The notes below the pieces were generated by a model. The model was not told the origin of the DNA and made no database searches. It saw only the letters and a list, made by a program, of their open reading frames with translations. Both the position numbers and the translations under genes were made by a program. From NCBI GenBank assembly GCA_905214105.1, contig CAJMKK010000002.1, positions 124,001 through 188,000 on the forward strand: a DNA stretch of 64,000 nucleotides. Direction: 5' to 3'. Shown here piece after piece: positions 1-64,000 of this stretch. The stretch's first letter is position 1; every line of letters begins with the position of its first letter. This DNA comes from an uncultured bacterium. GTDB lineage: Bacteria; Actinomycetota; Coriobacteriia; Coriobacteriales; Coriobacteriaceae.

Positions 1-558
1 TCGAAAAACGAAGAGATCATCAACTCGCTTAAAGATTTGGTGCGCGGTCATATCCTGGTTTTTCAGGGCAAAGACGCCTCTGGCTTTTACTCGAATCCGC
101 TGGTCCCTACGACCACCACGGTGACCCAGGACGGGGCCAGCGTCACCGTCATTACGCAGAGCTTTACCATCCCAAAGTCGAGCTTTTACGCTGCGGACTC
201 AAATAGCACGACCGAAACCGTCACCAAAACCCTCTACTGGATTTGGCCGGAGCAGTTCAAGAGCTATGTTCACACGGGCAACGCCGGCTACGGTGGCAAC
301 CTTTTCGCTAACACAGGCGACGAGGGGGGATACACAACCCTCGTCGGCGACATCAACAATAACCACGCGCGCTATTTCCGCGCCGATAGCACGAGCGTGC
401 CAGGTCAGGCGCCTAGCGCGGTTCCGCCTGTCGGAGCCGGCATGTCCTCTGCGGATGTGGAGACCTGCGCCAATTATTACAACAACGCCGACGAGATTAT
501 CGGCAAGAACGTCAAGTACATTCGCGTGCGCTTCACCGCCAAGGAGGCGGATAAATAA
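1..558 (+). CDS. Partial exported or surface protein, 5' end outside the window
   Basis: The reading frame is open from base 1, so the true start lies upstream and only the last 185 codons are seen. The visible part has no membrane segment. It is rich in Thr, Ser, Asn, Tyr and Gly, with stretches such as TTTVTQDGASVTVITQSFTI that look like an extracytoplasmic beta-strand domain. The stop codon TAA is followed at once by the ATG of the next gene, and that gene's ribosome binding site (AAGGAGG, 541-547) lies inside this frame, so the two are translationally coupled. The gene belongs to an operon with two small membrane-anchored proteins and a giant surface protein, and a structural or pilin-like surface role is inferred from that context only. 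I do not recognise the family. Confidence 0.7.
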   Translation, partial: SKNEEIINSLKDLVRGHILVFQGKDASGFYSNPLVPTTTTVTQDGASVTVITQSFTIPKSSFYAADSNSTTETVTKTLYWIWPEQFKSYVHTGNAGYGGNLFANTGDEGGYTTLVGDINNNHARYFRADSTSVPGQAPSAVPPVGAGMSSADVETCANYYNNADEIIGKNVKYIRVRFTAKEADK

Positions 559-1398
559 ATGGACGAGCAGCTTAATGCCCGCGAGCAGGGCGATATCAAA
601 CACAACGAAGGAGCGGCAAACCCCGGCGGCAACGGGTTCGGCTCGCACGGCGAAGCGCGTCCGGCTGGCCGCATCGAGCGCATCAAGGCTTGGGTGAGCG
701 ACCACCGTCGCGAATCCCTGGCCATCGTGGGTCTGGTGGCCGTGCTTCTCGTGTTGCTGGGATTGACGCTCGGATGGTTCGTCGATGCCAATCGCGGCTC
801 CACCGTCGGCAAGATCAAGGAGCCGGCAGAGCTCAAGGTGCTGGGCCCCAACGCTACGGCAGCCGAGCAGATCGACCTGAGCTACAACCCCGAATACGGC
901 GATACCAAGACTGGCAGCACGGTGACGCTCAAGCGCCCGTTTTGCGTGCAGACGGGCGGCGACGGGTTTGAGCTGCAGCTTGCGAATACGACCAACATTA
1001 AAGGTCTCACTATCGAGCTGTATAAAGCCGAGAATCCGGGCCTAGGTGATACTCCCGACGTGAGCGGCACTGCGGGCGGCAAGCCCTATAGCTGGAAAAT
1101 GTCTGGAACGGATCTGCTGAAGAGCTTCACGCCCATTAACGACCCGGGCGACGGCCTGGCAGCCGTGCCGGGCGAGGGCACAAGCGACCCTACATTCAAG
1201 GACTATCAAAACGTCCAGCGCAACGCGCGCCCGCTCTACCGATACAAGAAATTCGGCAAAAGCGAACTCAACGCCAAGACGCTCGACGGCTCGACTGGCA
1301 ATGACACACTCAACTTTATCATCAAGCTTTCGTGGGACGAGAGCACCAAAGAGACCGACGTGATCTACCTGATAGCGCGCAACACGAGCGGTAAGTAG
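559..1398 (+). CDS. Membrane-anchored surface protein, family unknown
   Basis: The 279-residue product has a hydrophilic cytoplasmic tail of about 50 residues, one membrane segment at about 53-74 (ending LLGLTLGWFVDANRG), and an extracytoplasmic domain of about 200 residues. The phrase GWFVDANRGSTVGKI just after the membrane segment loosely recalls the start of SipW-dependent, TasA/camelysin-like proteins (AYFTD...TVG), but the long N-terminal tail is unlike a normal signal peptide. The start is fixed by AAGGAGG at 541 and a start codon touching the previous stop. No catalytic motif was seen. Cleavable versus anchored export cannot be decided from sequence alone. Confidence 0.7.
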   Translation: MDEQLNAREQGDIKHNEGAANPGGNGFGSHGEARPAGRIERIKAWVSDHRRESLAIVGLVAVLLVLLGLTLGWFVDANRGSTVGKIKEPAELKVLGPNATAAEQIDLSYNPEYGDTKTGSTVTLKRPFCVQTGGDGFELQLANTTNIKGLTIELYKAENPGLGDTPDVSGTAGGKPYSWKMSGTDLLKSFTPINDPGDGLAAVPGEGTSDPTFKDYQNVQRNARPLYRYKKFGKSELNAKTLDGSTGNDTLNFIIKLSWDESTKETDVIYLIARNTSGK

Positions 1399-1412
1399 GA
1401 GAGGGGGCGCAC

Positions 1413-2357
1413 ATGGAGAAGCAAGAGAATCAGCAGGATGCCGAGTGCGAGCAGCTGGCAAAAAGCAAAAGCCTAGTCAAGAATAAGCTGGTTGTGGCAG
1501 CAATCGCACTTGTTTGTGCCGTGGCGCTCGTGGCGGGTGGCTACTTTACCTATTCCGCCTACATCGCCAACGGATTTCTTAAGTCCGTCGCCGCGACAGG
1601 CACCGCTCAGAGCCTGTTTGCGAGCGACCTGCTCACGGGCTACATGAGCGCGCCCGGCGATGCCGAGCTTGCCCGCGCCCAGCGCTCCGTTACGGTATAT
1701 CCCAACAACAAGCAGTGCAGCTTCACCTTTAGCATCTATAACTATTTGCTGAGCAACAGCAACTTCTGCAACGATAAAAACGTGACGTATACCTTAACGG
1801 TCGAGGGGTGTGGGCTCGATGGCACCACGTGGAGTTATGCGCCCCAACCCGCCGGCAACGTCAAGCTTCCGGAGAATCAGCCCACCAAGCACGACTACAC
1901 CGTGACGTTCCCTGAGGACAAGTTGGGACATGCCTACTTTGTGATTAAGGCCATGGTTGTTTCGAAGGAGAGCCCCGGCACCGAGCTCACCTGTCTGGCG
2001 GCGAAAGTCGTGCCGTCAAAGAAGGCCGAGGTCAAGACCGCGGCGGTCGAGGGCGCGCTGGTCGATGAGGCTGGCAAGTTTGCTGATTACGCTGCGTACA
2101 ACTACCGCGTGACGGTTACGGGCGCACCGGCAAACGTCGAACTTAGGTGGGGGGAGAACGTGGAGATCGACCCGTTCTTTGAGATCAACCATGGCGCGAC
2201 GGTGGATGCTGCAGCTCGCAAGGCTACGTTCACCATGGAGCCGGGTTCGATGGTCGTCAACTTTTACCGAGCGGACGGCAAAACGCCCGGTGGCTGGGGT
2301 GACCTGGGCATTAACGTGAGTGGAACTACCCTGACGGGCACGACGGAGACTCAATAA
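1413..2357 (+). CDS. Membrane-anchored surface protein, family unknown
   Basis: The product has 314 residues. A charged tail of about 25 residues precedes a single hydrophobic segment (about 27-50, LVVAAIALVCAVALVAGGYF), followed by a beta-rich extracytoplasmic domain with four cysteines (for example CSFTF, FCNDK, GCGLD and LTCLAAK) that could form disulfides. The topology matches the preceding gene, so the two look like paralogous parts of one surface assembly. The binding site GGAGAGGGGG lies just before the ATG and only 14 bases separate it from the previous stop. The function is unknown; a partner or stalk for the giant protein downstream is an inference. Confidence 0.7.
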   Translation: MEKQENQQDAECEQLAKSKSLVKNKLVVAAIALVCAVALVAGGYFTYSAYIANGFLKSVAATGTAQSLFASDLLTGYMSAPGDAELARAQRSVTVYPNNKQCSFTFSIYNYLLSNSNFCNDKNVTYTLTVEGCGLDGTTWSYAPQPAGNVKLPENQPTKHDYTVTFPEDKLGHAYFVIKAMVVSKESPGTELTCLAAKVVPSKKAEVKTAAVEGALVDEAGKFADYAAYNYRVTVTGAPANVELRWGENVEIDPFFEINHGATVDAAARKATFTMEPGSMVVNFYRADGKTPGGWGDLGINVSGTTLTGTTETQ

Positions 2358-2397
2358 CTCTGGAAGCAGAGTTTTTAGGATAAGAGGTACGGAATCG

Positions 2398-5300
2398 ATG
2401 AGAACGGCAAAGCGCATACTCGCAGAGTTCATGACGGTGGTCATGGTGCTCCAAGCATGCTCGCCCACGGTGGTTGCTGTGGCGGCAGGCTGGCAGAACA
2501 TCTCGAACGAGATTGCTGCCGCATCTGCGAAGGCGTTGGATACTGCCGAGGGCGGCGAGACCAACGGCGATGTCACGATCGGGTCTGGGTCGAGTGATAC
2601 CGGCGCCGACAGCGACAGTGCTGGGGATGACGCGGCGAAGGATGACGCTGCAGCAGGCGATACCACCGATAGCGCTACGGGTTCCGATTCCACGGGCGAC
2701 CAGACGGAAGACGACGATGCCGCTGACGATGCCGCCACTGACGACGCCGAGCAAGATGCCGATGATGCGACTTCGGAGGACGCTGATGCCCAGGCGGGTG
2801 CGACGATCACGGATTTGAATAAGCTCGTCGAGCTGCTCGAGAAGAACGGCGCGGAAAGCATCGTGCGCAAAGACGACGAGAGCGGAATCCGAAGCCTCGA
2901 TGTCAAGTCGTCGGAGGCGTTCGCCGTCCTGTCTAACGCCGACGCTTCGCTTTACTATGATGCGCAGATCAAGGTTATCATCACGGGCGATGCGAAGCTC
3001 ACCGAGTCGGCTAATAACGGCATGTCTTTCCAGGGTCTTGGCAGTGATGAATGTCCGTTTGAAGGCAGGATCTATAGGGACGTTGATAGTCCCGTCGAGC
3101 TTACGACTGATCGGACGGTTTTTAATAACCTCAAGCTGTCTGACCAAAACAAAACGGTCAGGATAAAGTGGGTAGGCGCGACTAGCTATAGCGCACCGAT
3201 GGTCGCTTCGAAGGTCAGCGGTGCGGAAAACGGCGAAGAGAGCAAGACACTCATCGCGTCGGTTGACATCGTGGAACCCGTGAACGTTGATGTGAAGGAT
3301 GCGACTTCCGCCTTGACGGCACCCCTCCTGGGTGCGACGACGGGCGACCTTGCTGCGAACGTTACCTATAGCCTCGCCGATTCTCGAAAGAATCTCAACG
3401 CGAATGCGACGGGCAACATTGGCTTGATTGCCAACACGGTCGAGAGCGGGAGCTTGACGGTTGAGTCCGTCACGTTCCCCAACGATCTGACCTCAGGCGG
3501 AGCCGTCAAAACGAGCTCTGGCAACGCTGGCCTGCTCGTAGGCGAAGTCAAGGACGGTGCGACCCTGAGCATTGGCACTCTGGCAAACGTTCCCACCGCC
3601 ACCGTCCAGTCTACGAACGGCTCCGCCGGTGGCGTTGTAGGACTCGTTGGCTCGAGCACGGGTGCCATGGTCAACGTCGCGAAAGCTCTCGACCTACACG
3701 CGCTCACCGTCAAGGGCACAACTGCCAGCGGCGGTTTTATTGGTAAAGCGACCGTGCTCACACTGGGCGCGGATAATAAGCAGATTGGGTGTCCTCTAAA
3801 TATTGGCGACGAGAACAGCGCTTGCTCTGGTGGCGTTATCGGCGACGTGAGCTTTGCGCAAGGATTTGCCGTTACGTCCAATATGTTCGACCTGGGCGAC
3901 CTTGTGACTCTTGGTGCGTCGCAGCGCGCCGGCGCTCTTTTTGGCATGGCCGATATCTCTAATGGAGACATCGTGGTGCAAGGCGGGACGTATAAGAGCA
4001 AACTCGCCTTACCAGAAGATGTTAGTGTCAACGGCAGCTACGGCGGCCTTGTCGGCAAGGTGTTCGCGACGAAAACGGACGACGACGGCGCTTTGCGCGC
4101 CTTTGTTGTTGAAAAGGATGCAGATAATAAGAATACGTGCTCAATTGAGTTTGACCTTGCGAGCAAGTTGTCCGACGCAGGCGGCGTTGTCGGCTATGTT
4201 GGCGATAGCGCAAATCCTAACTCGCAGCCCGTTGCCGTTGTCTTCAACGGCGTGACGGTTGCGTGCAAGGGAGATGCTTCGGCGCGAACGGGTACCGGAA
4301 AGTTCGGTGGCGCCGTGGGCGTTGTCGATACGCGCAATGTCCTTGACGTGCGAGATTTCAAACTTACAAGCGACAATCCTATCGGTAAGGCGCAAAGCAA
4401 CCGTGCCGCGGGAATTGCGGGATCCGCGTGGAATGCTGTAATCAAATTCAGCGGCATCACGGATCTGTCGGGCGCAAGTTTTGCCGAGAACGCCACGACG
4501 GGTCAGCTCGTATACGAGAACCACAACGCGCTGATCTTCGCTGCCGGCAATGGCTCTAATGGTGATCTGGGAGACAAGGGCGCTGCGGTCTGGACCTTCA
4601 AGCGTAGCAACTCAGCCTCAAAGACGGACGACATCGCGACCTACGGTGAAGTTGTTCGTCTGGGCGGCGACTTCATTAAGCTTGATGTGGACACTCATAA
4701 GTTGACCTTGCCGGATTCGCTGACGGCAGCTAACGGTGCCTACGCCCTAACCACAGCTGAGGATTTCGCCAAGCTTGCGATTACCTGGCAAACCAACGGC
4801 TACTACTCGATGGTTGACGGCGTTACCGAAAACAACCTTAACGGCTTGCAGTCCTCGACCATTACGGTGAACGGCACTATTGATCTCAAGGGCACGGGCC
4901 TGACGGGTTTCACGCAGGATCGTGCAGACGGCTCGCAAGTTTTCTCGGGAACGTTGAACGGTGGCGGCACAATCAATCTTGCCGTCGGCGAGGCGTACGG
5001 CAAGCGTGGTGAAGACGTGCTCGACGGCAATAACACGAGCAACGGCAACGGCAAAATCTACCGCCACGGCCGCTTGGGCTTGTTCGCGGCCGTCAACGGT
5101 GCAACCATCTCCAACGTCACAATCGCTGGCTCCATGAAGTTCGATAACGGTTCGGCTATCGATGCCGGGTCGCTTGCGTGTGCCATCGTCGGCAACCTGT
5201 CATTGTCTGGCGTAACGTGCAAAACGAATATCGCGTGCGATGATACGTTTGCCAATGACGTGAACATTGGCGGTATTGCGGGCAGCGTGCTGGCGGCTTC

Positions 5301-8300
5301 TACGGTTGCGTTTAAGGATAACAGCAAGGCTCAAGCGACCATCGCTGCAACTAAAACGCTTAACGGCAATAGTCGCATTGGCGGCGCCATTGGTTATGCG
5401 GGCGATTATGGCTCGTCATTCAATGTTGCGGGCCTCGAAGTCGCCGGATCAATCGAAACTGGCGATTGCGCCGGCGGCAAGATTGCCCAAGTCGGTGGTC
5501 TTATCGGCTGCATCGCACAGAGTACCTACAATGCAGGGACAATAGCCAACTCAGCTGATAAGTACGTGAACATTTCGGGCCTTTCGTTCAATTCATTCGA
5601 AATGAAAGTCGGCAGGAACGGCGATAAGCTCAATGGCACGGGTGGTTTCTTGGGTTATAGCTGGGGCAACGCGGTCGTAACTATCGGAGATGAGAGCATT
5701 AACAAGAATGAAAACTCTTATGCTCTGAAAACGACCAACGCTTCTATAACCGCGACTGCGGATGATTCCAAGGAACTCGGTGGTCTTGTATACGCCGCGA
5801 GCGGCCACTGGATTATCAACAACTATGCCATCGATCTCTCGGGCACAACCATTAATGCGGGCGCCGCTCAGACGCTCGGCGTTCTAGTTTGCCGCGGCTG
5901 CAAGGTGGATGATAAGACGACATATGGCGTCGAGAGCTACCTAGGCCTGTACTTGGAGGACAGGGCTTATTGGGATACCGCCTATAGGGTGCCCACCGGC
6001 GAGGGGGCCATCGTTGCGTCGGGCGTAACGTCCTTCGATGAATGGGTTGGCAGCGGTGTAAAACCAAACAACGGCAGCAAGCTCATGGACGCCGACTGGA
6101 ACACGGTCGTTTCGCTACACACACAGAAAAACAAGCTGGACATGGACGGCGATGCCACAAAAGACAACAGCTACCATAATCGCTCGTCTTTCGGTCGAAG
6201 CCAGAATACGAACGGCAATACCCGCTACTTCTACAACCTCGACATAGCCTCTAAGAATTGTGAAGGCGGCTTTAGTGGCAGTCAAATCGATACAGCGGAA
6301 AAGCTGCTCTTATGGTCTGCTTACCGTTATGCTCCCGAAGGTATTCGTTCGACAATCGTTCCCAATGGCACGACAGGGCTCGATGATTCCATAACCATAA
6401 CGGGTACAATCGATTTGGCCGGCTACAGCTATTATCCCACTCAGCCGAGCGGAGAGGTGACGGTTGAGAATGCGACCATTACCTTCTGTTACTCCAAGAT
6501 CAAGGCCGAGCAGAATGGCAACAAGCTAAATTCCGATGCTACCCAGCACGAGAACATGCACTGCGGTCTTTTTCGAACGGTGGCAAACGGCGATCTCACA
6601 GTAAAAAACGTCACTTTGCGTGGTACTGTTGGGCCCGTTATTAATGACGGAAAGAGCTCTGAAGACACTGATGGAGCAAGCGGAAGCTCTTCGGGCGCGC
6701 TCGTGTGCCGCTGCGTGTATGGGTCCAGCGACGGCAATGGCACCAAGATTAGAAAGATCTCAATTGATGGTCTTACGCTCAACAATCTGATTGTCGACGG
6801 CGCCAACAGCGCCACGGATGCTAACGCCTATATGCCTCTGCTCATCAACGAGATGCAGAAGTACGTGAGCCTGAACGCGAAGAATATCAAGACTACTGGG
6901 TACACGAGTGACACCAAGGCGGCTACGTCGCTGTTCGGAAAGCTTGGTGTAGGCAGTGAGGCCGATCAGGTGACGGCAAAGTTTGAGCAAATCAGCTTGC
7001 CCAGCCAAAAGAACAAAACGATCTTCACCCATGCGAGCCTGCTGGAGAGTTTTGGCTACGGAAGCACGAGCACGGGCTCTGCGGACTACACCTTTACTAA
7101 GGCCGATGCCGATGCCGATGCAGGCAAGGTGACATACGGATCTGAGATTGATGGGAGTACGGAGTACCCGGGCAAGCAGCTTTGGTATTACGACGAAGCG
7201 ACGTATGGTGCCGTGAGCGGCTATGTGACGGTTGATGGTAAGAAGGACGGTGACGTCAGGCCTTGGTTTGGTGGCTATCTTCCTTATGTTTATAAGGGAA
7301 AGGCCACCGAGAGCGGCGTCCAATATCATGAAATTAAAGTCAACCAGCGCATTCCAAAGCTGGTAGAGGGATGCGGCACATATGGCGATCCGTATGCCGT
7401 TAAGGACGCGACTGAGATGAACGCCATCGCCAACTACATCAACAACCAAACTGCGCTCGACGGTTGGGAGGTCACCATTGCCGTCAACCAGAGTACGCTC
7501 TGTACTCGCCGCAGCGACAATAAAACCGACAATGAGGTTACGTACGTCTATAAGCAGGCGAAAGACACTGGGAAGAAGTGGGAAAAGAAGACCGGCGACA
7601 CCACTGATCCTTCGGCCACACTTTCCGACGAGATGATGCACCGCTATATCCAAAGCGCGTACTACAGTATTGAACCTACCGGGGGTAATACGATCACCCT
7701 TGACGGCGCATCGTTTGGCGGTTTTGGCAACAAAGCCAACCCGTTCCGTGGCGTCATCGTTGGCAACCCTAAAGGTGATAAAAAGGCAACCATCAAGATA
7801 GAGAATAACGAGGGTTCGCTTCGCGGCCTTATTCCCTATAGTTACGGCAGCGTGGTGCGCGATCTGAATATTCGCTATGTGAACGCGTCGGCGACTATTA
7901 CTTATTCTGCCAAGGATGCCGACGGTGTTCCGACGTCGTTCTTCGGTGGCGTTATCGGCTGCATCCTTGGCGGCGATAACATTATCGACGGTGTGGCCGT
8001 GAATGGGACAACGCCCGATAACTCCACAACCGGCTTTACGGTTGCTGGTGGCGGAACTAAGCCACATCTTGTTCCCATCGGCGGTTACGTTGGTGCCATT
8101 GCGGGCGGCGGTGTGATCTTCCGCAATATGTCAGGGACGTCTTGGCGCGCTGGAACCAGCGACAAGTCTCAGGGTCTTGGAACGGGCAACTTCCGGCAGT
8201 ACGACAATCCCTACGTTGGTCGTGTGATTGATGGCTATGCCTTTAGCGAGGGCTGCAAAGTCGAAAACGGTAACGCTAACTACAAGATCAACGAGCTCAC

Positions 8301-11300
8301 AAACAAGGGAGCTGCCTGCGTCACTACCACGGGCACCGACAACAAGTATATCGGCACTGATGCCGAGGCACCCGTGACCACGGTGGAAAACGCCCAGGGC
8401 CTTTTGGTGCTCTCGGCCATCATTAGCTCGGGTGCGGGTGCTGGAGCGGCACATACTGACTACGCTAATTATGGCGTGTTCCGCGGCTCCAAGGCGTACT
8501 GGGGCAGCGATAAGCAGGACCCGGCGATAAACGGCTACCTGTTTGGCAACAAGGAATATGGTAAGGTGCGAAATGCCAGCTACGACTGCGTGGGCAAGCC
8601 TGCGAGCGCTTCCGGCGATTTCGAAACCGCCAAAAACGATGACCAGAAGGCCCCGGGCAAACAGGGGTGGCACGGCCCGCTCAACCATGATGACGATGTA
8701 AATTCGCCCTACCTGGTGGCGTCCTACGCTGCCGACTACCAAACGGGCTACGTGTGCGCGTCGAAATCGATCGGCATGAGCCTGGAGTTCAAGGAAAATG
8801 CCACCTATGATATGACTGGCTACGGCACGGGATACGTGGGTCTCAGCGGCCGTTACTATTCCAATGCTTGCAGCTCGAACGAGGCGTCCACCGATCGCGA
8901 CCGCATCACGCCGCACGTGGCAACGATCGACGGCAACGGGGCCACCATCACGGTGGGCACCAAAGATGCCACTTACGGCGTCGTCGAATATGCCGATGAC
9001 GACTATAAGGTCTCGGGCGTGGGCGGCCTATTCAGCACCGTGATGTTCACCTCAACCAATGTGGGGCAGAGCGTCACCGCGAATGACGGCGCTCAGGTCA
9101 AAGACCTCACCTTTAGTAACTGCAACGTATCGCTCACGTACAAAGACGCCAACGGTAGCATTGCCTCGGGACCGGCATCGAACGACCTCATCGGCACCGG
9201 CCTTTTGGCGGGCGCAACGGCCAACTACGACGGCAACACGCGTGGCGTCTACCGCAACGTACAGATGAAGAACTGCACCGTGTTGGGCGCAAAGAGCGTA
9301 GGAGGGCTTCTTGGCAGCTCGGGCCGTACCAGCCGAAGGACGGATAACGACGTGACCTATATGGTCAATTTCGGCTCCGGCACGCAGGCGCCCGCGAATC
9401 TCTGTGACTGCTCATACACTGGCCTTAGCGTCACGGGCGAGAAGTACGTTGGCGGCTATGTGGGTGCGATCGCCTCGCCGTGCGGCGTGTGGACAACCGC
9501 GGCCACAGGGGTATACGAGAAGACTATTGGCAAAAACTCGACCATAACCGCCACGGGTACAACACCCTACGTGGGCGGCGTGTTCGGTTATACCTCCAGT
9601 AACGTATCGGTGAACACCAAAATTGGCATCACGGAAGCCGTCGCATCGAGCACGGCAGTCATCTCTGGGGTAAATGTACTCGCCACCGGGTCGAACACCG
9701 ATAAGTACATGGGCGCCGGCGGTGTGGTCGGAAGCGCCTATAGAGGCGTTATTTCTATAAGCAACGTGCGCATTGATGCCGGAGGCGATGCCAAGAGCGC
9801 CATCATCGGCGATGCCACCGGAACGAACAATAGCATCCGTAATGCGGGCGGCTTGATTGGCGAGGTCACGAGCAGTGGCAGCCCCAACACGTACTGGTTT
9901 GAGGACTGTAGCGTCGAGAATATCAACATTGCCGGCACCGACCAATGCTCGGGCGGACTTATCGGCTACTACTTCAGCAATGTGAACATAGCCTGCAACA
10001 ATATCGCGATTGAGAGCGCCACGATCAAGGGCAGGTGGAGCGGCGGTCTACTTGGCGCGATTAACAGCGGTGCCGACGTCATCAACGTCACCAACACAAA
10101 GGTATCTAACACAACGTTTGGCGGAACCTCCAACGGCGGCATTGCGGGCGACGGACGCGGCCAGTTCCATCTGGTAAACGTGCTCATGGACAGCAATACC
10201 TACAAATTGGGCTCTAAGCAGGGCGTGCTCTTAGGCGAGGTTGACACAAACGGCTATAGCCTCTCCGCAGCGGGCGTGAACGTAAAGCTCGGCAACGGCA
10301 AGACCACGCGTGATCTGCCGCCGATGGTTTACACGACCAATGCGGCCGCCGTAAACATGAAGTCGTATATCGCGTTTGGTGACTATAACGACACACTGGA
10401 AGCACCTGACAAGGGGATCACGCTCTACGGCGCGGACAATACCGCCACCACGGCAGCGAGCCCGTATGTGACCACGAGCCCCGTAAGCACGCTGGCGGCG
10501 CGTGCCTCCGACAACGACACCACCGATCGCTACCTGTTTGGCGACGGCGCCACCATCGACACCGCGGCGACCGTCCAGAGCGAGGCAGGCACCGGTGTTG
10601 CCGATCGCTACACCTACACGAATATCGGCGGCATTAATGACAACGGCGCCTATCAAAATAAGTCGAGCTACGATGCCTCATCCGTGGCCAGTAAGTTCAA
10701 TTCGAATAATGATACAAGCAGCAACCAAGCCACAGCGGATTTCCCCGTTTTGGTGATCTCTGGCAACGACAACACGACGGTCAAGAGCTATCTAAACATC
10801 GTCACGAACGGCGGCTTCTCCGATGCCTGCAGATTGAATAACGAGAATGGCACCAATCCGCACGTGACGGCCAAAGCAGAGGTTTTCCAACTCAAGGACG
10901 GTGTGTTCGTTAAAGACGGTGACGCGTCGAACAATCCCACGCTTCGCGTAGTGAACAATGGCAAGAACAATATGTCGTTTAGCCCAAGCTCCGATTGGGA
11001 CAACGGCAAAGGTCGCTTTACGCTCCTGACCGTTACCTTTACCGAGGCGGGTCAGAGCTACAACGTTCAGGTGCCGATCATCGTTAAGCGCAAGCTCGAG
11101 ATCGATTTCACTGCAACGTATGATTACGGCACTCAATTTAAAGAAAAAGACTACGCTAACCTTGGAAAAGATGCACACGTGCTTACGAGCTTTGGCGAGC
11201 CGATGACGGGTCTGCTTACCTGGACATACAATTCTGCCAATGGGAAGGAAGTCGACTTTGGCTGGGACAGCTATATGGCTGCTGGCGGCTCGATGAAGGG

Positions 11301-13068
11301 GCTCGGCAAGAGTATCCTCTTCAATGGTGCCGACGGAAGGTTGCCCCAGGGCACCCAGCTTACGCTCATCGATGCGAACGTTGATGGCAAGGCCGGTGGC
11401 AGAGAGTATCACTATACGGTGGGCGAAGGCGGAGCAACGAGCGTTTCCCTGAGCGGAAACGACGGCTTTAAGGATTCTGCGGGCAATCCATATCAGGAGC
11501 GATGGCTGAGCGAGATCTTGGGTGTGTCGGCCACGCAGGATGGCGCCGGCACATGGACCGTGTGTGATAACGAGGCAGAGGCGACCGCTAAAGCGAAACT
11601 CGATGGCAAGTGGACGCTGTTTAAGGTTGCGGGTGCTGACGTTCCCAGCAACAGTCGCTATACGCTAAAGGTACCCAAGGAGAAGGATACCGGCAGAGAG
11701 AAGCGTGCATCGGAGAGCGTCTACCTAGTTGTCAACGTGCCCAAGTCGGGCGACGGCGTGACGCAAGCTAGTATCAACGGTTTTACGGCTTCGTCTATTG
11801 ACTCGAATTCTTCGGGTGGCCGCATATCTTGGAATCTGCATCATGTTTTACGCACCGATGGCAGCGACGATATTCAAAACAGTACGGCATCGACATACAG
11901 CATCTTGTCCAATTATGAGCAGAATGTAGTCGACAAAAAAGATGGGGCGTGCATTCCGGTTTCGAAGTCGGAGGACGGTGCCGCCTACGTTCTTTCTCTC
12001 GATGTCATGGATACGGTTACGTTTAGCCCGAGCCAATACTATACAGAGAGCGACCATCTGTTCTATCAGCTCGATACATCGCTGTGTCGCTATGGCGCCA
12101 ACAACAACCTAATGGGAGTAAGCAGTTTCCCGAGCGGAACTTCGGCAATTGCGAAGTTCTATGTTGCCATCGGCAATCAGAACTACAGGTGGAGTGGCAG
12201 CGATTGGGAGCCGTATGACGCTTCGACGCCTGCGTTTACACAGATTGTGACGGATACGGGTGATGACTCACTGAGGCTCACGCTCGACCATGACCTTGCC
12301 GGAATCCGCAAGCGTGCAGCGGGCGGATCCTTTACCGTGCGTACGGTAGTGGAAGAGATTCGCCTTACGCCGGACGGCTGCAACAAGGTTATCTCCCTGT
12401 CCAAGCAGTCTGGCGAGGACGCCTGTACCAAGATGTCCTATACCGCCAAGCTTTCGACGCGTAAGGAAGGCCTTAATACCTCGAGCCTGACGCAGACGAA
12501 GCGCGGTAACGTCGGATACTATCGCATGGACACGGGTGATACGACCATTACGCTTTCTGCGCCAGATAAGTCGCAGCTTGGCATTAACGTGGACGACCTG
12601 CGTCCGATCGCGAATGGCACGATTGGTCTGGGTGCCACGTATGAACTGGGTGGACTCAGCAACGCCGCCGAGGCAATTGCGAACGCAGACTCTGTTGTGT
12701 ACACGCTCTCGCTTCAGCGCCGCGGAACCGACGGCACGTATGAGAGCGTAACGGATGATATCTCAAACTACGTAACAGTGACGGAGAGTAAGCTTGCCGC
12801 GGTCGCTCCCTCCGGTAGCACGATCACCTTCACTGACTCGAAGGAGAACGGCAAGTTCAAAACGAAGAACGGTAATACGACGTTTAGCCTGCCCTTTACC
12901 GTTAAGGTCAACACGCAGGTTGAACAGCGTGAGCAGTTCTACGCGAACTATCGCTTGGTGATGACAGCGAGCCTGGTTAAGGGTGACGTGGCGAGCGCAA
13001 CGCCTCAATCGCCCGACTATGTGACCTATACGCTCACGAGGGTGAACCTCAACGGCATCGACCACTAG
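2398..13068 (+). CDS. Giant exported GLUG-repeat surface protein (3556 residues)
   Basis: The protein starts with a signal-peptide-like segment (residues 1-30, ending VVAVAAG), then an Asp/Ala/Thr-rich low-complexity linker (about 55-135). Most of the remaining length carries recurring Gly-Gly-x-x-Gly phrases followed by hydrophobic residues, for example GGLVGKV near 548, GGVVGYVGD near 595, GGLIGCIA near 1035, GGVIGCILGG near 1850, GGLLGSS near 2302 and GGLIGYY near 2520. These match the GLUG motif of bacterial adhesins and suggest a long beta-helix. The last 650 residues lack these repeats and may form Ig-like or beta-sandwich domains. It ends LTRVNLNGIDH with no LPxTG motif, hydrophobic tail or cell-wall-binding repeat, so attachment is unexplained. 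A role in adhesion or biofilm is inferred. Confidence 0.85.
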   Translation: MRTAKRILAEFMTVVMVLQACSPTVVAVAAGWQNISNEIAAASAKALDTAEGGETNGDVTIGSGSSDTGADSDSAGDDAAKDDAAAGDTTDSATGSDSTGDQTEDDDAADDAATDDAEQDADDATSEDADAQAGATITDLNKLVELLEKNGAESIVRKDDESGIRSLDVKSSEAFAVLSNADASLYYDAQIKVIITGDAKLTESANNGMSFQGLGSDECPFEGRIYRDVDSPVELTTDRTVFNNLKLSDQNKTVRIKWVGATSYSAPMVASKVSGAENGEESKTLIASVDIVEPVNVDVKDATSALTAPLLGATTGDLAANVTYSLADSRKNLNANATGNIGLIANTVESGSLTVESVTFPNDLTSGGAVKTSSGNAGLLVGEVKDGATLSIGTLANVPTATVQSTNGSAGGVVGLVGSSTGAMVNVAKALDLHALTVKGTTASGGFIGKATVLTLGADNKQIGCPLNIGDENSACSGGVIGDVSFAQGFAVTSNMFDLGDLVTLGASQRAGALFGMADISNGDIVVQGGTYKSKLALPEDVSVNGSYGGLVGKVFATKTDDDGALRAFVVEKDADNKNTCSIEFDLASKLSDAGGVVGYVGDSANPNSQPVAVVFNGVTVACKGDASARTGTGKFGGAVGVVDTRNVLDVRDFKLTSDNPIGKAQSNRAAGIAGSAWNAVIKFSGITDLSGASFAENATTGQLVYENHNALIFAAGNGSNGDLGDKGAAVWTFKRSNSASKTDDIATYGEVVRLGGDFIKLDVDTHKLTLPDSLTAANGAYALTTAEDFAKLAITWQTNGYYSMVDGVTENNLNGLQSSTITVNGTIDLKGTGLTGFTQDRADGSQVFSGTLNGGGTINLAVGEAYGKRGEDVLDGNNTSNGNGKIYRHGRLGLFAAVNGATISNVTIAGSMKFDNGSAIDAGSLACAIVGNLSLSGVTCKTNIACDDTFANDVNIGGIAGSVLAASTVAFKDNSKAQATIAATKTLNGNSRIGGAIGYAGDYGSSFNVAGLEVAGSIETGDCAGGKIAQVGGLIGCIAQSTYNAGTIANSADKYVNISGLSFNSFEMKVGRNGDKLNGTGGFLGYSWGNAVVTIGDESINKNENSYALKTTNASITATADDSKELGGLVYAASGHWIINNYAIDLSGTTINAGAAQTLGVLVCRGCKVDDKTTYGVESYLGLYLEDRAYWDTAYRVPTGEGAIVASGVTSFDEWVGSGVKPNNGSKLMDADWNTVVSLHTQKNKLDMDGDATKDNSYHNRSSFGRSQNTNGNTRYFYNLDIASKNCEGGFSGSQIDTAEKLLLWSAYRYAPEGIRSTIVPNGTTGLDDSITITGTIDLAGYSYYPTQPSGEVTVENATITFCYSKIKAEQNGNKLNSDATQHENMHCGLFRTVANGDLTVKNVTLRGTVGPVINDGKSSEDTDGASGSSSGALVCRCVYGSSDGNGTKIRKISIDGLTLNNLIVDGANSATDANAYMPLLINEMQKYVSLNAKNIKTTGYTSDTKAATSLFGKLGVGSEADQVTAKFEQISLPSQKNKTIFTHASLLESFGYGSTSTGSADYTFTKADADADAGKVTYGSEIDGSTEYPGKQLWYYDEATYGAVSGYVTVDGKKDGDVRPWFGGYLPYVYKGKATESGVQYHEIKVNQRIPKLVEGCGTYGDPYAVKDATEMNAIANYINNQTALDGWEVTIAVNQSTLCTRRSDNKTDNEVTYVYKQAKDTGKKWEKKTGDTTDPSATLSDEMMHRYIQSAYYSIEPTGGNTITLDGASFGGFGNKANPFRGVIVGNPKGDKKATIKIENNEGSLRGLIPYSYGSVVRDLNIRYVNASATITYSAKDADGVPTSFFGGVIGCILGGDNIIDGVAVNGTTPDNSTTGFTVAGGGTKPHLVPIGGYVGAIAGGGVIFRNMSGTSWRAGTSDKSQGLGTGNFRQYDNPYVGRVIDGYAFSEGCKVENGNANYKINELTNKGAACVTTTGTDNKYIGTDAEAPVTTVENAQGLLVLSAIISSGAGAGAAHTDYANYGVFRGSKAYWGSDKQDPAINGYLFGNKEYGKVRNASYDCVGKPASASGDFETAKNDDQKAPGKQGWHGPLNHDDDVNSPYLVASYAADYQTGYVCASKSIGMSLEFKENATYDMTGYGTGYVGLSGRYYSNACSSNEASTDRDRITPHVATIDGNGATITVGTKDATYGVVEYADDDYKVSGVGGLFSTVMFTSTNVGQSVTANDGAQVKDLTFSNCNVSLTYKDANGSIASGPASNDLIGTGLLAGATANYDGNTRGVYRNVQMKNCTVLGAKSVGGLLGSSGRTSRRTDNDVTYMVNFGSGTQAPANLCDCSYTGLSVTGEKYVGGYVGAIASPCGVWTTAATGVYEKTIGKNSTITATGTTPYVGGVFGYTSSNVSVNTKIGITEAVASSTAVISGVNVLATGSNTDKYMGAGGVVGSAYRGVISISNVRIDAGGDAKSAIIGDATGTNNSIRNAGGLIGEVTSSGSPNTYWFEDCSVENINIAGTDQCSGGLIGYYFSNVNIACNNIAIESATIKGRWSGGLLGAINSGADVINVTNTKVSNTTFGGTSNGGIAGDGRGQFHLVNVLMDSNTYKLGSKQGVLLGEVDTNGYSLSAAGVNVKLGNGKTTRDLPPMVYTTNAAAVNMKSYIAFGDYNDTLEAPDKGITLYGADNTATTAASPYVTTSPVSTLAARASDNDTTDRYLFGDGATIDTAATVQSEAGTGVADRYTYTNIGGINDNGAYQNKSSYDASSVASKFNSNNDTSSNQATADFPVLVISGNDNTTVKSYLNIVTNGGFSDACRLNNENGTNPHVTAKAEVFQLKDGVFVKDGDASNNPTLRVVNNGKNNMSFSPSSDWDNGKGRFTLLTVTFTEAGQSYNVQVPIIVKRKLEIDFTATYDYGTQFKEKDYANLGKDAHVLTSFGEPMTGLLTWTYNSANGKEVDFGWDSYMAAGGSMKGLGKSILFNGADGRLPQGTQLTLIDANVDGKAGGREYHYTVGEGGATSVSLSGNDGFKDSAGNPYQERWLSEILGVSATQDGAGTWTVCDNEAEATAKAKLDGKWTLFKVAGADVPSNSRYTLKVPKEKDTGREKRASESVYLVVNVPKSGDGVTQASINGFTASSIDSNSSGGRISWNLHHVLRTDGSDDIQNSTASTYSILSNYEQNVVDKKDGACIPVSKSEDGAAYVLSLDVMDTVTFSPSQYYTESDHLFYQLDTSLCRYGANNNLMGVSSFPSGTSAIAKFYVAIGNQNYRWSGSDWEPYDASTPAFTQIVTDTGDDSLRLTLDHDLAGIRKRAAGGSFTVRTVVEEIRLTPDGCNKVISLSKQSGEDACTKMSYTAKLSTRKEGLNTSSLTQTKRGNVGYYRMDTGDTTITLSAPDKSQLGINVDDLRPIANGTIGLGATYELGGLSNAAEAIANADSVVYTLSLQRRGTDGTYESVTDDISNYVTVTESKLAAVAPSGSTITFTDSKENGKFKTKNGNTTFSLPFTVKVNTQVEQREQFYANYRLVMTASLVKGDVASATPQSPDYVTYTLTRVNLNGIDH

Positions 13069-13071
13069 TTC

Positions 13072-13130
13072 CGAAGCCAACTGGCTTCGCAAAGGGGGCG
13101 GCAACCACCCGGTTGCCGCCCCTTTTCTTG
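13072..13130 (+). terminator. Hairpin plus rho-independent terminator of the surface operon
   Basis: A small hairpin (arms 13072-13079 and 13082-13089) is followed by a 12-base GC-rich stem (13095-13106 with 13111-13122, loop ACCC) and the tract TTTTCTTG. It ends the giant-gene transcript. Confidence 0.85.
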
Positions 13131-13160
13131 TTCTCCTGGCCTGCTGCTGCCCCAGCTTCC

Positions 13161-13259
13161 CACCTAGCTTTCCAGCTTTCCACCTTAGGTGGTAAGTTAA
13201 GTGGAAAGCTGGAAAGCTAGGTGGAAAGCTGGAAAGTAAGTGGAAAGTTGACATGTAGG
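13161..13259. repeat. Perfect 23-bp inverted repeat with tandem TGGAAAG units
   Basis: Arms 13161-13183 and 13201-13223 are perfectly complementary around a 17-base loop. The right arm continues into imperfect direct copies of GTGGAAAGCTGGAAAG at about 20-base spacing (starting 13201, 13221 and 13240), so TGGAAAG occurs five times. It lies between the giant-gene terminator and the promoter region of the next gene. Candidate roles are a repeated protein-binding site, a recombination target or a mobile palindrome; none is proven. Confidence 0.8.
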
Positions 13260-13440
13260 TGCGGGCTGAAGAGGGGTTAATAATTACACAAACCATACCA
13301 GCCAAACAAAAAGATACCAATCTGGTTGGTAAAACACCGTCAATGAGCCGCGAGCTAACTAGCTGCGTAAATAAAACCTAAAGAACTGTTGCAAATTAAT
13401 GGCAAATGCCCAGATGCCGCCGTGCGATTTTCAATTAACT

Positions 13441-13470
13441 GTTACGCGCAAACAGCAAAATGCTACTATC
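13441..13470 (+). promoter_or_regulatory. Candidate extended -10 promoter for the helix-turn-helix gene
   Basis: TGCTACTAT (13461-13469) reads as an extended -10 element (TGn TACTAT), with a weak -35-like TGTTAC about 18 bases upstream. The surrounding 13260-13500 stretch is AT-rich compared with the rest of the window and holds no gene. Confidence 0.45.
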
Positions 13471-13513
13471 TAACATGCACGTAAGAAAGCAGATTAACGG
13501 TTAAGGCTAAGAA

Positions 13514-13918
13514 GTGGCAGGTATGTCGGAAGCAACAAGGACTCGCACGCATGCGCCCGAGGTTAGGCAGCGCGCCGTCGAGGTCCTCCAAGAGGGGGTC
13601 GGTCATCGCGCCCTCGCCGCGGAGCTCGGCATTCCCCAGGCCACGGCTCGTCAGTGGGCCCGCGCATATGCCGTGGGCGGTGCCGACGCCGTTCTCAACG
13701 CCGGTTCGCATCATCACACCTATTCGTACGAAGTTAAGCTCGCCGTGGTCAAGGACCGCTTGGAAAACGGCTTAACGGTTCGCGAGGCCATGATCAAGCA
13801 CAAGATTCCTAGCGAGTCTTCGGTCAAGGCTTGGTGCCGTCAGTACCGCGAGAGCGGTGAGTCCGCACTGGTCGATAAGCCGCGCGGTCGCAAGCCGCGC
13901 GTTAAAAAGGCGGAATAG
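13514..13918 (+). CDS. Orphan transposase-type helix-turn-helix protein
   Basis: The 134-residue product carries two consecutive helix-turn-helix units: about 14-60 (RQRAVEVLQEGVGHRALAAE ... ARQWARAY) and about 70-120 (KLAVVKDRLENGLTVREAM ... VKAWCRQY). It closes with a basic tail, DKPRGRKPRVKKAE. The layout matches the DNA-binding first protein (OrfA) of IS3/IS150-type elements. No second transposase frame with a DDE domain follows and no terminal inverted repeats bracket it, so it is either a remnant or a domesticated regulator. The start is uncertain: GTG at 13514, or ATG at 13523. Confidence 0.7.
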   Translation: MAGMSEATRTRTHAPEVRQRAVEVLQEGVGHRALAAELGIPQATARQWARAYAVGGADAVLNAGSHHHTYSYEVKLAVVKDRLENGLTVREAMIKHKIPSESSVKAWCRQYRESGESALVDKPRGRKPRVKKAE

Positions 13919-13930
13919 CAAACGGGATGG

Positions 13931-13958
13931 TGCACCCACAGGGGCGCATTTTTCTTGC
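13931..13958 (+). terminator. Probable terminator
   Basis: An imperfect stem TGCACCC / GGGCGCA with a short loop is followed by TTTTTC, just after the helix-turn-helix gene. The remaining bases to 14098 hold two CAATTG sites flanking an AT-rich spacer (14044-14070) that may belong to the hydrogenase promoter. Confidence 0.55.
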
Positions 13959-14098
13959 CGCCCCTCTGCTCCAATGCGGGCGTGCCCTTACCCCGTACGC
14001 CTAAAACTCCCCAGTTGACCGAAAACCCGCCGCCGCTACTCCTCAATTGAGCTATAACGTTAAACAATTGCAGCGTTTTAGCATGGGGGAGTGATGGT

Positions 14099-16981
14099 AT
14101 GACGCTACTGTATTTCCTTACCCTGTTTCCGCTGGTACCGGCGCTGGGCATGCTGCTCGCGCGCGGTGACCGCGCCCGCGATGCGGCGGGGCTCATAGGC
14201 TCCGGCATTATTATGGCGGTGACAGTTGTAGTCGCCGTCATGTTTTTTGGCACGGGTCCGCAGAGCTTTGAGGTTGCCCCCGGCACCTCGCATGTGCTCT
14301 CGATCATCAGTTCCGTTATCGACGTCATCCTGTGCGCTGTCATCCTGTACAACGCGTACAAATATAGGAACGCGCTCACCACGGTGCTCGGCATAGTCCA
14401 GCTGGTGGGCTCGCTCGCCTTTGCAGCCATGACGCTGCCCGCGGCCGAAGCCGTCACGGCAACGCCACTCTACCTGGACTACATGAGCGTGATCATGGTC
14501 CTCGCCGTCGGCATCGTTGGCAGTCTAATCTGCTTGTATGCCCTGGGCTACATGAAGGACTTCCAGGCCCATGACGAGCACGAGGCCGCGCTGCGCGGGC
14601 AGACCGCGCCCGACCGTCGCCCGCAGTTCCTGGCGCTCATGTTCCTGTTCCTCTCGGCCATGTTCGTCATCGTGACGAGCGACAACCTTGAGTGGCTGTT
14701 CTGCGGCTGGGAAATCACCACCGTGTGTTCGTTCCTTATGATTGGCTACACGCGTACGCCCGAGGCCATCAAGAACGCCTTTACCCAAATCATCCTCAAC
14801 ATGCTGGGCGGCATCGCGTTTTTGGCCGGACTTATGTATCTGCACGTTAACGGCATGCCGCTGACCATCTCGGGCATGATCGAGCTTTCCGGCACCGGAA
14901 CCGCGCAGTCCGCGCTGCTGGTGATGCCGGTCATCCTGTTGTCGCTCGCCGCGCTCACCAAGGCCGCACAGATGCCGTTCCACACTTGGCTGTTGGGTGC
15001 CATGGTTGCACCCACTCCCACGAGCGCCCTGCTGCACTCGTCAACCATGGTCAAAGCCGGCGTGTTCCTGATGGTCAAGCTGAGCCCACTCTATGCCATC
15101 TACCCCGTGACCGGCTTTATGGTCACGAGTGTGGGTGCCATCACGTTTTTGCTCGCTGCACTCATGGCCATCTCGCAGAGCAACGCCAAACGCGTGCTCG
15201 CGTACTCCACCATTTCCAACTTGGGCCTCATCAGTGCCTGCTTGGGTGTCGGCGCGCCCGAGGCCGTATGGGCGGCCATCTTCCTGATCTTGTTCCACAC
15301 GGTGGCCAAGTCGCTGCTGTTCCTGTGCGTGGGCACGGCCGAGCATCATATCGGCAGCCGCAATATCGAGGACATGGACGGCATGTTCAGCCGCATGCCG
15401 CACCTGACGCGTCTGATGATGCTGGGCATTATGGGCATGTTTGTGGCGCCGTTTGGCATGCTCGTGTCCAAGTGGGGCGCCCTGGTGGCGTTTGCGCAGA
15501 CCGGCAACGTGCTCATGATCATGGTGCTTGCCTTTGGCTCGGCCGCGACGTTTTACTTCTGGGGCAAGTGGCTTGCCAAGCTTTCGGGCGTCGACCCCAC
15601 GGCTCAAAACGTTGAGGTCAATGTCCATAAGACCGAATGGATGGCCCTCAACACCATCGCCGCGCTGCTGATTCTGTGCTGCGTGGCGTTTCCGGTTATC
15701 TCGAGCGGTCTGGTGTCGCCTTACTTGGCCATGGTGTTTGGCCGCGTGCCGTACGTTATTGGCAAGGACGCCATGTATCTGATGGTGGTTATCGTGGCTT
15801 TTATCGCCGTGGTGCTGCTGACGTCATTCCGCGTGAGCAACAAACCGCACGTCAACGTGTACCTTTCGGGCGTGGGAACCGACAAATATCGCCATTTCCG
15901 CGGCTCGATGGGACACGAGGTGAAGGCCGAAAAGCGCAATTGGTACTCGGAGGACGCCCTTGGCGAGAAGCGTATTGGCCCCGCGGGTAGCGTCGTATGC
16001 TGCAGCATTATCTTGTTTGCGCTGCTGTGTTGCGCATGGATTGGGCCCGAGCGGCTTGCCATGAGCGCGCCCTCGGTGCTGCGCGGCAAGTATTTCGAAG
16101 GTTCGGGCGTCGTGGGCATCTTTATTGGCACCGTGGCGTTTGCCTTGCTGGCGCCGCTTGCGGGCGGCTTGATCGACGGCATCGACCGCAAACTTTCGGC
16201 TCGCATGCAGGGCCGCGTGGGCCCGCGCCTGCTGCAGCCCTTCTACGACGTTGCCAAGCTGCTGCGCAAGGCCCCTGCCAGCGTAAACACCATGGACGAT
16301 ACCTATATGGCGTGCGCGCTCATCTTTACCGTCGTGGGCGGCGGCATCTTTGTGTCGGGCTCCAACACGCTGCTGTGCGCTTTTATGGTTACGCTCGCCG
16401 CGATCTTTGTGGTGCTGGCGTCCGCCTCGACGCAAAGCCCGTTTGCCCAGGTCGGTGCCGACCGCGAGTTGCTGCAGGTCATGAGCTACGAGCCCGCCGT
16501 TTTGCTGATGAGCGTGGGCCTGTACCTTGCCACCGATAGCTTTGATTCCATCGCCGTGACCGGACAGTCGGCGCCCATCATCGTGTACAGCGCGCCCATT
16601 TTCTTGGCGCTGCTTGCGGTGCTCACCATCAAGCTACGCAAGTCGCCGTTCGACCTTTCGTACTCGCATCACGCGCATCAGGAGATTGTCCAGGGCGTCG
16701 CCACCGAGATGAGCGGCGGCACGCTGGCCAAGATGACCCTTATGCACTGGTGTGAGACCGTGCTGTTTTTGATGTGGGTGGGCATGTTCTTTGTTTGGGA
16801 CAACCCGGTGAGCTGGGTCGTAGCCCTGGTCGTGATGGCCGCGACGTATTTTGTCGAGGTGCTGATCGACAACACCTTCGCACGCAGCACCTGGCGCAGC
16901 TGCTTTAAGCTCGGCTGGGGCGTGGCGCTGGTGTTTGGCCTGCTCAACCTTATGCCCATCCTCGTCGACGTGTTTATTTAG
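14099..16981 (+). CDS. Fused Ech hydrogenase membrane subunit, EchA (NuoL-like) plus EchB (NuoH-like)
   Basis: The 960-residue polytopic membrane protein combines two subunits normally encoded separately. Residues 1 to about 600 are an antiporter-like NuoL/EchA module, with KAAQMPFHTWLLGAMVAPTP, the conserved core of the proton-pumping subunit. After a hydrophilic linker (about 580-625) and one extra hydrophobic segment comes a NuoH/EchB module (about 665-960), with RMQGRVGPRLLQPFYDVAKL, QSPFAQVGADRELL and KLRKSPFDLS. The NuoH-like part docks the hydrophilic arm; the NuoL-like part would translocate H+ or Na+. The reading frame is uninterrupted and the binding site GGGGGA precedes the ATG. 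It is the first gene of the hydrogenase operon. Confidence 0.88.
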   Translation: MTLLYFLTLFPLVPALGMLLARGDRARDAAGLIGSGIIMAVTVVVAVMFFGTGPQSFEVAPGTSHVLSIISSVIDVILCAVILYNAYKYRNALTTVLGIVQLVGSLAFAAMTLPAAEAVTATPLYLDYMSVIMVLAVGIVGSLICLYALGYMKDFQAHDEHEAALRGQTAPDRRPQFLALMFLFLSAMFVIVTSDNLEWLFCGWEITTVCSFLMIGYTRTPEAIKNAFTQIILNMLGGIAFLAGLMYLHVNGMPLTISGMIELSGTGTAQSALLVMPVILLSLAALTKAAQMPFHTWLLGAMVAPTPTSALLHSSTMVKAGVFLMVKLSPLYAIYPVTGFMVTSVGAITFLLAALMAISQSNAKRVLAYSTISNLGLISACLGVGAPEAVWAAIFLILFHTVAKSLLFLCVGTAEHHIGSRNIEDMDGMFSRMPHLTRLMMLGIMGMFVAPFGMLVSKWGALVAFAQTGNVLMIMVLAFGSAATFYFWGKWLAKLSGVDPTAQNVEVNVHKTEWMALNTIAALLILCCVAFPVISSGLVSPYLAMVFGRVPYVIGKDAMYLMVVIVAFIAVVLLTSFRVSNKPHVNVYLSGVGTDKYRHFRGSMGHEVKAEKRNWYSEDALGEKRIGPAGSVVCCSIILFALLCCAWIGPERLAMSAPSVLRGKYFEGSGVVGIFIGTVAFALLAPLAGGLIDGIDRKLSARMQGRVGPRLLQPFYDVAKLLRKAPASVNTMDDTYMACALIFTVVGGGIFVSGSNTLLCAFMVTLAAIFVVLASASTQSPFAQVGADRELLQVMSYEPAVLLMSVGLYLATDSFDSIAVTGQSAPIIVYSAPIFLALLAVLTIKLRKSPFDLSYSHHAHQEIVQGVATEMSGGTLAKMTLMHWCETVLFLMWVGMFFVWDNPVSWVVALVVMAATYFVEVLIDNTFARSTWRSCFKLGWGVALVFGLLNLMPILVDVFI

Positions 16982-16993
16982 GAGGCGGCATCC

Positions 16994-17575
16994 ATGGATC
17001 ATAAAATGTCGCGCTCGCCGTGGGTTATTCATTACGACGGCTCGAGCTGCAACGGATGCGATATCGAGGTGCTGGCCTCGCTCACGCCGCTGTTCGATGC
17101 GGAGCGCTTTGGCGTGGTCAACACCGGCAACCCCAAGCATGCGGATATCTTTTTGGTGACGGGGTCGGTCAATGCCCAGAACCTGCCCGTCGTGCGTCAG
17201 ATTTACAACCAGATGCTCGAGCCCAAGTGCGTGGTGGCCTGCGGTATCTGCGCATGCTCGGGCGGCGTATTCCGCGATGCCTATAACGTGATCGGTGGCG
17301 TGGACCGCGCGATTCCCGTGGACGTGTACGCGCCCGGATGCGCCATTCGCCCCGAGACCGTGATCGATGCCATCGTGGAGGCGTGCGGCATCCTGGACCA
17401 GAAGGAGGCCGTGATGCGTGCCGGCGGCGACCCGCTTACCGTAGGCGGCGCTGCTACCTGGGATGGTGGCGTTGAGCTGGGCGAGGACGGGTTTGTGGCT
17501 GCTGCGGGTGCCGGGGCCGGTGTCGACGCAGGCACGGCTGACGGTGCGCCCGCCGCTGCAAAGGAGGCCGAGTAA
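16994..17575 (+). CDS. echC: Ech hydrogenase small subunit (NuoB-like)
   Basis: The 193-residue small subunit carries the proximal [4Fe-4S] cluster that passes electrons between the ferredoxin-like subunit and the Ni-Fe site. Cysteines fitting the NuoB pattern are C19 and C22 (SSCNGCDIE), the ACGICACSGG group (C83, C86, C88) and C116 (APGCAIRP). The fold region covers about 10-135. The remaining C-terminal 55 residues are Ala/Gly-rich with no motif and are longer than usual. It follows the fused membrane subunit by 12 bases with GGAGGC as binding site, and its stop overlaps the ATG of the next gene (TAATG), indicating coupled synthesis. Confidence 0.92.
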   Translation: MDHKMSRSPWVIHYDGSSCNGCDIEVLASLTPLFDAERFGVVNTGNPKHADIFLVTGSVNAQNLPVVRQIYNQMLEPKCVVACGICACSGGVFRDAYNVIGGVDRAIPVDVYAPGCAIRPETVIDAIVEACGILDQKEAVMRAGGDPLTVGGAATWDGGVELGEDGFVAAAGAGAGVDAGTADGAPAAAKEAE

Positions 17576-18276
17576 TGCAAAAGGCTATCTATACCACCGT
17601 TGGGATCGACGAGCTCCTGTCGCATGTCCAGGCGCTCAAGGGCGTCGGCGCGCGCTTTGTGCAGATGCACGCCGAGCGCAACGTCGACGACGGCACGTAT
17701 CGTCTGGTCTATACGTTTATCAACGTTCATGCTGCTCAGGAGCATATTGCGCAGGACGGCAGCTATGCGATTGAGAACCTGGTAGTCGAGGGAATCGACC
17801 GGTACCAGGAGATTCCGTCCATCAGCTCGTATTATCCGGCGGTATTCCCGTTTGAAAATGAGGTCCACGACCTATTCGGTCTTGCCATCACCGATATACA
17901 GATCGACTTTAAGGGCTTTTTCTACCAGGTCTCGACCGCTGAACCCATGAGCGTTATCACGCCCGAGGTGAAGGCCGCGCGCGAGAAGGCCATGAAGGTC
18001 CGCGCGGCCGCCGAGGCCAAGGCGCGCAAGGCCGCGGCCGAAAAGGCCGCCGCTGCTGCGGCTGCTGCAGGGGAGGGTGCTGCGAGCGCTGCTGCCGCCC
18101 AGCCCGCAGCGGCTGCCGGCTCCGATGCTCAGCATGACGAGGCTGCCGCCAAGGCCGCGCTCAAGGCTGCCGAGATGGAGGCAAAGCTCGCCGCCATGGA
18201 TCCCGAGAAAGCGGCCAAGGTCCGCGCGGCGCTTGCCGCCAAGGCCGTCCGCGACAAGCAGAAAAAGGAGGCGTAA
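17575..18276 (+). CDS. echD: Ech hydrogenase subunit, NuoC-like, with Ala/Lys-rich tail
   Basis: Residues 1 to about 130 form the NuoC / 30-kDa domain, recognised by the phrase FPFENEVHDLFGLAITDIQI (HDLFGL is the family signature). The subunit holds the small and large subunits together at the membrane side. Residues about 135-233 are an Ala/Lys/Glu-rich segment (runs such as AEAKARKAAAEKAAAAAA) that probably forms a long helix and has no counterpart in typical EchD. The start overlaps the stop of the small-subunit gene, and GGAGG lies about 10 bases upstream. The tail could be a linker or an interaction arm; its role is unknown. Confidence 0.88.
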   Translation: MQKAIYTTVGIDELLSHVQALKGVGARFVQMHAERNVDDGTYRLVYTFINVHAAQEHIAQDGSYAIENLVVEGIDRYQEIPSISSYYPAVFPFENEVHDLFGLAITDIQIDFKGFFYQVSTAEPMSVITPEVKAAREKAMKVRAAAEAKARKAAAEKAAAAAAAAGEGAASAAAAQPAAAAGSDAQHDEAAAKAALKAAEMEAKLAAMDPEKAAKVRAALAAKAVRDKQKKEA

Positions 18277-18281
18277 GGTCC

Positions 18282-19370
18282 ATGGCTCATCGCTCCGTAA
18301 TTCCGTTTGGCCCGCAGCACCCGGTGCTGCCCGAGCCGCTTCATCTGGACCTGGTAATCGAGGACGACCGCGTCATCGAGGCAATTCCGCAGATCGGCTT
18401 TGTGCACCGCGGACTCGAGAAGCTCACCGAAAAGCGCGACATGCATCAGTTTGGCTACATCGCCGAGCGCATCTGCGGCATTTGCGCCGTGGGCCACAGC
18501 TGCGGCTATGCCAGCGCCTGCGAACGCATGCTTGACATCGAGGTGCCCGGCCGCGTGCAGTATATCCGCACCATTCTGCACGAGCTCTCGCGTATTCACT
18601 CGCATTTGCTGTGGCTGGGCCTGCTCGCCGATGCCTTTGGCTTTGAGGCGCTGTTCTATCGTTCGTGGACGCTGCGCGAGCAGATTCTCAAGATCTTTGA
18701 GAGCACGTGCGGCGGTCGCGTGATCCTGTCGATTAACGAGATCGGCGGCCTTAAGCACGATATCGAGGATTCCGAGCTGGCGGGCATTGTCCAGACGCTC
18801 GATGCCATGCGTCCTGACTACGATGCCCTGGTGCATACGTTTTTGGACGACGACAGCTGCGGCGAGCGCCTGCATGGCGTGGGCGTGATCAGCAAGAAGG
18901 ACGCACTGGAGCTTTCGATGGTCGGCCCGTTCGGTCGCGCCTCGGGCGTGAACTACGACGTGCGCATGTTTGGCGACGGTGCCTATGCGGATTTGGCCGC
19001 GTTTGAGCCCATCGTGGCAACCGACGGCGACTGCTATGCCCGCTGCCAGGTGCGTTGCGCCGAGGTCACGCAGGCCATGGATATCATCAAGGAGCTTGTC
19101 GGTAAGATTCCACACGACGGCATCGGCGGGCGCACCAAGCTTACGCCGGCCGACGGCGCGCGCGGCGAAGTTGTGATTGAGCAGCCGCGCGGCGAGGCGT
19201 ACTACTATGTACGCGGCAACGGCACCAAGAACCTGGACCGTTTTCGCGTGCGAACGCCGACGTCGCAAAACCTGGCGGGTCTGACACATGCGCTGCAGGG
19301 CGTGCTCCTTGCCAACGTGCCCATGATTATCCTGACCATCGACCCCTGCATTAGCTGCACGGAAAGGTAG
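18282..19370 (+). CDS. echE: Ech [NiFe] hydrogenase large subunit (NuoD-like)
   Basis: This 362-residue catalytic subunit should bind the Ni-Fe centre through both CxxC pairs: C65/C68 in ERICGICAVGHSCG near the N terminus and C356/C359 in DPCISCTER at the very end. Because all four ligands are present it should be a true group-4 hydrogenase and not a ligand-less complex I type subunit. The protein stops right after the second motif, so there is no C-terminal extension for a maturation endopeptidase to remove. The gene lies 5 bases after echD with AAAAGGAGG before it. The Hyp maturation genes are not in the window and must be elsewhere. Confidence 0.94.
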   Translation: MAHRSVIPFGPQHPVLPEPLHLDLVIEDDRVIEAIPQIGFVHRGLEKLTEKRDMHQFGYIAERICGICAVGHSCGYASACERMLDIEVPGRVQYIRTILHELSRIHSHLLWLGLLADAFGFEALFYRSWTLREQILKIFESTCGGRVILSINEIGGLKHDIEDSELAGIVQTLDAMRPDYDALVHTFLDDDSCGERLHGVGVISKKDALELSMVGPFGRASGVNYDVRMFGDGAYADLAAFEPIVATDGDCYARCQVRCAEVTQAMDIIKELVGKIPHDGIGGRTKLTPADGARGEVVIEQPRGEAYYYVRGNGTKNLDRFRVRTPTSQNLAGLTHALQGVLLANVPMIILTIDPCISCTER

Positions 19371-19377
19371 GCGCGGC

Positions 19378-19719
19378 ATGAGTTTGCTGACATTTGCCAA
19401 GACGGCCTTGGGTTCTATGGTCAAGCAGCCGGTCACGGTGTGCTATCCGCAGGAGAAACTGACGGCGCCCGAGCGCCTGCGCGGGCATATTGTCAATGAC
19501 ATGGACGTGTGCATCTGCTGCGGCATGTGCGCTCGGCGTTGTCCGGCGGGCGCACTCGCGGTCGATCGCAAAGGCGGCACCTGGTCGATTGACCCGTACG
19601 CCTGCGTGGTGTGCGGCGAGTGCATCGAAAGCTGCCCCAAACACTGCCTGACTATGGATACCGCCCGTACCCCAGTCGCAGCGGATAAGACTCCCACGGT
19701 AGAAACCAAGCCGGAATAG
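19378..19719 (+). CDS. echF: Ech hydrogenase ferredoxin-like subunit (NuoI-like)
   Basis: The 113-residue polyferredoxin subunit has two typical 4Fe-4S motifs, CICCGMCARRCP (about 43-54) and CVVCGECIESCP (about 75-86). It accepts electrons from soluble ferredoxin and passes them to the small-subunit cluster. The order membrane-C-D-E-F matches the ech operon, which couples ferredoxin oxidation and H2 formation to ion translocation. It lies 7 bases after echE and is the last gene of the operon, followed by a strong GC-rich hairpin. Confidence 0.92.
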   Translation: MSLLTFAKTALGSMVKQPVTVCYPQEKLTAPERLRGHIVNDMDVCICCGMCARRCPAGALAVDRKGGTWSIDPYACVVCGECIESCPKHCLTMDTARTPVAADKTPTVETKPE

Positions 19720-19728
19720 CGCGAAGAC

Positions 19729-19762
19729 GGGGCCGGTGGGGCATAAATGCCCCACCGGCCCC
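19729..19762 (+). terminator. Strong hairpin ending the ech operon
   Basis: A perfect 15-base stem (19729-19743 with 19748-19762, loop TAAA) lies 10 bases after echF. There is no clear T tract after it, so it may work as a transcript-end stabiliser as much as a terminator. Confidence 0.7.
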
Positions 19763-19794
19763 GAGCTTAAACGCGCGAGCGAGCCGCCGCGAAC

Positions 19795-19946
19795 AAAACT
19801 ATGCCGGATTACGGGGCTGGATGGCGAACCTCCGACCATATAGAAAATCGCAAAAACAAAACCGCAGGTAGATAGCCTGCCGTTTTTCAAAAAATGAAGG
19901 TATGGATGAGGGCCCCGACTTTAGCTCCGTAATCCGGCATAGTTTT
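19795..19946. repeat. Palindromic intergenic element, copy 1
   Basis: The terminal arms 19795-19818 and 19923-19946 (AAAACTATGCCGGATTACGG...) are complementary over 24 bases with one G-T pair. The 104-base interior holds a nested hairpin, CCGCAGGTAGA...CCTGCCG (19861-19883). The right flank (GAAATGGCAC) and left flank (GCCGCGAAC) recur beside copy 3. No coding frame fits the element. Confidence 0.85.
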
Positions 19947-19974
19947 GAAATGGCACCATATCCGTAACAGCTCT

Positions 19975-20268
19975 TGATCTCCCATGGACGGAGGAAAGCG
20001 GATCATTTTTGCCTTGCGAAGGCTGCTGCGTGATCCGGCCGCCACGAAATCGGCCCATTTACTACGTTTAGGCGGCAGCCCTCGACCACGGCAAGCAATG
20101 CGAAATGAAAACCGCAGGTAGAACGTCTGCGGTTTTTCATGAAACGCGGCTATGGTCAGGGGTATCGGGTCAAACGTAGTAGATGGGCCGATTTCGTGGT
20201 GGGCGCTGTCAGCCGATCTCCGTGGGCGGAAGAAAACGGATCATTTTGGTCTCGCGAGGTTTGCGGAG
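19975..20268. repeat. Palindromic intergenic element, copy 2, with flanking direct repeats
   Basis: Arms 20042-20070 and 20169-20198 (CCACGAAATCGGCCCATTTA... with its complement) match over about 27 of 29 bases. The centre again holds ACCGCAGGTAGAACGTCTGC. An imperfect direct repeat of about 52 bases, each copy containing CGGATCATTTT, brackets it (19975-20028 and 20213-20265). The arm sequence differs from copies 1 and 3, yet the two arms still match each other. Confidence 0.82.
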
Positions 20269-20293
20269 GCACTCGTGCAGGGCCGTCGCGAAT

Positions 20294-20445
20294 AAAACTA
20301 TGTCGGTTTACTACGATGAATTCGGCATTCCCGACCATGACTGCATTTTTCTAAATATTGCAAGCGTTCTACCTGCGGTTTTGGAAGCGCGCAATTTGCC
20401 GTGGTCGAAGGTGGTCGATTCATCGTAGTAAACCGGCATAGTTTT
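20294..20445. repeat. Palindromic intergenic element, copy 3
   Basis: Arms 20294-20321 and 20418-20445 (AAAACTATGTCGGTTTACTA...) are complementary over 28 bases with one G-T pair. The interior has CGACCATG / CGTGGTCG subterminal pairing and the inverted module TTCTACCTGCGGTTTT. Total length and architecture equal copy 1 (152 bases), but the inner half of the arms is different. Confidence 0.85.
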
Positions 20446-20506
20446 GAAATGGCATTAAATCGGTAGCAGCCATTTTGCTATGCCGGGGCGATCGGTCTTC
20501 GGGTAA

Positions 20507-21136
20507 TTACCCTCGCAGGTAGGCGATGGCGATCTGCGTGCGGTTGCGTAGGCCCATTTTGGCTAGGATTGAGCTGATGTGGTTGCGTACGGTGCCTTCG
20601 CCCATATAAGCTGTGGCGGCAATCTCCTTGTTGTCGAGACCGCGGGCGATGAGCTCGGCGACTTCGAATTCGCGGTCGGTCAGGCCGGCAAAGGCCGCGG
20701 GCCGGCGGAGCGTGCCCGACTCGACGCCCGTTCCGTCAAAATCGATGTCCTCGATTGCCTTGCCCTCGAGTACGCGCTTACCGTCCATAACCTGCGCCAA
20801 CGCCGGTGGAATGGCGGCGACATCGGTTTTAATCAGGTAGCCGCGGGCGCCCAGCTTGAGCGCCGACACAATGTACTCGTCATCCGAGAACGTCGTCAGA
20901 AATACCACGCGCGCCGCAGGGTCGCGCTCAAGGATCTCGCGCGCGGCCGAAAGGCCATCGCGTCCCGGCATCTGGATGTCGAGCAGCGCGATGTCGGGCG
21001 AGTGCTCGGCGTAGAGCGCGACCGCGTCGTCGCCGTTGGCGCCGGTGCCCACTACCTCGATCTGCGTCTGGGCGCCCAGGATAATCTTGAGCGAATCGAC
21101 CACCAAACGGTCGTCGTCGACAACAATGAGCCTCAT
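20507..21136 (-). CDS. NarL/LuxR-family response regulator
   Basis: The 209-residue regulator has a receiver domain (1 to about 120) with the acidic pocket DDD at 7-9, phosphorylation site D53 (LLDIQMPG) and K103 (YLIKTD). A LuxR-type helix-turn-helix follows (about 145-205; LTDREFEVAELIARGLDNKE ... VRNHISSILAKMG). Its start overlaps the stop of the upstream histidine kinase by 4 bases, so the two form one minus-strand unit. They lie divergently from an ABC-2 exporter operon, the usual target of such pairs; control of that operon is an inference from position. Confidence 0.92.
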   Translation of the reverse strand: MRLIVVDDDRLVVDSLKIILGAQTQIEVVGTGANGDDAVALYAEHSPDIALLDIQMPGRDGLSAAREILERDPAARVVFLTTFSDDEYIVSALKLGARGYLIKTDVAAIPPALAQVMDGKRVLEGKAIEDIDFDGTGVESGTLRRPAAFAGLTDREFEVAELIARGLDNKEIAATAYMGEGTVRNHISSILAKMGLRNRTQIAIAYLRG

Positions 21137-22269
21137 CGGCCCTCATCTCCTTGCTGTTTGGGAACGGTGGCAAACACGCGCCAGCCGCCGACGCCGGCGC
21201 GCGGGCCGGCGGTGAAGGTGCCGCCAAGCGCCTCGACGCGCTCGCGCATGGAGCCGAGCCCCATGCCCTCGGCGACGCCGCGACCGCCCGTCTGGGTCCC
21301 GCCCACGCCGTCGTCGGTAACGATGAGCTGGTAAAACGACGGATGTTCCATGCATCGTACAGTGACGGTCTGGGCGCAAGCGTGGCGCATGGTGTTGGAT
21401 AGCGCCTCGCGCAGGACCGCCGCAAAGCAGTTGGCGACATTTGCGGGCGCATGCTCGGCCAAAACTTCAAGCTCAATCTGCGGGCCGCCATCCGAGCGTG
21501 CGCCTTCGACAATGCGTTCGAGCTGCACGGAAAGGTCGACGGCGTTGTCGTTGAGCGCATGGACGCTGGCGCGTACGAGCTGGAGCGCCTCGTCAACCGT
21601 GCGTTTGACGTCGGCGAAATCGACGGCGACGCCGGGCTCGTCGGCGTGGACCACGCGCAGGGCTTCGGCCTGCAGCGAGGCGCGCGTGAGCTGATGCCCG
21701 ACGTTATCGTGGATCTCGCGCGCGATACGGGCGCGTTCGGCGAGCGTCGCGAGCTCGATTTCGTAGTCCTGGCGGTCGGCGAGGTCGCGGTTGCGTGCCT
21801 CGAGTGCCAGGGCGCGTTCTTGCAGCTTGTCGCGGGTGCGACGCATGCGTTTCTGTTCGCGCTCCAGCTGCGCGGTGCGCAGCGACAGCAACGTGGCAGC
21901 GATCGAAAGGATGGCGGTTAGCAACAGCGTTCGGGTGGTGAGCACGCCGCCACGAAGGTCCGCGACGAGCGCAAAGACAAAGGCGACGCCAATGCCCAAC
22001 GCGACCCAAACGCGTTCACGGCGCACGCGCCGCGCGATGTCATAGAGGGCGAGGGGCGCAAACGGCACAAACGGCGGCACGAAGACAGCCGCGATGATGT
22101 AAGCGTAACTCGCGGCCTCGCTGGCGCGCTCTCCCTGCGCGAGCTCGGCCAGTGAGGTGGCGATAACGCCAAGGCAAAACGCCGCGACCAGGCGAGCATC
22201 CACAGCAAGGCCCAGAGCGGCTGCGATACAGCACGCCAGCACGATCGATTTGTCGAAAAGCCTGTTCAT
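21133..22269 (-). CDS. Sensor histidine kinase (NarL/DesK type)
   Basis: The 378-residue kinase has about five or six membrane segments in residues 1-130, then a coiled coil (about 133-172). The HisKA_3 dimerisation helix carries the phospho-accepting H187 in ARIAREIHDNVGHQLT. A C-terminal ATPase domain shows the N box (LREALSNTMRHA) and the glycine box GMGLGSMRERVEALGG. I chose ATG at 22269 because translation from the more upstream TTG adds an Arg-rich, low-hydrophobicity stretch that does not look genuine. No convincing ribosome binding site precedes it, but TACAAT sits 6 bases upstream on that strand, so a leaderless transcript is possible. Confidence 0.88.
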   Translation of the reverse strand: MNRLFDKSIVLACCIAAALGLAVDARLVAAFCLGVIATSLAELAQGERASEAASYAYIIAAVFVPPFVPFAPLALYDIARRVRRERVWVALGIGVAFVFALVADLRGGVLTTRTLLLTAILSIAATLLSLRTAQLEREQKRMRRTRDKLQERALALEARNRDLADRQDYEIELATLAERARIAREIHDNVGHQLTRASLQAEALRVVHADEPGVAVDFADVKRTVDEALQLVRASVHALNDNAVDLSVQLERIVEGARSDGGPQIELEVLAEHAPANVANCFAAVLREALSNTMRHACAQTVTVRCMEHPSFYQLIVTDDGVGGTQTGGRGVAEGMGLGSMRERVEALGGTFTAGPRAGVGGWRVFATVPKQQGDEGR

Positions 22270-22467
22270 ACGGGTATTGTACGCGAAGCCGCGCGTGGTG
22301 GAGGGACCGCCTGCGCAACCGTGACATTCCTCCCGCGCGGCAAAGCGGGGGCGTCGTCGGGCAACGCGACCGAGCCCCCGCACTCGTGACAAAGCTCACT
22401 GGCGCGCGCCGGCGGCTCCTGCGATGATGCAATCGTACCGGGCCGCAATCAACAGAAGGGCCGCCTC

Positions 22468-23406
22468 ATGACAGACATCGTCCACGTCGAAAACCTCGTC
22501 AAGCGCTACGATGACCTTATTGCGCTCGACCACTTTAACCTGAGCATCGCCCCCGGCGAGATCTTTGGCCTGCTGGGCCCCAACGGCTCGGGCAAAACCA
22601 CGTCCATCAACTGTATCTTGCAGCTGCTTGCCTACGACAAAGGCACCATTGAGCTGTTCGGCGAACCCATGACGCCCGCTCGCTACGACCTCAAGCGCCG
22701 CATCGGCGTGGTCCCGCAGCAAGTTGCGGTGTTCGACGAACTCACCGTGCGCGAGAACATCGACTATTTCTGCAGCCTTTACGTCAGCGACCGCAAGCGC
22801 CGCCGTGCGCTGGTAGACGAGGCGATCGACTTTGTCGGGCTGGGCGACTTTGCTAAGTTCCGCCCTGGCAAGCTCTCGGGTGGCCTGGCGCGTCGCCTCA
22901 ACATCGCCTGCGGCATCGCGCACAAGCCCGAGCTCATCTTCTTTGACGAGCCCACGGTGGCGGTCGACCCGCAGAGCCGCAACGCCATCTTGGAGGGCAT
23001 CTGCCGCCTGCGCGACGAGGGCGCCACGGTGGTGTATACCAGCCATTACATGGAGGAAGTCGAGCAGATCTGCAGCCGCATCATGATCATGGACGGCGGC
23101 CGCGTGCTGGCGCAGGGCACCAACGACGAGCTCAAGCGCATGATTCAGATGGGCGAGCGCGTGACCGTCGAGGTTGGCGCCGTCGAACCCTCCACGGTCG
23201 AGCGGCTGCGCGCCCTCGAGCATGTGCTTTCGGTTGAGCTCTCCGGCGGCGAGCTCATCTGCACCTGCGAAGCGAGCCCGCACAATTTGGTCGACATTCT
23301 CGACACGCTGCGCGCTGCCGACGTTGCGCTCGGCCGCGTGTGGAGCGAGCCGCCGACCCTCAACGACGTGTTCCTCGAGATCACCGGCCGCGAGCTGCGC
23401 GACTAG
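22468..23406 (+). CDS. ABC transporter ATP-binding protein (ABC-2 exporter)
   Basis: The 312-residue ATPase has Walker A GPNGSGKT (about 37-44), the signature LSGGLARR and Walker B LIFFDEPT, followed by the switch His in YTSHYMEE. The C-terminal 90 residues are a regulatory extension common in drug and lipid exporters of the CcmA/DrrA type. It heads a three-gene operon with two ABC-2 membrane proteins and is transcribed away from the two-component system, with about 200 bases of shared upstream DNA that probably hold both promoters. Substrate unknown; efflux of an antimicrobial or bile-type compound would fit the family but is not shown. Confidence 0.92.
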   Translation: MTDIVHVENLVKRYDDLIALDHFNLSIAPGEIFGLLGPNGSGKTTSINCILQLLAYDKGTIELFGEPMTPARYDLKRRIGVVPQQVAVFDELTVRENIDYFCSLYVSDRKRRRALVDEAIDFVGLGDFAKFRPGKLSGGLARRLNIACGIAHKPELIFFDEPTVAVDPQSRNAILEGICRLRDEGATVVYTSHYMEEVEQICSRIMIMDGGRVLAQGTNDELKRMIQMGERVTVEVGAVEPSTVERLRALEHVLSVELSGGELICTCEASPHNLVDILDTLRAADVALGRVWSEPPTLNDVFLEITGRELRD

Positions 23407-23415
23407 GGGGCAGCC

Positions 23416-24603
23416 ATGTTCAACACCATTATAATTACGGTCAAGACGCTGCTGCGCCGGCCGAGCACGTGGGTCTGGGGCGCGATCTTTCCCGTCGCGC
23501 TTTCCACGATGTTCATGTTTATGTTTGCGAACCTGAGCTCCGACGGCACGGTCGACCCGGTGCCGGTAGCCGTTGTCGCTGACGAAGCCTGGGGCGCTTC
23601 GTCCTTTAAGGACGTGGCGACCTCGCTTGCCAAGGAGGGCGACGATCAGCTGCTCGAGGTCCACGAGTGCGACGACGCAGCCGCCGCGAACCGTGCGCTT
23701 AAGGCCGGCGAGGTCGCGGGCATCTACACGGTCGATGCCGCGGGCACGCCCAAACTCACGCTGCTTTCGAGCTATGACAGCTCGCGTGCCTCGTCGGTGC
23801 TCACAGACCGCAGCATCCTTGAGACGGTGGCAAGCTCGTATACACAAAATGCCGAGCTCATGGCCCAGATTGCCCAGGACAACCCGGCGGCGCTCGCCGA
23901 TCCGGAGACGGTTGCGCGCGCCCTGTCGCTCGAGGGCGGCACCCGCCGCGTAAGCCTGACGCGCGCTACGCCCGATGGCACGGTCATCTACTATTACGCG
24001 CTTTTTGGCCTGGTCGCGATGATGTCTGCCGAGTTTGCCGCCTTGAGCGTCGTCGATCTGCAGCCCAATCTGTCGGGCCTTGGCGCACGCCGCTGCGTGG
24101 GCGGCCTTTCCAAGACGGCGTCGCTGGCCGGCATTTTTGTCGGCTCGTGGCTGGTCTCCTTCGCCTCGATGACGATCGCGATCGGCTACGTGCGCCTGGT
24201 CGTGGGCGTCGACTTTGGCGGGCGCGAGGGACTGTGTTTGGTGGGCGGCGCCGCTTCCGCGCTTGCCGCCACGGGCTTGGGGCTCTTTGTGGGCACGCTT
24301 CCCGTTAAGGGCGGCAAGGCGTCCAAGTCGGGCATCCTCACGGGCTTTGCTACCACGTGCGCCCTGTTCGCCGGCCTCTACGGCGAGCCGGCGATGGCGC
24401 TTGCCGACGACGTCGCCCGCGCCTGCCCGGCCGAGTGCTGGCTCAACCCCGTCAAGCTCATCTGCGACATGTTCAACCGCCTGTATTTCTTTGAGGACCT
24501 GGAGCCCTTCGCCGTCCGCGCCGGCGCGCTCGTCCTGATGACCCTGGTGTTTGTCGTCGCCGCTACGCTGATCTTTGGAAGGAGCCGCTATGAGCACCTT
24601 TAA
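23416..24603 (+). CDS. ABC-2 type permease subunit
   Basis: The 395-residue membrane protein has one N-terminal membrane helix (about 18-40), a soluble extracytoplasmic domain (about 45-195) and a C-terminal cluster of five or six helices, the standard ABC-2 layout. GGGGGCAGCC lies before the ATG, 9 bases after the ATPase stop. Its 3' end overlaps the next permease gene by 14 bases, indicating tight co-expression, and the two permeases probably form a heterodimer over the shared ATPase. Confidence 0.88.
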   Translation: MFNTIIITVKTLLRRPSTWVWGAIFPVALSTMFMFMFANLSSDGTVDPVPVAVVADEAWGASSFKDVATSLAKEGDDQLLEVHECDDAAAANRALKAGEVAGIYTVDAAGTPKLTLLSSYDSSRASSVLTDRSILETVASSYTQNAELMAQIAQDNPAALADPETVARALSLEGGTRRVSLTRATPDGTVIYYYALFGLVAMMSAEFAALSVVDLQPNLSGLGARRCVGGLSKTASLAGIFVGSWLVSFASMTIAIGYVRLVVGVDFGGREGLCLVGGAASALAATGLGLFVGTLPVKGGKASKSGILTGFATTCALFAGLYGEPAMALADDVARACPAECWLNPVKLICDMFNRLYFFEDLEPFAVRAGALVLMTLVFVVAATLIFGRSRYEHL

Positions 24604-25795
24604 GACCGCGCTTCGCATGGCGCTCGCGCACCCGTTATACCTGCTCATCTATACGGTGTTCATCTCGCTCATGGGCGTATTCATCGCGGCCTCGGTGAGC
24701 TGGAACTCGTCGCAGCTTACCGAGTACAAGCCCTACGACACCAATGTGATCGTGGTCGACCGCGACAATAGCGACCTTTCGCGGGCGCTTACCAAGCACC
24801 TAGGCTCACGCTTTGACCTGGTCACGGGCGTTGGTGACGACATGTACGACCTTGCGGATGCGCTCGCCAAGAGTAACAGCGCCAAGGGCAGCGCCGATTG
24901 CGTGTTCTTTATCCCGGAGGGGTTTGAGGACGATCTTGTTGCAGCCGCGCGTGCGGGGGAAGACCTGCCCAAGCTCGATGTGACGTACGGCTCCGGCACC
25001 ATGGCGGCAGCGCTTTCGTCTGCCGAGGCCTCGCGGTGGGTCTCGCTCGCGGGTACTGCGGCGGCACTTGAGCCAGCTGCTTCCGACGGCGATGTCGCCA
25101 AGGCCGCCGAGCATGCTGCCGCAAAGCGTGCGGAGGTCCAGATCGAGCAGGTCAAGGTTGACTCGACTGCCGCCGCTACACTCGAGTCGTACTTCAACTT
25201 TGGCGCGTATGCGATCATCTCGTCGGTCATCGTGTCGGTGGGGCTGGTGTTCTCGGGCATGAACGAGCCCGAGCGCGTGCGCCGCATGGAGGCCGGTCCG
25301 CTCTCCGAGCGCCAGCGTTCGCTTGCCGTGTTCGCGGCCGCCGCCGTGCTCACTGTCTGTATCTGGTTTGTGTCGAGCATGATGGGCGTCGTGGGCTTTG
25401 CCGGCGCGGTCGCCGAGGTCGGCGTGGGCCGTGTGTGCCTGGCGCTGGCGGCAACGTTTGCCCTGGCGTGCACGCCGCTGGCCGTTGGCTTTGCCCTTTC
25501 GAGCCTGGGCGCGCGCGAAGAGCTGCTCAACGGTGTGGGCAACCTGCTTGGCTTGCTCATGACGTTTTTGGGCGGCGCCTGGATGCCGCTTTCGATGATG
25601 GGCTCGGCCGTGCAGACGGTGGCGCACTTTGTGCCGACGTTTTGGGTGAACGACGCGATCGGCAAGGCGCTTGCCTCTGATTTGACGTCTACCGTGCTGG
25701 GCGACATCGCCTGCGACCTGGGCGTCACGGTGCTCTTTGCCGCCGCCATCGCCGCCGTAGGCCTAGCCCTCTCACGCGCCAAATCCCGCGCCTAG
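24590..25795 (+). CDS. ABC-2 type permease subunit
   Basis: The 401-residue permease is homologous in layout to its neighbour: helix at about 15-37, extracytoplasmic domain to about 200, then six hydrophobic segments. I use ATG at 24590 because GGAAGGAG sits 5 bases before it; an in-frame ATG 15 bases upstream lacks a good site. It is the last gene of the exporter operon. The 81 bases after it are AT-rich with a possible -10 CTATAA near 25850 for the next operon. Confidence 0.88.
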   Translation: MSTFKTALRMALAHPLYLLIYTVFISLMGVFIAASVSWNSSQLTEYKPYDTNVIVVDRDNSDLSRALTKHLGSRFDLVTGVGDDMYDLADALAKSNSAKGSADCVFFIPEGFEDDLVAAARAGEDLPKLDVTYGSGTMAAALSSAEASRWVSLAGTAAALEPAASDGDVAKAAEHAAAKRAEVQIEQVKVDSTAAATLESYFNFGAYAIISSVIVSVGLVFSGMNEPERVRRMEAGPLSERQRSLAVFAAAAVLTVCIWFVSSMMGVVGFAGAVAEVGVGRVCLALAATFALACTPLAVGFALSSLGAREELLNGVGNLLGLLMTFLGGAWMPLSMMGSAVQTVAHFVPTFWVNDAIGKALASDLTSTVLGDIACDLGVTVLFAAAIAAVGLALSRAKSRA

Positions 25796-25876
25796 TCTGA
25801 AATAAATCCTAGGCCTCGCCCCAAAATAGTTCGCCAAGGTTTACTATTACCCTATAAAAGTAGTACAAGGCTAACA

Positions 25877-26602
<726 letters not shown>

Positions 26603-26610
26603 GCGGCGCC

Positions 26611-29277
26611 ATGACACCTCTCGCAAAACGTCTCCCGCGCGAGCTGCGCCGCAATATCGGCAAGTACCTGGGCATCTTTTTGCTTATGTGCGGAAGCATC
26701 GCTCTTACCTCGGGCTTTTTGCTCGCGGCGCATTCCATCGGCTGCCTTATCGACGACATGCGCGATGCGTACACGATTGAGGACGGCCGCGTGACCACCT
26801 CCTTCGAGGCTACCGGCAATCAACTCAAGGCCGCCGAGGATGCAGCCGACGACGCCGGCGGCGTCACGCTCTACAAGAATTTCTCCATCGACGCCATCAT
26901 CAAAAAGGCGAACGGTGACGATGGCACCAAGCGCACGCTGCGCACCTATGCGCACCGCACCAAGGTCGATATCGCGTCCTACTGTGAGGGCAGGCAGCCC
27001 AAGGCGGACGATGAGGTAGCCATCGACCGTGTCTTCGCCACCAACAACGACCTCGCCGTGGGCGATAAGGTCGAGCTTGAGGGCCGCACCTACACCATCT
27101 GCGGCATCATGACCCAGCCCGATAGCCAGGCGCTGTTCCTCAACAATTCGGACTTTACGGTGAACACCATCACCTATGGTGTGGCCGAGGTCACCGACGC
27201 CGGCTTTGCCGCGCTCGAGGATGCCGGCGGCGCGCCTGCCTACACCTACTCCTTCATCTTTGCCGATCGCGATCTCTCCACTGCAGACCGCATCGACGCC
27301 GAGCAAGATATGGTCGAGGCGCTGGCGGATGCCGATGCGCGCGTGGACGATCTGATCGATGCCGATTCCAACCAGGGCATTGGCTATGCGCGCGATGACG
27401 TGGACGGCGACTCCATGATGTGGATGACGTTGCTCAACATTATCATCGTGATCATGGCGTTCGTCTTTGTGGTCCTTACCGACGCCACCATCGAGGAGGA
27501 GGGTGCCATCATCGGCACGCTGCTCGCCAGCGGCTATCGCCGTCGCGAGATCGTGCTGCACTACCTAGCACTTCCCGCCATCGTAGGCGTGGCTGCGGCG
27601 CTACTGGGCACCGCTCTCGGCATTGCGTTCTTTACCGAGCCCATGCGCGGTCTCTACTACGGCTCGTACAGTCTGCCGCCCTTCCAGGTGTACTGGAGCT
27701 GGGAGATCTTTGTGAAGTGCGCCGTGGTTCCCGCCGCCGCGCTCATCCTCATCACGCTGGTGGGCCTGCTCCGCAAAATGGGCAAGACGCCGTTGCAGTT
27801 CCTTCGTCACGAAGCGAGCGGCAAGTCGGGTACCAAGCGTGGTATGCAACTGCCGGAGCGCATGGGTTTTGTCTCCCGCTTCCGCCTGCGCGTTTTTCTG
27901 CGCAACCTGGGTAACTTCGCCACGCTCTTCGTGGGCATCGCGTTTGGGTCGCTGCTTTTGCTCTTTGGCCTGGCGATTCTGCCCACGATGACGCACTATG
28001 CGGACAACCTCGAGACGAGCCTGGTCGCTGAGCACCAGTACACGCTCAAGGCGCCGCTGGAGCTCGAGGGCACCGCCGAGGAGCGCGAGCAGTGGTCGGC
28101 ACTCGAGCGCTTGCAGTCGGTTGACGGCGCGCTGCTTTCCGCCGCCCGGGATGCGGATGACGAGCTTGACGACGCGGCCGATGCGGCGCAGACGGCAGCC
28201 GATGCCGCGACCGCATCTCCGTCTGCCGAGAGCCTGGCCGCGGCGCAGGACGCGCTCGCCAAGGTCCAGGACAAGAAAGATGCGCTTTATGCGCGCCTCG
28301 ATGACCTTGCCGATGCCCTCGGCTGCAACCGCGACGAGGCTATCGACCTGATTGACAAGGCCTCTAAGATCGACACCGACAACGACGACATTCACCCGGT
28401 TAACACGACCGACAACGGTGCGACCAAGATTGCGCAGGCCGAGAAATACGCTGTCTACCAGCTGCAGTACGATCGCGGCGACGGAAACGGCGAGGAGACG
28501 ATTTCCGTCTACGGCATTTCATCCGATTCGCGCTATTGGAAAGACCTCAACGTCGGCGATGGACGCGTCGTCTTTGGCGGCGGTCTGCTCGATAAGTTTG
28601 GCTGGAGCGAGGGCCAGAAGGTCACACTCAGCGACAAGTACGAGGGCGAGCATTATTCCCTTGAGTACGAGGGCAAGGGCTGTGCCTGGGGCTCCAAGTC
28701 GGACATGAATATCTATATGAGTATCGACGACTTTAACGAGCTGTTCGATAACGACGCCGCCTACTTCAACGGCTATGTGAGCGACGAGAGGCTCGACCTC
28801 GATGCTCGTTACTTTGCCGGCGACACCACGCCCGACGACATGCGCGCCGTGGGTGACCAGTTCATCGGCATGATGAGCAAAATGATCGGAATGATGGTCG
28901 GGCTCGCGGTGTTTATCTTCCTGCTGTTTATGTACCTGCTGACCAAGGCGGTGATCGACCACAGCGCCCGTTCGATCAGCTACATGAAAGTTTTTGGCTA
29001 TCGCGATGGCGAGATCTCGCATCTGTACATCCGCTCGATCACGCTGTGCGTGGCGGCGTCGCTCGTGCTGAGCCTGCCGGTCATTATTGGCTCGCTCACG
29101 GCCATCTTCCGCTCGATGCTGCTCGCCTACAACGGCAATATCGAGATCTACGTGCCCGCTTGGTCCATGGTTGCATGCGCCGGCATTGGCTTTGCGACCT
29201 ACCTGGTCGTGGCGCTGCTACACACGCGCTCTATCAAGCGCGTCAGCCTGGCCGAAGCTCTCAAAGTGCAGGAGTAG
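26611..29277 (+). CDS. FtsX-like ABC permease with long extracytoplasmic and coiled-coil insert
   Basis: The 888-residue permease has a first helix at about 18-42, an extracytoplasmic domain to about 265, three helices (about 270-395), a further helix near 445, an insert, and three C-terminal helices (about 760-880) ending KRVSLAEALKVQE. The insert includes a strongly Ala/Asp-rich helical stretch (about 500-580) that looks like a coiled coil, then a beta-rich part. This is the duplicated FtsX plan with a large periplasm-like sensor. It starts 8 bases after the ATPase stop, so the two are one transporter. Confidence 0.88.
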   Translation: MTPLAKRLPRELRRNIGKYLGIFLLMCGSIALTSGFLLAAHSIGCLIDDMRDAYTIEDGRVTTSFEATGNQLKAAEDAADDAGGVTLYKNFSIDAIIKKANGDDGTKRTLRTYAHRTKVDIASYCEGRQPKADDEVAIDRVFATNNDLAVGDKVELEGRTYTICGIMTQPDSQALFLNNSDFTVNTITYGVAEVTDAGFAALEDAGGAPAYTYSFIFADRDLSTADRIDAEQDMVEALADADARVDDLIDADSNQGIGYARDDVDGDSMMWMTLLNIIIVIMAFVFVVLTDATIEEEGAIIGTLLASGYRRREIVLHYLALPAIVGVAAALLGTALGIAFFTEPMRGLYYGSYSLPPFQVYWSWEIFVKCAVVPAAALILITLVGLLRKMGKTPLQFLRHEASGKSGTKRGMQLPERMGFVSRFRLRVFLRNLGNFATLFVGIAFGSLLLLFGLAILPTMTHYADNLETSLVAEHQYTLKAPLELEGTAEEREQWSALERLQSVDGALLSAARDADDELDDAADAAQTAADAATASPSAESLAAAQDALAKVQDKKDALYARLDDLADALGCNRDEAIDLIDKASKIDTDNDDIHPVNTTDNGATKIAQAEKYAVYQLQYDRGDGNGEETISVYGISSDSRYWKDLNVGDGRVVFGGGLLDKFGWSEGQKVTLSDKYEGEHYSLEYEGKGCAWGSKSDMNIYMSIDDFNELFDNDAAYFNGYVSDERLDLDARYFAGDTTPDDMRAVGDQFIGMMSKMIGMMVGLAVFIFLLFMYLLTKAVIDHSARSISYMKVFGYRDGEISHLYIRSITLCVAASLVLSLPVIIGSLTAIFRSMLLAYNGNIEIYVPAWSMVACAGIGFATYLVVALLHTRSIKRVSLAEALKVQE

Positions 29278-29278
29278 T

Positions 29279-29390
29279 CATCGGGGACGTTCTTAAATGA
29301 CTAGTCATTGGGGACAGTCTTTGCCGATTCGCCGGCTCGCCGGCCTGGATTGTCCCTGGCGGCACTCATTTAAGTCTGTCCCCAATGAGT
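29279..29390. repeat. REP-like GGGGAC palindrome cluster
   Basis: A GGGGACGTTCTTAAATGACT unit (from 29283) is followed by inverted copies TCATTGGGGACAG (29305-29317) and CTGTCCCCAATGA (29376-29388). The spacer contains GCCGGCTCGCCGGC. Such GGGGAC/GTCCCC palindromes resemble REP sequences moved by Y1 (RAYT) transposases; no such transposase is in the window. Confidence 0.65.
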
Positions 29391-29485
29391 GCCCAACGAC
29401 TGGGTGTTGCGCTTGACTTTGACCCTGCTTCAACGGGTACCATCTCCTATGTCTGTAACGCCATATAGACCGAGGGGATATATCT

Positions 29486-30691
29486 ATGACCGCAACTGCA
29501 CCCGCAGCACCCGCTAAGGTGTACTTCACCAACCTGCGCACGCATGCTCGCGAGAGCCAGCTCGACAAACTCAAGCGCCTCATCCGCCGCGCCGGTATCG
29601 AGCAGATCGACTTTGAGAACAAGTTCGTCGCCATCAAGATTCACTTTGGCGAGTTGGGCAACCTGAGCTTTTTGCGCCCTAACTACGCCCGCGCCGTCGC
29701 GGATGTCGTGAAGGAGCTGGGCGGCAAGCCCTTCCTTACCGACTGCAATACGCTCTATGTCGGTAGCCGCAAAAACGCGCTCGAGCACATCGATACTGCC
29801 TACCAGAACGGCTTTACCCCGTATGCCACGGGTTGCCAGATCATCATCGCCGACGGCCTCAAGGGCACCGACGAGGCGCTCGTCCCGGTCGAGGGCGGAA
29901 AGTACGTGCACGAGGCTAAGATCGGTCAGGCGCTCATGGATGCCGATATCGTGATTAGCCTCACCCACTTTAAGGGCCATGAGCAGGCCGGCTTTGGCGG
30001 CGCCATGAAGAACCTGGGTATGGGAGGCGGCAGCCGTGCCGGCAAGATGGAGCAGCATGCCGCCGGCAAGCCGAACGTCGCGACCGAGCACTGCGTTGGC
30101 TGCCGTGCCTGCGAAAAGATCTGCGCGCACAACGCCATCTCGTTTGACGATACCCGCGAGCGCGAGCTTGCCAACGGCAACACCCGTACGGTGCACGTGG
30201 CCGCCATCGACCACGATCGCTGCGTGGGCTGCGGCCGCTGCATCGGCGTGTGCAACCAGGACGCCATCAAGCCCGGCTATGACGCCGCGGCCGACGTGCT
30301 CAACTGCAAGATCGCCGAGTACACCAAGGCCGTCGTCGACGGCCGCCCGAGCTTCCATATCTCGCTTGCCATGGATATCAGCCCCAACTGCGATTGCCAT
30401 CCCGAAAACGACACGCCTATCGTCAACGACATCGGCATGTTCGCGAGCTTCGACCCGGTCGCCATCGACCAGGCCTGCGCCGATGCCGTCATGGCATCCG
30501 AGCCGCTGCCCAACACCGAGCTCACCGATAGCGCGGCCAAGATGGAGCATAACCACGAGCATCTGGAGGGCGAGCAGGCGCGCGATCCCTTCTGCATCAC
30601 GCATCCCGACACCGACTGGCGCTCCTGCATCGCGCATGCCGAGAAGATCGGCCTGGGCACGAGCAAATACGAGCTCATTGAGGTCAAGTAG
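29486..30691 (+). CDS. DUF362-family protein with two [4Fe-4S] motifs
   Basis: The 401-residue protein has an N-terminal DUF362 domain (about 10-190; IKIHFGELGNLSFLRPNY, LTHFKGHEQAGFGGAMKN) with a bacterial ferredoxin insert holding CVGCRACEKICA (about 205-216) and CVGCGRCIGVCN (about 247-258). The DUF362 part then continues with FDPVAIDQACADAV. Such proteins are cytoplasmic electron carriers of unknown substrate, common in anaerobes. A DPVAxDxxCAD motif near the end is typical. It stands alone between REP-like DNA and a terminator, so neighbours do not suggest a pathway; a link to the ferredoxin pool used by the Ech hydrogenase is possible but unproven. Confidence 0.88.
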   Translation: MTATAPAAPAKVYFTNLRTHARESQLDKLKRLIRRAGIEQIDFENKFVAIKIHFGELGNLSFLRPNYARAVADVVKELGGKPFLTDCNTLYVGSRKNALEHIDTAYQNGFTPYATGCQIIIADGLKGTDEALVPVEGGKYVHEAKIGQALMDADIVISLTHFKGHEQAGFGGAMKNLGMGGGSRAGKMEQHAAGKPNVATEHCVGCRACEKICAHNAISFDDTRERELANGNTRTVHVAAIDHDRCVGCGRCIGVCNQDAIKPGYDAAADVLNCKIAEYTKAVVDGRPSFHISLAMDISPNCDCHPENDTPIVNDIGMFASFDPVAIDQACADAVMASEPLPNTELTDSAAKMEHNHEHLEGEQARDPFCITHPDTDWRSCIAHAEKIGLGTSKYELIEVK

Positions 30692-30739
30692 CGCCTAGAT
30701 ATTGGACATATCAAGCGCTTTTGTAGCGCAACGTTAGCA

Positions 30740-30776
30740 AAAGCCGCCCGTGAGCACAGCGCTTGCGGGCGGCTTT
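30740..30776. terminator. Terminator-like hairpin between convergent genes
   Basis: An 11-base stem AAAGCCGCCCG / CGGGCGGCTTT (30740-30750 and 30766-30776) has A and T ends on both strands, so it could serve the DUF362 gene and, after read-through of the palindrome next to it, the convergent hydrolase gene. Confidence 0.8.
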
Positions 30777-30777
30777 C

Positions 30778-30901
30778 CGGAAGTATGCGGCAAATTTCGA
30801 GACCGCCGAGCACACGACATTTTTTGGCAACAAAACCCCTGATAAATTGTTGGTAAAACTGCGGTCTGGTCGGCAGTTCCAGATTTTGCCGCATACTTCC
30901 G
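30778..30901. repeat. Palindromic intergenic element with 17-bp arms
   Basis: Arms 30778-30794 and 30885-30901 (CGGAAGTATGCGGCAAA and its complement) match perfectly. A second inner pairing AGACCGC / GCGGTCT (30800-30806 and 30861-30867) gives a long hairpin of 124 bases, similar in plan to the elements near 20000. Confidence 0.8.
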
Positions 30902-30942
30902 AAAATAGGGGGTTAGATAAATCCCCAGACGCCGCTTTTTCC

Positions 30943-31908
30943 CTAAAAATTCCTATCGAGGAAGTCGTCGACCGTATTCCAGTAGAGCTCGGGGTCAACT
31001 TGCGCGCTCTTGGCGTGGGTGGCGCCGTGGATAGTGAGCTTCTGTTTAACCTTGCTGGCGCACGCCTCGTAGTTTTGGTCGAGCATACTGTACGGCACAA
31101 AGGTGTCCTGGTCGCCGTGAATAAACAGCATGGGAACCGTCGCGTGTTTGAGTTGCTCCACACTGCTCGCCTTATGAAAGTCGTAGCCCGCGCGCACGTT
31201 GCACACCAAGTTTGCTACATCGAGCAAAGGAAAGCTGGGCAGGCCGAACACGTCCTTGAGCTGCAGAGAAAACTCGTCCCAAACACTCGTATAACCGCAG
31301 TCCTCGATAATGCATTTCACGTTTGCGGGCAGAGGTTCCCCCGCGACGTTCATGGCGGTTGCCGCACCCATCGACTCGCCAAAGACCAGGATGCGCGCCT
31401 CGGGGTCAGCCTGAACGATTCGCTCGATCCATGCGACGATGTCGAGGCGCTCGGGCCAGCCCATGCCGATATAGTCGCCGCCGGAGCGCTCGTGGGCGCG
31501 GGCGGCGGGTGCGAGTACGTTCATGCCGCGGTCGTGGAATCGCTTGACGTATCGGGCCATACCGATGGGCTCGTTGGTATATCCATGCAGGCAGACGGCG
31601 TAATCGTGCGTGCTCTCCGAGGCGGCAAAATACCAAGCGGCAAGCTCGGTTCCGTCATCTGCGGTGAGGCTGCTACTCTCGCGATGCTCTTTGAACCACG
31701 CCCGTGCCTCGCCATCCTCGGCATCCATCTGCTCGCCCTTTTCGGCGTCCTTGCCGTCCTGCATCATCTTCATGGTGTATGGCGCGCGGGGATTCAGCGC
31801 GAAGTCAAACAGAAAGTTGCCGGCAAACCCCAGCAGCGCGACAACGAGCACCAGCGCAACGACGCCGGCTATCTTGAGCTTTCGATGGGAACGTGCGTTT
31901 TGAGACAT
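30943..31908 (-). CDS. Membrane-anchored alpha/beta hydrolase
   Basis: The 321-residue protein has an N-terminal signal anchor (about 11-33) and an alpha/beta hydrolase fold of the YqkD / prolyl-oligopeptidase-like type. The oxyanion region is HGYTNEP, the nucleophile serine is in GESMGA, the acid is likely the Asp in HGDQDTFVP and the base is the His in HGATHAKS. All catalytic elements are present, so an active esterase or peptidase outside the membrane is likely; the substrate is unknown. In the upstream DNA (31909-32094) are TGTTAATACATCAACA and GTTGATGCGTCAAC, palindromes that could be operator sites for this gene or the divergent HlyIII gene. Confidence 0.85.
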   Translation of the reverse strand: MSQNARSHRKLKIAGVVALVLVVALLGFAGNFLFDFALNPRAPYTMKMMQDGKDAEKGEQMDAEDGEARAWFKEHRESSSLTADDGTELAAWYFAASESTHDYAVCLHGYTNEPIGMARYVKRFHDRGMNVLAPAARAHERSGGDYIGMGWPERLDIVAWIERIVQADPEARILVFGESMGAATAMNVAGEPLPANVKCIIEDCGYTSVWDEFSLQLKDVFGLPSFPLLDVANLVCNVRAGYDFHKASSVEQLKHATVPMLFIHGDQDTFVPYSMLDQNYEACASKVKQKLTIHGATHAKSAQVDPELYWNTVDDFLDRNF

Positions 31909-31929
31909 AAGAAGCTTTCCTATAAGATG

Positions 31930-31986
31930 TTAATACATCAACATTTAATGCAAGCGCATTATGGACGTTCGCCGTTGATGCGTCAA
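31930..31986. promoter_or_regulatory. Candidate operator palindromes
   Basis: TGTTAATACATCAACA and GTTGATGCGTCAAC lie in the 185-base gap between divergent genes. Their dyad symmetry and spacing fit a TetR- or GntR-like operator pair. This rests on symmetry alone. Confidence 0.35.
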
Positions 31987-32094
31987 CAGGCAAAGAATGG
32001 GTAAACAAAGGGTCACGTATGGTGCAAATTTCGCACGTACCTAGACGCTTTGATATAGTGTTGAGAACTCTTTACGTTGGAGGATGTAACCGGC

Positions 32095-32778
32095 ATGTCC
32101 GATTCGAGCGACAGTTCTAAGCCGCGACCCAAGACCGCGGCCGTTCCGCACTACACGGTGGGCGAGGAGATCATGAACTCCGTCACCCATGGTGTCGGCT
32201 GCCTGCTGGGTATCGCGGGCCTGGTGCTCCTGATCGTATTCGCTGCCCTGCGCGGCGGAGGCCCGGCCCACATGGCCGCGGCAATTGTCTATGGCGTCAG
32301 CATTATCCTCGAATACTTGGCCTCCACGCTTTACCACGCGATTCAGCCCGCGGGTGCCAAGCGCGTATTCCGCATCATCGACCATAGCTGCATCTACCTG
32401 CTCATTGCGGGCAGCTATACGCCGTTTTGCCTCATTACACTGGCAAACGACGGCGGCGCTGTGCTGTTCTTTGCCGTATGGGCCATCGCCATTATCGGCA
32501 TCGCGCTGGAGTGTTTTATGCGCGAGCGTCAACCGCACTGGGTATGCGGCCTGGTCTACCTGCTGATGGGCTGGCTCGTCGTCTTTAAGTTGCCCGAGCT
32601 TGTGGCGCTGCTGAATCCCGTGGCGCTTGCCCTGCTCGCCATTGGCGGCGTGTGCTACACCGTGGGCGTGCCGTTCTATATCGCCAAAAACGTGCGCTAT
32701 CTGCACAGCGTGTTTCACCTGTGGGTGCTCGCCGGCAGCATCTTCCAGTTCATGGCGGTGATTCTCTTCGTAATCTAG
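32095..32778 (+). CDS. Haemolysin III / PAQR family membrane protein
   Basis: The 227-residue protein has seven membrane segments and the family's conserved phrases: EEIMNSVTHGVG before helix 1, EYLASTLYHA in helix 2, RIIDHSCIYLLIAGSYTPF in helix 3 and HSVFHLWVLAGS in helix 7. The Ser, His and Asp residues of these phrases form the zinc or hydrolase-like centre in PAQR proteins. Bacterial members (YqfA/TrhA) affect membrane lipid energetics; a real haemolysin role is doubtful. I use ATG 32095 with GGAGG 11 bases upstream; a TTG 18 bases earlier is an alternative. Confidence 0.9.
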   Translation: MSDSSDSSKPRPKTAAVPHYTVGEEIMNSVTHGVGCLLGIAGLVLLIVFAALRGGGPAHMAAAIVYGVSIILEYLASTLYHAIQPAGAKRVFRIIDHSCIYLLIAGSYTPFCLITLANDGGAVLFFAVWAIAIIGIALECFMRERQPHWVCGLVYLLMGWLVVFKLPELVALLNPVALALLAIGGVCYTVGVPFYIAKNVRYLHSVFHLWVLAGSIFQFMAVILFVI

Positions 32779-32888
32779 CGACCACGCCTGCTCGCCCGCG
32801 TCCCCGTTTGGGCGACAGCGCAATTGCCGTATCCGCCACCAACGTTTTAACCTGACGTCCCGAATCTTGGAGGTTCGAGAAACTCCCG

Positions 32889-34262
32889 ATGGACATAACC
32901 ATCTCCCTTATCACCACCCTCGTTTTGACCCTCATCAACGGCTACTTCTCTATGTCCGAGATGGCGCTCACCACGGCCAAGCGCGCCGTGCTGGAGCACG
33001 AGGCCGAGGAAGGCGACAAGCGCGCCGAGCGTGCCATTAAGCTGGCTGCCGACTCCGACCAGCTGCTCGCCACCATCCAGGTTGCCATCACGCTCGTGGG
33101 CTTCGCCTCGTCCGCCGTCGCCTCGACGAGTCTGTCCGACCCGCTCGCCACGTGGCTCATGAGCTTTGGCATCGCGCCGCTCTCCGCCATCGCGCGCGGC
33201 CTGGCGCCGGTCATCATTACCGTCGCGGTCGCCTTCGTATCCATCGTGATCGGCGAGCTCGTCCCCAAGCGCATCGGCCTGGCCAATGCCGAGGGCGTGT
33301 CCAAGCAAGTCGTGGGCCCGCTTTCCGTGTTCCAGAAGATCGCCCGTCCGCTCGTGTGGCTGACTGGCGCTTGCTCCGATGGACTGGCCCGCATCCTGCG
33401 CATCAAGAGTGCCGACGACCGCCAGAACGTCTCGGAAGAAGAGATCAAGTACATGGTCTCGGAGCAGGACGACCTGCTCGACGAGGAAAAGCGCATGATC
33501 CACGAGATCTTTGACCTGGGCGACACCGTTGCCCGCGAGGTCATGGTGCCGCGCGTGGACACCACCATGTGCGAGGACGACGAGACGGTCGCCGACGTGC
33601 TGTCCACCATGCGCCAGACCGGCTTTAGCCGCATCCCCGTCTATCACGAGGACCCCGACAACGTCGCGGGCATCGCGCACATCAAGGACCTGATCCAGCC
33701 CGCGCTCGACGGCAAGGGCGACCAACCCATCGCCAGCTATTTGCGCGACGCCACCTTTGTACCCGACACCAAGGACATCCTGCCGCTGCTGTCCGAGATG
33801 CAGACCTCGCACGACCAGATCGTGGTGGTCGTGGACGAGTACGGCGGCACGGCCGGCATCATCACCATCGAGGATATCGTCGAGGAGATCGTCGGCGAGA
33901 TCGAGGACGAGTTCGACCCCGACAACAAGTATCTCACGCGTCTTTCGCGCCGCGAGTGGCTCGTTGATGGGCGTTTTTCGTGCGATGACGCGATTGAGCT
34001 TGGTTGGCCGCTCGAGGAAAGCGATGATTATGAGACCATCGCCGGCTGGATCTTGGAGCTTTGTGACTCGGTGCCCGACATCGGAGAGGTGTTTGAGGTC
34101 GCGGGGTACAAGTTCAAGGTGCAGTCGATGCGTGGCCAGCGCATCTCGCTCATTCGCGTGATTGCTCCGGCCGAAACCGATAAGAAGGATTCCGAGTCTT
34201 CGGCAGAGAAGCCGGCGGCGTCGGGTGCGGGCTCTGTGGACCCGCACGATGGCGACGAGTAG
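32889..34262 (+). CDS. CorC/CNNM (HlyC-type) divalent cation membrane protein
   Basis: The 457-residue protein has an N-terminal DUF21 domain (about 1-185, three or four helices, NGYFSMSEMALTTAKR and GELVPKRIGLANAE), a pair of CBS domains (about 205-330, REVMVPRVD and VDEYGGTAGIITIEDI) and a C-terminal CorC_HlyC domain (about 350-430). The family exports or regulates Mg2+ or Co2+. GGAGG precedes the ATG. Together with the MgtE-derived protein and the Nramp-type transporter downstream it suggests that several cation-homeostasis genes lie close together here. Confidence 0.92.
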   Translation: MDITISLITTLVLTLINGYFSMSEMALTTAKRAVLEHEAEEGDKRAERAIKLAADSDQLLATIQVAITLVGFASSAVASTSLSDPLATWLMSFGIAPLSAIARGLAPVIITVAVAFVSIVIGELVPKRIGLANAEGVSKQVVGPLSVFQKIARPLVWLTGACSDGLARILRIKSADDRQNVSEEEIKYMVSEQDDLLDEEKRMIHEIFDLGDTVAREVMVPRVDTTMCEDDETVADVLSTMRQTGFSRIPVYHEDPDNVAGIAHIKDLIQPALDGKGDQPIASYLRDATFVPDTKDILPLLSEMQTSHDQIVVVVDEYGGTAGIITIEDIVEEIVGEIEDEFDPDNKYLTRLSRREWLVDGRFSCDDAIELGWPLEESDDYETIAGWILELCDSVPDIGEVFEVAGYKFKVQSMRGQRISLIRVIAPAETDKKDSESSAEKPAASGAGSVDPHDGDE

Positions 34263-34286
34263 GGCAAGGAAGAGTAGGGGAGAGTT

Positions 34287-35120
34287 ATGGCAGGCCTGTT
34301 CAACATCCTTAAGGTCACCGTCAGCGAGGACAAGATCTGCGCGCATGTGCTGGTGAACCCCGGCATGCCGCTCATGACCTCGGAGGATATCGAGGCCACG
34401 GCGCGCGTGTATTACCTGGTGCCGGCGATTGCCAAGCACCTGTGCCTGGGTGATTCCGGCCGCGAGTTCCAGGACTGCATGGGCCAGACCGAGCTCTGCC
34501 ACCTGCTGGAGCACGTGACGGTTGAGCTCATGAACGAGACCGGTCTTGCCGGTAGCATCTCGTGCGGCCGCACGCGCGTAAGCGAGCACGACGAGCGCGT
34601 CTTTGAGGTTGAGCTTTCGTGCCCCGACGACGCGCTGGCCATCGGTGCGCTGTCTTCGGCCACCTTTATGATGGACTGGGCCTATCTGCACGCCGACCAG
34701 CCTGCCCCCGACGTGGAAGGCACGGTCGCGGGCCTGCGCAACCTGGTGCTGGGCATGCGCGCCGAGGCCGAGGGCAAGGATCCTCACGAGGCCGTCGCCG
34801 CTGCGAACGGCGAAGATGCTGCCGAGGACGAGGGCACTGACGAGGGCGATGTGCCGGTCGACGCCGAGCCCGTTGCCGATGCGACCGCCGAGCCTGTTCC
34901 CACCGAGCCCCAGGGTGTCCCCAACTTTGACGACGAGCCCCAGGTGGCGATAGATACCGAGGGCGCGGTTGCCGAGAACCACGAGGCCTCCGCTGCCGTC
35001 TTTGGCGGTGCGGCGACGGTTCCGGCAGGACCTGCGCATGAGGGCGGCCTGCCGCTCGTGGACGGCGCCGGCGAGGACCCGGGTGCCACGGTGACCATGC
35101 CGGCTATGCCTCATGAGTAG
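34287..35120 (+). CDS. Stand-alone protein resembling the cyanophycin synthetase N-terminal domain, HxxEH motif
   Basis: Residues 1 to about 150 form a compact domain; the rest is an acidic, Ala/Glu/Asp-rich tail with no motif. The phrases VPAIAKHLCLGDSGREFQDCM, then CHLLEHVTVEL (H72, E75, H76) and GRTRVSE (94-100) line up by eye with the N domain of cyanophycin synthetase (LPSLVEHFC, HIVEHVALEL, FGRTRET). In CphA1 that domain has been reported to hold a zinc metallopeptidase-like site built on HxxEH. There is no ATP-grasp or Mur-ligase part here and no cyanophycin gene in the window. It follows the CorC gene by 24 bases with GGGGAG before the ATG. Function unknown; a small metallopeptidase is an inference. 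Confidence 0.75.
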   Translation: MAGLFNILKVTVSEDKICAHVLVNPGMPLMTSEDIEATARVYYLVPAIAKHLCLGDSGREFQDCMGQTELCHLLEHVTVELMNETGLAGSISCGRTRVSEHDERVFEVELSCPDDALAIGALSSATFMMDWAYLHADQPAPDVEGTVAGLRNLVLGMRAEAEGKDPHEAVAAANGEDAAEDEGTDEGDVPVDAEPVADATAEPVPTEPQGVPNFDDEPQVAIDTEGAVAENHEASAAVFGGAATVPAGPAHEGGLPLVDGAGEDPGATVTMPAMPHE

Positions 35121-35199
35121 GCCTACGCGTTTATCACCATCACGTACCTGCGCCTTTGCCGTACGCAGATGAGCGGAGCGGCAAGTGATGCGCTGCGGG

Positions 35200-35205
35200 T
35201 ATAAT
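35200..35205 (+). promoter_or_regulatory. Candidate -10 box
   Basis: TATAAT at 35200-35205 lies 50 bases before the YtxH gene. No good -35 hexamer is visible at the usual distance. Confidence 0.45.
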
Positions 35206-35256
35206 GGACAGCATTCAAACGGTGGGCACCGACGTGCCCGCAGGAGAGGAATGATC

Positions 35257-35646
35257 ATGGGTAAGACTTTCAGCTTTGTCTCCGGCGCACTTTTTGGTGC
35301 CGCTGCCGGCGCTATTGTCGGCGTTGCTCTGGCCCCGCGCTCGGGCGCCGAGACCCGCGCCATGGCTGCCGATATCGCCAACGACGCCTGGGATAACATG
35401 CGCGACACCTACGAGCACGGTGCCGAGGGGGCCCGTGCCGCGGTCAACGATTTTGGCCCGATGGTTGACGCCAAGACCGATGACCTGCGTGCCAAGGTTG
35501 ACCTTGCCCGCGAGCGCATGGACCAGCTGCGGGAGCAGCTCAACGACGCCATCTCGGGCGGCAACGTGACGCCCGCCGCCGATGTCGTGGTCGAAAACGC
35601 CGTTGAGGCCGACACCGAGGCCGCGGAGCCTTCGACCGAGGCATAA
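35257..35646 (+). CDS. YtxH-domain protein
   Basis: The 129-residue product starts with a short hydrophobic glycine-rich segment, FVSGALFGAAAGAIVGVALA, followed by PRSGAETR, the classic YtxH signature. Then come amphipathic helices with coiled-coil character and an acidic tail. YtxH proteins are small envelope-associated stress proteins of unclear role. ATG 35257 fits AGGAGAGG (35242-35249) with normal spacing; ATG 35251 is too close. The stop overlaps the next start (TAATG). Confidence 0.88.
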   Translation: MGKTFSFVSGALFGAAAGAIVGVALAPRSGAETRAMAADIANDAWDNMRDTYEHGAEGARAAVNDFGPMVDAKTDDLRAKVDLARERMDQLREQLNDAISGGNVTPAADVVVENAVEADTEAAEPSTEA

Positions 35647-36401
35647 TGCGCGCCGGGGATTTTGTCGGCGCCAAGATCTATCGCAAGCCTACCGAGGACA
35701 AGCGCACCAAAAAAGATGGCACGCCGCGCAGCCCTAAAAAGCTCGGCAAGATTCACTTTCCGGTCTTTACCCCGGGCGGTACGCGCGTGGTGGGCTTTAT
35801 GGTTCGCCAGTCCGATATCGCGGGTATGATCGAGCGCCCCGACCGATTTGTGGCGCTCGATGCCATTGGCGTCTACGAGGGCGCCATCGCAGTTGACGAC
35901 GTCAAGGGCACCTACGATACCGCTGCGGCCAAGCGCCTCGACATCAACCTGGACGATTGCATTATCTGGGTTGGCATGGACGTGCGAACGGAGTCGGGCG
36001 ATGTCGTGGGCTATTGCTCGGATGTGGAGTTCAAGCCGCGTTCGGGCATCGTGCAGACGTTCTATGTGACCACTGGCACTGCCTCGAGTGTGCTGGTGGG
36101 CGACACGCAGATGCCGCCCACGATGCTGCGCGGCTATGCGGACGGCGCGATGATCGTTTCGGACGAGGTCAAGTCGCTCGGGTATTCGGGCGGCGCCGCC
36201 GCAAAGGCTGCCGAGGCAAGCGTCGTGGTGGGCGATAAGGTCAAGAAGGGCGCTAAGGTGCTCGATGACAAGGGCTCGGTCGCCGTGGACAAGGGCAGTC
36301 GCGCGCTGGGCAAGCAGCTCGGCAAAACGCGCGGTATGTTCAAGGCCTTTAAGGACGAATACCAAAAGGCGAGCGGTGGCTCGTCGAAAGCTAGCAAATA
36401 G
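35646..36401 (+). CDS. PRC-barrel-like protein
   Basis: The 251-residue product seems to hold two beta-barrel units (about 1-90 and 95-165). The phrases MDVRTESGDVVGYCSDVEFK and DLDD-like turns are typical of PRC barrels, which bind RNA or protein partners in photosynthetic reaction centres and ribosome maturation factors. The C-terminal 80 residues are Lys/Ala/Gly-rich and likely disordered or helical. It is translationally coupled to the YtxH gene. Domain assignment is by pattern and moderate; function unknown. Confidence 0.7.
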   Translation: MRAGDFVGAKIYRKPTEDKRTKKDGTPRSPKKLGKIHFPVFTPGGTRVVGFMVRQSDIAGMIERPDRFVALDAIGVYEGAIAVDDVKGTYDTAAAKRLDINLDDCIIWVGMDVRTESGDVVGYCSDVEFKPRSGIVQTFYVTTGTASSVLVGDTQMPPTMLRGYADGAMIVSDEVKSLGYSGGAAAKAAEASVVVGDKVKKGAKVLDDKGSVAVDKGSRALGKQLGKTRGMFKAFKDEYQKASGGSSKASK

Positions 36402-36422
36402 CGACGTACCAAATGATGGGAG

Positions 36423-36452
36423 GCAAGCCGGAGACCTGTTGCTCCGGCTTGC
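36423..36452 (+). terminator. Probable weak terminator
   Basis: An 11-base stem GCAAGCCGGAG / CTCCGGCTTGC (36423-36433 and 36442-36452) with an 8-base loop is followed by TGTGTTTA, a poor T tract. Confidence 0.55.
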
Positions 36453-36473
36453 TGTGTTTATGGGGGAGGGCAC

Positions 36474-37880
36474 ATGCGCCAAAACGGATCCTATTCACAC
36501 GGGCGCTCGGGCTCGCGTCCGACGGCGCGCCGCGATCTGGGGCAGCTGCCCAGCGGTCAGCGCAAGCGTCACCGTAAGCCCGGCGCGATGTATCTCAACC
36601 ATAGCCGCGGCTTTAGCGACCGCAGCGCTCGCATCGGCAACAGCCGCACGCCCCGTCGTCCGTCTCGCCTGCCCTATGCGCTCATTGCCGTGGGCTGCGC
36701 ACTCGTGCTGTTTATCGCCGCCGTCGTGGGCTACGTTAACCGCAGCGTGGATGTCGTCCTCAACGGTCAGGAGACTGCAGTGCGCGTCGGCTCTACGCTG
36801 CAAAATCTCATCGACGATCAGGAGTTGACCGATACCTACGACGCCGGCGATCTGCTGGCCGTCGACGACAGCGTGCTCAAGCGCCATGGCGGCGAAAAGC
36901 TGTCGGTGAAGGTCGACGGCAAGCGCGTGAAGCAGGGCAAATGGGATAGCCGCGAACTTGAGGGCGGCGAGAAGGTGACGGTCAAGGATGGCCGTAACAC
37001 CTACGAGAAGCACGAGGTCCAGGCCACGGTTATCGAGCCCAAGCTCAAGGTCGAGGGCACGGGCGCCATTGAGTATGTCAAAACCTGGGGCGTTCAGGGC
37101 CGCTCCGAGGTATGGGTCGGCGAGCAGTCGGGCAAGACGCAGGACCGCGGCGAGGTCGTGCCCGCCACCGACTGCGTAGTCGAGTGCGCGAGCGTGGCGC
37201 CCAAGGGCAACGAAAAGTACGTGGCCCTGACATTTGACGAGGGTCCGAGCGGCGCGACCAAGCAGATCTTGCAGGTGCTCAAGGAAAAGGGCGTCACGGC
37301 GACGTTCTTCCTTTCGGGCGATGCCGCGGAAGCCTCGCCCGCTACTGCCAAAGCGATTGCCGATGCCGGGTGCGAGATCGGCTCCAACAGCTACAGCGAT
37401 GATTCGCTCAAGGGCGAGGATCGCGAGGCGGTGCGCAAGCAGATCACGAAGGGCACCGAGGCGATTAAGTCGGCGACCGGCGTCGAGACGATGTTGCTGC
37501 GTGCCCCCTACGCCGCGTTTGACGAGCAAAACTGGATCGATTCGATGGACCTGGTGTCCGCCGTGGTTTCGTGGAATATCGATTCGGGCGACTGGCTGCT
37601 CAACGGCGCTGACGAGCAGGTCTCGACGGTGCTGGATTCGGTGACGCCGGGCAATATCGTGCTGCTGACCGATAGCGATGAGTGCTCCGAGCAGACGCTC
37701 GAGGCGCTGCCGCAAATTATCGACGGCCTCATTGCCGACGGCTACAAGATCGTGACGCTCAGCGATCTGGTCAAGACGGACACGTCGCTGAGCAAAAAGC
37801 TCACCTCGCTGACGAAGGTCACCATGCCCAAGGACGCCGTGTTCCCCCAACTTGCCGAGGACGACGACGCCACAGAGTAG
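36474..37880 (+). CDS. Membrane-anchored NodB/polysaccharide deacetylase homologue lacking metal ligands
   Basis: The 468-residue protein has a basic cytoplasmic tail, one membrane helix (about 70-90), a linker region with a ubiquitin-like/DUF348-like beta part (about 92-215) and a NodB fold (about 245-450). The usual motif TFDDGPS reads TFDEGPS (D255, E256). The metal-binding pair HxxxH is replaced by N305 and D309 in GSNSYSDD, and the last-motif His is T399 in IVLLTD. RAPY (343-346) and DSGDW (370-374) are kept. It is therefore probably not a standard zinc deacetylase of peptidoglycan; it could be a binding protein or use another chemistry. GGGGGAGGG precedes the ATG. Confidence 0.85.
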   Translation: MRQNGSYSHGRSGSRPTARRDLGQLPSGQRKRHRKPGAMYLNHSRGFSDRSARIGNSRTPRRPSRLPYALIAVGCALVLFIAAVVGYVNRSVDVVLNGQETAVRVGSTLQNLIDDQELTDTYDAGDLLAVDDSVLKRHGGEKLSVKVDGKRVKQGKWDSRELEGGEKVTVKDGRNTYEKHEVQATVIEPKLKVEGTGAIEYVKTWGVQGRSEVWVGEQSGKTQDRGEVVPATDCVVECASVAPKGNEKYVALTFDEGPSGATKQILQVLKEKGVTATFFLSGDAAEASPATAKAIADAGCEIGSNSYSDDSLKGEDREAVRKQITKGTEAIKSATGVETMLLRAPYAAFDEQNWIDSMDLVSAVVSWNIDSGDWLLNGADEQVSTVLDSVTPGNIVLLTDSDECSEQTLEALPQIIDGLIADGYKIVTLSDLVKTDTSLSKKLTSLTKVTMPKDAVFPQLAEDDDATE

Positions 37881-38208
37881 TTATTGGGTAGTCGTTTAAG
37901 AACGTCCCAAATGGCTATGTCACGGATGCGTCAGCGTTTGGTATGCCTGCAATGTGCAGCGCATAAATTCGATGCCGCAGGGCGACGCTGATGCTATAGT
38001 TACTGCGGTTAATGAGGGTCAAGAGAAAGGTTACAGGTGAAATCCAAACCTCGACCATACAGTCGATGACCCCATGCAGGTGCTTTTTGCGCATGCACGG
38101 GGTGTAAGCGTCGAGCGGCGTGCCGCCCGCGCATGCGTATACATATCCAGAAGCCCCCGGGCGCCGCACGCGCGGCCGCGTCCGGAGGAATAATGATGGG
38201 GAGCACCA
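37881..38208 (+). promoter_or_regulatory. Gene-free leader of the cation transport genes
   Basis: This 328-base gap holds a REP-like GTCGTTTAAGAACGTCCC unit (37882-37911) and then a GC-rich, structured stretch (about 38000-38190) with several short stems, for example CCCATGCA / TGCACGGG near 38072-38102. Two ribosome binding sites lie at the end: CGGAGG before a 9-codon frame at 38196-38225, and GGGGAG before the TTG start of the next gene. It looks like a regulated 5' leader. I could not match it with confidence to the M-box, the yybP-ykoY manganese riboswitch or the cobalamin riboswitch. Confidence 0.45.
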
Positions 38209-40053
38209 TTGAATTATCTGAGTGAGATGCTCAAATTGCCGGTCTTGGACGTCGACGGCGAAAAGCTCGGCGTGGTGAACGATTTTGGCATTGCTACCGG
38301 CGAAGTTTTTCCACACGTGACATCGCTCGCGTTCCGCGGCCCCGGCAAGACGCCGTTTATGATCAGCTGGCGCAAATGGGTCGACCGTATCGACGAGACG
38401 GGCGTGTATCTCAACACGTCTGCCACCAATATTCGCTTCTCGTACCTGCAGCCGACCGAGCTCCTGCTGGCGCGCGACGTGCTCAATAAGCAGATCGTCG
38501 ACACGCAGGGCATGAAGGTCGTGCGCGTCAACGACATCAAGTTTTCCATGTCGGGCGAAAACCAGCTGCGCCTGTTGGGTGCCGAGGTCGGTGCCCGCGG
38601 TCTGCTGCGCGCGATCAGCCCCGCACTCGAGCACGTCGTCGAGGGCTTTATGAAGCACCTGGGCAAGCCGCTCAGCGAGGACATCATCGCTTGGTCCTAC
38701 ATGGACCTGCTCGACCGCTCGACTAAAAACATCCAACTCTCGGTGTCGCACAAGACGCTCGGCGAGCTGCACCCTGCCGACATCGCCGACATTATCGAGC
38801 AGCTCGACCCGCGCCTGCGTGCGCAGGTGTTTGCGCAGCTCGATACTGCCCAGGCCGCCGAGGCCATCTCGGAGTTCGATGACGACGAGCTTATGACCGA
38901 GATGCTCGAGGGCCTGTCCGACACCGACGCATCGTCGATGCTGGCCATGATGGACCCGGACGACGCTGCCGACCTGATCGACGAGCTTGATTACGAGAAG
39001 GCCGAGAAGCTCCTGCGCCTGATGGGCGTCAAGGAGGAGAAGGCGATTCGTAACCTGCTGGGGTATGAGGACAACACCGCCGGCCGCATTATGACCTCGG
39101 AGTTTGTCTCCCTGCCCGCTACGGCAACGGTCGGTGACGCCATCGAGGCGATTCGCGAGCTCGACGAGGACTTCGAGAGCGTCTATTACGTCTATACCGA
39201 GGATCCGAGCGGCATGCTGACCGGCGTGCTTTCACTGCGCACGCTGATTGTAGCCGACCGCGACGCCACGCTGGGTCAGCTGGCCTATCGCGACCTGGTC
39301 TATGTGTCGCCGGACGAGGACCAGGAAGACGTAACGGATGAGATGACCAAGTATGACCTGGTAGCTATCCCCGTCTGTGACGAGAACCGCCACATCCTGG
39401 GTATCGTGACCTTCGACGACGCCATGGACGTTATCGCCGAGGAGCACCAGGAGGACCTGCAGATCGCCGGTGTCGGCTCGGGTGATAGCGCATCGGACGA
39501 CTCGACGAACGTGCTCAGCTGGTTCGTACATCGCCAGTACTGGGTTGTTGTATGGGGCGTCGCGTCGTGCATCATGGCGACCGTGCTGGGAACGGCGCTC
39601 GGCTCCGCGCATTTGGTGGTGTTCCCCATGTGCGCCATGCCGCTCGTGCTGCTGGCGGCCTCGCGCATGGTGTCGTTCGTCAAGAACTACTTCCTGGAGT
39701 ATGACGGTCACGACGACGAGCCCAAGCCGTATCTGGGGTTCTTCTTCCAGAGCACGGGCATGGGCCTGATTCTGTCACTCGTGACCTACCTGTGCGCCCA
39801 GCTGGTGCGCACCGCTGCGTTCCCCGACGCGTCCATGTTTGAGGAGCAACTCTTTACCGGGTGCTTTAATATCGCTGCCATCATTTGCCTGGTTGGCAAC
39901 ATGAGTGCCGTGATTTACCTGATGGTGCTGTTTTGGCGTGACGAGCATGACCTCAACACGTCGGGCACCGCCATGAACGTTATTGCCGTCATGATCTCGT
40001 GCGTAGCGTATTGCATCGCCGCGGTGCTGCTCACCATGTCGGTCATGGGTTAG
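38209..40053 (+). CDS. PRC-barrel / MgtE_N / CBS protein with an atypical membrane domain
   Basis: The 614-residue protein has PRC-barrel-like domains (about 1-160), an MgtE N-terminal helical superdomain (about 185-290, LHPADIADIIEQLDPRLRAQ and FDDDELMTEMLEGL), two CBS domains (about 300-420) and a C-terminal region with about five helices (435-614). The first parts are the Mg2+-sensing module of MgtE. The membrane part lacks the GGNAGTQ-type motif of the MgtE pore; the aligned region reads FPMCAMPLVLLAASRMVSFV. It may thus be a regulator or a diverged channel. It starts at TTG (GGGGAG five bases upstream) and is followed after 8 bases by an Nramp-type transporter. Confidence 0.82.
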   Translation: MNYLSEMLKLPVLDVDGEKLGVVNDFGIATGEVFPHVTSLAFRGPGKTPFMISWRKWVDRIDETGVYLNTSATNIRFSYLQPTELLLARDVLNKQIVDTQGMKVVRVNDIKFSMSGENQLRLLGAEVGARGLLRAISPALEHVVEGFMKHLGKPLSEDIIAWSYMDLLDRSTKNIQLSVSHKTLGELHPADIADIIEQLDPRLRAQVFAQLDTAQAAEAISEFDDDELMTEMLEGLSDTDASSMLAMMDPDDAADLIDELDYEKAEKLLRLMGVKEEKAIRNLLGYEDNTAGRIMTSEFVSLPATATVGDAIEAIRELDEDFESVYYVYTEDPSGMLTGVLSLRTLIVADRDATLGQLAYRDLVYVSPDEDQEDVTDEMTKYDLVAIPVCDENRHILGIVTFDDAMDVIAEEHQEDLQIAGVGSGDSASDDSTNVLSWFVHRQYWVVVWGVASCIMATVLGTALGSAHLVVFPMCAMPLVLLAASRMVSFVKNYFLEYDGHDDEPKPYLGFFFQSTGMGLILSLVTYLCAQLVRTAAFPDASMFEEQLFTGCFNIAAIICLVGNMSAVIYLMVLFWRDEHDLNTSGTAMNVIAVMISCVAYCIAAVLLTMSVMG

Positions 40054-40061
40054 GTGGTCGC

Positions 40062-41324
40062 GTGCAAAATACCAAGCAAAAGTCGGGCACCAAGCAAAAA
40101 TTGACCATCGCGGCCATCTTTGGCGCTATGGGTCCCGGTCTGCTGGCGGCGCTTTCGGGCAATGACGCCGGCGGCATTGCAACGTATTCCAGTGCGGGCG
40201 CCAGCTATGGCTACAAGATGCTCTGGATGCTTCCCGTCATGACTGTGCTGCTCATCGTGACGCAGGAGACCGCGGCGCGTTGCGGCTGCGTCACGGGTAA
40301 GGGCCTGGCATCGCTCATTCGCGAGCGCTTTGGCGTGCGCAAGAGTGTACTTGCTATGGCGGCGCTGTTGATCGCCAACACGGCTGTGACCATTTCGGAG
40401 TTTGCGGGTATTGCGAGCGGCCTTGCCCTCTTTGGCGTGCCGGCGAGCATCTCGGTGCCGTTGGTGGCGCTGCTGGTGTGGATGCTTACCATGTCGGGGA
40501 GTTTCCAGCGCATCGAGAAGATTCTGCTGCTGGTGAGCTGCGTGTTCGTGACCTATATCGTCGCCGCGTTTATGGCTGGCCCCAACTGGGGTGAGGTCGC
40601 GGTCGACCTGGTCGTGCCCAACATTCAAAATGACCCCAGCTACGTGTCGCTCGTGGTCGCAACGATCGGTACCACCATCGCGCCGTGGATGATTTTCTTG
40701 GCGCAGAACAACGTGGTCGATAAGAACGCGGGCGAGGACGATATCGTGCTGCAGCGCATCGATACCGTGAGCGGCTCGCTTGCTGCCGATGTCATTGCCG
40801 GCTTTATTATCATCACGACCGGTACGGTGTTGTTCCCGGCGGGTATTCAGATTAGCGATGCCGCCGATGCTGCCCGCGCGCTGGAGCCTATTGCGGGTCA
40901 GTGGTCCACGGTACTGTTTGCCTCGGGCCTGGTCGCGGCGAGCTTCTTGGCCGCCTGCGTGCTGCCGGGCGTTACGTCGAGCGCTATCTGCGAGGCATTT
41001 GGCTGGGAGCGCGGTGCCGACCGCAGCTGGGACGAGGCCCCGGTCTATCGCGGCATCATTACGGCCATCATCGGTATCTCTGCCGTGCTGGTGCTTATGC
41101 CCGGCGTCGATCTGTTCCAGATTATGATGACCTCGCAGGTCATCAATGGCGTGCTGCTGCCCGTGGTTCTGGTGTTCCAGGTGGTTATTGCCGCTGACCG
41201 TCACATTATGGGCACTAACCGCAACGGCCGCGTGTGGAATGTGCTCACTTGGGCGACTATCGGTGTGATTACGGTGCTGACGGTCGTCATGTTTGTTCTA
41301 CAGGCGATGGGTTACAGCGCTTAG
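40062..41324 (+). CDS. Nramp-related (SLC11-type) transporter, probably Mg2+-selective
   Basis: The 420-residue protein has about eleven membrane helices of the Nramp fold. The metal-binding DPGN of helix 1 reads DAGG (D35-G38 in LSGNDAGGIATYS), and the helix-6 MPH reads A207-P208-W209. Loss of the helix-1 Asn and the helix-6 Met is what was described for Nramp-related magnesium transporters such as the one from Eggerthella lenta, also a coriobacterium. Mg2+ uptake is therefore more likely than Mn2+/Fe2+. I use GTG 40062 with AGGTGG upstream; an upstream ATG inside the previous gene gives an out-of-place His/Arg-rich start. It pairs with the MgtE-derived protein. Confidence 0.82.
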   Translation: MQNTKQKSGTKQKLTIAAIFGAMGPGLLAALSGNDAGGIATYSSAGASYGYKMLWMLPVMTVLLIVTQETAARCGCVTGKGLASLIRERFGVRKSVLAMAALLIANTAVTISEFAGIASGLALFGVPASISVPLVALLVWMLTMSGSFQRIEKILLLVSCVFVTYIVAAFMAGPNWGEVAVDLVVPNIQNDPSYVSLVVATIGTTIAPWMIFLAQNNVVDKNAGEDDIVLQRIDTVSGSLAADVIAGFIIITTGTVLFPAGIQISDAADAARALEPIAGQWSTVLFASGLVAASFLAACVLPGVTSSAICEAFGWERGADRSWDEAPVYRGIITAIIGISAVLVLMPGVDLFQIMMTSQVINGVLLPVVLVFQVVIAADRHIMGTNRNGRVWNVLTWATIGVITVLTVVMFVLQAMGYSA

Positions 41325-41343
41325 CGCCTCTTTTGGACTCCAA

Positions 41344-41378
41344 ACAGGCCGCAGCGATGGACTGCGGCCTGTTTTTTG
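41344..41378 (+). terminator. Rho-independent terminator
   Basis: Stem ACAGGCCGCAG / CTGCGGCCTGT (41344-41354 and 41362-41372) with a 7-base loop and TTTTTTG after it, 20 bases past the transporter stop. Confidence 0.9.
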
Positions 41379-41406
41379 CCCGCTATAGGGCGTTAGTTAT
41401 ATGGCA

Positions 41407-41636
41407 GTGGACAAAAAATGCCAAATATGAGTACTGTTGCCTTGCCGATAGCATTTACGACCAAGAAAATAATGAACATAGTTAAGAATCTGTTTATTAA
41501 AAGCGGGTCTCCAAGTCCTAAGCCGGCCATTCTGGTCAACTGGAAGGGTCGCGCGCTACCGCATGAGCGCCATTTTGGGTGGTTTTGCCTGCTACTAAAA
41601 TGGTAACAGTACTCATATTTGCCCCTTTTTGTCCAC
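41407..41636. repeat. 230-bp element with 35-bp terminal inverted repeats
   Basis: Arms 41407-41441 and 41602-41636 (GTGGACAAAAAATGCCAAAT... ) match at 31 of 35 positions. The interior of 160 bases is clearly more AT-rich than the flanks and encodes nothing convincing. Size and ends are those of a MITE-like element or a long palindromic repeat; no target-site duplication is evident. Confidence 0.75.
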
Positions 41637-41810
41637 GACCCCTTGGAGCCGGCTCGAAAAGAGTGATTTTGGGTTGTTTGCTGCGGGTGTGGGCTTGGAA
41701 ACAACGTTCGGGGTGGCGAGGTGCCCAGAATTCGGTCGCAAGGAGGGCGTTCCTCGGCTGTGTCAGGAGTGTCCCTAGGTGCCGGCACATAAGGAACGTC
41801 CCTAACTGTC

Positions 41811-41844
41811 GGAGGGGGTGCCTGCCGTGGCAGGCACCCCCTCC
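41811..41844. repeat. Perfect 16-bp hairpin
   Basis: GGAGGGGGTGCCTGCC (41811-41826) and its complement (41829-41844) form a near-loopless stem. It lies just after the acyltransferase stop on the minus strand. The preceding 41757-41808 stretch has GTGTCCCT and AACGTCCC, REP-like fragments. Confidence 0.75.
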
Positions 41845-41869
41845 GGATGTGGGAAGTTTGCGCTGCAGG

Positions 41870-44086
41870 TTACTTGTCGGTGCCCAGCTTGTGCGGCTTG
41901 AGAGCGAGCGCATTGACGAGCGCGTCGGTGGCAGACTTGACGGCTGCCGGCTGCGGATCGTTGACGTGATCCTCGGGATGCACGGGCAGGTCCTTCTTGA
42001 CTGCATCGTGGATCAAGTTGAGGTACTCAGTCACGCCAGTGGTCGATAGGTGCGTGCCATCGCCATCGAACAGGTCGTTGCGATTGGCACTGTATCCGTA
42101 CCAGTCGATAACGCGCACGTTTTTGTAGCGCGTAGCGGCGTTGGCGATGGCCTGGTTGGTAGAACCAACCCATGGCTGCGGGCTGCGCGTGTTCACAAAC
42201 ACCACAATACGCTTATCTCCTGCATCGGCCATGATGGCGTCGATCTGGTCGTCGGTTACCAAGCCGTTGGTGCCCAGCGCAAAGACCACGATCTTGCCGG
42301 CAAGGTTCTGTTGGAGATAGCCCTCAAATGTCGCGCGGCCCGCATCAAACTGGCGGCCCTTTTCGGCATCGATGTGACTGTGGGGGAATACGCCGTCAAA
42401 GGAATCGACGGCGCGCAGCGACACGGAGTCACCGATCATCAGCAGGTCGTAGGAGCCATCGGGGAAGCCGTCGTTGTCCTTGTCGGTGTCGTCGGCTGCC
42501 TGTTGGTCCGTTGGCGCGGTGTTCTTGGCTTCCTTGTTGAGGACTTCGGCGCCCTCACCGCTCAGTGCGGAGGTCTCCGGCACAAAGATCAGGCCGCCCA
42601 GCGCGATAACAAGCACGATCCCGCAAGTGGCGCACACGGGAATATGCGCGCGCACCCAGTTGGCGGGCGTGGTGGTGCCGTCGCGGAACTCGGATACGGT
42701 GCGCCCAAAGGCGCCCTTTCTAAACGGCGTCTCGATAAAGCGATATGAACATTCGGCTACGGCGACCACCAACAACACCTGCAAAATGTACTGCCACCAC
42801 GGCGTATCGTTGATGTTGGCGACCGGGTTCATGAGCAACAGTAGCGGATAGTGCCACAGGTAGATGCTGTACGAGCGCTTGCCAACCCACACGAGCGGCT
42901 CGGCGGACAGTGCGCGGGCAACCATTCCCTGGGGCTGCACGCAGGCCGCGATGACCATGAGCGTGAGGATGGAGCATAGCAGCGTGCCGCCGCGATACTG
43001 GAACGCGGTGTAGCCGTTGGTGAGCGCGACCATGGCGGCAAGGCCAACCAGACCCACGACGCCCAACACATCGATGGATGCGGGCGAGGACCAAAAGCGC
43101 ACGAGGGCGCTCGGCTGTGCCGGGACGGTCTCGGCTGCGTTGTCGGCCTTCTCGCCAGGCTTGCCCTCGGCGTTCTTGCCGTGCTTGGCGGCGCCAGCCA
43201 GGCGATTGAGCCCCAAACGATGAGCGAGACGCACCGGCGCCAGGTCGCGATCGGGGATAAAGGCCATCCAGGCGCCCAGCAGCAGCGAGAACACGCGGGT
43301 GTCGGTGCCGTAGTACACGCGGCTGGGGTCGGCGGCGGGGTTATAGAGCACCATCATGGCGATGGCGGAGACAGCAGCCAGGCCCAGAACCACGCGGCGC
43401 GTGTTGGGCTTGCTCATGTGCATGGATACCATAGCGAGCAGCAGCGGGGGCCAAACCAGGTAGAACTGTTCCTCGATGGCGAGCGACCAAAAGTGCGTAA
43501 GCGGCGAGGGGTCGCCCAGAGCATTGAAGTACGAGACGTTTTGGGCAATCTGCCACCAGTTGTTGAAGAACAACAGCGACGGCAGAATGTCGGGGCGCAT
43601 CTTGGTGAGCATCACGTGGTTGAAGACGGTGCACAGCGCACAGGTCACCACCACGACGGTCACCACGGCGGGGACCAGGCGACGGATGCGGCGGATCCAG
43701 AAGCTCTTGAGGTCGATGCGGCCGGTCTTAGCGACTTCGTTGAGCAGCAAGCGCGTGATCAGATAGCCCGAAAGCACAAAGAAGATCGTGACGCCAAGCA
43801 GGCCGCCCTGAGCCCACGTGAGGTTAAGGTGATAGAGCACCACCGCGACGACGGCGAGCGTACGCAGACCGTCGAGTGCAGGGATGTAGCGGGACTTGGG
43901 GCGAGCAGGCGTCTGCTCCGCGGCGGGAGTGTTGGCGCGGCCCGCGTTGTTGGCAGAAGCGCGATGGGGGCTCGCGGTGCGTCGCGGCTCGTTGGCACGG
44001 CGTTCGCCCTTCACGCGTTCGTGCGGCGCCGGCTCGTTGCCCGTGCGGCGTCGACCGCGCGAGCCCGATTGCGAGAATTGTTCCAT
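41870..44086 (-). CDS. OatA-like acyltransferase with SGNH domain
   Basis: The 738-residue protein has an Arg/Pro-rich cytoplasmic tail (about 1-65), an acyltransferase-3 membrane domain with about ten helices (about 68-510; ALDGLRTLAVVAVVLYHLN, FFVLSGYLIT, HFWSLAIEEQFYLVWP) and an extracytoplasmic SGNH hydrolase domain (about 550-710). The latter has the catalytic blocks MIGDSVSLRA, ALGTNG and DGDGTHLS. This is the plan of OatA, which O-acetylates peptidoglycan and gives lysozyme resistance; acylation of another cell-wall polymer is possible. An 85-residue low-complexity segment interrupts the helices (about 280-330). Divergent from the ribokinase operon. Confidence 0.9.
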   Translation of the reverse strand: MEQFSQSGSRGRRRTGNEPAPHERVKGERRANEPRRTASPHRASANNAGRANTPAAEQTPARPKSRYIPALDGLRTLAVVAVVLYHLNLTWAQGGLLGVTIFFVLSGYLITRLLLNEVAKTGRIDLKSFWIRRIRRLVPAVVTVVVVTCALCTVFNHVMLTKMRPDILPSLLFFNNWWQIAQNVSYFNALGDPSPLTHFWSLAIEEQFYLVWPPLLLAMVSMHMSKPNTRRVVLGLAAVSAIAMMVLYNPAADPSRVYYGTDTRVFSLLLGAWMAFIPDRDLAPVRLAHRLGLNRLAGAAKHGKNAEGKPGEKADNAAETVPAQPSALVRFWSSPASIDVLGVVGLVGLAAMVALTNGYTAFQYRGGTLLCSILTLMVIAACVQPQGMVARALSAEPLVWVGKRSYSIYLWHYPLLLLMNPVANINDTPWWQYILQVLLVVAVAECSYRFIETPFRKGAFGRTVSEFRDGTTTPANWVRAHIPVCATCGIVLVIALGGLIFVPETSALSGEGAEVLNKEAKNTAPTDQQAADDTDKDNDGFPDGSYDLLMIGDSVSLRAVDSFDGVFPHSHIDAEKGRQFDAGRATFEGYLQQNLAGKIVVFALGTNGLVTDDQIDAIMADAGDKRIVVFVNTRSPQPWVGSTNQAIANAATRYKNVRVIDWYGYSANRNDLFDGDGTHLSTTGVTEYLNLIHDAVKKDLPVHPEDHVNDPQPAAVKSATDALVNALALKPHKLGTDK

Positions 44087-44179
44087 AAAACATCATCCAA
44101 TGACGAGAATAATCAGCACGTATTCATTGTAGCTGCCTGCCCCTGTGAATGCTTGCTGCTGGCGTAAGCTCAAGCGCGC

Positions 44180-44204
44180 GTCCACATCAAAGTGGACTAA
44201 AGTT
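44180..44204. promoter_or_regulatory. Candidate operator GTCCAC-N6-GTGGAC
   Basis: A perfect 6-base dyad (44180-44185 and 44192-44197) lies next to TTATAG, a possible -10, about 80 bases before the ribokinase start. Which regulator would bind is unknown. Confidence 0.4.
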
Positions 44205-44273
44205 ATAGGGGGTGCGAGAGTGCACAATCGTTGGTCGACGGTGGGCGCAAAGCCTGAAGACGAGGAGGTTTCC

Positions 44274-45269
44274 ATGGCGGATCACAGCATCGTTGCGGTG
44301 TTCGGCAGCATGAACATGGACCTTTCGGTGGCGTGCGAGCGCATGCCGCGTGCGGGCGAGACAGTCGGTGGCAGCGGTTTTATCACCAACGCCGGTGGCA
44401 AGGGCGCTAACCAGGCCGTCGCTGCTGCGCGCATGGGTGCGCGCACGTGCATGATTGGCGCTGTTGGGCGCGATACCTTTGGCGATGCGCTTGTGGCAGG
44501 GCTCCAGGATGCCGGCGTGGGCGTTGAGTTTGTGGCGCGTCGCGATGACGTGGAGACCGGTACCGCGACTATCATTCGCTGCGAGAGCGACAACCGCATC
44601 GTGCTGTCGCCGGGCGCCAACCATGCGCTTGCGGGCGAGGACGTTGCCCGCGCACTGAGGCGCTTGGTGGCCGACGAGCTCGACGGCGATGCCAGCGAGT
44701 TTGCCCCGGCTGCCGGAAGCGTCTTTATCGCCCAGGGCGAATGTGACCTTGCAGCGACGGCCGAGGCGCTTGCTTGCGCTCACGAGCTGGGGTTCTATAC
44801 GGTCTTTAACCCTGCGCCCGCCTGCGATTTGCCGGCAGGAGCGTGGCCTGCGGTCGACTTGGTCTGCCCCAACGAGACCGAGTGCCAGATGCTGACGGGC
44901 ATTCTGCCCACAGATGATGCGAGTTGCGTCGCCGCGCTCAATGCGCTGCTCGACAAGGGCGCCGGCGCCGCGGTCATCACGCTGGGCGGCGCCGGCTCGG
45001 TTACGCTCGGCGATGGCGGTGAGCCGCTGCGCATGCCGGCGCTTTCGAGCGCGGTGGTCGATACGACGGCCGCGGGCGATACGTTTATTGGTGCGCTTGC
45101 TGCAGCTCGTCTGGAGGGTCTGCCGCTCTTTGAGTGCATGGCCGCGGGTGCTCGCGCCTCGGCGGTGACGGTATCGCGCCTGGGCGCTCAGCAATCAATT
45201 CCCACGCGTGCGGAAGTCGAGCACAAGTTTGGTTTAGACGGTTTGGATGTAGACGGAGAAGCGGAGTAG
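44274..45269 (+). CDS. rbsK: Ribokinase (PfkB family)
   Basis: The 331-residue kinase shows PfkB signatures: GSMNMDLSV and [17 protein letters not shown] near the N terminus (substrate site) and [15 protein letters not shown] near the C terminus, whose Asp is the catalytic base and whose Gly/Ala form the anion hole. It should make ribose 5-phosphate from ribose. ATG 44274 is set by GAGGAGG seven bases upstream. The next gene, a nucleoside hydrolase, starts 4 bases after the stop, and ribose released from nucleosides would be the substrate, so the pair makes metabolic sense. Other PfkB sugars cannot be excluded. Confidence 0.88.
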
Positions 45270-45273
45270 AACA

Positions 45274-46248
45274 ATGGCAACCAAGAAGCTGATCCTTGAT
45301 CTGGATATGGGTGTGGATGATGCGATGGCGCTCGCCTATGCCATCGCGAGCCCCGAGGTGGAGCTCGTCGGCATCACCACGTGCTTTGGCAACGTGCGCG
45401 TCGAGCAGTCGGCGCACAACTGCTTGGCGGTGCTCGACCTGTTGGGTCGTCCCGAGGTGCCGGTGTACCTGGGCGCCGATCGTCCCGTGAAAGCGACCGA
45501 ACCCTACACGCCGCCGGCGTCCACCACGCTTATCCACGGCAAGAACGGCATTGGCGGCGCAAGCGTGCCCGCCTCGCCGTACGAGCCGGTGGGCGCGACG
45601 TCGGCCGATGGCAATGCGGCGGTCGATTACCTGATTGATGCCGCGCGTACCTATGGTCCCGATCTGGCCTACGTTGCGACCGGCCCGCTCACCAATCTGG
45701 CGCTTGCCCTGGAGCGCGATGCGGCGGCGATGATGTCCATCGGCCGCGTGGTCGTGATGGGCGGTGCGCTTACCGTGCCCGGCAACGTGAGCGCGGGCGC
45801 CGAGGCCAACATGGCGGGCGACCCCGAGGCTGCCGACGCCGTGTTGCGCTCGGGCCGCAAGCTCACCATGGTGGGCTTGGATGTGACGCACCGCGTGGTG
45901 CTCACGCGCCGCGACGTTGCCGGCTGGACGGGCTCGGGCACTATGGCTGGCTGCGCGTTTGCGAGCATGGTCGAGCACTATATCGGTTCGTACGAAATGA
46001 ACGCGCCCTACCTGGGCGGCTGCGCGCTGCACGATCCGCTGGCGGTTGCCGTGGCGATTGATCCCACGCTCGTGGGTGCGCTCGGCTGTAACCTGCGTGT
46101 CGACCTGCTGGGCGAGTATCGCGGCCGCACCATCTGCGACGAGCACCGTCTGTCCGATCCAGATAAGAGCGCGCTCGTGGCGCTCACCGTGGACGCCCCA
46201 CGTTTCCTCGCGGAGTTTAAGGCACGCATGGCTCGCATCCTTGGCTAA
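45274..46248 (+). CDS. Ribonucleoside hydrolase (IunH/Rih family)
   Basis: The 324-residue enzyme carries the calcium-binding motif LDLDMGVDDAMAL (about 8-20), the conserved VATGPLTNLALAL and VVMGGAL and the C-terminal ALHDPLAVA Asp/His. It cleaves nucleosides to base and ribose in the cytoplasm. Purine or pyrimidine preference cannot be read from sequence. It is the second gene of the operon with ribokinase; GGAGAAGCGGAGTAG gives the binding site. No nucleoside permease is visible nearby. Confidence 0.9.
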   Translation: MATKKLILDLDMGVDDAMALAYAIASPEVELVGITTCFGNVRVEQSAHNCLAVLDLLGRPEVPVYLGADRPVKATEPYTPPASTTLIHGKNGIGGASVPASPYEPVGATSADGNAAVDYLIDAARTYGPDLAYVATGPLTNLALALERDAAAMMSIGRVVVMGGALTVPGNVSAGAEANMAGDPEAADAVLRSGRKLTMVGLDVTHRVVLTRRDVAGWTGSGTMAGCAFASMVEHYIGSYEMNAPYLGGCALHDPLAVAVAIDPTLVGALGCNLRVDLLGEYRGRTICDEHRLSDPDKSALVALTVDAPRFLAEFKARMARILG

Positions 46249-46322
46249 ACGGTTTCTGTGCCCCGTTCCAGATTAGCTACCGAGTAAATACGCCCGTTGG
46301 GGGAATAGTCGCGTCGCTTCGC

Positions 46323-46368
46323 TTGACAACAGGCTAAACTAGCTATTAAACATTTACTATTCTGTTTA
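46323..46368 (+). promoter_or_regulatory. Promoter and candidate LacI operator
   Basis: TTGACA (46323-46328) is a perfect -35; TATTAA (46344-46349) is a plausible -10 at somewhat short spacing. TAAACA (46347-46352) and TGTTTA (46363-46368) form a dyad over the start region. The same TGTTTA/TAAACA words recur before the isomerase gene, which suggests that the LacI protein controls both and itself. Confidence 0.6.
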
Positions 46369-46451
46369 GATTGAATTTGCGGTCGTTTAGTTGTCGAGTC
46401 ACGGGGCGGTCAGGCCACGATGCTCGACCGCGACCGTTACTAGGGGGAACA

Positions 46452-47462
46452 ATGGCCAAAGCAAGTGTTCGCGAGATCAGCCGCATCACCGGTTTTTCGC
46501 CTGCGACCGTGTCCAACGCGCTCAACCGCAAGCGCAGCGTGAGCGAGGAGACCGCCAAAGTCATCCTGGAGTGCGCGCAGTCGCTCGGCTATCAGCAGTC
46601 GACGCAGCTCGAGAGCATCCAGTTTGTGCTCGCGCGCAAGACGGGCGCCATCCTGGACGAGAGCACCTTCCACCCCGCGGTCATCGAGGGCGTGGAGCGC
46701 CAGGCGCGTCGCCACGGCATGAGCACGAGCTTTGTCTCGCTCGACTTTAGCGACCTAGACGCCGTGCGTCCGCAGGTCGAGGGCCTGATCGCCGACCCGT
46801 CTGCCGCCATCGTGCTGATGGGCACCGAGTTGGGCGAGGAGGACTACGCCCTGTTCGCTAACGCCGCCGCCCACCTGATCGTGCTCGATGGCTGGAGCGA
46901 CCGCCAGTACTTCGATGCCGTGGTCATTGCCAATACCGATTCGGTGCTGCGTGCCGTGGACTACCTTATCGAGAAAGGTCACAAGCAAATCGGCTATCTG
47001 GCGGGCGACCTTCGTATCCGCAACTTTAAGGACCGCGAGCGCGGCTATCGCCAAGCGCTTGAGGATGCGGACCTCGAGGCCAATCCGGCATGGCGCGTCA
47101 CGCTGGGCACCACGCTCGAGGGCGCTTATCGCGACATGGGCGCGTGGCTCGACAATGCCTCGCACGACGACCTGCCGACGGCTTTCTTTGCCGAGAACGA
47201 CGTGCTCGCCGTGGGTGCCATGCGCGCGTTCAACGAGCACGGCATTCGCGTGCCCGAGGATGTCTCGATCATCGGCTTTGACGACCTATCTCTGGGCGCT
47301 TTTTCCAACCCGCCGCTCACCACGGTGCATGTTCCCAAGCACGAGGTGGGTGAGATCGCGGTGCGCCGCCTGGTGGGCAACATCCGCAATCCCAAGAGCT
47401 ACACCTGCAAAACGGCTGTGTCGACCTATTTTGTCGAGCGCCAGAGCGTGCGCGAGATCTAG
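46452..47462 (+). CDS. LacI-family transcriptional regulator
   Basis: The 336-residue regulator has an N-terminal LacI helix-turn-helix (1-50, VREISRITGFSPATVSNALN) with hinge helix region, and a periplasmic-binding-like sensor domain (about 60-330; GFDDLSLGAFSNPPLTTVHV). Such proteins bind a sugar or nucleoside and release DNA. It precedes a sugar catabolic operon and follows the ribokinase/nucleoside hydrolase pair. GGGGGAAC precedes ATG 46452; an upstream in-frame TTG would add an Arg-rich, unlikely start. It is probably autoregulated through the dyad at 46347. Confidence 0.92.
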   Translation: MAKASVREISRITGFSPATVSNALNRKRSVSEETAKVILECAQSLGYQQSTQLESIQFVLARKTGAILDESTFHPAVIEGVERQARRHGMSTSFVSLDFSDLDAVRPQVEGLIADPSAAIVLMGTELGEEDYALFANAAAHLIVLDGWSDRQYFDAVVIANTDSVLRAVDYLIEKGHKQIGYLAGDLRIRNFKDRERGYRQALEDADLEANPAWRVTLGTTLEGAYRDMGAWLDNASHDDLPTAFFAENDVLAVGAMRAFNEHGIRVPEDVSIIGFDDLSLGAFSNPPLTTVHVPKHEVGEIAVRRLVGNIRNPKSYTCKTAVSTYFVERQSVREI

Positions 47463-47528
47463 GCGGAGACGGCATCGCCTGCAGCGTGCCAAAGCTCGCT
47501 AGGGCAGTAAACATAGCGCTATTCAAAA

Positions 47529-47553
47529 GAGGGTCCTTCGGGGCCCTCTTTTT
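47529..47553 (+). terminator. Rho-independent terminator
   Basis: Stem GAGGGTCC / GGGCCCTC with loop TTCG (47529-47548) followed by TTTTTG, after the LacI gene. Confidence 0.85.
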
Positions 47554-47575
47554 GTTGCCCTTGTATGTTCAGATT

Positions 47576-47693
47576 GTTTACATACCGTTTAGGCTGATTT
47601 CTCTACCGTTTACGGGACTTTCGCGCTAAACTTTTAAACAAAAGAGTAAAACATTTAGTAAACATAACAAAACGAAACATGCGTCTGTTTACT
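47576..47693 (+). promoter_or_regulatory. Cluster of GTTTAC/GTAAAC operator-like words
   Basis: GTTTAC (47576), CCGTTTAGG (47585), CCGTTTACGG (47606, a near-palindrome), CTAAAC (47626), TTAAAC (47634), and the dyad AGTAAACA (47657-47664) with TGTTTACT (47686-47693) fill the 120 bases before the isomerase gene. The density is far above that of the surrounding DNA. This is a probable multi-site operator for the upstream LacI protein. Confidence 0.6.
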
Positions 47694-47719
47694 GAACATG
47701 TGACTAGGGGAGGACGTAC

Positions 47720-49120
47720 ATGGACAAGATCAAGCTCGGCTTTGTGCCCACGCGCCGCAGTATCTTTAGCGCGCCGGACGCGATCAAGTATCGCGGTCTG
47801 ACGGCTGATCGCCTGCGCGAGATCGGCGTCGAGATTGTGGATATCGACGACATCAACGACGAGGGCCTGCTGTTCGACGACAGCCATATCGCGCCTATCG
47901 TCGAGAAGTTCCGCGCCGAGGGCGTCGACGGCATCATGCTCTGCCACGCCAACTTTGGTACCGAGTATGTCTGCGCCCGCCTTGCCCGCGAGCTCGGTTT
48001 GCCCGTGCTGCTGTGGGGGCCGCGCGACGAGCGCCCCGAGCCCGACGGCACCCGTCTGCGTGATAGCCAGTGCGGTCTGTTCGCCACCGGCAAGGTCCTG
48101 CGCCGCTTCCAGGTTCCCTTCACCTACATGACCAACTGCCGTCTGACCGATCCCGAGTTCGAGCGCGGCGTCTGGGACTTTTTGGCCGTGTGCAACGTGG
48201 TCAAGACCTTCAAGCACACCCGCATCCTGCAGATGGCCACCCGTCCGTTCGATTTCTGGTCGACCATGTGCAACGAGGGCGAGCTGCTCGAGAAGTTCAA
48301 CATCCAGCTTTCGCCCATCCCCATGACCGAGCTTGTCCAGGCCGTGCGCGACGCCCAGGCTGACGAGCAGGCCATGGCAACCATGCTCGCCCACATTGGT
48401 GACAGCTTTGAGATCTGCATCCCCGAGGACAAGGTTCCTGCGGTCGCAGGACTCGCCATTGCCATGAAGCGCCTGGTCGAGAAGTACGGCTGCAACGCCG
48501 GCGCCATCCAGTGCTGGAACGCCCTGCAGGACGAGTTGGGCATTATGCCCTGCGCCGCCAACGCAATCCTCAACGAGATGGGCATCCCCATCGTCTGCGA
48601 GACCGACATCCATGGCGCTATCACCGCGCTGATGGTCGAGGCCGCCGACCTGGGCCGTCACCGCGGCATGTTCGCCGACTGGACCGTGCGTCATCCCGAT
48701 AACGAGAACGGCGAGCTGCTGCAGCACTGCGGCCCCTGGCCCTGCAGCTGCGCGGCCGTCAAGCCCAAGCTCACCTATCCGCTGGCCTTCGATCACCCCG
48801 GCGCGCTGACGGCCGAGGCCAAGCACGGCGACCTCACCCTTGCCCGCTTTGACGGCGACAACGGCGAGTACTCGCTGCTGCTGGGCAACGCCCGCGGCAT
48901 CGACGGCCCGGCCGGCATGGGCACCTACCTGTGGGTCGAGGTCGACAACCTCAAGCGCCTCGAGGCCAAGATCGTCGAGGGTCCCTACATCCACCATTGC
49001 GTCGCCATTCACGCCAACGTGGTGCCGGTGCTCTACGAGGCGTGCAAGTACATCGGCATTGTCCCCGACCTGTACGACCCCATCGAAGAAGACGTCAAAG
49101 CTTACCTGCGAGGAGAGTAG
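47720..49120 (+). CDS. L-fucose/L-arabinose isomerase-like protein
   Basis: The 466-residue protein belongs by pattern to the fucose/arabinose isomerase superfamily: an N-terminal Rossmann-like part (GFVPTRRSIFSAPDA, VDGIMLCHANFGTEY), a middle domain with CWNALQDELGIMPC and VCETDIHGAITALM, whose Glu and Asp fit the metal-binding residues, and a C-terminal beta part. It would convert an aldose to a ketose. It heads an operon with both halves of a transketolase, and AGGGGAGGACG gives the ribosome binding site. The sugar is unknown. Confidence 0.82.
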   Translation: MDKIKLGFVPTRRSIFSAPDAIKYRGLTADRLREIGVEIVDIDDINDEGLLFDDSHIAPIVEKFRAEGVDGIMLCHANFGTEYVCARLARELGLPVLLWGPRDERPEPDGTRLRDSQCGLFATGKVLRRFQVPFTYMTNCRLTDPEFERGVWDFLAVCNVVKTFKHTRILQMATRPFDFWSTMCNEGELLEKFNIQLSPIPMTELVQAVRDAQADEQAMATMLAHIGDSFEICIPEDKVPAVAGLAIAMKRLVEKYGCNAGAIQCWNALQDELGIMPCAANAILNEMGIPIVCETDIHGAITALMVEAADLGRHRGMFADWTVRHPDNENGELLQHCGPWPCSCAAVKPKLTYPLAFDHPGALTAEAKHGDLTLARFDGDNGEYSLLLGNARGIDGPAGMGTYLWVEVDNLKRLEAKIVEGPYIHHCVAIHANVVPVLYEACKYIGIVPDLYDPIEEDVKAYLRGE

Positions 49121-49122
49121 AA

Positions 49123-49959
49123 ATGGCAACTATCGAAGAGCTTGAGTCCCTGCGTTGGGACCTTCGACGCGATTGCGTCGATATCATCATGGCTGGCGCC
49201 GGCGGGCACATCGGCGGCGACATGTCGGTCATCGATGCGCTGATGACCCTCTACGCCAACCACCTCAACATTTCGCCCGAGACCGTCGACGATCCCGGTC
49301 GCGACCGCTTCGTGCTCTCCAAGGGCCACGCCATGGAGGCCTACTACGCGGTGCTCTGCCACGAGGGCTATCTTGACCTTGATGACGTCAAGGCCCGCTT
49401 CTCCAAGTTCGGCAGCCCCTACATCGGCCACCCCAACAACAAGCTCAAGGGCATCGAGATGAACTCGGGCTCGTTGGGTCACGGTCTGCCCGTGGCTGTG
49501 GGCATGGCACTTGCCGGCAAGATGGATGGCCGCGGCTACCGCGTCTACACCATCATGGGCGACGGCGAGCTTGCCGAGGGCTCGGTCTGGGAGGGCGCCA
49601 TGAGCGGCGGCAATTACCAGCTCGATAACCTGTGCGCGCTCGTGGACCGCAACCGCCTGCAGATCAGCGGCAGCACCGAGGACGTCATGAAGCAGGATTC
49701 GCAGGAGGAGCGCTGGGCCGCCTTCGGTTGGAACGTGCTGTCCATTCCGGGCAACGACGTCCAGGCCATCGATGCCGCGCTGACGCTGGCCGCCGAGACC
49801 AAGGGTAAGCCCACGGTCATCATCCTCAACACAGTGAAGGGCTACGGCTCGCCGGTTATGGAGGACAAGGCCGCCTGGCATCATCACCTGCCCAACGATG
49901 AGGAATATGCCCAGATCATCGCCGATTTCGCTGCCCATAAGGAGGCCATCAATGGCTAA
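49123..49959 (+). CDS. Transketolase, N-terminal (TPP-binding) half
   Basis: The 278-residue subunit holds the pyrophosphate-binding domain of transketolase, with the TPP motif GDGELAEGSVWEGAM...NRLQISG, and the substrate or cofactor contacts GGHIGGDMS, SKGHA and NSGSLGHG. It pairs with the next gene, which supplies the pyrimidine-binding and C-terminal domains. Split transketolases of this kind are common in anaerobes and often handle special pentoses or 1-deoxy sugars. GGAGAG lies before ATG 49123, two bases after the isomerase stop. Confidence 0.92.
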   Translation: MATIEELESLRWDLRRDCVDIIMAGAGGHIGGDMSVIDALMTLYANHLNISPETVDDPGRDRFVLSKGHAMEAYYAVLCHEGYLDLDDVKARFSKFGSPYIGHPNNKLKGIEMNSGSLGHGLPVAVGMALAGKMDGRGYRVYTIMGDGELAEGSVWEGAMSGGNYQLDNLCALVDRNRLQISGSTEDVMKQDSQEERWAAFGWNVLSIPGNDVQAIDAALTLAAETKGKPTVIILNTVKGYGSPVMEDKAAWHHHLPNDEEYAQIIADFAAHKEAING

Positions 49960-50893
49960 CAAGATCGCCAACCGAAAGGCTATCTGCGACACGCTGCTCG
50001 AGGCCGCCGCAACCGATAAAGACATCGTCGTCCTGTGCTCCGACTCCCGCGGCTCTGCATCGCTCACGCCGTTCTTTGACCAGTATCCCCAGCAGTCCGT
50101 TGAGGTCGGCATTGCCGAGCAGGACCTGGTGAGCATCGCCGCCGGCATGGCCTCGTGCGGCAAGAAGGCCTGGGCCGCCTCGCCGGCGTCCTTTGTGACC
50201 ACGCGCTCGTATGAGCAGTGCAAGGTCGACGTTTCGTACTCCAACACCAACGTCAAGCTCATCGGCATCTCGGGCGGCGTGTCCTACGGCGCCTTGGGCA
50301 TGAGCCATCACTCCGCGCAGGATATCGCCGCCATGAGCGCGATTCCCAACATGCGCGTGTATCTGCCGAGCGATCGCTTCCAGACCGCCGAGCTCGTGCG
50401 TGCCCTGGTCGCCGACAACAAGCCGGCCTACATCCGCGTGGGCCGCAACCCGGTGGAGGACGTGTACACTGAGGACGAGTGCCCGTTCCAGATGGATCGC
50501 GCCACCTGGGTGCGCCGCGGCACCGATGTGACGATTGTCGCCACCGGTGAGATGGTCCGCCATGCCGTGGACGCCGCCGATCTGCTGGCCGAGCAGGGCA
50601 TCTCGGCAACGGTGCTCGATATGTACTGCGTCAAGCCGCTCGATGCCGAGGCCGTGATCGAGGCCGCCGGTGCCACGCGCGCCGTCGTGACCGTCGAGGA
50701 GCACAGCCCCTTCGGTGGCCTGGGTTCCATGGTCGCGCAGGTCGTGGGCGAGCATTGCCCGCGTCCGGTCAAGTGCCTGAGCCTGCCCGATGCGCCGGTC
50801 ATCACCGGCACGAGCCCCGAGGTCTTTGCGCACTACGGCCTGACGGGCGAGGGAATCGCCAAGACGGTCGTCGAGTTCCTTCCCGCAGAGTAA
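49952..50893 (+). CDS. Transketolase, C-terminal half
   Basis: The 313-residue subunit has the pyrimidine-binding domain with the catalytic Glu in EVGIAEQDLVSIAAGMA, and the C-terminal regulatory domain (about 190-313; TVEEHSPFGGLGSMVAQ). It overlaps the N-terminal half by 8 bases, with TAAGGAGG before ATG 49952, so the two are made in equal amounts. Together with the isomerase and the kinase downstream it completes conversion of a pentulose phosphate into central metabolism. Confidence 0.92.
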   Translation: MANKIANRKAICDTLLEAAATDKDIVVLCSDSRGSASLTPFFDQYPQQSVEVGIAEQDLVSIAAGMASCGKKAWAASPASFVTTRSYEQCKVDVSYSNTNVKLIGISGGVSYGALGMSHHSAQDIAAMSAIPNMRVYLPSDRFQTAELVRALVADNKPAYIRVGRNPVEDVYTEDECPFQMDRATWVRRGTDVTIVATGEMVRHAVDAADLLAEQGISATVLDMYCVKPLDAEAVIEAAGATRAVVTVEEHSPFGGLGSMVAQVVGEHCPRPVKCLSLPDAPVITGTSPEVFAHYGLTGEGIAKTVVEFLPAE

Positions 50894-50922
50894 TTGGTGC
50901 ATCGGGGACAGGTTTGCACCAA
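50892..50922. repeat. REP-like palindrome GTGCA...TGCAC with GGGGACAGG core
   Basis: ATTGGTGCA and TGCACCAAT (9-base arms) enclose TCGGGGACAGGTT. It lies directly at the end of the transketolase gene and fits the GGGGACAGG type of REP sequence. Confidence 0.65.
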
Positions 50923-51035
50923 TCCTTTTAGGTTGAATTTTGAGCAGGCCGGCTGCGCTCTCATGAGCCGGTCGGCCACTCGCTCCTTGTCCGTCGGGTT
51001 TTAGTTTTGAATCGGCGGGGGAGACAGGAGAGTAC

Positions 51036-52526
51036 ATGAGTAAATACATCATCGGGATCGATCAGTCCACGCAGGGCACCAAGGCGCTGCTGGTGGACGA
51101 GGGCGGCCATTTGATTCATCGTGCCGACCGCTCGCATCGCCAGATTGTCAACGAGGCCGGCTGGGTGAGCCATGATCCGGCCGAGATTGCCGCCAATGTG
51201 CTGGCCGTGGCGCGCGCTGTGGTGGAGGAGACCGGGGTCGATCCGGCCGACATCGCCGGCATCGGCATCTCCAACCAGCGCGAGACCACCGTTGCCTGGA
51301 ACCGCACGACGGACGAGCCGCTGTGCGATGCCGTGGTGTGGCAGTGCGCCCGCGCCCGCGAGCTGTGCGACAAGCTGGCCGCGCGCGAGGGTGTGGCCGA
51401 GCTGGTGCGTGACACGACGGGTCTGGTGCTCTCGCCCTACTACCCGGCGGGCAAGATGGCCTGGATCCTCGCGAACGTTCCCGCTGCTGCCGAGGCTGCC
51501 GCGGCGGGCGAGCTGTGCCTGGGTACCATCGATGCCTGGGTGGTCTGGACGCTCACGGGCGGTGCGGAGTTCCGCTGCGACTGGTCTAACGCCAGCCGCA
51601 CGCAGCTCTTTGACCTGCGCCGTGGCTGCTGGAGCGAGCCGGTGTGCGAGGCCTTTGGCGTCGACGTGGCCTGCCTGCCGCAGGTGACCGATTCCGACGG
51701 CCTGTTCGGCACGACGGATCTGGGCGGCTTTTTGCCGGCGCCCGTGCCCATTCACGGCGTGCTCGGCGACAGCCACGCGGCCTTGTTTGCCCAAGGCTGC
51801 CATAGTCGCGGCATGGCCAAGGCGACCTATGGCACCGGCAGCTCGGTCATGATGAACGTCGGCAACGAGTTCGTTGCCAGCTCGCACGGGCTTTCGAGCT
51901 CGCTCGCATGGCGCATGGACGGCGTGACCGAGTACGTGCTCGAGGGCAACGTGAGCTATGCCGGCGCCGTCAAGACGTGGCTGCGCGACGATCTGGAGCT
52001 CATCAATAACCCCGAGGAAGTTACCGACCTGTGCTACGCCGCCAATCCGGCGAGCCGCGTCTACTTTGTGCCGGCGTTTACCGGTTTGGGCGCGCCGCAC
52101 TGGGCGAGTGACGCCGAGGGCTGCGTCTTTGGCATGACGCGCACCACGGGTCGCGCGGAGTTCGTAAAAGCTGCAGACGAATCGATTGCCTATCAAATCT
52201 TTGACGTAATTGACGCAATGGTCGAGGATTCGGGCGCGGCACTTGCCGAGCTTCGCGTTGACGGCGGTCCCACGCGCGATGCGTACCTGATGCAGTTTGA
52301 GAGCGACTTGGTTGGCTCGCCTATCCGCATCGCGAGCAACGACGAGATGAGCGGCCTGGGTGCGGCCTGGGCCTGCGGCATTGCGCTGGGCATGTATACG
52401 CGCGATGTCGTCGACGTCTATGGGGCCCGCGGCATCGTGGAGCCTGCCATGACCGCCGACGAGCGCGCCAAAAAGATCACCGGCTGGCGCCACGCCGTAG
52501 CCGCCACCATCTCGTACACTGCCTAG
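51036..52526 (+). CDS. FGGY-family carbohydrate kinase (glycerol-kinase-like)
   Basis: The 496-residue kinase has the FGGY phosphate-binding starts GIDQSTQGTKALL (about 7-19) and GISNQRETTVAW (about 80-91), the second-domain GDSHAALFAQGC and YGTGSSVMMN, and VDGGPTRDAYLMQFESDL, which is closest to glycerol kinase. Glycerol kinases usually carry a Thr-rich adenine site, and the substrate contacts here differ in part, so another polyol or ketopentose remains possible. It follows the transketolase pair after 140 bases and precedes luxS. GGGGGAGACAGGAG precedes the ATG. Confidence 0.85.
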   Translation: MSKYIIGIDQSTQGTKALLVDEGGHLIHRADRSHRQIVNEAGWVSHDPAEIAANVLAVARAVVEETGVDPADIAGIGISNQRETTVAWNRTTDEPLCDAVVWQCARARELCDKLAAREGVAELVRDTTGLVLSPYYPAGKMAWILANVPAAAEAAAAGELCLGTIDAWVVWTLTGGAEFRCDWSNASRTQLFDLRRGCWSEPVCEAFGVDVACLPQVTDSDGLFGTTDLGGFLPAPVPIHGVLGDSHAALFAQGCHSRGMAKATYGTGSSVMMNVGNEFVASSHGLSSSLAWRMDGVTEYVLEGNVSYAGAVKTWLRDDLELINNPEEVTDLCYAANPASRVYFVPAFTGLGAPHWASDAEGCVFGMTRTTGRAEFVKAADESIAYQIFDVIDAMVEDSGAALAELRVDGGPTRDAYLMQFESDLVGSPIRIASNDEMSGLGAAWACGIALGMYTRDVVDVYGARGIVEPAMTADERAKKITGWRHAVAATISYTA

Positions 52527-52602
52527 AATGATTTTTCTGGGACGGGGATTAAAAAATCATTCGGGCCCCGTCCCGGGTAGCTCATTTGGGACGGGGCTTT
52601 TT
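52527..52602 (+). promoter_or_regulatory. Three-armed alternative hairpin between FGGY kinase and luxS
   Basis: GGGACGGGG occurs at 52539-52547 and again at 52588-52596; CCCCGTCCC at 52566-52574 can pair with either. The second pairing is followed by CTTTTTTG and would terminate; the first would prevent it. AATGATTTTT / AAAAATCATT adds an outer dyad (52527-52561). It may be a terminator built from a REP-like element, or an attenuator. Confidence 0.55.
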
Positions 52603-52679
52603 TGACTGGTATGATTGGTGCGACCATTCCAACCAGCTAAAAGAGTCCCGTCCTAAATTGACTACCGAGAGGATCTGCC

Positions 52680-53168
52680 ATGGAGCGCATCGCGAGTTTT
52701 TCCGTTGACCATCTGCTGCTTGAGCCCGGCGTGTACGTGAGCCGCATCGACCGCGATCCGGCGACCGGTGCCGCCGTCACCACGTTTGACCTGCGCCTGA
52801 CCACGCCCAACAAGGAGCCGGTCATGAACACGGCCGAGTGCCACACCATCGAGCATCTGGGTGCGACGTTCCTTCGCAATCATGCCGAGTGGTCGAGCCG
52901 CATTGTCTACTTTGGCCCCATGGGCTGCCGCACGGGCTTTTACCTCGTCGTATTTGGCGAGGTGACGAGCGAGGAGATCTTGCCGCTCGTGCGTGAGCTG
53001 TTCGCGTTTGTCGCGGGCTTTGAGGGCGATGTTCCCGGTGCCGCTCCCGAGGAGTGCGGTAACTACCTGGACCAGAACCTCCCCATGGCAAACTGGCTTG
53101 CGCGCCGTTATCTCGACCGCGATCTGGCCGATATCGACGAGAAGCACCTGCACTATCAGCAGGCATAG
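52680..53168 (+). CDS. luxS: S-ribosylhomocysteine lyase
   Basis: The 162-residue enzyme has all known active-site elements: zinc ligands H55 and H59 in HTIEHL and C126 in EECGNYLD, catalytic C83 in GCRTGF and E58. It splits S-ribosylhomocysteine to homocysteine and DPD, the precursor of autoinducer 2, in the activated methyl cycle. The gene is alone after the alternative hairpin and has GAGAGGA before ATG 52680. Its position next to pentose and ribose salvage genes is probably incidental. Confidence 0.95.
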   Translation: MERIASFSVDHLLLEPGVYVSRIDRDPATGAAVTTFDLRLTTPNKEPVMNTAECHTIEHLGATFLRNHAEWSSRIVYFGPMGCRTGFYLVVFGEVTSEEILPLVRELFAFVAGFEGDVPGAAPEECGNYLDQNLPMANWLARRYLDRDLADIDEKHLHYQQA

Positions 53169-53288
53169 GGCCGCCCTCTGCCTCCAAACCGTTCACACGG
53201 AGATATCGACCGTTTAACTGTTTAGAAGTGTTTATTCGAGGTCATTAGCACTAGCTCGCTTAAACTAGTTCTTAGAGTGATATTCAGG

Positions 53289-53348
53289 CAAGGCTCCTGA
53301 AGCAGCATCTGTTGACATTGATTGTCGGATTCTGCTTCGGGAGCCTTG
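53289..53348 (+). promoter_or_regulatory. Leader hairpin before the BglG gene
   Basis: A 17-base stem (CAAGGCTCCTGAAGCAG at 53289-53305 with its complement at 53332-53348) lies 18 bases before the antiterminator start. BglG proteins act on RNA hairpins that overlap terminators, so this is a likely target. The T tract is poor (CTCTGTTTA), which is unusual for a terminator. Confidence 0.6.
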
Positions 53349-53366
53349 CTCTGTTTAGGGGGGCAC

Positions 53367-54206
53367 ATGGAAATTGTTAAACGAATTAATACCAGCGCTG
53401 TCCTCTGCGTCGATGGAAATGGCAGACAGTTGGTTGCATTCGGCCGTGGTCTGGGGTTTAAGAATGTCGGAGACGAGGTCCCTCTTTCGGAGATTCAACG
53501 AACGTTTTATAACGTTAGCTCTCGCTACATCGCTCTCGTTGACGAGGTCCCCGACGAGCTTCTTGAGCTTACCTCGGATGTTATTGATATGTCGACAGGT
53601 TTGCTGCCTTATGAGGTGAGCCCTAATTTGCCGTTTATCCTTGCGGACCATATCGCGTATGCGGTTAAGCGCAAAGAGCAAAATATCGTTGTCCGCATGC
53701 CTTTATCGTTTGATGTCCGCCAACAATATCCCGTCGAATTTAAAATCGGCGAGTATGCACTTAGGATAATCAGGAAACGTCTTAACGTTAGGCTTCCAGC
53801 TCATGAGGCAGTTGGAATTGCCATGGCGTTTATCAATAACATGGCCGATTCGGACTCATGCGAAGTAGTTAAAGAGTTTAGCGCGGATATCTACGATCGT
53901 GTTCTGGAGGAGTCAACCGTTGCTGTTGAAAATCGGCTTGGCATTCAAGTTGATCGGGAAGGTTTCGATTACGCAAGGTTCGCAACCCATCTTCAGTACT
54001 TATTCAATAGGTTGAACTCTGGCGAAAGCATCGTGAGCGACAACCGCAAGATGTACCTCTCGCTCAAAAAAGAATATCCGGTGGCATCAATGTGCGCCGA
54101 TGATATTGCTTCTGTTCTCAGCCGACTGACGGGGCGGGAACTTATAGACGAAGAAAGACTCTACCTCATGATGCACATCAATCGAATTGCATCGAAAACA
54201 AGGTAA
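53367..54206 (+). CDS. BglG-family transcription antiterminator
   Basis: The 279-residue protein has an RNA-binding CAT domain (1 to about 58, MEIVKRINTSAVLCVDGNG) and two PRD domains (about 65-170 and 175-279) that sense PTS phosphorylation. PRD histidines are visible in ILADHIAYAVKR, ATHLQYLF and MMHINRI; the position where PRD1 usually has a second His reads MAFINNM, so that site seems lost. It would allow read-through of hairpins ahead of the PTS gene and itself. Its codon use is clearly more AT-rich than the surrounding genes. ATG 53367 has GGGGGG upstream. Confidence 0.9.
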   Translation: MEIVKRINTSAVLCVDGNGRQLVAFGRGLGFKNVGDEVPLSEIQRTFYNVSSRYIALVDEVPDELLELTSDVIDMSTGLLPYEVSPNLPFILADHIAYAVKRKEQNIVVRMPLSFDVRQQYPVEFKIGEYALRIIRKRLNVRLPAHEAVGIAMAFINNMADSDSCEVVKEFSADIYDRVLEESTVAVENRLGIQVDREGFDYARFATHLQYLFNRLNSGESIVSDNRKMYLSLKKEYPVASMCADDIASVLSRLTGRELIDEERLYLMMHINRIASKTR

Positions 54207-54274
54207 TTAGTTGGCAAAGGCGCGCGCTTTGCTGATGGTTACATATAAAACTCAACATGGGAGAAATGGTATTT

Positions 54275-55645
54275 ATGGCAGATACAACCAAGCTCGCTGC
54301 CGAGATTCTCGAGATGGTGGGCGGCGCAGACAACGTTACATTTGTAGCTCACTGCATGACTCGTTTAAGGTTCAACCTTAAGGACGAAAGCATCGTAGAC
54401 GATGCAAAAGTCAAGGCGATTGATGGCGTGATCGACATTCGCCATTCCGCGGGGCAATATCAGGTGATTGTGGGACCTAAGGTCGATAAGGTCTATGAAA
54501 TCGTTGCCAAGGAAACCGGGATTGACGCCGGAGATTCCGAGGCAAGCGAAGGAGAGACTAAGGGCTTTCTGGGAAAGCTAATGAAGTTCATCAGCGGCAT
54601 CATGATGCCCGTTCTTCCTGCCTTGATCGCATGCGGAATGATAAACGCCATCCTTAGCATTCTGACGACGGCGGGTGCTGTTTCCGCCGAGAGCGGAATA
54701 TACACTCTGCTGTACGGCATGGGAAATGCCTGCATGTATTTCCTGCCCGTTCTTGTCGGATCATCTGCTGCTCAGTTCTTTGGAACCGATCGATATATCG
54801 GTGCGGTACTCGGCGCAATCCTGGTTTATCCGACTTTCGTTGCTGCGGCCGGAGCGGGCGATGCGCTGGATTTGCTCGGCATGAAGTTCACAATGGTGAG
54901 CTATTCCTCCACGGTGTTTCCTGCTATCGTGGCGGCTTGGTTCGCATCCGTTCTTAATAAGTGGCTGCGGGCGGTTCTTCCCGATGTTGTGGCATTTGCG
55001 CTCGTCCCGTTCCTGACGGTTGCTGTTGCCGCCCCCGTCTCGCTCCTTGTGATCGGCCCCGTTATTCAGCAGGCGAGCTCTTTGCTTGCGGCTGCAGTGC
55101 TGGCGGTCTATCAGTTCAGCCCCGTCCTTTGCGGCGTTATTCTCGGGCCGATATTCGGTCTCGTTATGATCCCCCTTGGACTCCATTGGGCCCTGATCGT
55201 GCTTTCCATCAACAATATTATGACCGTCGGCTCCGATCCTATCCTTGGACTTCTCTGCTGCAGCATGGGTGTTGTCGGCGCTTGTTTGGCGTTTGCCCTC
55301 CGCTCGAAGGACCCGAGTGAAAAGAGTCTTGGGTTCAGCTGTGCCATTACGGGCTTTTTCGGGATTACGGAACCGGCGCTGTACGGCATCATCTTGGAGC
55401 ACAAGAAGATCATTATCGCTTCCATGGTCGCCGGAGCAATCAGTGCTGTTATCCCGGCGATTTTCAACACCTGTACGTTCGTTATGACGTCGAGCGGCAT
55501 TTTTAGCTTCCCCGGTTATATGGATCCTTCTGGTGATATGAGCAGCCTCATCGGCGCAATTCTTTGCAATGTCGTCGGTTTAATTCTTAACTTCGTTCTC
55601 GTTTACATCCTGTATCGCCCTGATGAAGAGGCGGTAGTGGAGTAG
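54275..55645 (+). CDS. PTS beta-glucoside/sucrose-type EIIBC permease
   Basis: The 456-residue protein has an EIIB domain (1 to about 85) with the phospho-cysteine C27 in AHCMTRLRF and an EIIC membrane domain of about ten helices (105-445) with the family motif GITEPALYG. There is no EIIA domain, so phosphate must come from a general or separate EIIA. It imports and phosphorylates a beta-glucoside or disaccharide, which the GH1 enzyme downstream would cleave. ATG 54275 is used with GGGAGA ten bases upstream; an in-frame ATG at 54257 is a weaker choice. AT-rich codons as in its neighbours. Confidence 0.9.
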   Translation: MADTTKLAAEILEMVGGADNVTFVAHCMTRLRFNLKDESIVDDAKVKAIDGVIDIRHSAGQYQVIVGPKVDKVYEIVAKETGIDAGDSEASEGETKGFLGKLMKFISGIMMPVLPALIACGMINAILSILTTAGAVSAESGIYTLLYGMGNACMYFLPVLVGSSAAQFFGTDRYIGAVLGAILVYPTFVAAAGAGDALDLLGMKFTMVSYSSTVFPAIVAAWFASVLNKWLRAVLPDVVAFALVPFLTVAVAAPVSLLVIGPVIQQASSLLAAAVLAVYQFSPVLCGVILGPIFGLVMIPLGLHWALIVLSINNIMTVGSDPILGLLCCSMGVVGACLAFALRSKDPSEKSLGFSCAITGFFGITEPALYGIILEHKKIIIASMVAGAISAVIPAIFNTCTFVMTSSGIFSFPGYMDPSGDMSSLIGAILCNVVGLILNFVLVYILYRPDEEAVVE

Positions 55646-55695
55646 ACAATTATTCGGGATGTAAGCTGCCGAAAACCCCGCGGCAGATTGCATGT

Positions 55696-55736
55696 GGTGG
55701 GCTTGTCGTTGATTCACGCGAGCCCACCCTCATTTT
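55696..55736 (+). terminator. Probable terminator or RNA hairpin
   Basis: Stem GGTGGGCT / AGCCCACC (55696-55703 and 55721-55728) followed by CTCATTTTTGG, between the PTS and esterase genes. Confidence 0.6.
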
Positions 55737-55750
55737 TGGAGTGACTAGCT

Positions 55751-56731
55751 ATGACAATTACTGCCGATATGACGTTTGGCGAAATCGCGCTCCTTCCTGA
55801 GTTCGCTGGCTTTGGCGAGCACCTTATGCTTTGCCGGCCTTCAACTTGGGAGCGCATGTGGAATAAACCCATTGTGTCTCATATGAATTCTGATGCTAAT
55901 CCATATGAAACTGCTCGCGTTTTGCGTGGATTGAATCGAATTGTCGAGCTCGTGGATGACGGGAGGCAGGTTGCCTACGATATTTGGGATGAAGCCGACT
56001 GCATCCGTGATCCGACTCGGCGCAATACGAAACTGTTCTTCTTTCCCGGGAGACCTAGGGCTCCCTTTATCATTGCGGTTTCGGGCGGAGGTTATCAGAG
56101 CGTTTGTCATCAAATGGAAGGCTTTCCCGTTGCCCCCGAGCTCAACGATGCGGGCTATAACGTGTTCGTGCTGTCATACAGGGTGAGGGTCGAGCCTTTG
56201 ATGCCGCGCCCAATCGACGATTTAAATCGAGCCGTCCGTTTTGTCTTCGAGAATTCAGCGAAATTTAATGTCGCAAAAAGTTATGCAGTTATCGGCTTTT
56301 CTGCTGGTGCGCATTTAACTGCCGAGTGGGGGACGGACAACAAGGGATTTGCGTCCTACGGATGCGAGGCACCCAAAGCCTTGGTCCTGTGTTATGCACC
56401 GATTGATCTTCGTGGCTTTGAGAACGCATCAGACAATAGATTTCTTGATTCGGTGTGCGGCGGGGCTGGTCGCGACTCGCTCGATGATTTCTGTATTAAT
56501 CAGCATGTGTGGGAGCAGTATCCTCCGACATATCTTTGGCAATGCGCTGACGATGATATTGTATCGCCCGACAATTATGAAAAGATGGTCGATGCTCTGG
56601 ATGCAGCTGGAGTACACCATGAGGGAGTCATGTATTCAGAAGGGGGGCACGCATTGATGAAGCCCCATGCGCCGGAGACCGACTACTGGTGTATGAGCGT
56701 TATTGAGTTTCTTAAAGATTATCTCGACTAG
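55751..56731 (+). CDS. Alpha/beta hydrolase, carbohydrate-esterase-like
   Basis: The 326-residue protein has a lid region (1-95) and an alpha/beta hydrolase fold (100-326). FIIAVSGGGY is the oxyanion loop, GFSAGAH holds the nucleophile Ser, an Asp in CADDDIVSP is the probable acid, and the His in SEGGHALM is the base. All elements for an active esterase are present. No signal peptide is seen, so it acts inside the cell, perhaps removing acyl groups from an imported glycoside. It follows the PTS gene and has the same AT-rich codon use. Confidence 0.85.
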   Translation: MTITADMTFGEIALLPEFAGFGEHLMLCRPSTWERMWNKPIVSHMNSDANPYETARVLRGLNRIVELVDDGRQVAYDIWDEADCIRDPTRRNTKLFFFPGRPRAPFIIAVSGGGYQSVCHQMEGFPVAPELNDAGYNVFVLSYRVRVEPLMPRPIDDLNRAVRFVFENSAKFNVAKSYAVIGFSAGAHLTAEWGTDNKGFASYGCEAPKALVLCYAPIDLRGFENASDNRFLDSVCGGAGRDSLDDFCINQHVWEQYPPTYLWQCADDDIVSPDNYEKMVDALDAAGVHHEGVMYSEGGHALMKPHAPETDYWCMSVIEFLKDYLD

Positions 56732-56854
56732 GAAGCTGCATGTCGCTTTTTGAGCGGGTGATTTCGTCATGCAATGTTTTCGGTATTGATCGTGGTCGTG
56801 GATGAATGATGTTCTAGAATGTTCATACTGTCACATAAACGAACAGGAGCGAAC

Positions 56855-57499
56855 ATGCATATCTACTCTGTATCAGATCCCGAGTTCAAATCCTATGGTC
56901 GCGTGTGGGACGACGTGCCGTCCAACCTGACCGCCCCGCTTGTCGAGGCGCTTGCGGCTACTCCCATTCCCGAGGGCACCAAGTACGTGGCCTCCGCACC
57001 CGAGCTCGAGCAGGTTGAGGGTGTCGACACGCTCGGCCTGCTCATGTACGGCGGCCGTCCGTTCCAGCCGGGCTGGTGCAACGGCCACAACACGCGCCTC
57101 AACTGTCTGGAGTATCACCGTGCCAGTGAGTTTAATTTGGGTGCGCGCGACTTTATTCTGCTGCTGGCCAAGCGCGAGCAAATTGTCGACGGCAAGCTCG
57201 ACACCGCTCAGGTCAAGGCCTTTCGCGCGCCCGCCGGCACGCTCGTCGAGGTTTACGCCACCACGCTTCACTACACGCCCTGCATGGTCGACGACGGCGG
57301 CTTTCAGGTGATGGTGGCGCTGCCGGCGGGCACCAACGGCCCGCGCCCCGAGGCTGCAGCCGACATGCCTGCCGCCGGTGACAGCTACTGCTACTGGAAG
57401 GCCGACAAGTGGGTCCTCTGCCACGCCGACAGCCCCAAGGCGGCCGAGGGCGGTTACGTGGGCCTCATCGGCAAAAACCTCGACATCACCTGCGACTAG
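56855..57499 (+). CDS. DUF4867-like cytoplasmic protein
   Basis: The 214-residue protein has no signal or membrane segment. The phrases FQPGWCNGHNTRLNCLEYHRASEFN and LGARDFILLLAKREQIVDGK recall DUF4867 proteins, which are cupin-like and found in sugar gene clusters. A Glu and His in LEYHR and EVYATTLHYTPC could bind metal. ATG 56855 has ACAGGAGC upstream; an in-frame start 36 bases earlier is less likely. GTTCATACTGTCACATAAAC upstream may include a regulatory site. GC content returns to the window norm here. Function unknown. Confidence 0.72.
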   Translation: MHIYSVSDPEFKSYGRVWDDVPSNLTAPLVEALAATPIPEGTKYVASAPELEQVEGVDTLGLLMYGGRPFQPGWCNGHNTRLNCLEYHRASEFNLGARDFILLLAKREQIVDGKLDTAQVKAFRAPAGTLVEVYATTLHYTPCMVDDGGFQVMVALPAGTNGPRPEAAADMPAAGDSYCYWKADKWVLCHADSPKAAEGGYVGLIGKNLDITCD

Positions 57500-57508
57500 G
57501 GGCTTCCT

Positions 57509-57649
57509 GTTTGTCTCGATCTGTAACATCTAGCGGGCTAAATCGTCTCTACCTGTTACAGATTTAGACAAACCGTAGAGGGCTGCCCGAAAGATCTCGA
57601 TCTGTAACACCAGGCCCGGTTTTGGCGGCCTACCTGTTACAGATCGAGA
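57509..57649. repeat. Two tandem 65-bp palindromes (GTCTCGATCTGTAACA)
   Basis: Copy one has arms 57509-57528 and 57554-57573 (18 of 20 matching), copy two arms 57595-57609 and 57635-57649 (perfect). Both loops are 25 bases and differ in sequence except for a shared TACC or CTACC end next to TGTTACAGAT. The arms are shared between the copies, while the loops are not. Confidence 0.85.
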
Positions 57650-57661
57650 CAAACCGGGCCC

Positions 57662-57700
57662 AAACCACCACAAAGGTGCCTGTCCCCTTTGTGGTGGTTT
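57662..57700. repeat. REP-like palindrome with GTGCCTGTCCCC
   Basis: Perfect 15-base arms AAACCACCACAAAGG (57662-57676) and its complement (57686-57700) enclose TGCCTGTCC. The following 150 bases up to the GH1 gene hold two loosely similar AAGTGTC..GGCGGCTGC-type stretches (about 57714 and 57759) that may be promoter-proximal sites. Confidence 0.7.
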
Positions 57701-57838
57701 GGGGCGGCGGTATCAAAAAGTGTCAGACGGGGGCGGCTGCGGGGCGCCTGTGCGCGAAAAGAAGTGTCGGCCTGCGCCGCTGTCGTTGAGCAGCGCGCTG
57801 TTTGCGGGGATACTGAAGCTACGACAAGCAGCGTATGA

Positions 57839-59281
<1,443 letters not shown>

Positions 59282-59309
59282 GGCTTCCCAACAACCATAG
59301 CCTCCTAAC

Positions 59310-59354
59310 CAAAACGCCCGGCGAGCAGTTAATGCCCGCCAGGCGTTTTGTTAA
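59310..59354 (+). terminator. Rho-independent terminator
   Basis: CAAAACGCC (59310-59318) pairs with GGCGTTTTG (59342-59350), with an inner CCGGCG / CGCC-type stem and TTAAAA after. It ends the GH1 transcript. Confidence 0.8.
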
Positions 59355-59370
59355 AAGAAGTGAAAGCGCT

Positions 59371-59545
59371 CATTGGGGACGTACTTAAATGAGTGCCCGC
59401 AGAATGAGAGTGGATAATCTCCCGTTTTTAGCCTGTTTGTGGGCTCAAAGTGGGAGATTATCCACTCTCGCCATTTGGGCGTCCAAAAATCCTCGCTCGT
59501 TTTGTCTTAGTCATTGGGGACGTTCTTAAACGACTAGTCGCTGGC
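59371..59545. repeat. REP-like units around a perfect 18-bp palindrome
   Basis: CATTGGGGACGTACTTAAAT (59371-59390) and TCATTGGGGACGTTCTTAAA (59511-59530) are direct REP-like copies. Between them GAGAGTGGATAATCTCCC (59406-59423) and its exact complement (59452-59469) form a 64-base hairpin. The rest of the 341-base gap to 59622 shows no gene and no strong promoter. Confidence 0.78.
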
Positions 59546-59622
59546 GACGTCCCTCGCCGTCGGCGGATTTTGGGACATGTGGCCCGCTTTTTGGGCCCGC
59601 CTGTCGGTACACTAAAAGCACT

Positions 59623-61506
59623 ATGGGTACCCGCGAGCGACATATCGGCCACGCGACCGCCCGATCCGCGCCCGTGGCGGATCTTAGGGGCGGCAGGCTC
59701 TTCGCCATGCCGCGATTCCTTGTTGGCATATCGCATGGCGTGTATCGCCACCGCGTCTTTGTTATCGCCGGCGCCATTACCGCGCTGTTCCTTATGCTTT
59801 TGGCAGTCTTGCCGGCACTGTTCGCCTCCGACCCCAAGCTTTCCAACACCGTGCCCGCCTATAGCGAGGTGTCCGAAGAGGTCGTGGATGCGCTCGTCCA
59901 CTCGAGCTCTCTCCCGCTGCTTGTCGCCGCAATTGCATTTTCAATCTGGGGTGTGTTGGCGTACCTACGCTGCTTGGACTACGTCTTGCGCCGCCGCCTT
60001 GGTGCCATCGCCGCCATTTGTGCCCTGTGGATGATCGAGGTCATCCTCAAATATAAGTCGTTCACGCCGTTCTATGCCACCGTGCTGTGGTACCTGTACT
60101 ACGTGCCCATGACGCTCATTCCGCTGATCTACCAGCTGTGCGGTCTGCGCCTCGCGGGTTTGGAACAGCATCGTATGGGGCGTCGGTACCGCACCGTTTT
60201 GTGGGTCATGGCTGTCCTGCTTATCGGCTTTGTGCTTACTAACGATGTTCATCAGCAGGTCTTCCATTTCGATCGATCGAGTGGAACCTGGAGCAACGAT
60301 TACACATATGGTTGGGGCTACGGTACCGTTCTGGTATGGACAGCCTTTAACTTCGCGGCCTTTTTTATCCTGGTGGGTCGGTCCTCGTCCTTTCGCATTC
60401 AGCGCTTTTCGGGCACGGCGGCGCTTGTTTTGTTGGGTGCTGCGTTCTTTGCCATCTCGTATGCTCTGCGTGTGCCCTGGGCATGGAGGCTCAACTTCTC
60501 GCTCGTCTATTGCGTCTTGTGCGTGGTGGCGATGGAAATCTGTCTCGATTGCGGTGTCATTCCGTCATATCACGACATCGCCGGCATCTTCGATACCTTG
60601 CCGCTCGACCTCAAAGTTCTAACGCGCGACCTGCAGGAAGTCTATGCCACACCGGTGTCGAAGCCAATGCCGGCGGGCGTGTGCGAAGAGCTTCGGGCCC
60701 AGGAACACGGGCATGCCCATGCCTTTGCCGTGGCGTCCGATCCCGATGTAATGTATCGCGCCTTTCCACTGCTGGGCGGATCGGCCCTGCTTGCCCAAGA
60801 CGTGTCGGAGCTCAACGAGCTTAACCGTGAACTGGCACATCGTCGCATGGAGCTGCAGCGCCAAAATGAGCTGCTTACGGCCGACTACGATCTTAAGACG
60901 CATCTGGCAGATCAAGAGGCCGAGACCTTGCTGGTCCAAGACGTGGACCAGGCACTCGCCCGCGCGCTCGAAGAGATGTATGACCTGCTGAGCTCGCTGC
61001 CGCCGTTGACCGACGAAGCGTCTTCTCACGAGCGTTACCGCATGCTACAGCGCGCCAAGATGCTCGTCGCCTATTGCAAGCGCAAGGGGTCGCTCACACT
61101 GGCGCAGCACGGGGAGAGCGGCTTTGATCGCGACCGCATTCAGCTCATTGCCAACGAGCTCGCAAGCGACCTGCGCACCATCGATGTCGATTGCGCCTCG
61201 ATTATCGCCATACGGCGCCCGATGCACGCCAGTACGGTAAGCGCCCTGTACGACTGCGTGTATGACTTTGCGTTTTTTGCCTACACCACCGACCACCCGG
61301 CGCTCATGTATCACTTGGGTGACCATGACCGGTGCAGTGTCGAGCTGCGCGCCACGCTTTTTTCCAACGATGATGAAGATCTTTCGCAGACGCCCGCTGC
61401 GCAAGAGCTCGAAAGCGCTCTGCAAGGGCGCAACGTGGCATACCGCCTTGAGGGCGAGCCCGGCCAGCTGCGCATGATCGTCTTGATGCCGAGGGCGGGT
61501 GAGTAA
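59623..61506 (+). CDS. Membrane sensor resembling a degenerate 7TM histidine kinase
   Basis: The 627-residue protein has eight or nine hydrophobic segments in residues 30-315, including a histidine-kinase-type 7TM sensor unit. A coiled coil follows (about 400-450, LNELNRELAHRRMELQRQNE) and then a C-terminal part (about 470-627) that looks like a worn kinase core: RYRMLQRAKMLVAYCKRKGSLTL stands where the dimerisation helix should be, and ALYDCVYDFAFFAY stands where an N box is expected, without the Asn. No phospho-accepting His motif or Gly box was found. It is followed after 2 bases by a complete kinase. The start is uncertain: ATG 59623 lacks a clear binding site; ATG 59707 is the alternative. 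Confidence 0.72.
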   Translation: MGTRERHIGHATARSAPVADLRGGRLFAMPRFLVGISHGVYRHRVFVIAGAITALFLMLLAVLPALFASDPKLSNTVPAYSEVSEEVVDALVHSSSLPLLVAAIAFSIWGVLAYLRCLDYVLRRRLGAIAAICALWMIEVILKYKSFTPFYATVLWYLYYVPMTLIPLIYQLCGLRLAGLEQHRMGRRYRTVLWVMAVLLIGFVLTNDVHQQVFHFDRSSGTWSNDYTYGWGYGTVLVWTAFNFAAFFILVGRSSSFRIQRFSGTAALVLLGAAFFAISYALRVPWAWRLNFSLVYCVLCVVAMEICLDCGVIPSYHDIAGIFDTLPLDLKVLTRDLQEVYATPVSKPMPAGVCEELRAQEHGHAHAFAVASDPDVMYRAFPLLGGSALLAQDVSELNELNRELAHRRMELQRQNELLTADYDLKTHLADQEAETLLVQDVDQALARALEEMYDLLSSLPPLTDEASSHERYRMLQRAKMLVAYCKRKGSLTLAQHGESGFDRDRIQLIANELASDLRTIDVDCASIIAIRRPMHASTVSALYDCVYDFAFFAYTTDHPALMYHLGDHDRCSVELRATLFSNDDEDLSQTPAAQELESALQGRNVAYRLEGEPGQLRMIVLMPRAGE

Positions 61507-61508
61507 CG

Positions 61509-63002
61509 ATGCAGATTTCGCTCATCCTTCCCCAAATCGTTGCGCTCGATGTTGTCTTCGCCCTGGCTGCGTGTCTACAGACGATCCACGTCCCGCTCAT
61601 CGCATCGCGCCGCTCGTCCTATAACCGTAAGGTGATTTGCGCCTACGAGGCGAGCCTTGTGCTTCACTTGGTCATCTCGGCTGTCATTTTGTTCGCGTCG
61701 TCTGGCTCATATCTGGTGGCGCCGCTTGACGTTTGCGCCGGGGCAATGGGCGGAGCGCTGTGGCTCAATGCCGCGATCTTTGCCTACGGCGTAGTGCTTA
61801 TGGTGCACTATCGTCGCCCCGTCATGCTGGCCGAGCTGCTGCTTGTTGCCGCCGTGACACCGCCGGTGGTTTTTGCCCTGGGCTCGGCGTGGGCCGTTGT
61901 CCTTATCGCAGAGGGAGCGTTCTTCCTGTTCCGTTCCATCGCGGCGCTCTTGATGGACGTCCGTAACCGCCAGGAGGATATCACCGCGTTCTCGACGATC
62001 GAAACCATCAACGTGATTCCCGTCGGCATCCTGTATCTGGATTCAAAGGGCCATCCGTTGCTCATGAACCGCTGCATGCGCAAAAACCTCGCTGAGCTTC
62101 ACATGCCCACCGACTTGCACGATATGAGCGGCACATGGAACGGCCTTCGAAAGCTCAGCGCCCAGATGCCCGAGAGCAGCAAAGACCGCGTTCGAATTGA
62201 CCTGGATCGCTTTGGTGAGACACGCGCGGTGGTCGAGGTTTCTCCCTCCGAGATTCGCCTGTTTGTGTGCGACGACGTTATGGTTTCGGGTCGCCCCTTG
62301 GAGCGCATCATCGGCTTGGACGTGACGGAGTACGCACATGCCCATGACCGCCTGGCGCAAGCCAACCACCTGCTTGAGCTTGCGGGCCAAGAGCTCCAAG
62401 CCCAGATCGAAGAAGTCAAAAAAGTTGCTGATAATGCGGCCTATCTGCGTATGCGCGCCCGTGTGCACGATGTGATCGGTCAGCGCCTGTCCATCCTCCA
62501 TCGTTATCTTGAGGAGGGGCGCTTGGACGACGAGTCGCTCGAGCAGATCGACCCGCTGCTGCGCTCAATCGCTGCCGATCTGCGCAGCGGGGGCGACACC
62601 GAACCGGCAGAGCAACTGGGCGATATCGTCCATGCTTTTGGCCTGGTGAGCGTGCAGATCGATGTTGAGGGTGCGCTGCCTGAGGACGCGCGTGTCGCCG
62701 CTGCCTTTTTGCAGATTATCCGCGAGGCCTCGACCAACGCCACCAAGCATGCGCAGGCGCATCGGGTCCATGTGCGCTTGTGGCAGGAGAGGACGGATGC
62801 TGACGCCGTCGCGCACATGACGATTTCTAACGACGGGTCCCCGGCCCCCGTATCGTATCGCGAGGGAACGGGAATCCCAGGTATGAGGCATGTCGCGCAA
62901 GATCTGGGTGGCAGCCTAGAGGTCCACGCCACCCCGCCCTTTACGCTTACGGTATCCATTCCGCTTAACGCCAACGACACGTCCCAAAGGAGAAACTCAT
63001 GA
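61509..63002 (+). CDS. Sensor histidine kinase (NarL type)
   Basis: The 497-residue kinase has six or seven membrane segments (1-150), a PAS-like middle part (about 160-280, VIPVGILYLDSKGHPLLMNR), a coiled coil (280-312), phospho-acceptor H320 in RMRARVHDVIGQRLS and a C-terminal ATPase domain with N box IIREASTNATKHA and Gly box GTGIPGMRHV. It overlaps the response regulator by 4 bases (ATGA). The preceding gene appears to be its inactive relative, so sensing may be shared. Confidence 0.9.
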   Translation: MQISLILPQIVALDVVFALAACLQTIHVPLIASRRSSYNRKVICAYEASLVLHLVISAVILFASSGSYLVAPLDVCAGAMGGALWLNAAIFAYGVVLMVHYRRPVMLAELLLVAAVTPPVVFALGSAWAVVLIAEGAFFLFRSIAALLMDVRNRQEDITAFSTIETINVIPVGILYLDSKGHPLLMNRCMRKNLAELHMPTDLHDMSGTWNGLRKLSAQMPESSKDRVRIDLDRFGETRAVVEVSPSEIRLFVCDDVMVSGRPLERIIGLDVTEYAHAHDRLAQANHLLELAGQELQAQIEEVKKVADNAAYLRMRARVHDVIGQRLSILHRYLEEGRLDDESLEQIDPLLRSIAADLRSGGDTEPAEQLGDIVHAFGLVSVQIDVEGALPEDARVAAAFLQIIREASTNATKHAQAHRVHVRLWQERTDADAVAHMTISNDGSPAPVSYREGTGIPGMRHVAQDLGGSLEVHATPPFTLTVSIPLNANDTSQRRNS

Positions 63003-63622
63003 TTCGCGTGTTAATTGTCGAAGATCAGGCCATCCTGCGCGAGAGCCTGGCGCGCTCCGTTGGCGACCAGCCCGATATGACCGTCGTTGCCGCGATCGCC
63101 GATGCCTCCGAGGCCTTGGGTGTCGCGCTCAAGGAGCGCCCGGACATGATACTGATGGACGTGTGCACCGAACACGATTCAAACGGCATCGTGGCGGCGG
63201 CACGCATCAAGGAGCAGCTGCCCGAGTGTCGCATCATTATCATGACAGGCATGCCCGAGATCACCTTTGTCGATCAGGCCCGCGAGGCGGGCGTCGATAG
63301 CTTTGTGTACAAGAACGTCGGTATCGACGAGCTGTTCGCCGTGATGCGCTCCACGTTGGCTGGCTACTGCACGTTTCCCAAGCCGCCCGAGAGCATTTTT
63401 TCGGGTACAGCAGCCCTCGACGATGTCGAGCTATCGATTTTGCGCCTTGCCTGCGAGGGCAAAAGTCGTCGCGAGATCGCGGCCGAGCTGTTTATGAGTG
63501 AGGGCACCATCAAGCGCCGCATCTCGGAGATCCTGAGCAAGACCGGCTACGACAACATCATGCGCCTGGCCGTGCATGCGGTGACCGAGGGTAGCATCGT
63601 TCCCAACATGGAGCGCCCGTAA
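62999..63622 (+). CDS. LuxR/NarL-family response regulator
   Basis: The 207-residue regulator has a receiver domain (1-120) with E8/D9, phospho-acceptor D54 (ILMDVCTEHD) and K at VYKNVG, and a LuxR helix-turn-helix (about 140-200; LDDVELSILRLACEGKSRRE ... GTIKRRISEILSKTG). The receiver resembles AgrR/NarL types. Targets are unknown; no exporter follows, unlike the first two-component pair of the window. AAAGGAG precedes the ATG. Confidence 0.92.
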   Translation: MIRVLIVEDQAILRESLARSVGDQPDMTVVAAIADASEALGVALKERPDMILMDVCTEHDSNGIVAAARIKEQLPECRIIIMTGMPEITFVDQAREAGVDSFVYKNVGIDELFAVMRSTLAGYCTFPKPPESIFSGTAALDDVELSILRLACEGKSRREIAAELFMSEGTIKRRISEILSKTGYDNIMRLAVHAVTEGSIVPNMERP

Positions 63623-63659
63623 TCGACGCGCTCACCCGTGTTCCGGCGCCGCAAGGATA

Positions 63660-63698
63660 GGCCGCCCACCGTTTCGCATCTAAAAACGGCGGGCGGCC
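63660..63698. terminator. Terminator-like hairpin
   Basis: GGCCGCCCACCGTTT (63660-63674) pairs with AAACGGCGGGCGGCC (63684-63698) with one G-U pair, after the response regulator. Confidence 0.7.
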
Positions 63699-63730
63699 TG
63701 CTTGTATGGGCAGTGCTGTCGGCATAAAGC

Positions 63731-63765
63731 GACGGGGCCGCAGGATCATCTCCTGCGGCCCCGTC
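63731..63765. terminator. Strong bidirectional hairpin
   Basis: A perfect 15-base stem GACGGGGCCGCAGGA with its complement and 5-base loop lies between convergent genes. It could end the minus-strand gene. Confidence 0.75.
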
Positions 63766-63813
63766 TGGTGTGCGCGGATGTGTCCGCCAATCCGCGGCTG
63801 TCGTGGTCTACCG

Positions 63814-64000
63814 CTACGCGATGGTTGCGCTGTAGGAGGCGACGTCCTCGTAGGAATCGGTCAGGTAGGCGTCGATGCCGATGGTCGTGTTGACCAGGTC
63901 GTCAAGGCTGTCAAGCTCGCTGCTCGAGAACGTGAATTCCTCGGTGGCGTTGGTGCCGGGCATCAGGTGAGCCGAGAACCAGGGTTCCTTCATGGTGCCG
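63814..64000 (-). CDS. 3' end of a minus-strand gene, probably exported protein
   Basis: On the minus strand an open frame runs in from the window edge and stops at TAG (63814-63816), giving 62 residues that end DSYEDVASYSATIA. The visible piece (PWFSAHLMPGTNATEEFTFS) is Ser/Thr/Asp-rich without membrane segments or motifs. Codon use fits a real gene of this genome. The start lies outside the window and the family is not recognised. Confidence 0.7.
   Translation of the reverse strand, partial: GTMKEPWFSAHLMPGTNATEEFTFSSSELDSLDDLVNTTIGIDAYLTDSYEDVASYSATIA

Follow-up and report, generated by a model that had tools for sequence, protein, structure and literature searches.

Dispersed intergenic palindromes with a conserved centre and exchangeable arms in Coriobacteriia

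What kind of element keeps its two ends complementary while the sequence of those ends changes from copy to copy? The question is raised by a short gap in the window (the whole stretch of 64,000 nucleotides analysed here), where three adjacent palindromes lie between a ferredoxin-like gene and a convergent regulatory gene. The initial annotation of this DNA had read them as the product of selection for a folded RNA, or of palindrome-copying repair or mobility, rather than as a fixed protein site. The features concerned are the following.

19378..19719, plus strand: 4Fe-4S ferredoxin-like gene upstream of the array, following a hydrogenase/complex-I 49-kDa-like gene
19794..19947, plus strand: element 1, arm type C, outer half CAAAACTATGCCGG and inner half ATTACGGGGCT, core AAAACCGCAGGTAGA at 19858-19872
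19976..20019, plus strand: inter-element repeat ..GGACGGAGGAAA.CGGATCATTTT.., copy 1, direct-repeat family D4
20044..20197, plus strand: element 2, arm type A ACGAAATCGGCCCATTTACTACGTTT, core at 20108-20122
20215..20257, plus strand: inter-element repeat, copy 2, direct-repeat family D4
20293..20446, minus strand: element 3, arm type B CAAAACTATGCCGGTTTACTACGATGAAT, core at 20368-20382 on the minus strand
20507..21136, minus strand: LuxR-family response regulator gene, downstream and convergent
30778..30901, plus strand: element 4, diverged, arms CGGAAGTATGCGGCAAA / TTTGCCGCATACTTCCG, boxes CCGAGCA / TGGTCGG, degenerate core

Elements 1-3 are each 154 bases long and lie where the initial annotation had placed three palindromes with a shared core. 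As ungapped inverted repeats they score 22, 25 and 25, a level that none of 100 dinucleotide shuffles of 19720-20506 approaches (highest score 11), and the core AAAACCGCAGGTAGA, expected 0.08 times in the 64-kb window at two mismatches or fewer, is found there three times. The arms of element 1 (19794-19818/19923-19947, 25 nt) and of element 3 (20294-20321/20418-20445, 28 nt) are 96% complementary in both cases. Those of element 2, read from the sequence, fail to match at one of 27 positions; a longer pair, though a less perfect one, was also detected, and pairing runs about 3 bases past 20044-20197. Element 3 is inverted relative to elements 1 and 2. The arm differences first noticed in this array were confirmed. 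AAAACTATGYCGG forms the outer half-arm in both copy 1 and copy 3, whereas the inner half reads ATTACGGGGCT in the one and TTTACTACGATGAAT in the other, the partner arm being altered to match in each; copy 2 carries the different arms of type A. Direct repeats between copies (families D1-D4), found within and outside the elements, are equally real and support past mobility or duplication; the inter-element repeat motif also adjoins elements in the arrays of relatives. Element 4, which represents a fifth arm type, was found with a covariance model (R1, described below; E 6.3e-12, E-values being rough after a short calibration) in the gap between two convergent ORFs, directly past a terminator-like hairpin. 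A perfect 17-bp GC-rich hairpin, probably a terminator, stands right behind the ferredoxin-like gene at 19728-19763.

The elements are not confined to this locus. Among 43 genomes of the genus, which we take to be Collinsella from named matches, 22 contain matches to element 2 at E<=1e-8, and the nearest relative (G001) contains 12. Iterative nhmmer searches yielded 265 non-overlapping hits in the fetched loci, some of which overlap one another; 193 distinct full-length copies were kept, 81 of them at less than 90% mutual identity. Arm type A reads ACGAAATsGGCCyATCTACTACGTTT with flanks GCC..GGC, type B reads CAAAACTATGCCGGTTTACTACGATGAAT, type C CAAAACTATGCCGGTTTACGGGGCT, and type D, which surfaces when searching by the core only, CTAAGTGAGTAGACTTTTTGG. 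Half-arms combine, as in one locus (L018) that joins a B outer half to an A inner half. Termini are mostly GCC/GGC (type A) or CAAAAC/GTTTTG (types B and C), and the inner inverted boxes are CCGAGTAG/CTACTCGG in many relatives and ACCAT/ATGGT in the window. Short (mostly about 91-183 bp across the family), non-coding and bounded by terminal inverted repeats, the elements resemble MITEs in these respects.

A covariance-model search across the class, as the initial annotation had proposed, was carried out with R1, built from 46 hand-chosen copies. It matched 73 of 296 genomes and 17 of 125 genera. Thirty R1-positive genomes were searched again with laxer filters, the top two giving 32 and 35 matches (a copy may count on both strands). 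From these genomes 86 loci were fetched, of which 78 contain the core (three mismatches or fewer) inside inverted arms of 10-47 nt, amounting to 85 distinct elements; the other 8 gave no core-plus-arms reading. The core is looser in these other genera, being exact in 11 of the 85 elements and carrying three mismatches, the limit of the search, in 13. By letter shuffles, foreign arms resemble one of the five local arm types in 4 of 84 cases at p<=0.01 and in 16 of 84 at p<=0.05. Judged by sequence likeness, most foreign arms thus show no clear resemblance to local types, yet some arm kinship exists, and two foreign loci (L320 and L399) carry the D-like CTAAGTGAG. Complementarity kept while arm sequence changes, as first described for the window, holds far beyond it, in other subfamilies and species. 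The exact box-plus-core pattern retrieved 9 stretches from named genomes: all 7 from Collinsella/Coriobacteriaceae have inverted arms (scores 11-31), whereas both from other taxa do not (6-7). Whole elements were found in no phage record and, among plasmids, in one 0.9-Mb C. aerofaciens replicon. The initial annotation had named two outcomes that would count against it. One was that there might be neither further copies nor compensatory changes, and both were found; the other was a REP/MITE family with a known transposase, and none matched. The literature searched (listings and excerpts) contains no description of conserved-core, variable-arm elements of Coriobacteriia, so that these dispersed intergenic palindromes with a conserved centre and exchangeable arms apparently form an unnamed family, as had been supposed.

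Spacing within the elements is nearly invariant. When eight genomes were searched by arm alone with length left free, which makes the data independent of the score and length selection applied to the orthologs below, type A gave 23 uninterrupted arm pairs (22 at a spacing of 120, one at 119) and types B and C gave 17 (13 at 134, three at 133, one at 135). In G249 and G068 all 12 pairs are at 109, and in G018 12 of 14 are at 122, with one at 121 and one at 123. Altogether 59 of 66 uninterrupted pairs lie at the mode of their family and 7 of 66 are off by one; 14 single matches remained unpaired (2, 4, 2 and 6, respectively). The distance from the palindrome centre to the start of the core is 11.0-12.0 bp in all 193 local copies. 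In the 84 elements of other species whose arms reach 15 nt or more, it falls into three classes without exception: 6.0-7.0 bp (59), 11.0-12.0 bp (10) and 21.0-21.5 bp (15). For the centre to shift by 5 or 15, the right arm must be displaced by about 10 or 30 bp, close to one and three turns of the helix. This helical-phase reading of the offset classes is suggestive only, and the classes may stem from few ancestral events. In G026, a repeated arm accounts for part of the extra length.

To what extent is this plan held in place after a copy has settled? Grouping 172 copies with 700-bp flanks gave 35 clusters when both flanks were used and 22 when either sufficed, and copies of the same type within a cluster were compared (443 pairs in 34 groups, leaving out pairs with zero or more than 22% element difference). 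Changes per site amount to 0.054 in the arms and 0.036 in the core, against 0.148 in the spacers and 0.146 in the flanks, and indels per site to 0.0023 in elements versus 0.0168 in flanks, about sevenfold fewer. Arms evolve more slowly than spacers in 32 of 34 groups and the core does so in 34 of 34, while 23 of 25 informative groups have fewer indels in their elements than in the flanks. The same picture had emerged before under a stricter length filter. Arms, core and length are thus constrained in place, somewhat less than these figures state because selecting copies by score (>=85) and length (>=140) under-counts decayed ones.

Such constraint could act on RNA or on DNA. On the first reading, the elements would be structured RNAs or 3'-end elements (bidirectional terminators, mRNA stabilisers or processing sites), convergent transcripts ending in their hairpins and selection keeping the pairing; we consider this unlikely. 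Hairpins predicted for 137-147-nt pieces of elements 1-3 are stable (z -2.4, -7.9, -6.4), and pairing is kept across subfamilies: in the 46 chosen copies, 95.3% of stem cells are paired and 216 two-sided changes are present, both values lying beyond 500 shuffles, with two-sided changes in 13 of 23 outer pairs. Two of five covariation measures fell within the shuffles (96/500 for pairs with a two-sided change, 265/500 for further pair types), as expected if few subfamily events underlie the two-sided changes. Placement also suits an RNA reading, convergent gaps being frequent and divergent ones rare. All 172 copies lie outside called genes, none overlapping one by more than 50 bp, according to gene calls from a crude codon-score script trained on nine ORFs of the window. 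Counted by cluster, with several clusters being parts of one locus, the gaps are convergent in 13, codirectional in 12, divergent in 1 and unresolved in 9. In some A copies, furthermore, the core is terminator-like (AAAACCGCAGG..CCTGCGGTTTT).

The mismatches inside the arms, on the other hand, speak mostly against RNA. A lean to G-U over A-C, as RNA would give, is seen in type A only (63 versus 28), the two other local subfamilies showing 17:17 and 6:4. The 85 other-species elements contain 34 G-U, 36 A-C and 56 other arm-internal mismatches (124 G-U versus 118 A-C when three extra positions per side are counted), and the inner helix of local orthologs shows 6 G-U versus 15 A-C. Between orthologs, 83 one-sided stem changes (38 G-U, 19 A-C, 26 other) stand against 2 two-sided compensated ones. 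Neither does any element match an Rfam family at gathering score, so the selection for a folded RNA put forward at first is not borne out. Arm sequence is itself conserved within subfamilies, indels are few although spacers evolve freely, and the partner of the core hairpin differs between types instead of being conserved, all of which count against an RNA.

Two-sided changes nevertheless accumulate with divergence, a point in favour of RNA. At a spacer divergence of 0.3-0.4, their share is 0.18 in orthologs and paralogs alike; at 0.1-0.3, it is 0.16 and 0.19 in paralogs versus 0.05 and 0.05 in orthologs, few of these being compensated pairs, and complementarity may be restored only at the birth of a copy. 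Judging by the build-up, pairing has been kept up over time, but no consistent RNA signature goes with it. Fixed spacing, few indels and G-U and A-C mismatches balanced in other species favour a DNA-level element, putatively bound by protein, over an RNA. The earlier contrast with a fixed protein site is weakened as well: arms and core conserved in sequence within a subfamily, together with near-invariant spacing, fit protein binding.

With moderate confidence, we therefore regard these non-coding intergenic elements of Coriobacteriia as double-stranded DNA sites whose arms and core are putatively bound by proteins at fixed spacing, and which spread in the past without autonomy. Each has AAAACCGCAGGTAGA as its asymmetric core, inverted boxes further out and, outermost, inverted arms whose sequence is particular to a subfamily or species; proteins would bind arms and core held at fixed spacing on the double helix. 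Past spread may have taken place as a non-autonomous unit bounded by inverted repeats, with a recombinase or transposase supplied in trans. Copies would then persist under constraint at intergenic sites, rarely between divergent genes, and could serve as substrates for recombination, for example in the gain or loss of an adhesin gene at the hydrogenase locus. While anatomy, dispersal, near-constant spacing, constraint at orthologous loci (subject to the sampling bias noted above) and the presence or absence of the adhesin gene between elements are observed directly, protein binding and the mode of spread are what we infer from them.

Presence and absence of the element can be followed at a tRNA-Sec-like locus. 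It is present in G001, G032, G004 and G027 and absent in G003, G009, G011, G022 and G025, where the gap was read across; G035 has a different palindrome there. By eye, no target-site duplication is visible at the one clean empty site compared, where about 55 bp besides the element also differ, so that insertion and deletion are not told apart at this locus. The idea that arms arise by fold-back duplication of the target was rejected, the empty sites carrying no arm sequence. At a second locus, three relatives have this other palindrome in place of the element. A second, shorter palindrome family (AGTTGCGGTGAAATA..../..CACCGCAACT; L243, L249, L273, L274, L276, L279) was encountered, in which the inner half-arm also changes along with its partner and which can fill the same gap as the element in other species.

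None of the elements was seen to include a transposase or recombinase, and the eight genomes searched by arm pattern gave no longer copy with the same arms that could be an autonomous form: next to the 66 element-spaced pairs and 14 unpaired arms, there were two pairs interrupted by insertion sequences. In these two, arms about 1.6 kb apart enclose an insertion sequence flanked by 8-base duplications (CATGTCGA in L229, TAGACGGC in L219), and the transposase encoded by the insertion in L229 is of Mutator type (PF00872). In L227, a truncated element lies next to a similar insertion end. Paired elements about 0.8-1.2 kb apart occur in L090, L104, L173, L175 and L176; L090 and L175 have what by eye are tRNA-like sequences between the two elements, and the two copies in L090 are nearly identical.

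The locus of the array itself differs in gene content between relatives. In 12 of 17 genomes read there, it holds a gene of 2077-2432 aa (one is cut at 2004 by the end of the sequence fetched) that is absent from the window and encodes a putative adhesin; the three checked for domains contain VWA and repeated FctA. Type A copies stand on both sides of this gene in G001, G002, G004 and G027 and only on the response-regulator side in G003, G005, G009 and G010, while G022 is without an element on the hydrogenase side; in G006, G011 and G012, that side lies outside or partly outside the sequence read, and G013 and G020 are unclassified. The array occurs without the adhesin gene in the window, G007, G008 and G035. 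In all four gene-less loci, the left flank of the lone A copy is like that of left copies (mean identity 0.84-0.89, against 0.48-0.49) and its right flank like that of right copies (0.79-0.85, against 0.58-0.62). In the window, this copy is element 2, which agrees in its outer flanks with the pair of A copies bordering the adhesin gene in relatives. Such hybrid flanks fit recombination between two copies or an ancestral gene-less site, gain and loss being indistinct, and ordinary homologous recombination suffices to produce them. Elsewhere in the window, a 3556-aa ORF with a signal-like start and no Pfam match occupies 2398-13068.

Part of the element also occurs in viruses. An exact scan found AAAACCGCAGGTARANNNCTTG in 20 viral contigs, against none for a reversed-pattern control. 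Most viral copies share CAAAACCGCAGGTARACGGCTTG, followed by variable sequence, and those examined have no palindromic arms; the box-plus-core pattern gave one hit in viral contigs, again without arms. At the viral loci examined (L409-L416, L459-L470), CAAAACCGCAGGTARACGGCTTG occurs as one strong copy per stretch, beside an integrase in some and beside lysis or structural genes in others. Matches to known RNA families in 13 contigs were restricted to one unrelated tRNA, a laxer look at one viral contig gave only matches far below gathering scores, and ARAGORN found no tRNA in 8 viral loci, and a known RNA family and a tRNA-derived core were rejected as readings of the motif.

A wider proposal, which we regard as doubtful, is that the elements are class-wide DNA assembly sites of Coriobacteriia, on which a nucleoprotein complex of fixed geometry would form around a core shared with phages and lineage-specific arms, the sites being kept at set places in the chromosome and offering a recombination or landing platform to phages, insertion sequences and adhesin cassettes. 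Narrower, and in our estimate less probable still, is the reading of the element as an attachment site of phages or integrative elements. Its centre AAAACCGCAGG-TAGAACG-TCTGCGGTTTT would then be a tyrosine-recombinase core site, whose 11-7-11 layout we presume to recognise here, and the arms would be accessory sites. The 20 contigs with the motif point this way, as does a phage-integrase gene with a Pfam match within about 560 bp of it in 6 of them (two integrase types; one has a relative in a Raoultibacter MAG). Among these 6, the match of L461 is below the Pfam cut-off, and in a seventh contig, L463, the neighbour is integrase-like by eye. Insertions, moreover, split elements inside the core in three genomes (G019, G012 and G005; L051, L208 and L045). 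G019 and G012 share the foreign end that adjoins the element inside the core (CAGT/GCAGG), and in G005 a different foreign sequence is joined to the other core half at nearly the same point. The gene start next to the split element in G019 (L051) is what we take to be IS110-like, and the insertions seen inside elements are IS-like. The core may thus serve for attachment, for protein binding or as a signal in a transcript.

Several observations weigh against an attachment site. The other 14 contigs have no confirmed integrase near the motif, among the neighbours examined in some of them and with several contigs being partial, and the copy in L410 lies inside an ORF. Among integrase loci related to that of L411, the core was found only in 3 of 10, all already known, and among those related to that of L412 only in L412's own of 2, which speaks against the viral core as a general attP. 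No phage-type half-site was present in 1.41 Mb of (redundant) fetched host loci, the viral copies are without arms, and both the IS110 name and the 11-7-11 layout are tentative assignments.

Least probable of all, and very unlikely in our view, is an ordinary neutral MITE- or REP-like repeat, with species-specific terminal inverted repeats amplified by transposases, complementarity upheld by arm-to-arm gene conversion and no host role: several copies per genome, arms shared by subfamilies within a genome, presence or absence between species and the existence of mobile repeats this small (such as the Correia element of about 155 bp with its 24-bp inverted repeats, as excerpted in PMC2229807) agree with it, but arms, core and length are constrained in place (with the sampling caveat above), the core is common across genera despite differing arms, and neither target-site duplications nor a TA end rule was seen.

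If the protein-bound DNA site is the right reading, many Coriobacteriia would carry undescribed, constrained non-coding DNA sites whose centre is also found in viral contigs. The family would then show, as an experiment of nature, how the ends of a palindrome can diverge in sequence and still match, offer a route to a new DNA-binding or recombining protein, and explain the presence or absence of a large adhesin gene in Collinsella.

Known families of dispersed palindromes resemble these elements in part. The Correia/NEMIS repeats of Neisseria (about 107 and 155 bp, 24-bp terminal inverted repeats, TA ends, target-site duplication) are likewise short, non-coding and dispersed, with inverted arms of about 25 bp and a size near 155 bp; they differ, in the account excerpted from PMC2229807, by their TA ends and duplications, neither of which was found here, where arms vary between subfamilies and the core is shared across genera. 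ERIC/IRU elements (7-bp terminal inverted repeats, TA termini, target-site duplication) are also dispersed palindromic repeats below 200 bp, and the same excerpt describes no common core with exchangeable arms for them (PMC2229807). The 5'-TA-3' termini characteristic of Correia/NEMIS, ERIC and RUP were not seen among the termini read. REP, BIME and REPIN sequences, which go with RAYT transposases, are extragenic palindromes reported as targets of insertion sequences (PMC1525189, in part), a likeness to the elements described here. According to the portions available of two sources, REPs measure 20-40 bp (PMC3733652) and usually exceed 100 copies (PMC2817692), whereas the present elements reach about 183 bp, with at most 35 matches per genome in 30 genomes, and are neither short hairpins nor high in copy. 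Palindromic candidate RNAs of human microbiomes are gut-bacterial palindromes from comparative genomics too, but the examples named in the excerpts of PMC8040213 are mostly from Bacteroidetes and include no Collinsella palindrome.

A conserved centre with swappable arms, which is what the assembly site would amount to if true, inverts the logic of the integron attC. Sites of attC type are variable yet stay palindromic and are recognised by a recombinase, a likeness to the present elements. In attC, it is the middle that varies, in sequence and length, whereas here the middle is conserved, the outside varies and the spacing is fixed within each subfamily.
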